Source: Spirochaetaceae bacterium | GTDB lineage: Bacteria > Spirochaetota > Spirochaetia > Treponematales > Treponemataceae | Assembly: GCA_017382775.1 (NCBI GenBank) | Contig: JAFNZQ010000224.1 | Span: 1 to 10,651 of the forward strand | Direction: 5' to 3' | DNA length: 10,651 nucleotides | In this document: one piece after another, positions 1-10,651 of the stretch | Layout: every line of letters starts with the position of its first letter | Numbering within the stretch: the first letter of the stretch is position 1 | The notes under the pieces: model-generated | What the model was told of the DNA's origin: nothing | What the model saw: only the letters and a program-made list of their open reading frames with translations | The model's database searches: none | Position numbers and translations under genes: made by a program

Positions 1-487
1 CATTTTTGTCCTCAAATTTGAAATTACCGGATTTTCCGCCGGTTTTTTCCACTAAATGTATTTCCCCCAAGGTCATTGATTTGTCAACGGCCTTGCACAT
101 ATCGTAAATTGTCAAAAGCGTTACGGACACTCCGGTAAGGGCCTCCATTTCCACCCCGGTTTGTCCCGCTGCCTGAACCGTACAAAGGGCGGTGACGGAA
201 CATTCTTCTTCGTTAATCTGAAAGTCCACCGAGGCTTTTTGCAACAAAAGGGTGTGGCATAGGGGGATGAGGTGCGGCGTTTCCTTGGTGGCACTTATTC
301 CCGCAATGCGAGCCACCGCCAACACATCACCTTTTTTCGTGTTTCCCTGTTGAATGAGTTTCAAAATTTCCGGAGAAACAAAGATTTTTCCGGTGGCCAC
401 GGCCCGTCTTTGGGTGACGGATTTTTCGCTCACATCCACCATTATGGCTTCGCCCTGTCCGTTGAAGTGGGAAAATTTATTGTCCAT
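1..487 (-). CDS. moaC: Cyclic pyranopterin monophosphate synthase MoaC (3' end outside window)
   Basis: MoaC makes cyclic pyranopterin monophosphate from the cyclic nucleotide formed by MoaA, in the first stage of cytoplasmic molybdenum cofactor synthesis. Translating the minus strand from the ATG at 487 gives 162 codons with no stop before the edge, about the full family length (E. coli 161). Family signatures are clear: GEAIMVDVS (12-20), KKGDV (51-55), IPLCH with His78, TGVEMEAL with Glu113 and Glu115, IYDMCKAV with Asp129 and Lys132, and GGKSG (150-154). These match the E. coli active-site Lys51, His77, Glu112, Glu114, Asp128 and Lys131. No Shine-Dalgarno sequence precedes the ATG, while a promoter -10 box ends seven bases upstream, so the mRNA may be leaderless. 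At the edge the bases read GAGGA-5 nt-ATG in another frame, so a following gene may start here, overlapping the end of moaC. Only the last residues are unseen. Confidence 0.95.
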   Translation of the reverse strand, partial: MDNKFSHFNGQGEAIMVDVSEKSVTQRRAVATGKIFVSPEILKLIQQGNTKKGDVLAVARIAGISATKETPHLIPLCHTLLLQKASVDFQINEEECSVTALCTVQAAGQTGVEMEALTGVSVTLLTIYDMCKAVDKSMTLGEIHLVEKTGGKSGNFKFEDKN

Positions 488-494
488 GGGTGCA

Positions 495-523
495 ATTTTA
501 TGGGAAAAAACGGTTTTTGTCAA
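495..523 (-). promoter_or_regulatory. Predicted sigma70-type promoter of moaC (leaderless arrangement)
   Basis: On the minus strand, TTGACA (523-518) is separated by 17 bases from TAAAAT (500-495): a perfect -35 and a 5/6 -10 at ideal spacing. Only seven bases lie between the -10 and the moaC ATG, so transcription should start at or one base before the A of the start codon. The seven bases contain no ribosome-binding site. Confidence 0.7.
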
Positions 524-593
524 GTATTTTTTTCAGTAAAAGAAAAATTTTCCGAGACTCAATTTAAAAAAAAGGATTTTTTTTGAAAATCTA

Positions 594-622
594 TTGACAA
601 AGAAATAAAAATGTAGTACAAT
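594..622 (+). promoter_or_regulatory. Predicted sigma70-type promoter of rho-rpmE
   Basis: TTGACA (594-599), a 17-base spacer and TACAAT (617-622) make a near-consensus promoter. The start site should fall near 629, giving a leader of about 73 bases before the rho ATG. Just upstream is A/T-tract DNA with the small inverted repeat GATTTT (575-580)/AAAATC (586-591), which could act as an UP element. A 10-bp palindrome CGTATATACG (627-636) covers the predicted start site. The leader is U-rich and C-poor, so it does not look like a classical rut region. Confidence 0.8.
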
Positions 623-701
623 GAGGCGTATATACGAGTATGTCATTTTTTGTTTTTTGTAACAAAGTCGAAAATTCTTTTTTTTAATCTTGGAGAAAAA
701 A

Positions 702-2177
702 ATGGAAGGCGAACAAACCGGTTTAGCCGGAGAAATGCTTGCGGAAGTTGCGGTTGCCCCCGAAAGACCTAAAAGAGTGGTGCGCAAGGTACGCAAAGCT
801 CCTGAAAAAACCGAAGAGCCGGAGATTCCGGTTGAACCTCAACAACCTGTAACGGAACGTGCAGATAGTTTTGAAGAAAATATAAATGGTGATTCTCAAC
901 CCCGCATGGTTATGAATGATTTAATTCTGAGAAGCATGCAGGAGTTGCGGGATTTAGCAGCCCAGTACGGTGTTTCACGGGAAGATTTGGCCCCTATGAA
1001 AAAACAGGATGTAATCCTGTGCATTTTGAAACGTCATGTGGAACACGGGGGTTCCATTTTCGGATCAGGTGCCTTGGAAATTACCGAAACGGGATACGGA
1101 TTTTTGCGTTCTCCCCAAAACAACTATTTGCCCGGTCCCAACGATATTTACATTTCTCCGGCGCAGATTCGCCTGTTTAACCTTAAAACCGGCGACACCG
1201 TTTTCGGCCAGATTCGCACACCGAAAGAAAACAGCAACACCGAAAAATACTTTGCCATTTTGCGAGTGGAAACCGTCAACTTTGACGATCCCAGAGTGGC
1301 ACAGACTCGAATTCCCTTTGAGAATTTGACTGCGCTCTATCCCGATGAAAAAATCAATTTGGAAACGGAAAATCCCGAAATTGCCAACCGTGTGATGAAC
1401 CTCTTTTGTCCCATCGGAAAAGGTCAGCGTTCTCTCATTGTGGCACCGCCCAAGGCCGGAAAAACAATTTTGATGCAGAAAGTGGCCAACGCCATTATTG
1501 CCAATCACCCGGAAGTGTACCTCATTGTGTTGCTCATTGACGAGCGTCCGGAAGAGGTTACGGATATGGAACGCAGCATTAACGCCGAGGTTATTTCCTC
1601 AACCTTTGACGAACAGGCCACTCGCCACGTTCAGGTTGCGGAAATGGTTTTGGAAAAGGCCAAACGATTGGTTGAACACAAACGGGATGTGGTTATTTTC
1701 TTGGATTCCATAACCCGGTTGGCTCGTGCATACAACCAAACCGTTCCCACTTCGGGAAAGGTTCTTTCCGGCGGTGTGGATTCCAACGCATTGCATAAGC
1801 CGAAACGGTTTTTCGGTGCTGCTCGTAACATCGAAGAAGGCGGCAGTTTGACAATTATTTCCACCGCCCTTATTGAGACCGGAAGTCGAATGGACGAGGT
1901 TATTTTCGAAGAATTCAAAGGCACGGGAAACATGGAAATCAACCTTTCCCGCAAACTTGCCGATCGCCGCATCTTCCCTGCCTTCGACGTCAAGAAATCC
2001 GGCACACGCAAGGAAGAAATGCTCTTAACGGAAGAAGAGTTGGCCAAAGTATGGCTCTTGCGTAAGGTTATCAGCCCCATGGATGAAGCAGAAGTTATGG
2101 AACTTCTCATCGATAAAATGAAGAAAACAAAAAATAACGAAGCCTTTTTGCGTTCAATGAACACAATGGGTGAGTGA
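702..2177 (+). CDS. rho: Transcription termination factor Rho
   Basis: Rho is the hexameric RNA-dependent ATPase that binds nascent RNA and releases RNA polymerase. The product is 491 residues, longer than E. coli Rho (419) because of a charged, low-complexity N-terminal extension of about 70 residues rich in Lys, Arg, Glu and Pro. Then come the Rho N-terminal helical domain (about 75-115), the cold-shock-like RNA-binding domain (about 118-190, with GYGFLRS), and the RecA-type ATPase. The ATPase has Walker A APPKAGKT (248-255), the [10 protein letters not shown] segment (280-289), Walker [11 protein letters not shown] (330-339), the Q-loop around LSGGVD (355-360) and the R-loop [14 protein letters not shown] (405-418). 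I chose ATG 702 over the in-frame TTG at 690 because GGAG at 692-695 then sits six bases upstream as the ribosome-binding site. rpmE follows after 14 bases. All catalytic motifs are intact. Confidence 0.98.
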
Positions 2178-2191
2178 AATAGGAGTGAGTG

Positions 2192-2392
2192 ATGAAAAAA
2201 GATTTGCATCCGGAGTATTTCGACACAAAGATTACTTGTGCCTGCGGAAATGTTATCGAAACCCGTTCAACGGTGAAAGACATCAAGGTGGAAATTTGTT
2301 CCGCCTGTCATCCCTTCTTTACGGGAAAACAGAAACTTGTTGATACAGCAGGACGTATCGAGAAGTTCAACAAGCGCTATAACATTAAATAG
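2192..2392 (+). CDS. rpmE: Large ribosomal subunit protein bL31, zinc-binding form
   Basis: This 66-residue protein is bL31, which sits at the intersubunit bridge of the ribosome. It begins [10 protein letters not shown], and CxC (Cys16, Cys18) with CSAC (Cys36, Cys39) forms the four-cysteine zinc site of the C+ type that is typically expressed in zinc-replete cells. The family hallmark HPFFTGKQK follows, then [10 protein letters not shown] at the C terminus. ATG 2192 is preferred over the in-frame GTG at 2189, because AGGAG at 2181-2185 is six bases upstream of the ATG. It lies 14 bases after the rho stop, so the two are almost certainly one transcript; the rho-rpmE order is common in bacteria. 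Confidence 0.97.
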
Positions 2393-2400
2393 GCAACCAT

Positions 2401-2440
2401 TGTCGTTGGTGATTGCACATTGGTGTAATTACCAACGATG
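2401..2440 (+). terminator. Long hairpin after rpmE, possible terminator without a strong U-tract
   Basis: Bases 2404-2418 pair with 2423-2437 in an uninterrupted 15-bp stem containing two G-U pairs, closed by the four-base loop ATTG. Three weaker pairs (one A-U, two G-U) extend it to 2401/2440. It starts nine bases after the rpmE stop. Only the short, broken T run TTATTT follows, which is poor for an intrinsic terminator. It may be a weak terminator or an RNA 3'-end stabiliser. Confidence 0.5.
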
Positions 2441-2487
2441 TTATTTAAAATAGTTAATTTCATAAAGTAAGAGAAAAAAAATGCCGA

Positions 2488-2493
2488 TATAAT
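2488..2493 (+). promoter_or_regulatory. Possible -10 box upstream of the lipoprotein/barrel operon
   Basis: A perfect TATAAT lies 69 bases before the ATG at 2562. No convincing -35 lies 16-18 bases upstream and there is no extended TG motif, so this is only a candidate. If used, the leader would hold an inverted repeat (2508-2516/2536-2544) just ahead of the ribosome-binding site. Confidence 0.3.
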
Positions 2494-2507
2494 AGTAATT
2501 GTCATAA

Positions 2508-2544
2508 AATGTAACTTGGCGGAAATGTTTTTTTTAGTTACATT
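2508..2544 (+). repeat. Inverted repeat in the leader of the lipoprotein gene
   Basis: AATGTAACT (2508-2516) and AGTTACATT (2536-2544) are perfect inverted copies of 9 bp separated by 19 bases that include a run of eight T. In RNA this could form a hairpin ending seven bases before the TAGGTG ribosome-binding site (from 2552). In DNA it could be a repressor site. No riboswitch class is recognisable. Confidence 0.4.
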
Positions 2545-2561
2545 ATTATGGTAGGTGCGTT

Positions 2562-3392
2562 ATGAATAAGTTTTTTAGTTTGTTGATTTTTCTCTTCTCT
2601 CTTCTCATTTCAACATGTGCAAATTTTTTCGCGCCTTTTGAGACTTCCTTGATTCAGCAAACTTCCCGTATTGGATTGATTTCATCTCAGTCCACAATTC
2701 CCGAAATTCTCGCAGTTATGGACACCATTGAAGGGCAACAGTATGAAATGCGGGTGAGGCTTTTGAACCAGCTGGCTATCCGTGCCGGTTCGGAAATGCA
2801 CATCATTGAAGCCCTGCCCTATGAACAGCGTTCTCTCATTTTGAATACGGCCGCAGCAACTATTTTTAATTTGAAATCCTGCGGAATGGCATATAAATAT
2901 TTTCTTGAACAAGATACTGCTATCAATATGCTTGAAACTCTTGTGTCAAATATGAATAAGTCCGTGAGTCTTGACTTGGTGGCCGTTTTGTTGTCCGCTG
3001 AGGATATGCTCTATTGGGAAAATTTGCAAGTGATATTTCTTGCGGCTTTCGGTGGTATCATAAGCGAATTGGCCGTTCAGTCCGACTATGCCAACGAGGC
3101 CGAATTGGTTCAGGCTTTGGTTTCGGCCTTTCAAGCCACCAACATTCCGAATATGGAAAATTTTGACGTAAATGCACGCATCGATGCAATTTTTAAGGAA
3201 TTGGGAAAAAGTTTAAGGTATGCTCCGGATAACTACACAAAGGAAGAAATTATGCGACCTCTGTTTTTCGCAATTTTGTTCCTTAATACCGGTAACCGAC
3301 CCGATCTCAATTCATTTATGGTCGCCGGAGCACCCGCTACGGAATGGTTTTTTAAGATTTATTACTTAATACATGGGGATATTCGCCAGTGA
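2562..3392 (+). CDS. Exported helical protein, putative lipoprotein, function unknown
   Basis: I do not recognise a family for this 276-residue protein. Residues 1-22 form a Sec signal: a lysine near the start, then a very hydrophobic stretch ending LLISTCANFF. Cys19 could be lipidated under the loose spirochetal lipobox, although Thr at -1 is unusual; cleavage by signal peptidase I after Ala20 is the alternative. The mature part looks mostly alpha-helical, with several short hydrophobic segments (around 85-105, 150-170 and 235-250) but no obvious repeat or catalytic motif. A TAGGTG ribosome-binding site precedes the ATG. The stop overlaps the start of the barrel gene (GTGA), so the two are translationally coupled and probably act together at the cell envelope, perhaps as barrel and periplasmic or lipoprotein partner (inference). 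Confidence 0.75.
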   Translation: MNKFFSLLIFLFSLLISTCANFFAPFETSLIQQTSRIGLISSQSTIPEILAVMDTIEGQQYEMRVRLLNQLAIRAGSEMHIIEALPYEQRSLILNTAAATIFNLKSCGMAYKYFLEQDTAINMLETLVSNMNKSVSLDLVAVLLSAEDMLYWENLQVIFLAAFGGIISELAVQSDYANEAELVQALVSAFQATNIPNMENFDVNARIDAIFKELGKSLRYAPDNYTKEEIMRPLFFAILFLNTGNRPDLNSFMVAGAPATEWFFKIYYLIHGDIRQ

Positions 3393-4576
3393 TAAAAAGG
3401 ACGACAATAATCGCGATTTTCCTTCTTCTTCTACCGCCTGCTTTTTCGGTGACCTACGCCCCACATTTCCCGGCTCTGTCTGTACCCGGCGCTCGTGCTA
3501 TGGGCGGTCCCTTCGTCACCGATGATGATACAGCCTATTGTATGATTACCAATCCCGCGATTATTTCCGGCGTCATCCATACGGGTATTTTGCCCAGGGC
3601 TTCCGCCACGCTGTCCGGTCCCATTGCAACATTTCTTTCAGCCAGTAGCGGCGAAAACGTGGATCAGCCACTGGCAAAGGCCATTACCAGTATTGTTTCC
3701 ACTCAGGGACGATTGTTCATGAGTGCCGATGCTGTTTTGCCCTTGAATTTCGGAAATATTATTCAGAAAGACAAAGTGAGTTTTGGCTGGGGCGTTTTTA
3801 ACACCGTGTACGGAAGCATCAAAATGCCCAGTCTTATTTACGGCGACGTGAATGTGGGTTTCGATGTAACCGGAACCTACGCAATGGCCTTTAAGATTCT
3901 TAAAAATGAACTCCATTTGTTCTCGTTGGGATTTTCCGCCAACCTGTTTGTCCAGGTTGATGCAGCCCATCACGGTGTTCCCCTGGACGTTTTGTCATTT
4001 TATTGGGACATTCCCACCTATTTGAATGTGGGACTTGGTGTGGATTTGGGACTTTTTTACAAGTATTCCAACACTTTTATGTTGGCCCTTGTTATTGATA
4101 ATGCCGTTGTTCCCACATTGTCCATACCCTTTACCAGCGGAACGATTTTGCAGTTTACTCCCGCCGGATCTATGCAGTTTTATTTACTGCCCTTGAATGT
4201 TAAACTTGGTATTGGCGTCGACTTGCCGGTGGAGTGGGGACGAAAAATCATTTCCCGATGGCGCGTCTTTGTTGATGTTGACAATCTTGTTACCCAAAGT
4301 GCTGATGGTTCCGGAAAGATTCTCAGTACCTTTATGTATATGACCGATCTCAATGCCCGACACCCTCTGTTGTGTCTATCCGCCGGAATGCAAATTAAAG
4401 TTTACGACGTAATTGACGTCCGCGTTGGAATAAAAGAAATGCTTCCCTCCATTGGTGTGGGCTTCGATTTGAATCCAATGTTGCTGGATATATCCATATA
4501 CGGCAGCGAATTATCTAACGAAATTGGAGGAAACCCACAGGGCAATGTGAGCGTTTCCCTCTCATTTTACTACTAA
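3389..4576 (+). CDS. Outer-membrane beta-barrel protein, FadL/UPF0164-like
   Basis: This 395-residue protein has a signal peptide (about 1-20). Near the mature N terminus, PGARAMGGPFVTDDDTAYCMITNPA strongly resembles the start of FadL-type transporters and related treponemal outer-membrane proteins, which carry a GARAMGMGGAF...NPA pattern. The rest alternates polar and hydrophobic residues in short, glycine- and aromatic-rich strands typical of a 12-16-strand barrel, and it ends in the aromatic motif SLSFYY recognised by BAM. FadL-family barrels import hydrophobic molecules; no substrate can be named here. The start is GTG at 3389, sharing four bases with the preceding stop. Its last 15 bases are also the last 15 bases of the convergent TlpA-like gene. 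The barrel assignment is good, the exact family less sure. Confidence 0.75.
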   Translation: MIKRTTIIAIFLLLLPPAFSVTYAPHFPALSVPGARAMGGPFVTDDDTAYCMITNPAIISGVIHTGILPRASATLSGPIATFLSASSGENVDQPLAKAITSIVSTQGRLFMSADAVLPLNFGNIIQKDKVSFGWGVFNTVYGSIKMPSLIYGDVNVGFDVTGTYAMAFKILKNELHLFSLGFSANLFVQVDAAHHGVPLDVLSFYWDIPTYLNVGLGVDLGLFYKYSNTFMLALVIDNAVVPTLSIPFTSGTILQFTPAGSMQFYLLPLNVKLGIGVDLPVEWGRKIISRWRVFVDVDNLVTQSADGSGKILSTFMYMTDLNARHPLLCLSAGMQIKVYDVIDVRVGIKEMLPSIGVGFDLNPMLLDISIYGSELSNEIGGNPQGNVSVSLSFYY

Positions 4577-5044
4577 TAATTTTTCAAAATCCCCTTCTCG
4601 CATTCCGCCAATGTGGTGGGCCTTTATTTTGTTGTCTTTCCCGATGAGAAAGGTTTGTGGAATGGCGTAGATTTTGTAGTCGGTGGAAACCTTTCCGGCC
4701 AAATCGTAAAGAATAGTGAAGGTGTATTTGTTCCGTTTGAGGAATCCTTCCACAGTGGATATGTTTTCCCCGGAATTGATTGCAACCACGGTTACCTTGT
4801 CGGCATTTTTGTCTGCAAATTTTTGCAAATCCGGCATTTCTCCCACGCAGGGAGGACACCAGGTTGCCCAAAAGTTTATAATAACGGGCTTGTTTTTGGT
4901 AAGATCGCTTAGCTTAACGGTTTTTCCGGAGGTGGAGGTGAGGGAAAAATCGGGAGCCACATCACCAACCTTTAATTCAGCCTGGGCCGAAATCACCACG
5001 GGAAAAATCAACACCAACAGGGCGGATAAAAAAGCACGTTTCAT
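4562..5044 (-). CDS. TlpA/ResA-like thiol-disulfide oxidoreductase, exported
   Basis: This 160-residue thioredoxin-fold protein has a signal peptide cleaved probably after ISA (residue 20), so it acts outside the cytoplasmic membrane. The order fits the AhpC/TSA-Redoxin TlpA group: GDVAPDFSLTSTSG (27-40), the active site WCPPC (Cys63, Cys66), VVAINSGE (87-93), and cis-proline Pro129 in AIPQTFLIG. Such proteins reduce disulfides in apocytochromes or other exported proteins and draw electrons from a membrane donor. The start is firm: AGGAGG lies six bases upstream and overlaps the stop of the 4Fe-4S membrane protein gene. That neighbour could supply the electrons (inference). The 3' end overlaps the convergent barrel gene by 15 bases. 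Confidence 0.93.
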   Translation of the reverse strand: MKRAFLSALLVLIFPVVISAQAELKVGDVAPDFSLTSTSGKTVKLSDLTKNKPVIINFWATWCPPCVGEMPDLQKFADKNADKVTVVAINSGENISTVEGFLKRNKYTFTILYDLAGKVSTDYKIYAIPQTFLIGKDNKIKAHHIGGMREGDFEKLLVVK

Positions 5045-5050
5045 CTAATA

Positions 5051-5056
5051 CCTCCT
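5051..5056 (-). promoter_or_regulatory. Consensus ribosome-binding site of the TlpA-like gene
   Basis: AGGAGG lies six bases from the ATG at 5044. Its first two bases are the last two bases of the upstream gene's TAG stop, so terminating and initiating ribosomes meet at the same site. Confidence 0.8.
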
Positions 5057-5867
5057 AGTTTATTGCATGAAAATTACATGCGTTTTTACATTTATTGCAT
5101 CGAATACATTCGGAATCGTTTATTTTCAAGCAGTTCATTTCACAGGAAGCGACACATGCACCGCATCCGGTACATTTTTCTTCCATTACTTTAACGTTGG
5201 CAAGGCAGAACCGGTTAAAAAGTCCGTAAATTGCCCCCAACGGACATAGGAATTTACAAAAAGGTCGTAGTATCATAACCGATAATACAAGTATTGTCAA
5301 GGTTACGCAAATTTTTATCCAAAAATAAATTCCCAAAGATGCGCGAATTTGGGAATTTACTGCGGAAATGGGAATGGCCCCTTGGAGAATTCCCTGGGGA
5401 CAAATAAATTTGCAAAAGGCAGGTAGTGTCATAAAATTTAGGGATGTGATTGCGGGAATTGCCACAACAAAAATGGCCAGAATAAAGTACTTTATCTTAG
5501 AAGCCTCTTGGGGAATAAGACGGTTGTTAAATTTTTTTCCGGGGATTTTATGCAGCAAATCCTGCAAAAGGCCGAAGGGGCAGAAAAAACCGCAAATTTT
5601 ACGACCTAGGAGTATGGAAAATGCCAAAATAATTCCTGCAACATAGGCCAATGTTCCCAAATCCCCGAAGCAACTTTGCAGACTTCCCAAAGGGCAAGCA
5701 AAAACGGCTGCGGGACAGGAATAGCAATTAAGGCCCGGTGCACAAAGGAATTTGGTCTTTCCCTTATACAAAAAACCGGTGGCAAAATTGTGTACATAAC
5801 AGTTTGAAGCAAAGGTCCAAAAAAACTGGGTTGCAATTCGTTTGTGTTTGGCCAAAAAATCCTTCAT
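5055..5867 (-). CDS. Polytopic membrane 4Fe-4S protein, NapH/CcoG-like polyferredoxin
   Basis: This 270-residue protein has about five hydrophobic segments and many cysteines. An N-terminal loop holds Cys42, Cys48, Cys51 and Cys58 (CAPGLNCYSC...ACPLG). Three membrane-edge CxxxCP motifs follow: CGFFCPFG (Cys92, Cys96), CKFICPQG (Cys152, Cys156) and CKFLCPLG (Cys204, Cys208). The C terminus is a two-cluster ferredoxin: CTGCGACVASC (Cys232, 235, 238, 242) and CIRCNKCKNAC (Cys254, 257, 260, 264). This is the layout of NapH/NosR/CcoG-like proteins that move electrons across or along the membrane. Lying between a CxxC mini-protein and a TlpA-like thioredoxin, it plausibly passes low-potential electrons to exported thiols (inference). 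The ATG at 5867 follows GGGGTGA and lies one base after the preceding stop. Confidence 0.88.
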   Translation of the reverse strand: MKDFLAKHKRIATQFFWTFASNCYVHNFATGFLYKGKTKFLCAPGLNCYSCPAAVFACPLGSLQSCFGDLGTLAYVAGIILAFSILLGRKICGFFCPFGLLQDLLHKIPGKKFNNRLIPQEASKIKYFILAIFVVAIPAITSLNFMTLPAFCKFICPQGILQGAIPISAVNSQIRASLGIYFWIKICVTLTILVLSVMILRPFCKFLCPLGAIYGLFNRFCLANVKVMEEKCTGCGACVASCEMNCLKINDSECIRCNKCKNACNFHAIN

Positions 5868-5868
5868 T

Positions 5869-6042
5869 TCACCCCAATCCTATACATTCCATACAGATGA
5901 AAACCGCTTTTTGCCAAACACTCCGGGGGTTTCCGAAGCCGATTCCCAACAAAATGAGGATAATCGCCACCATCAGGAGTGAAAAAGTAATTTTTGGAGA
6001 ATTTTTTTTTGCTAAAATATTTTTTGTTTTCGAATCTTCCAT
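5869..6042 (-). CDS. 57-residue single-TM protein with C-terminal CxxC (CD1871A-type)
   Basis: This short gene reads cleanly on the minus strand from ATG 6042 to TGA 5869. It has a Lys-rich cytoplasmic head (about 1-17), one strongly hydrophobic segment (about 18-36), and the tail KAVFICMECIGLG with Cys50 and Cys53. The ending ICxECIGxG and the one-TM layout match the small CD1871A family of CxxC proteins known from Clostridioides, which I recall as encoded beside 4Fe-4S and thioredoxin-like proteins; the motif match is from memory. GGAG lies eight bases upstream of the ATG. Thirteen bases separate it from the upstream stop, and one base separates its stop from the next start, so it is translated within the operon. 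It may be a thiol relay or metal-binding partner of the neighbouring polyferredoxin (inference). Confidence 0.85.
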   Translation of the reverse strand: MEDSKTKNILAKKNSPKITFSLLMVAIILILLGIGFGNPRSVWQKAVFICMECIGLG

Positions 6043-6055
6043 TTTTTTTTCTCCG

Positions 6056-7513
6056 CTAAAAGTGTTCCGTGGGGAAGAAAGTCCTTGCCTCCGCCAAAAC
6101 CGCGGCGTATTTTTCCGTGTTGCCGCCTTTAAGTTGGGACAAATATTTGGTATACATCAATTTCAGGTTGCCCAATAAAATTGTATCCTCGGGCAAATAG
6201 GTAAGGCCTTCCTTGGTGATTGTGATTGCGGTGGCGAAGTCTCCTGTGTTGAAAAAACCGGCGCTTTCCGTGGTGTAAACGGTTTGAATCAGCTTTTTCA
6301 AATCATCGGTGGTTAAAATGCGTTTCATCAATTCGTTGTTGAGAAGATTTTTTGCCTCCTTAAAACGGGACGCATTGACGTATTCCACACAAATGTTGTT
6401 CACCAGGATAAGCCTGTGTTTACGATAGTCTTCGGTTTTTGAAAACCCAAAGGATTCAGCCAGGGCGATGGCACTCAATCCCGCCTGGAAATTTTTTCCC
6501 TCATTTGCGGTTTTCAAAATTGATACGCAAATGTTGTTCAAAGCCGCCTTTTGTATATCCGGGGATGAAATCATTTTGGCCTTTTGAAAGGCCGCGGCAA
6601 AAAATCCGTCATGGTGATTTTCCTCAATGAAGCCGAACAAAATTGTATCGTACAGACGGGTGTACTGGGGATGATTTTGCGGCATCTTTGCCTGCAAAAC
6701 GGTTATGGCATCGGAAAATCGTTTGGTTAAAATGTAGTGATTTATAAGATTTTGGACGCTTCCGATGTAATCTTCGTAGCCCATTGTGTCGGACCGCATT
6801 TTTTCCACAATTTCTGCCTGAATAACGGCTTTTTCAAATTCTTCCTTTGTGGTGTATTCCGCCGCCCGATTGCGACACACAAGGCTCATCAACTTTTTCA
6901 GCGACACTTCCGTGCGTAAAGAATAATTTGTGGGCGGAACGTAGGTAAAACCGGTTACTTGGCCAAATTCGTCGTGAAAATCCCGTTTTTCACCGGGATT
7001 GAAGCCGTAAATATTTGTGGTTTCAACGTCAACGTGCGGATTCAATTTAAGGTTAAGCAAAACGTGGTCTGTGGTTTCCACGGCAACGATTTTCGAAATA
7101 TGATTTCGCAGCAACAAAGCCGCGTACAAAATTGAGGAACTGACACAGTTGTATCTTCCCGCATTGCGAATTTCGCCTATGGTGGAGGAAAAAAAGTTGT
7201 ATTCCTTAAAAAATGTGGAATGCATTTGGGTGAACAAAAATTCCGCTTGCAATTTTTGACTTCGGGAAAATTCGCCATCTTCCAGCATTTTTTCCGCAAA
7301 GGCAACATCAATTTCCCCGGCTTTGTAGTTGTAAAAATCCATTATCTGTTGGGCAAAATCCTCTTCCCCACTTGCGATAATGAAGTAAAAAATGAGTTTT
7401 TCATCGGAAACTTTTTTAAAATCGTCGGCTATCATTGCTTTTTGCAATTCCGTCAAAGGAAAAAACCGAGCGGTGAGAAAAAAAAGGCAGATTGTCAGAA
7501 AAAAAGATTTCAT
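6056..7513 (-). CDS. Exported transglutaminase-like protein with helical-repeat C terminus
   Basis: This is a 485-residue protein with a signal peptide (about 1-20, hydrophobic FFLTICLFFLTARFF). Residues about 115-175 resemble the transglutaminase-like cysteine protease fold: RNAGRYNCVSSSILYAALLL with Cys123 at a helix start, TTDHVLLNL with His150, and VDVETTNIYGFNP with Asp162/Glu164. Together these could form a Cys-His-Asp/Glu triad. From about 220 to the end it is helical and TPR-like, with paired amphipathic helices, suggesting a protein-binding scaffold. It may cut, cross-link or simply bind a partner; I cannot say which. I take ATG 7513 rather than the TTG two codons earlier, because a TATAAT box ends only six bases before that ATG and no ribosome-binding site is present. 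It is the first gene of a four-gene minus-strand unit. Confidence 0.75.
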   Translation of the reverse strand: MKSFFLTICLFFLTARFFPLTELQKAMIADDFKKVSDEKLIFYFIIASGEEDFAQQIMDFYNYKAGEIDVAFAEKMLEDGEFSRSQKLQAEFLFTQMHSTFFKEYNFFSSTIGEIRNAGRYNCVSSSILYAALLLRNHISKIVAVETTDHVLLNLKLNPHVDVETTNIYGFNPGEKRDFHDEFGQVTGFTYVPPTNYSLRTEVSLKKLMSLVCRNRAAEYTTKEEFEKAVIQAEIVEKMRSDTMGYEDYIGSVQNLINHYILTKRFSDAITVLQAKMPQNHPQYTRLYDTILFGFIEENHHDGFFAAAFQKAKMISSPDIQKAALNNICVSILKTANEGKNFQAGLSAIALAESFGFSKTEDYRKHRLILVNNICVEYVNASRFKEAKNLLNNELMKRILTTDDLKKLIQTVYTTESAGFFNTGDFATAITITKEGLTYLPEDTILLGNLKLMYTKYLSQLKGGNTEKYAAVLAEARTFFPTEHF

Positions 7514-7519
7514 CAACAA

Positions 7520-7548
7520 ATTATACTATTTTTTTTGCCGAAAGTCAA
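7520..7548 (-). promoter_or_regulatory. Predicted sigma70-type promoter of the redox cluster (leaderless arrangement)
   Basis: On the minus strand, TTGACT (7548-7543), a 17-base spacer and a perfect TATAAT (7525-7520) are followed by TTGTTG and then the ATG at 7513. Six bases between -10 and ATG put +1 exactly on the A of the start codon, and no Shine-Dalgarno sequence exists in between. Confidence 0.75.
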
Positions 7549-7577
7549 GTAAAATACGGTTTTACAAAATAAAAACG

Positions 7578-7598
7578 GGAAGTGCTTTCGGCATTTCC
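7578..7598. repeat. Imperfect palindrome between divergent promoters, possible operator
   Basis: GGAAGTGC (7578-7585) and GCATTTCC (7591-7598) are inverted with one mismatch (G-T) around the five-base centre TTTCG. The element lies 12 bp upstream of the -35 of the dehydrogenase gene and 30 bp upstream of the -35 of the divergent cluster, a typical place for a shared regulator site. Confidence 0.4.
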
Positions 7599-7609
7599 GA
7601 TGAAAAATC

Positions 7610-7638
7610 TTGACAAAAGGCCGATTCTGTGGTAAAAT
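7610..7638 (+). promoter_or_regulatory. Predicted sigma70-type promoter of the Gfo/Idh/MocA gene
   Basis: TTGACA (7610-7615), a 17-base spacer and TAAAAT (7633-7638). Transcription should start near 7645, leaving a leader of about 15 bases that is mostly the ribosome-binding site GGAGGAG (7650-7656). Confidence 0.8.
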
Positions 7639-7659
7639 TTAGTATTATCGGAGGAGTTT

Positions 7660-8679
7660 ATGAAGAAAATTAAGATAGGCTCTGTGGGATTGGGACGATT
7701 AGGTTTACAGCATGCAAAAAACATTGCATCTTTACCCAACGCAGAGTTGGTTGCCTTATGTGATGTGAATGAAGAATGTCTAAAAAAAGAAGCCACGGCC
7801 TTGGATGTTCCCAAAACATTTACCGACTTTAACGCCATGATTGCGGATAAGGAAATTGATGCGGTCTGTATTGCTTCTCCCTCCGCCTTACATCCTCAAC
7901 AGGTTTGTGCCGCCTTGGATGCAGGCAAACACGTTTTTTGCGAAAAGCCCCTGGGAATTACGGTGGAAGATTGCCGCCTTGTGGAAAAAGCCTGTGCCGC
8001 TCACAAAGATTTGATTTTTCAACTGGGGTTCATGCGACGTTTTGACGATTCCTATGCCTACGCAAAGGAAAAAATAGATGCAGGCCACATTGGCAAGCCG
8101 ATTTTATTCCGTTCATACAGTCAAGATCCGGAAAAGTTTATTGAAGGAGCCATTGCCTTCGCACCCCATTCCGGCGGCCAGTTTTTCGATATGGCCGTTC
8201 ATGACATCGATTTGGCACGATGGATGATCGGTGACGAACCTGCGGAAGTTTGGGCCATTGGCGGCTGTTATGCCCACAAGGAATTTGCCCAATACGACGA
8301 CGGTGACAATGTGTCCGCATTGATGAAATTCAAAAGTGGCGCCATGGGCTTTTTATTCGCCGGCAGAACGGCCCCCCACGGCTACAATGTGGAAACGGAA
8401 ATTATCGGTACAAAAGGTACATTGCGAATCGCCTCGGTTCCTCAAAAAAATTTGGTGGAAGTCCTTGGAAATGGAGGAATAACCCGTGAATGTAGCGAAA
8501 ACTTCCTGGAACGATTCGAAAAATCATATTTGTCGGAAATGAGTGCCTTTTGCGAAGCCGTTATTTCCGGAAAACCTGCTCCCCGTGGCGGTACGGCGGA
8601 AGACGGTCGGCGGGTCACGGAAATTGCCTTTGCTTGTCGAGAGGCCTTTATTTCGGGACAGCTTCATAAAATTTCGTGA
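7660..8679 (+). CDS. Gfo/Idh/MocA oxidoreductase, inositol 2-dehydrogenase-like
   Basis: This 339-residue protein belongs to the Gfo/Idh/MocA family of NAD(P)-dependent sugar and polyol dehydrogenases and most resembles myo- or scyllo-inositol 2-dehydrogenases, which oxidise inositol to an inosose. The N-terminal Rossmann fold has GLGRLG (10-15) and Asp35 in ALCDVN, which favours NAD. The catalytic set is present: EKPLG with Lys96, then GGQFFDMAVHDIDLARW with Asp177 and His181, corresponding to Lys97, Asp172 and His176 of Bacillus subtilis IolG. GFMRRFD (123-129) is also typical. It has its own promoter and a GGAGGAG ribosome-binding site. No other inositol gene is nearby, so it stands alone and the substrate is uncertain. 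Its 3' end faces nrdG with 42 bases between, and I see no clear terminator there. Confidence 0.88.
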   Translation: MKKIKIGSVGLGRLGLQHAKNIASLPNAELVALCDVNEECLKKEATALDVPKTFTDFNAMIADKEIDAVCIASPSALHPQQVCAALDAGKHVFCEKPLGITVEDCRLVEKACAAHKDLIFQLGFMRRFDDSYAYAKEKIDAGHIGKPILFRSYSQDPEKFIEGAIAFAPHSGGQFFDMAVHDIDLARWMIGDEPAEVWAIGGCYAHKEFAQYDDGDNVSALMKFKSGAMGFLFAGRTAPHGYNVETEIIGTKGTLRIASVPQKNLVEVLGNGGITRECSENFLERFEKSYLSEMSAFCEAVISGKPAPRGGTAEDGRRVTEIAFACREAFISGQLHKIS

Positions 8680-8721
8680 TTTTATAGAGGTTGCATCAGG
8701 CAAGTTCCCCGGAAATTGTTC

Positions 8722-9432
8722 TCACCGAAGTCGTGCATTGGGGACTTTTGTTTTTGCCAAGTCCGCGAGGGATTGCAGTTTTGCCTCATCATAGGGTATC
8801 AAATCATTGAATTGGGGATTCAAACAGTTTTCGGCACGAAATTGGGCCAAGAACCAGTTTGCATCTTTCGAAACGGATTCGCCAATTTCCGTAATTTCCC
8901 GGCTGTCCACCATGGTGGGAACTAAAACTGTGCGTATTTCATAACTGTCAACATCCAAAGCTTTGAGAAAATCCAAGGTGGCGAGAATTTTTTCCCCGTA
9001 ACCTTGGCCCAAAAGGGAGTCGTATCTTTTTGGAGATGTTTTGACGTCCACGGCCAAATAGTCCGGGCGAGTTTCGTCATTTTCGAAAAGGGAAATCAAT
9101 TTTTCGGGCAATGTGCCATTTGTGTCCAGTTTTGTTGCAAGGCCGAAGTCCTTGGCCATTTCCAAAGCTCGAGGGAGTAACGGACTCAAAAGGGCCTCTC
9201 CTCCGGATGCCACAAAGCCGCTTAAAACCTTGTGTCGTTTTTGAAAAAATGCTTCCAAATCTGCCAATGACAACAGTTCCTCTTGGGGGATGTCACCATG
9301 CACCACCGCATGATTGTAGCAATATGGGCATCGAAGGTTACATCCCACAAAAAACATCACCGCAGATACCCTCGTGGGGAAATCCACCAGTGATGTTTTT
9401 ACAAGAGTTCCCGCTTTTGCGTCTGTTAGCAA
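8722..9432 (-). CDS. nrdG: Anaerobic ribonucleotide reductase activating protein (radical SAM)
   Basis: NrdG uses S-adenosylmethionine and a 4Fe-4S cluster to abstract hydrogen from a glycine and thereby activate class III ribonucleotide reductase. The product is 236 residues. LVKTSLVDFP (10-19) is the conserved family start, the cluster motif is GCNLRCPYCYNH (Cys31, Cys35, Cys38), SGGEALLSP (76-84) contacts SAM, and the end QFRAENCLNPQFNDL...VPNARLR is typical of the NrdG2 subgroup. Since the conserved region begins by residue 10, the start must be the TTG at 9432, not the ATG at codon 26. The TTG overlaps the upstream TAA by seven bases, with GGAAGA upstream as a weak ribosome-binding site, suggesting coupled translation. 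Its target glycine lies in the preceding gene, not in nrdD. Confidence 0.92.
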   Translation of the reverse strand: MLTDAKAGTLVKTSLVDFPTRVSAVMFFVGCNLRCPYCYNHAVVHGDIPQEELLSLADLEAFFQKRHKVLSGFVASGGEALLSPLLPRALEMAKDFGLATKLDTNGTLPEKLISLFENDETRPDYLAVDVKTSPKRYDSLLGQGYGEKILATLDFLKALDVDSYEIRTVLVPTMVDSREITEIGESVSKDANWFLAQFRAENCLNPQFNDLIPYDEAKLQSLADLAKTKVPNARLR

Positions 9433-9971
9433 ACTTTCTTCCGAAGCTCGGTGCCGAAGATTTTTTCCAAATCAGCCACCGAAGAGGCGCGAGAAATTTC
9501 AATTCCGTTGGCATCAAAGAAAACTACGGTGGGAGCGGACAAAACACCCAATTCCGCGGCTCTTTCGAAGCCTTCTGCTGTATCCACATCCACGGAGGAA
9601 CCGGCACAATCGACGGATTGCATGAATTCTCTCACAGGAGGACAGTTGGGGCAGGTTTTTCGTGAAAAAAATTCGAAGTAGGCAATTTCGTTATAAATAG
9701 TTCGTTCCACAGGTTGGAATGTGGAACAGTTGCAGGCAGAATCCGCTGCGGTAATGGTGTAAGTTTCGGTTTTCGCGGCCTTTTTGCTGTCAGTTTTCAA
9801 TTCAAACATTTTGCGAATTCCGTATTCTTCCCGTTTGCCTTTGTTCCAATTGCGTACGGAACGATAGTATCCAACAATTCGAGCGTAAACTTCTGTGTCT
9901 CCGCCTTTAACGTTTTCCAACTGTCCTTTAACGTTGGCAATGTCTCTTTCAACTTCTTGTAAAGTTCTCAT
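9426..9971 (-). CDS. Separate glycyl-radical domain of class III RNR fused to a redoxin domain
   Basis: The 181-residue product has two parts. Residues 1-22 are a charged helix, followed by TEVYARIVGYYRSVRNWNKG (26-45), then KREEYGIRKMF. This is the C-terminal glycyl-radical segment that normally ends NrdD, with Gly34 as the radical site. After a linker containing Cys80 and Cys82 comes a thioredoxin/glutaredoxin-like domain (about 95-175): a beta strand IAYFEFFS, the active site CPNC (Cys107, Cys110), a strand around VDVD, cis-Pro147 in LSAPTVVFFDANG, and a final helix. The start is ATG 9971, with AGGGAGGG four bases upstream and 20 bases after the nrdD stop. I infer that it completes the truncated NrdD in trans, is activated by NrdG, and supplies reducing thiols for turnover. 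Fold and motif calls are strong; the mechanism is inference. Confidence 0.88.
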   Translation of the reverse strand: MRTLQEVERDIANVKGQLENVKGGDTEVYARIVGYYRSVRNWNKGKREEYGIRKMFELKTDSKKAAKTETYTITAADSACNCSTFQPVERTIYNEIAYFEFFSRKTCPNCPPVREFMQSVDCAGSSVDVDTAEGFERAAELGVLSAPTVVFFDANGIEISRASSVADLEKIFGTELRKKVC

Positions 9972-9975
9972 ATTT

Positions 9976-9983
9976 CCCTCCCT
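9976..9983 (-). promoter_or_regulatory. Strong ribosome-binding site of the glycyl-radical/redoxin gene
   Basis: AGGGAGGG sits four bases before the ATG at 9971, inside the 20-base gap after the nrdD TAG. It shows that the second reading frame is initiated independently rather than being the debris of a frameshift. Confidence 0.85.
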
Positions 9984-9991
9984 CTGTATGA

Positions 9992-10651
9992 CTATGATGA
10001 GGCCAAAATCGCAGCCTTTTCCTGCTCCAATTCCGCCAGTTGAGCACGCAATTTTCTTTCCGCTTCCTGCTTGCAAAGCGGACATTCAAAATGTTCGCCG
10101 TCCAAATATCCGTGGATTTTACACACCGAAAAGGTGGGCGAAATCGTTATATACGGAATTCGGTAATTTGCCGTAACGGTACGAACCAAGTCGCGACAAG
10201 CTTTCCAGTCCTTAATGGATTCTCCCATAAATGTATGAAAAACCGTGCCACCTGTGTACTTTGTTTGCAAAGATTCTTGATGATCCATTGCATCGAAAAT
10301 ATCCGATGTATAATCCACAGGAAGCTGTGACGAATTGGTGTAGTAAGGATCGTTTTCGCCGGAAGTTATAATGTCCGGATAATTTGCCTTATCGTGGCGA
10401 GCAAGGCGATAACTGGTGCTTTCCGCCGGAGTTGCTTCCAAGTTGAACAACTCTCCGGATTCTTCCTGATAGTCCGCCAAACGTTCACGCATGTGGGCAA
10501 GAACTCTTTCCGCGAATTCCTTTCCTTTTTTGCTCACAATGTCGCAACCAAGGAAGTTGAGACAACATTCGTTCATTCCGCAAAGTCCGATGGTGTTAAA
10601 ATGGTTGTCCAATTTGGATAAGTAGCGACGAGTGTAGGGGAAAAGTCCGCC
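9992..10651 (-). CDS. nrdD: Class III anaerobic ribonucleoside-triphosphate reductase, catalytic body lacking the glycyl-radical segment (5' end outside window)
   Basis: NrdD reduces ribonucleoside triphosphates to deoxynucleotides by radical chemistry under anoxia. The open frame enters at 10651; the last 219 residues are visible. GGLFPYTRRYL (1-11), GMNECC (25-30, holding the presumed thiyl cysteine), NLEATPAESTSYRLARHDK, QTKYTGGTVFH and NYRIPYITISPTFS are all class III signatures. The zinc site near the end is CKIH...CPLC, with a histidine in place of one of the usual four cysteines. The protein then ends in a charged helix, ERKLRAQLAELEQEKAAILASS, and a TAG. A normal NrdD continues here with an RVxGYxRPxxxWNxGK segment carrying the glycyl radical; it is absent, and the next gene supplies it. 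The catalytic parts are well conserved, so this is not an ordinary decayed gene. Confidence 0.95.
   Translation of the reverse strand, partial: GGLFPYTRRYLSKLDNHFNTIGLCGMNECCLNFLGCDIVSKKGKEFAERVLAHMRERLADYQEESGELFNLEATPAESTSYRLARHDKANYPDIITSGENDPYYTNSSQLPVDYTSDIFDAMDHQESLQTKYTGGTVFHTFMGESIKDWKACRDLVRTVTANYRIPYITISPTFSVCKIHGYLDGEHFECPLCKQEAERKLRAQLAELEQEKAAILASS

Follow-up and report, generated by a model that had tools for sequence, protein, structure and literature searches.

Class III ribonucleotide reductase (RNR) is irreversibly inactivated by oxygen (PMC12288474). The nearest known systems to the one described here are the split class II RNR NrdJa/NrdJb, the small protein GrcA/YfiD (to which vs.6 of phage T4 is related) and phage nrdD genes that mobile elements have interrupted. 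NrdJa/NrdJb is likewise a cellular RNR in two chains, but belongs to another class and has another cut. GrcA/YfiD is a small separate protein bearing a glycyl-radical enzyme's glycine, but it duplicates a segment that pyruvate formate-lyase has and repairs the cleaved enzyme (PMC8683613), whereas the NrdD here lacks the segment. Phage nrdD also occurs in pieces, broken by introns, inteins or homing endonucleases; these are mobile-element interruptions, some of them shown to be spliced (PMC12363816), whereas the spirochete split always falls at one domain joint, with junctions of −4 to 357 nt or with the genes far apart.

Judged from sequence, this oxygen-sensitive enzyme for making DNA building blocks is encoded in Treponema-related spirochetes as two separate proteins. 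It has in common with the class III NrdD enzymes of Thermotoga maritima (4COI/4U3E) and the Prevotella copri family (8P23) the barrel, the zinc site, the finger-loop cysteines, the ATP-cone and NrdG; unlike in those enzymes, the glycine is on another polypeptide, a redoxin is attached, and there are extra helices at the cut. The initial annotation of this DNA knew of no description of a split NrdD, and in the open-access literature we found no report of a cellular NrdD whose glycyl-radical segment is encoded by a different gene, the subscription literature being hardly covered. Public records already label some of the small proteins as this reductase, and annotators may thus be aware of them.

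The window, the whole 10,651-nt stretch that was analyzed, is an entire contig (G000:C162) of a genome that is 81.5% complete in 308 contigs, which the initial annotation had not noted; nrdD is open at position 10651 because the contig stops there. On the minus strand the end of nrdD is followed by the small gene and then by nrdG2 (Table 1), which places an NrdG activase, scored above the TIGR02495 cut-off, beside the split pair; with its TTG start, if that is correct, nrdG2 shares 7 nt with the end of the small gene. The coordinates of the initial annotation hold, both for an nrdD that ends right after its zinc site with no radical motif and for a small gene 20 nt on with its own ribosome-binding site, 181 codons and Gly34. 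The small gene does carry the motif, with Gly34 in RIVGYYRSVRNWNKGK, but does not begin with it as had been stated: about 22 helix residues come first. The thioredoxin-fold half with its CPNC motif was absent from that annotation. Elsewhere in the window, naming by eye, we take 2-523 (−) to encode MoaC, 690-2177 (+) the transcription terminator Rho, 2189-2392 (+) ribosomal protein L31, 4562-5044 (−) and 5055-5867 (−) a TlpA-like thioredoxin next to a cysteine-rich membrane ferredoxin, and 7660-8679 (+) a sugar-dehydrogenase-like protein.

Table 1. Coordinates of the nrdD, small-subunit and nrdG2 features in the window.
Feature	Position	Strand	Basis
nrdD large subunit, last 219 codons	9995..10651	-	PF13597 335-531, 222.9 bits; NF006126 453-657 of 684
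nrdD stop TAG, ahead of any glycyl-radical motif	9992..9994	-	sequence
Gap between nrdD and small gene, 20 nt	9972-9991	-	sequence
Likely ribosome-binding site of small gene, AGGGAGGG	9976..9983	-	sequence
Small subunit gene, 181 aa, ATG 9969-9971, stop 9426-9428	9426..9971	-	ORF; 2274 homologues
Small-subunit N-terminal amphipathic helix, residues 1-22	9906..9971	-	missing from the 9 fused NrdDs examined
Glycyl-radical segment, residues 23-56; Gly34 9870-9872	9804..9905	-	PF13597 533-562; Gly34 invariant in 58
Thioredoxin-fold domain, residues 98-172; CPNC 9642-9653	9456..9680	-	AF2 model, Foldseek, invariant residues
nrdG2, radical-SAM activase	8722..9432	-	TIGR02495 139.2 bits, cut-off 131.15

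Both pieces exceed the Pfam NRDD cut-off of 26.2 bits (PF13597, 562 positions), and their matches, to positions 335–531 and 533–562, place the cut between the zinc site and the radical loop. In the large piece the C-terminal zinc site (CxxH...CPLC) precedes the stop, with a helical tail of 26 residues after it. The two genes lie in different reading frames, so the break is not a lone in-frame stop; a 219-aa ORF at 9426-10085 is the small-gene frame extended upstream into nrdD. The N-terminal piece of nrdD was found at C85:3-461, behind an nrdR-like gene. This gene, directly before nrdD, encodes a second ATP-cone protein that reads as NrdR from its N-terminus, and its ATP-cone match supports nrdR. 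Together, the C85 and window pieces cover NRDD positions 1–161, 335–531 and 533–562 of 562; the part encoding the catalytic finger loop could not be located in the contigs of this genome and lies in a gap of the assembly. At 81.5% completeness, the genome yielded neither a further NRDD match nor PF02867.

In the small protein, the radical segment and the redoxin domain are joined by a variable linker. The ten-residue blocks from 101 to 170 of the AlphaFold2 model have pLDDT values of 95–98; the whole-protein mean is 81 and the pTM 0.51, and the relative placing of the radical and redoxin halves is thus not fixed by the model. Foldseek matches the redoxin half to thioredoxins, with target-normalised TM-scores of 0.35 to 0.67 among the matches listed, and the thioredoxin fold, the CxxC motif and the cis-proline are all present, with Pfam redoxin matches below their cut-offs. 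Gly34, C107, C110 and P147 (the cis-proline) are invariant in 58 aligned sequences; the homologue search that returned 2274 proteins was restricted to 0.55–1.75 of the small-protein length. Median dN/dS from 377 non-independent pairs is 0.045 for the helix plus radical segment (270 usable pairs), 0.09 for the redoxin (370) and 0.22 for the linker (332), indicating that the small gene is under purifying selection. Six of the eight genomes of genus g16 have a small protein that matches the radical half alone (open frames of 106–148 aa), so the redoxin is dispensable there. At one locus (L027, in G005) the small gene is broken between its halves, with the N-terminus duplicated and the redoxin half in another frame.

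A small-protein match is present in 30 of 39 genomes, the source genome included. Among 118 genomes of the family, 93 were read as having a truncated NrdD, and 92 of these have the small gene. Four of the truncated NrdDs run off their contig before the end (G007, G040, G079 and G097, the last without a small gene). All 89 genomes in which the end is seen have the small gene: 74 next to nrdD on the same strand, 12 at least ∼95 kb away on the same contig, and three on another contig (G006, G084 and G090; reading to the end of NrdD in these three showed no radical segment). Small-protein matches without this truncated NrdD occur in G012 (which has the other truncated type), G052 (51% complete) and G129 (weak, redoxin part only). 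For the small protein, the families returned by Pfam and NCBIfam are those of NrdD and of redoxins, with none of the pyruvate formate-lyase glycyl-radical type. It is therefore very unlikely to be a GrcA/YfiD-like spare part for another glycyl-radical enzyme, even though cleaved pyruvate formate-lyase is served in trans by YfiD (PMC8683613): the small protein covers the final 30 NrdD-family positions, which its neighboring NrdD lacks, and it accompanies the truncated NrdD throughout.

An intact NrdD was found in 35 of the 118 genomes, 17 of which also have the split pair. In a high-quality set of 87 genomes (at least 90% complete, at most 5% contaminated), the split pair is the sole RNR detected in 25 (26 counting G079), that is, neither an intact NrdD nor PF02867 (classes I/II) was found. 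A further 25 have the pair with PF02867, 17 the pair with an intact NrdD and one the pair with the B type and PF02867, so that 26 and 17 of the 87 combine the pair with PF02867 and with an intact NrdD, respectively. Without the pair, 12 have an intact NrdD only, two have it with PF02867 and one with a weak small-protein match; the remaining genomes have the B type with a small gene (one) or PF02867 only (two). A complete nrdD elsewhere with a decayed locus here, and a sequencing error joining the two frames, both named in the initial annotation as refuting the split, are excluded for the group; no second NRDD match was found in the incomplete source genome.

The 113 junctions, deduplicated by exact sequence only, range from −4 to 357 nt, with TAA (84), TGA (19) or TAG (10) as the stop and frame offsets of 45/36/32, the 45 being in frame. 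Start codons were chosen partly by the strength of the ribosome site; a figure of 112/113 is biased by this choice and was set aside. Scored against an NrdR-box consensus, a box-like 16-mer occurs in 59 of the 84 junctions longer than 60 nt (50 base shuffles gave a mean of 0.72 and a maximum of 5), in none of the 29 shorter ones, and not in the window's own 20-nt gap. Many small genes have their own NrdR-like box, and a separate regulatory site is thus frequent. That read-through, frameshifting or splicing still yields a single fused chain, as the in-frame junctions and the known introns and inteins of phage nrdD (PMC12363816, PMC3653736) might lead one to suppose, is extremely unlikely when all three frame relations occur, stops and NrdR-like boxes lie in between, and the genes are at least 95 kb apart in 12 genomes.

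These 12 genomes belong to the only two genera in which far-apart pairs were seen, g16 (G015, G046, G056, G063, G070 and G077) and g20 (G047, G057, G064, G071, G078 and G085), and 10 of them are single contigs. A distance of 95 to 825 kb separates the two genes, or 2.2 Mb in G057 (less if the chromosome is circular), so that read-through, frameshift or splicing could not join them. In G015, G047 and G057, the three of the 12 in which both places were read, one place holds nrdD behind an nrdR-like gene and the other the small gene with an nrdG-like gene, both neighbors being named by eye. From this placement it follows that, in at least these 12 genomes, the radical glycine must act in trans if NrdD works. 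As NrdD lacks the radical segment, the small protein is an obligate subunit on the same condition. An assembly or sequencing error, or the recent decay of a fused nrdD, might be suspected of a draft metagenome bin with fused relatives, and is refuted by the far-apart pairs; we give it practically no weight, since the separate small gene recurs in every truncated-NrdD genome with the end seen, closed genomes included, its junctions are varied and it is under purifying selection. The separate, trans-acting radical subunit proposed in the initial annotation survives on the same grounds: co-occurrence in 89/89, spacing of ∼95 kb or more in 12, varied junctions and purifying selection.

Copies of the small gene at G053:C15:37135-37569 (L238; another G053 copy is on C32) and G012:C25:5-424 (L094) have no nrdD in the available stretch. 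In G078, a second, weak and diverged radical-protein-like match (C1:1993139-1993306, L290; RVSGYFRPVRDW...) ends in a stop, remote from both nrdD and the main small gene.

Reading past the zinc site in 104 NrdDs, a set rich in family f1, identified 95 split and nine fused proteins. The MCCR finger loop is present in all 104 and the barrel motif GYC[AS]GW in 103 (94/95 split, 9/9 fused); a regular expression for the start of the ATP-cone matches 81 of the 95 split and none of the nine fused. Truncated NrdDs whose end is seen stop at NRDD position 528–538 of 562, and the radical glycine is not C-terminal in the NrdD chain, being on the separate small protein. Residues 184–682 of the G004 large subunit align to residues 103–615 of the 651-aa T. 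maritima NrdD (4COI).

When the alignment of small proteins was searched against the phylum, 223 of 392 genomes gave a match, in many cases a weak one; among the matches listed, fusions are open frames of 785–877 aa in families f9, f12, f13, f20 and f58. One in-match stop codon was counted in each of G418, G422, G265 and G335. The one-chain relatives that had been named as grounds for rejecting the split thus exist, as 9 of the 104 NrdDs, but are another architecture and do not refute it. All nine carry a redoxin; a further fused NrdD without one (L033) is partial and stands outside the nine. In the fused proteins three residues separate the last zinc cysteine from the radical segment, whereas the 95 split NrdDs end in a tail of 22–37 aa and the split small proteins have ∼22 residues of helix before the segment. 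Hydrophobic residues at a/d positions exceed 300 shuffles at both helices (0.558 versus a mean of 0.431, and 0.845 versus a mean of 0.460), and we infer that these extra amphipathic helices on either side of the cut are docking helices. In a tree of 45 rows, whose far outgroups are too long-branched to root it, the fused label needs five changes, at least three of them forced by well-supported branches, indicating that fission or fusion occurred several times.

Considered together, these comparisons of genes and genomes make it very probable that this class III RNR is made as two proteins, with the radical glycine on the small one. In this reading the large NrdD keeps the ATP-cone, barrel, finger-loop cysteines and zinc site, and the small protein bears the radical glycine together with a thioredoxin-like domain in most members. 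NrdG would install the glycyl radical on the free small protein, whose radical loop would then enter the NrdD barrel, held by the helices of both partners at the cut, and generate a thiyl radical in NrdD. In the P. copri enzyme the radical domain is mobile: it is ordered in one monomer with ATP and disordered with dATP, although radical formation persists (PMC11226230). Since such a domain comes and goes from its docking site in any case, a cut would naturally fall there, and the free small protein could be charged by NrdG.

The attached redoxin would re-reduce the active-site disulfide. MCCR class III enzymes appear equipped for formate or thioredoxin use (PMC9669993), and an attached redoxin fits a built-in reductant. 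The same equipment would also suit an enzyme whose radical half works as proposed, with formate as the reductant and the redoxin serving another role such as oxygen sensing or tethering. The six g16 genomes that match the radical half only and the redoxin-free L033 lend this some weight; we consider it rather unlikely, as the CxxC and cis-proline are invariant in the 58 sequences and the redoxin is also fused to NrdD at the nine fused loci.

The example of YfiD (PMC8683613) makes it plausible that a small protein damaged by oxygen could be replaced. More tentatively, the small protein might be an exchangeable radical-and-electron cartridge, separately regulated, replaced after oxygen exposure and serving NrdD from anywhere in the genome, that arose repeatedly in unrelated NrdD lineages, in spirochetes and in Clostridia, and that phages even provide by itself for the NrdD of their hosts. 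If real, a radical subunit that is cheap to replace would give anaerobes a new means of protecting DNA synthesis, and class III radical transfer would become accessible as a two-protein reaction. It would also imply that many truncated-looking NrdDs of gut bacteria need a tiny, overlooked partner to be complete.

The same joint is also where a second NrdD subfamily is split, apparently in Clostridia as well. In G011, G012 and G017, another NrdD stops after the zinc site and is followed by a separate radical protein of ∼50–70 aa; two of this type (L093 and L102) have a single-cysteine MGCR motif. A pattern search found no radical segment in 119 of the best 120 of 7998 scored homologues of the second type, a few of them partial matches and all found with a query that itself lacks the segment, which favors such matches. 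These homologues include proteins from Oscillospiraceae, Ruminococcaceae, Lachnospiraceae, Elusimicrobium minutum and Brucepastera parasyntrophica. Separate radical proteins of 48–54 aa come from Oscillospiraceae and [Clostridium] fimetarium records, among 6733 matches that will include fragments of fused enzymes. Pygmaiobacter massiliensis has one protein of each kind, and for both the longest contig is 42,090 bases, which suggests that its NrdD and radical protein share a contig.

Seven viral contigs, whose records may be fragments, carry a standalone radical protein with no other NRDD match in the record (L241 in G437, G438, G439 and G441–G444); that of L241 (5983-6483) also has a redoxin. 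Another viral contig, G440 (L244), carries a split pair. An ORF scan of four short unannotated gut phage records found a GRD-like ORF of 86 aa near the end of MT837046.1 and none in the other three. In Eggerthella phage EL753P1 (OP172808.1; L271, 3741-7172), the annotated nrdD ends without a radical segment, and a radical-like stretch, broken across frames, lies downstream of it.
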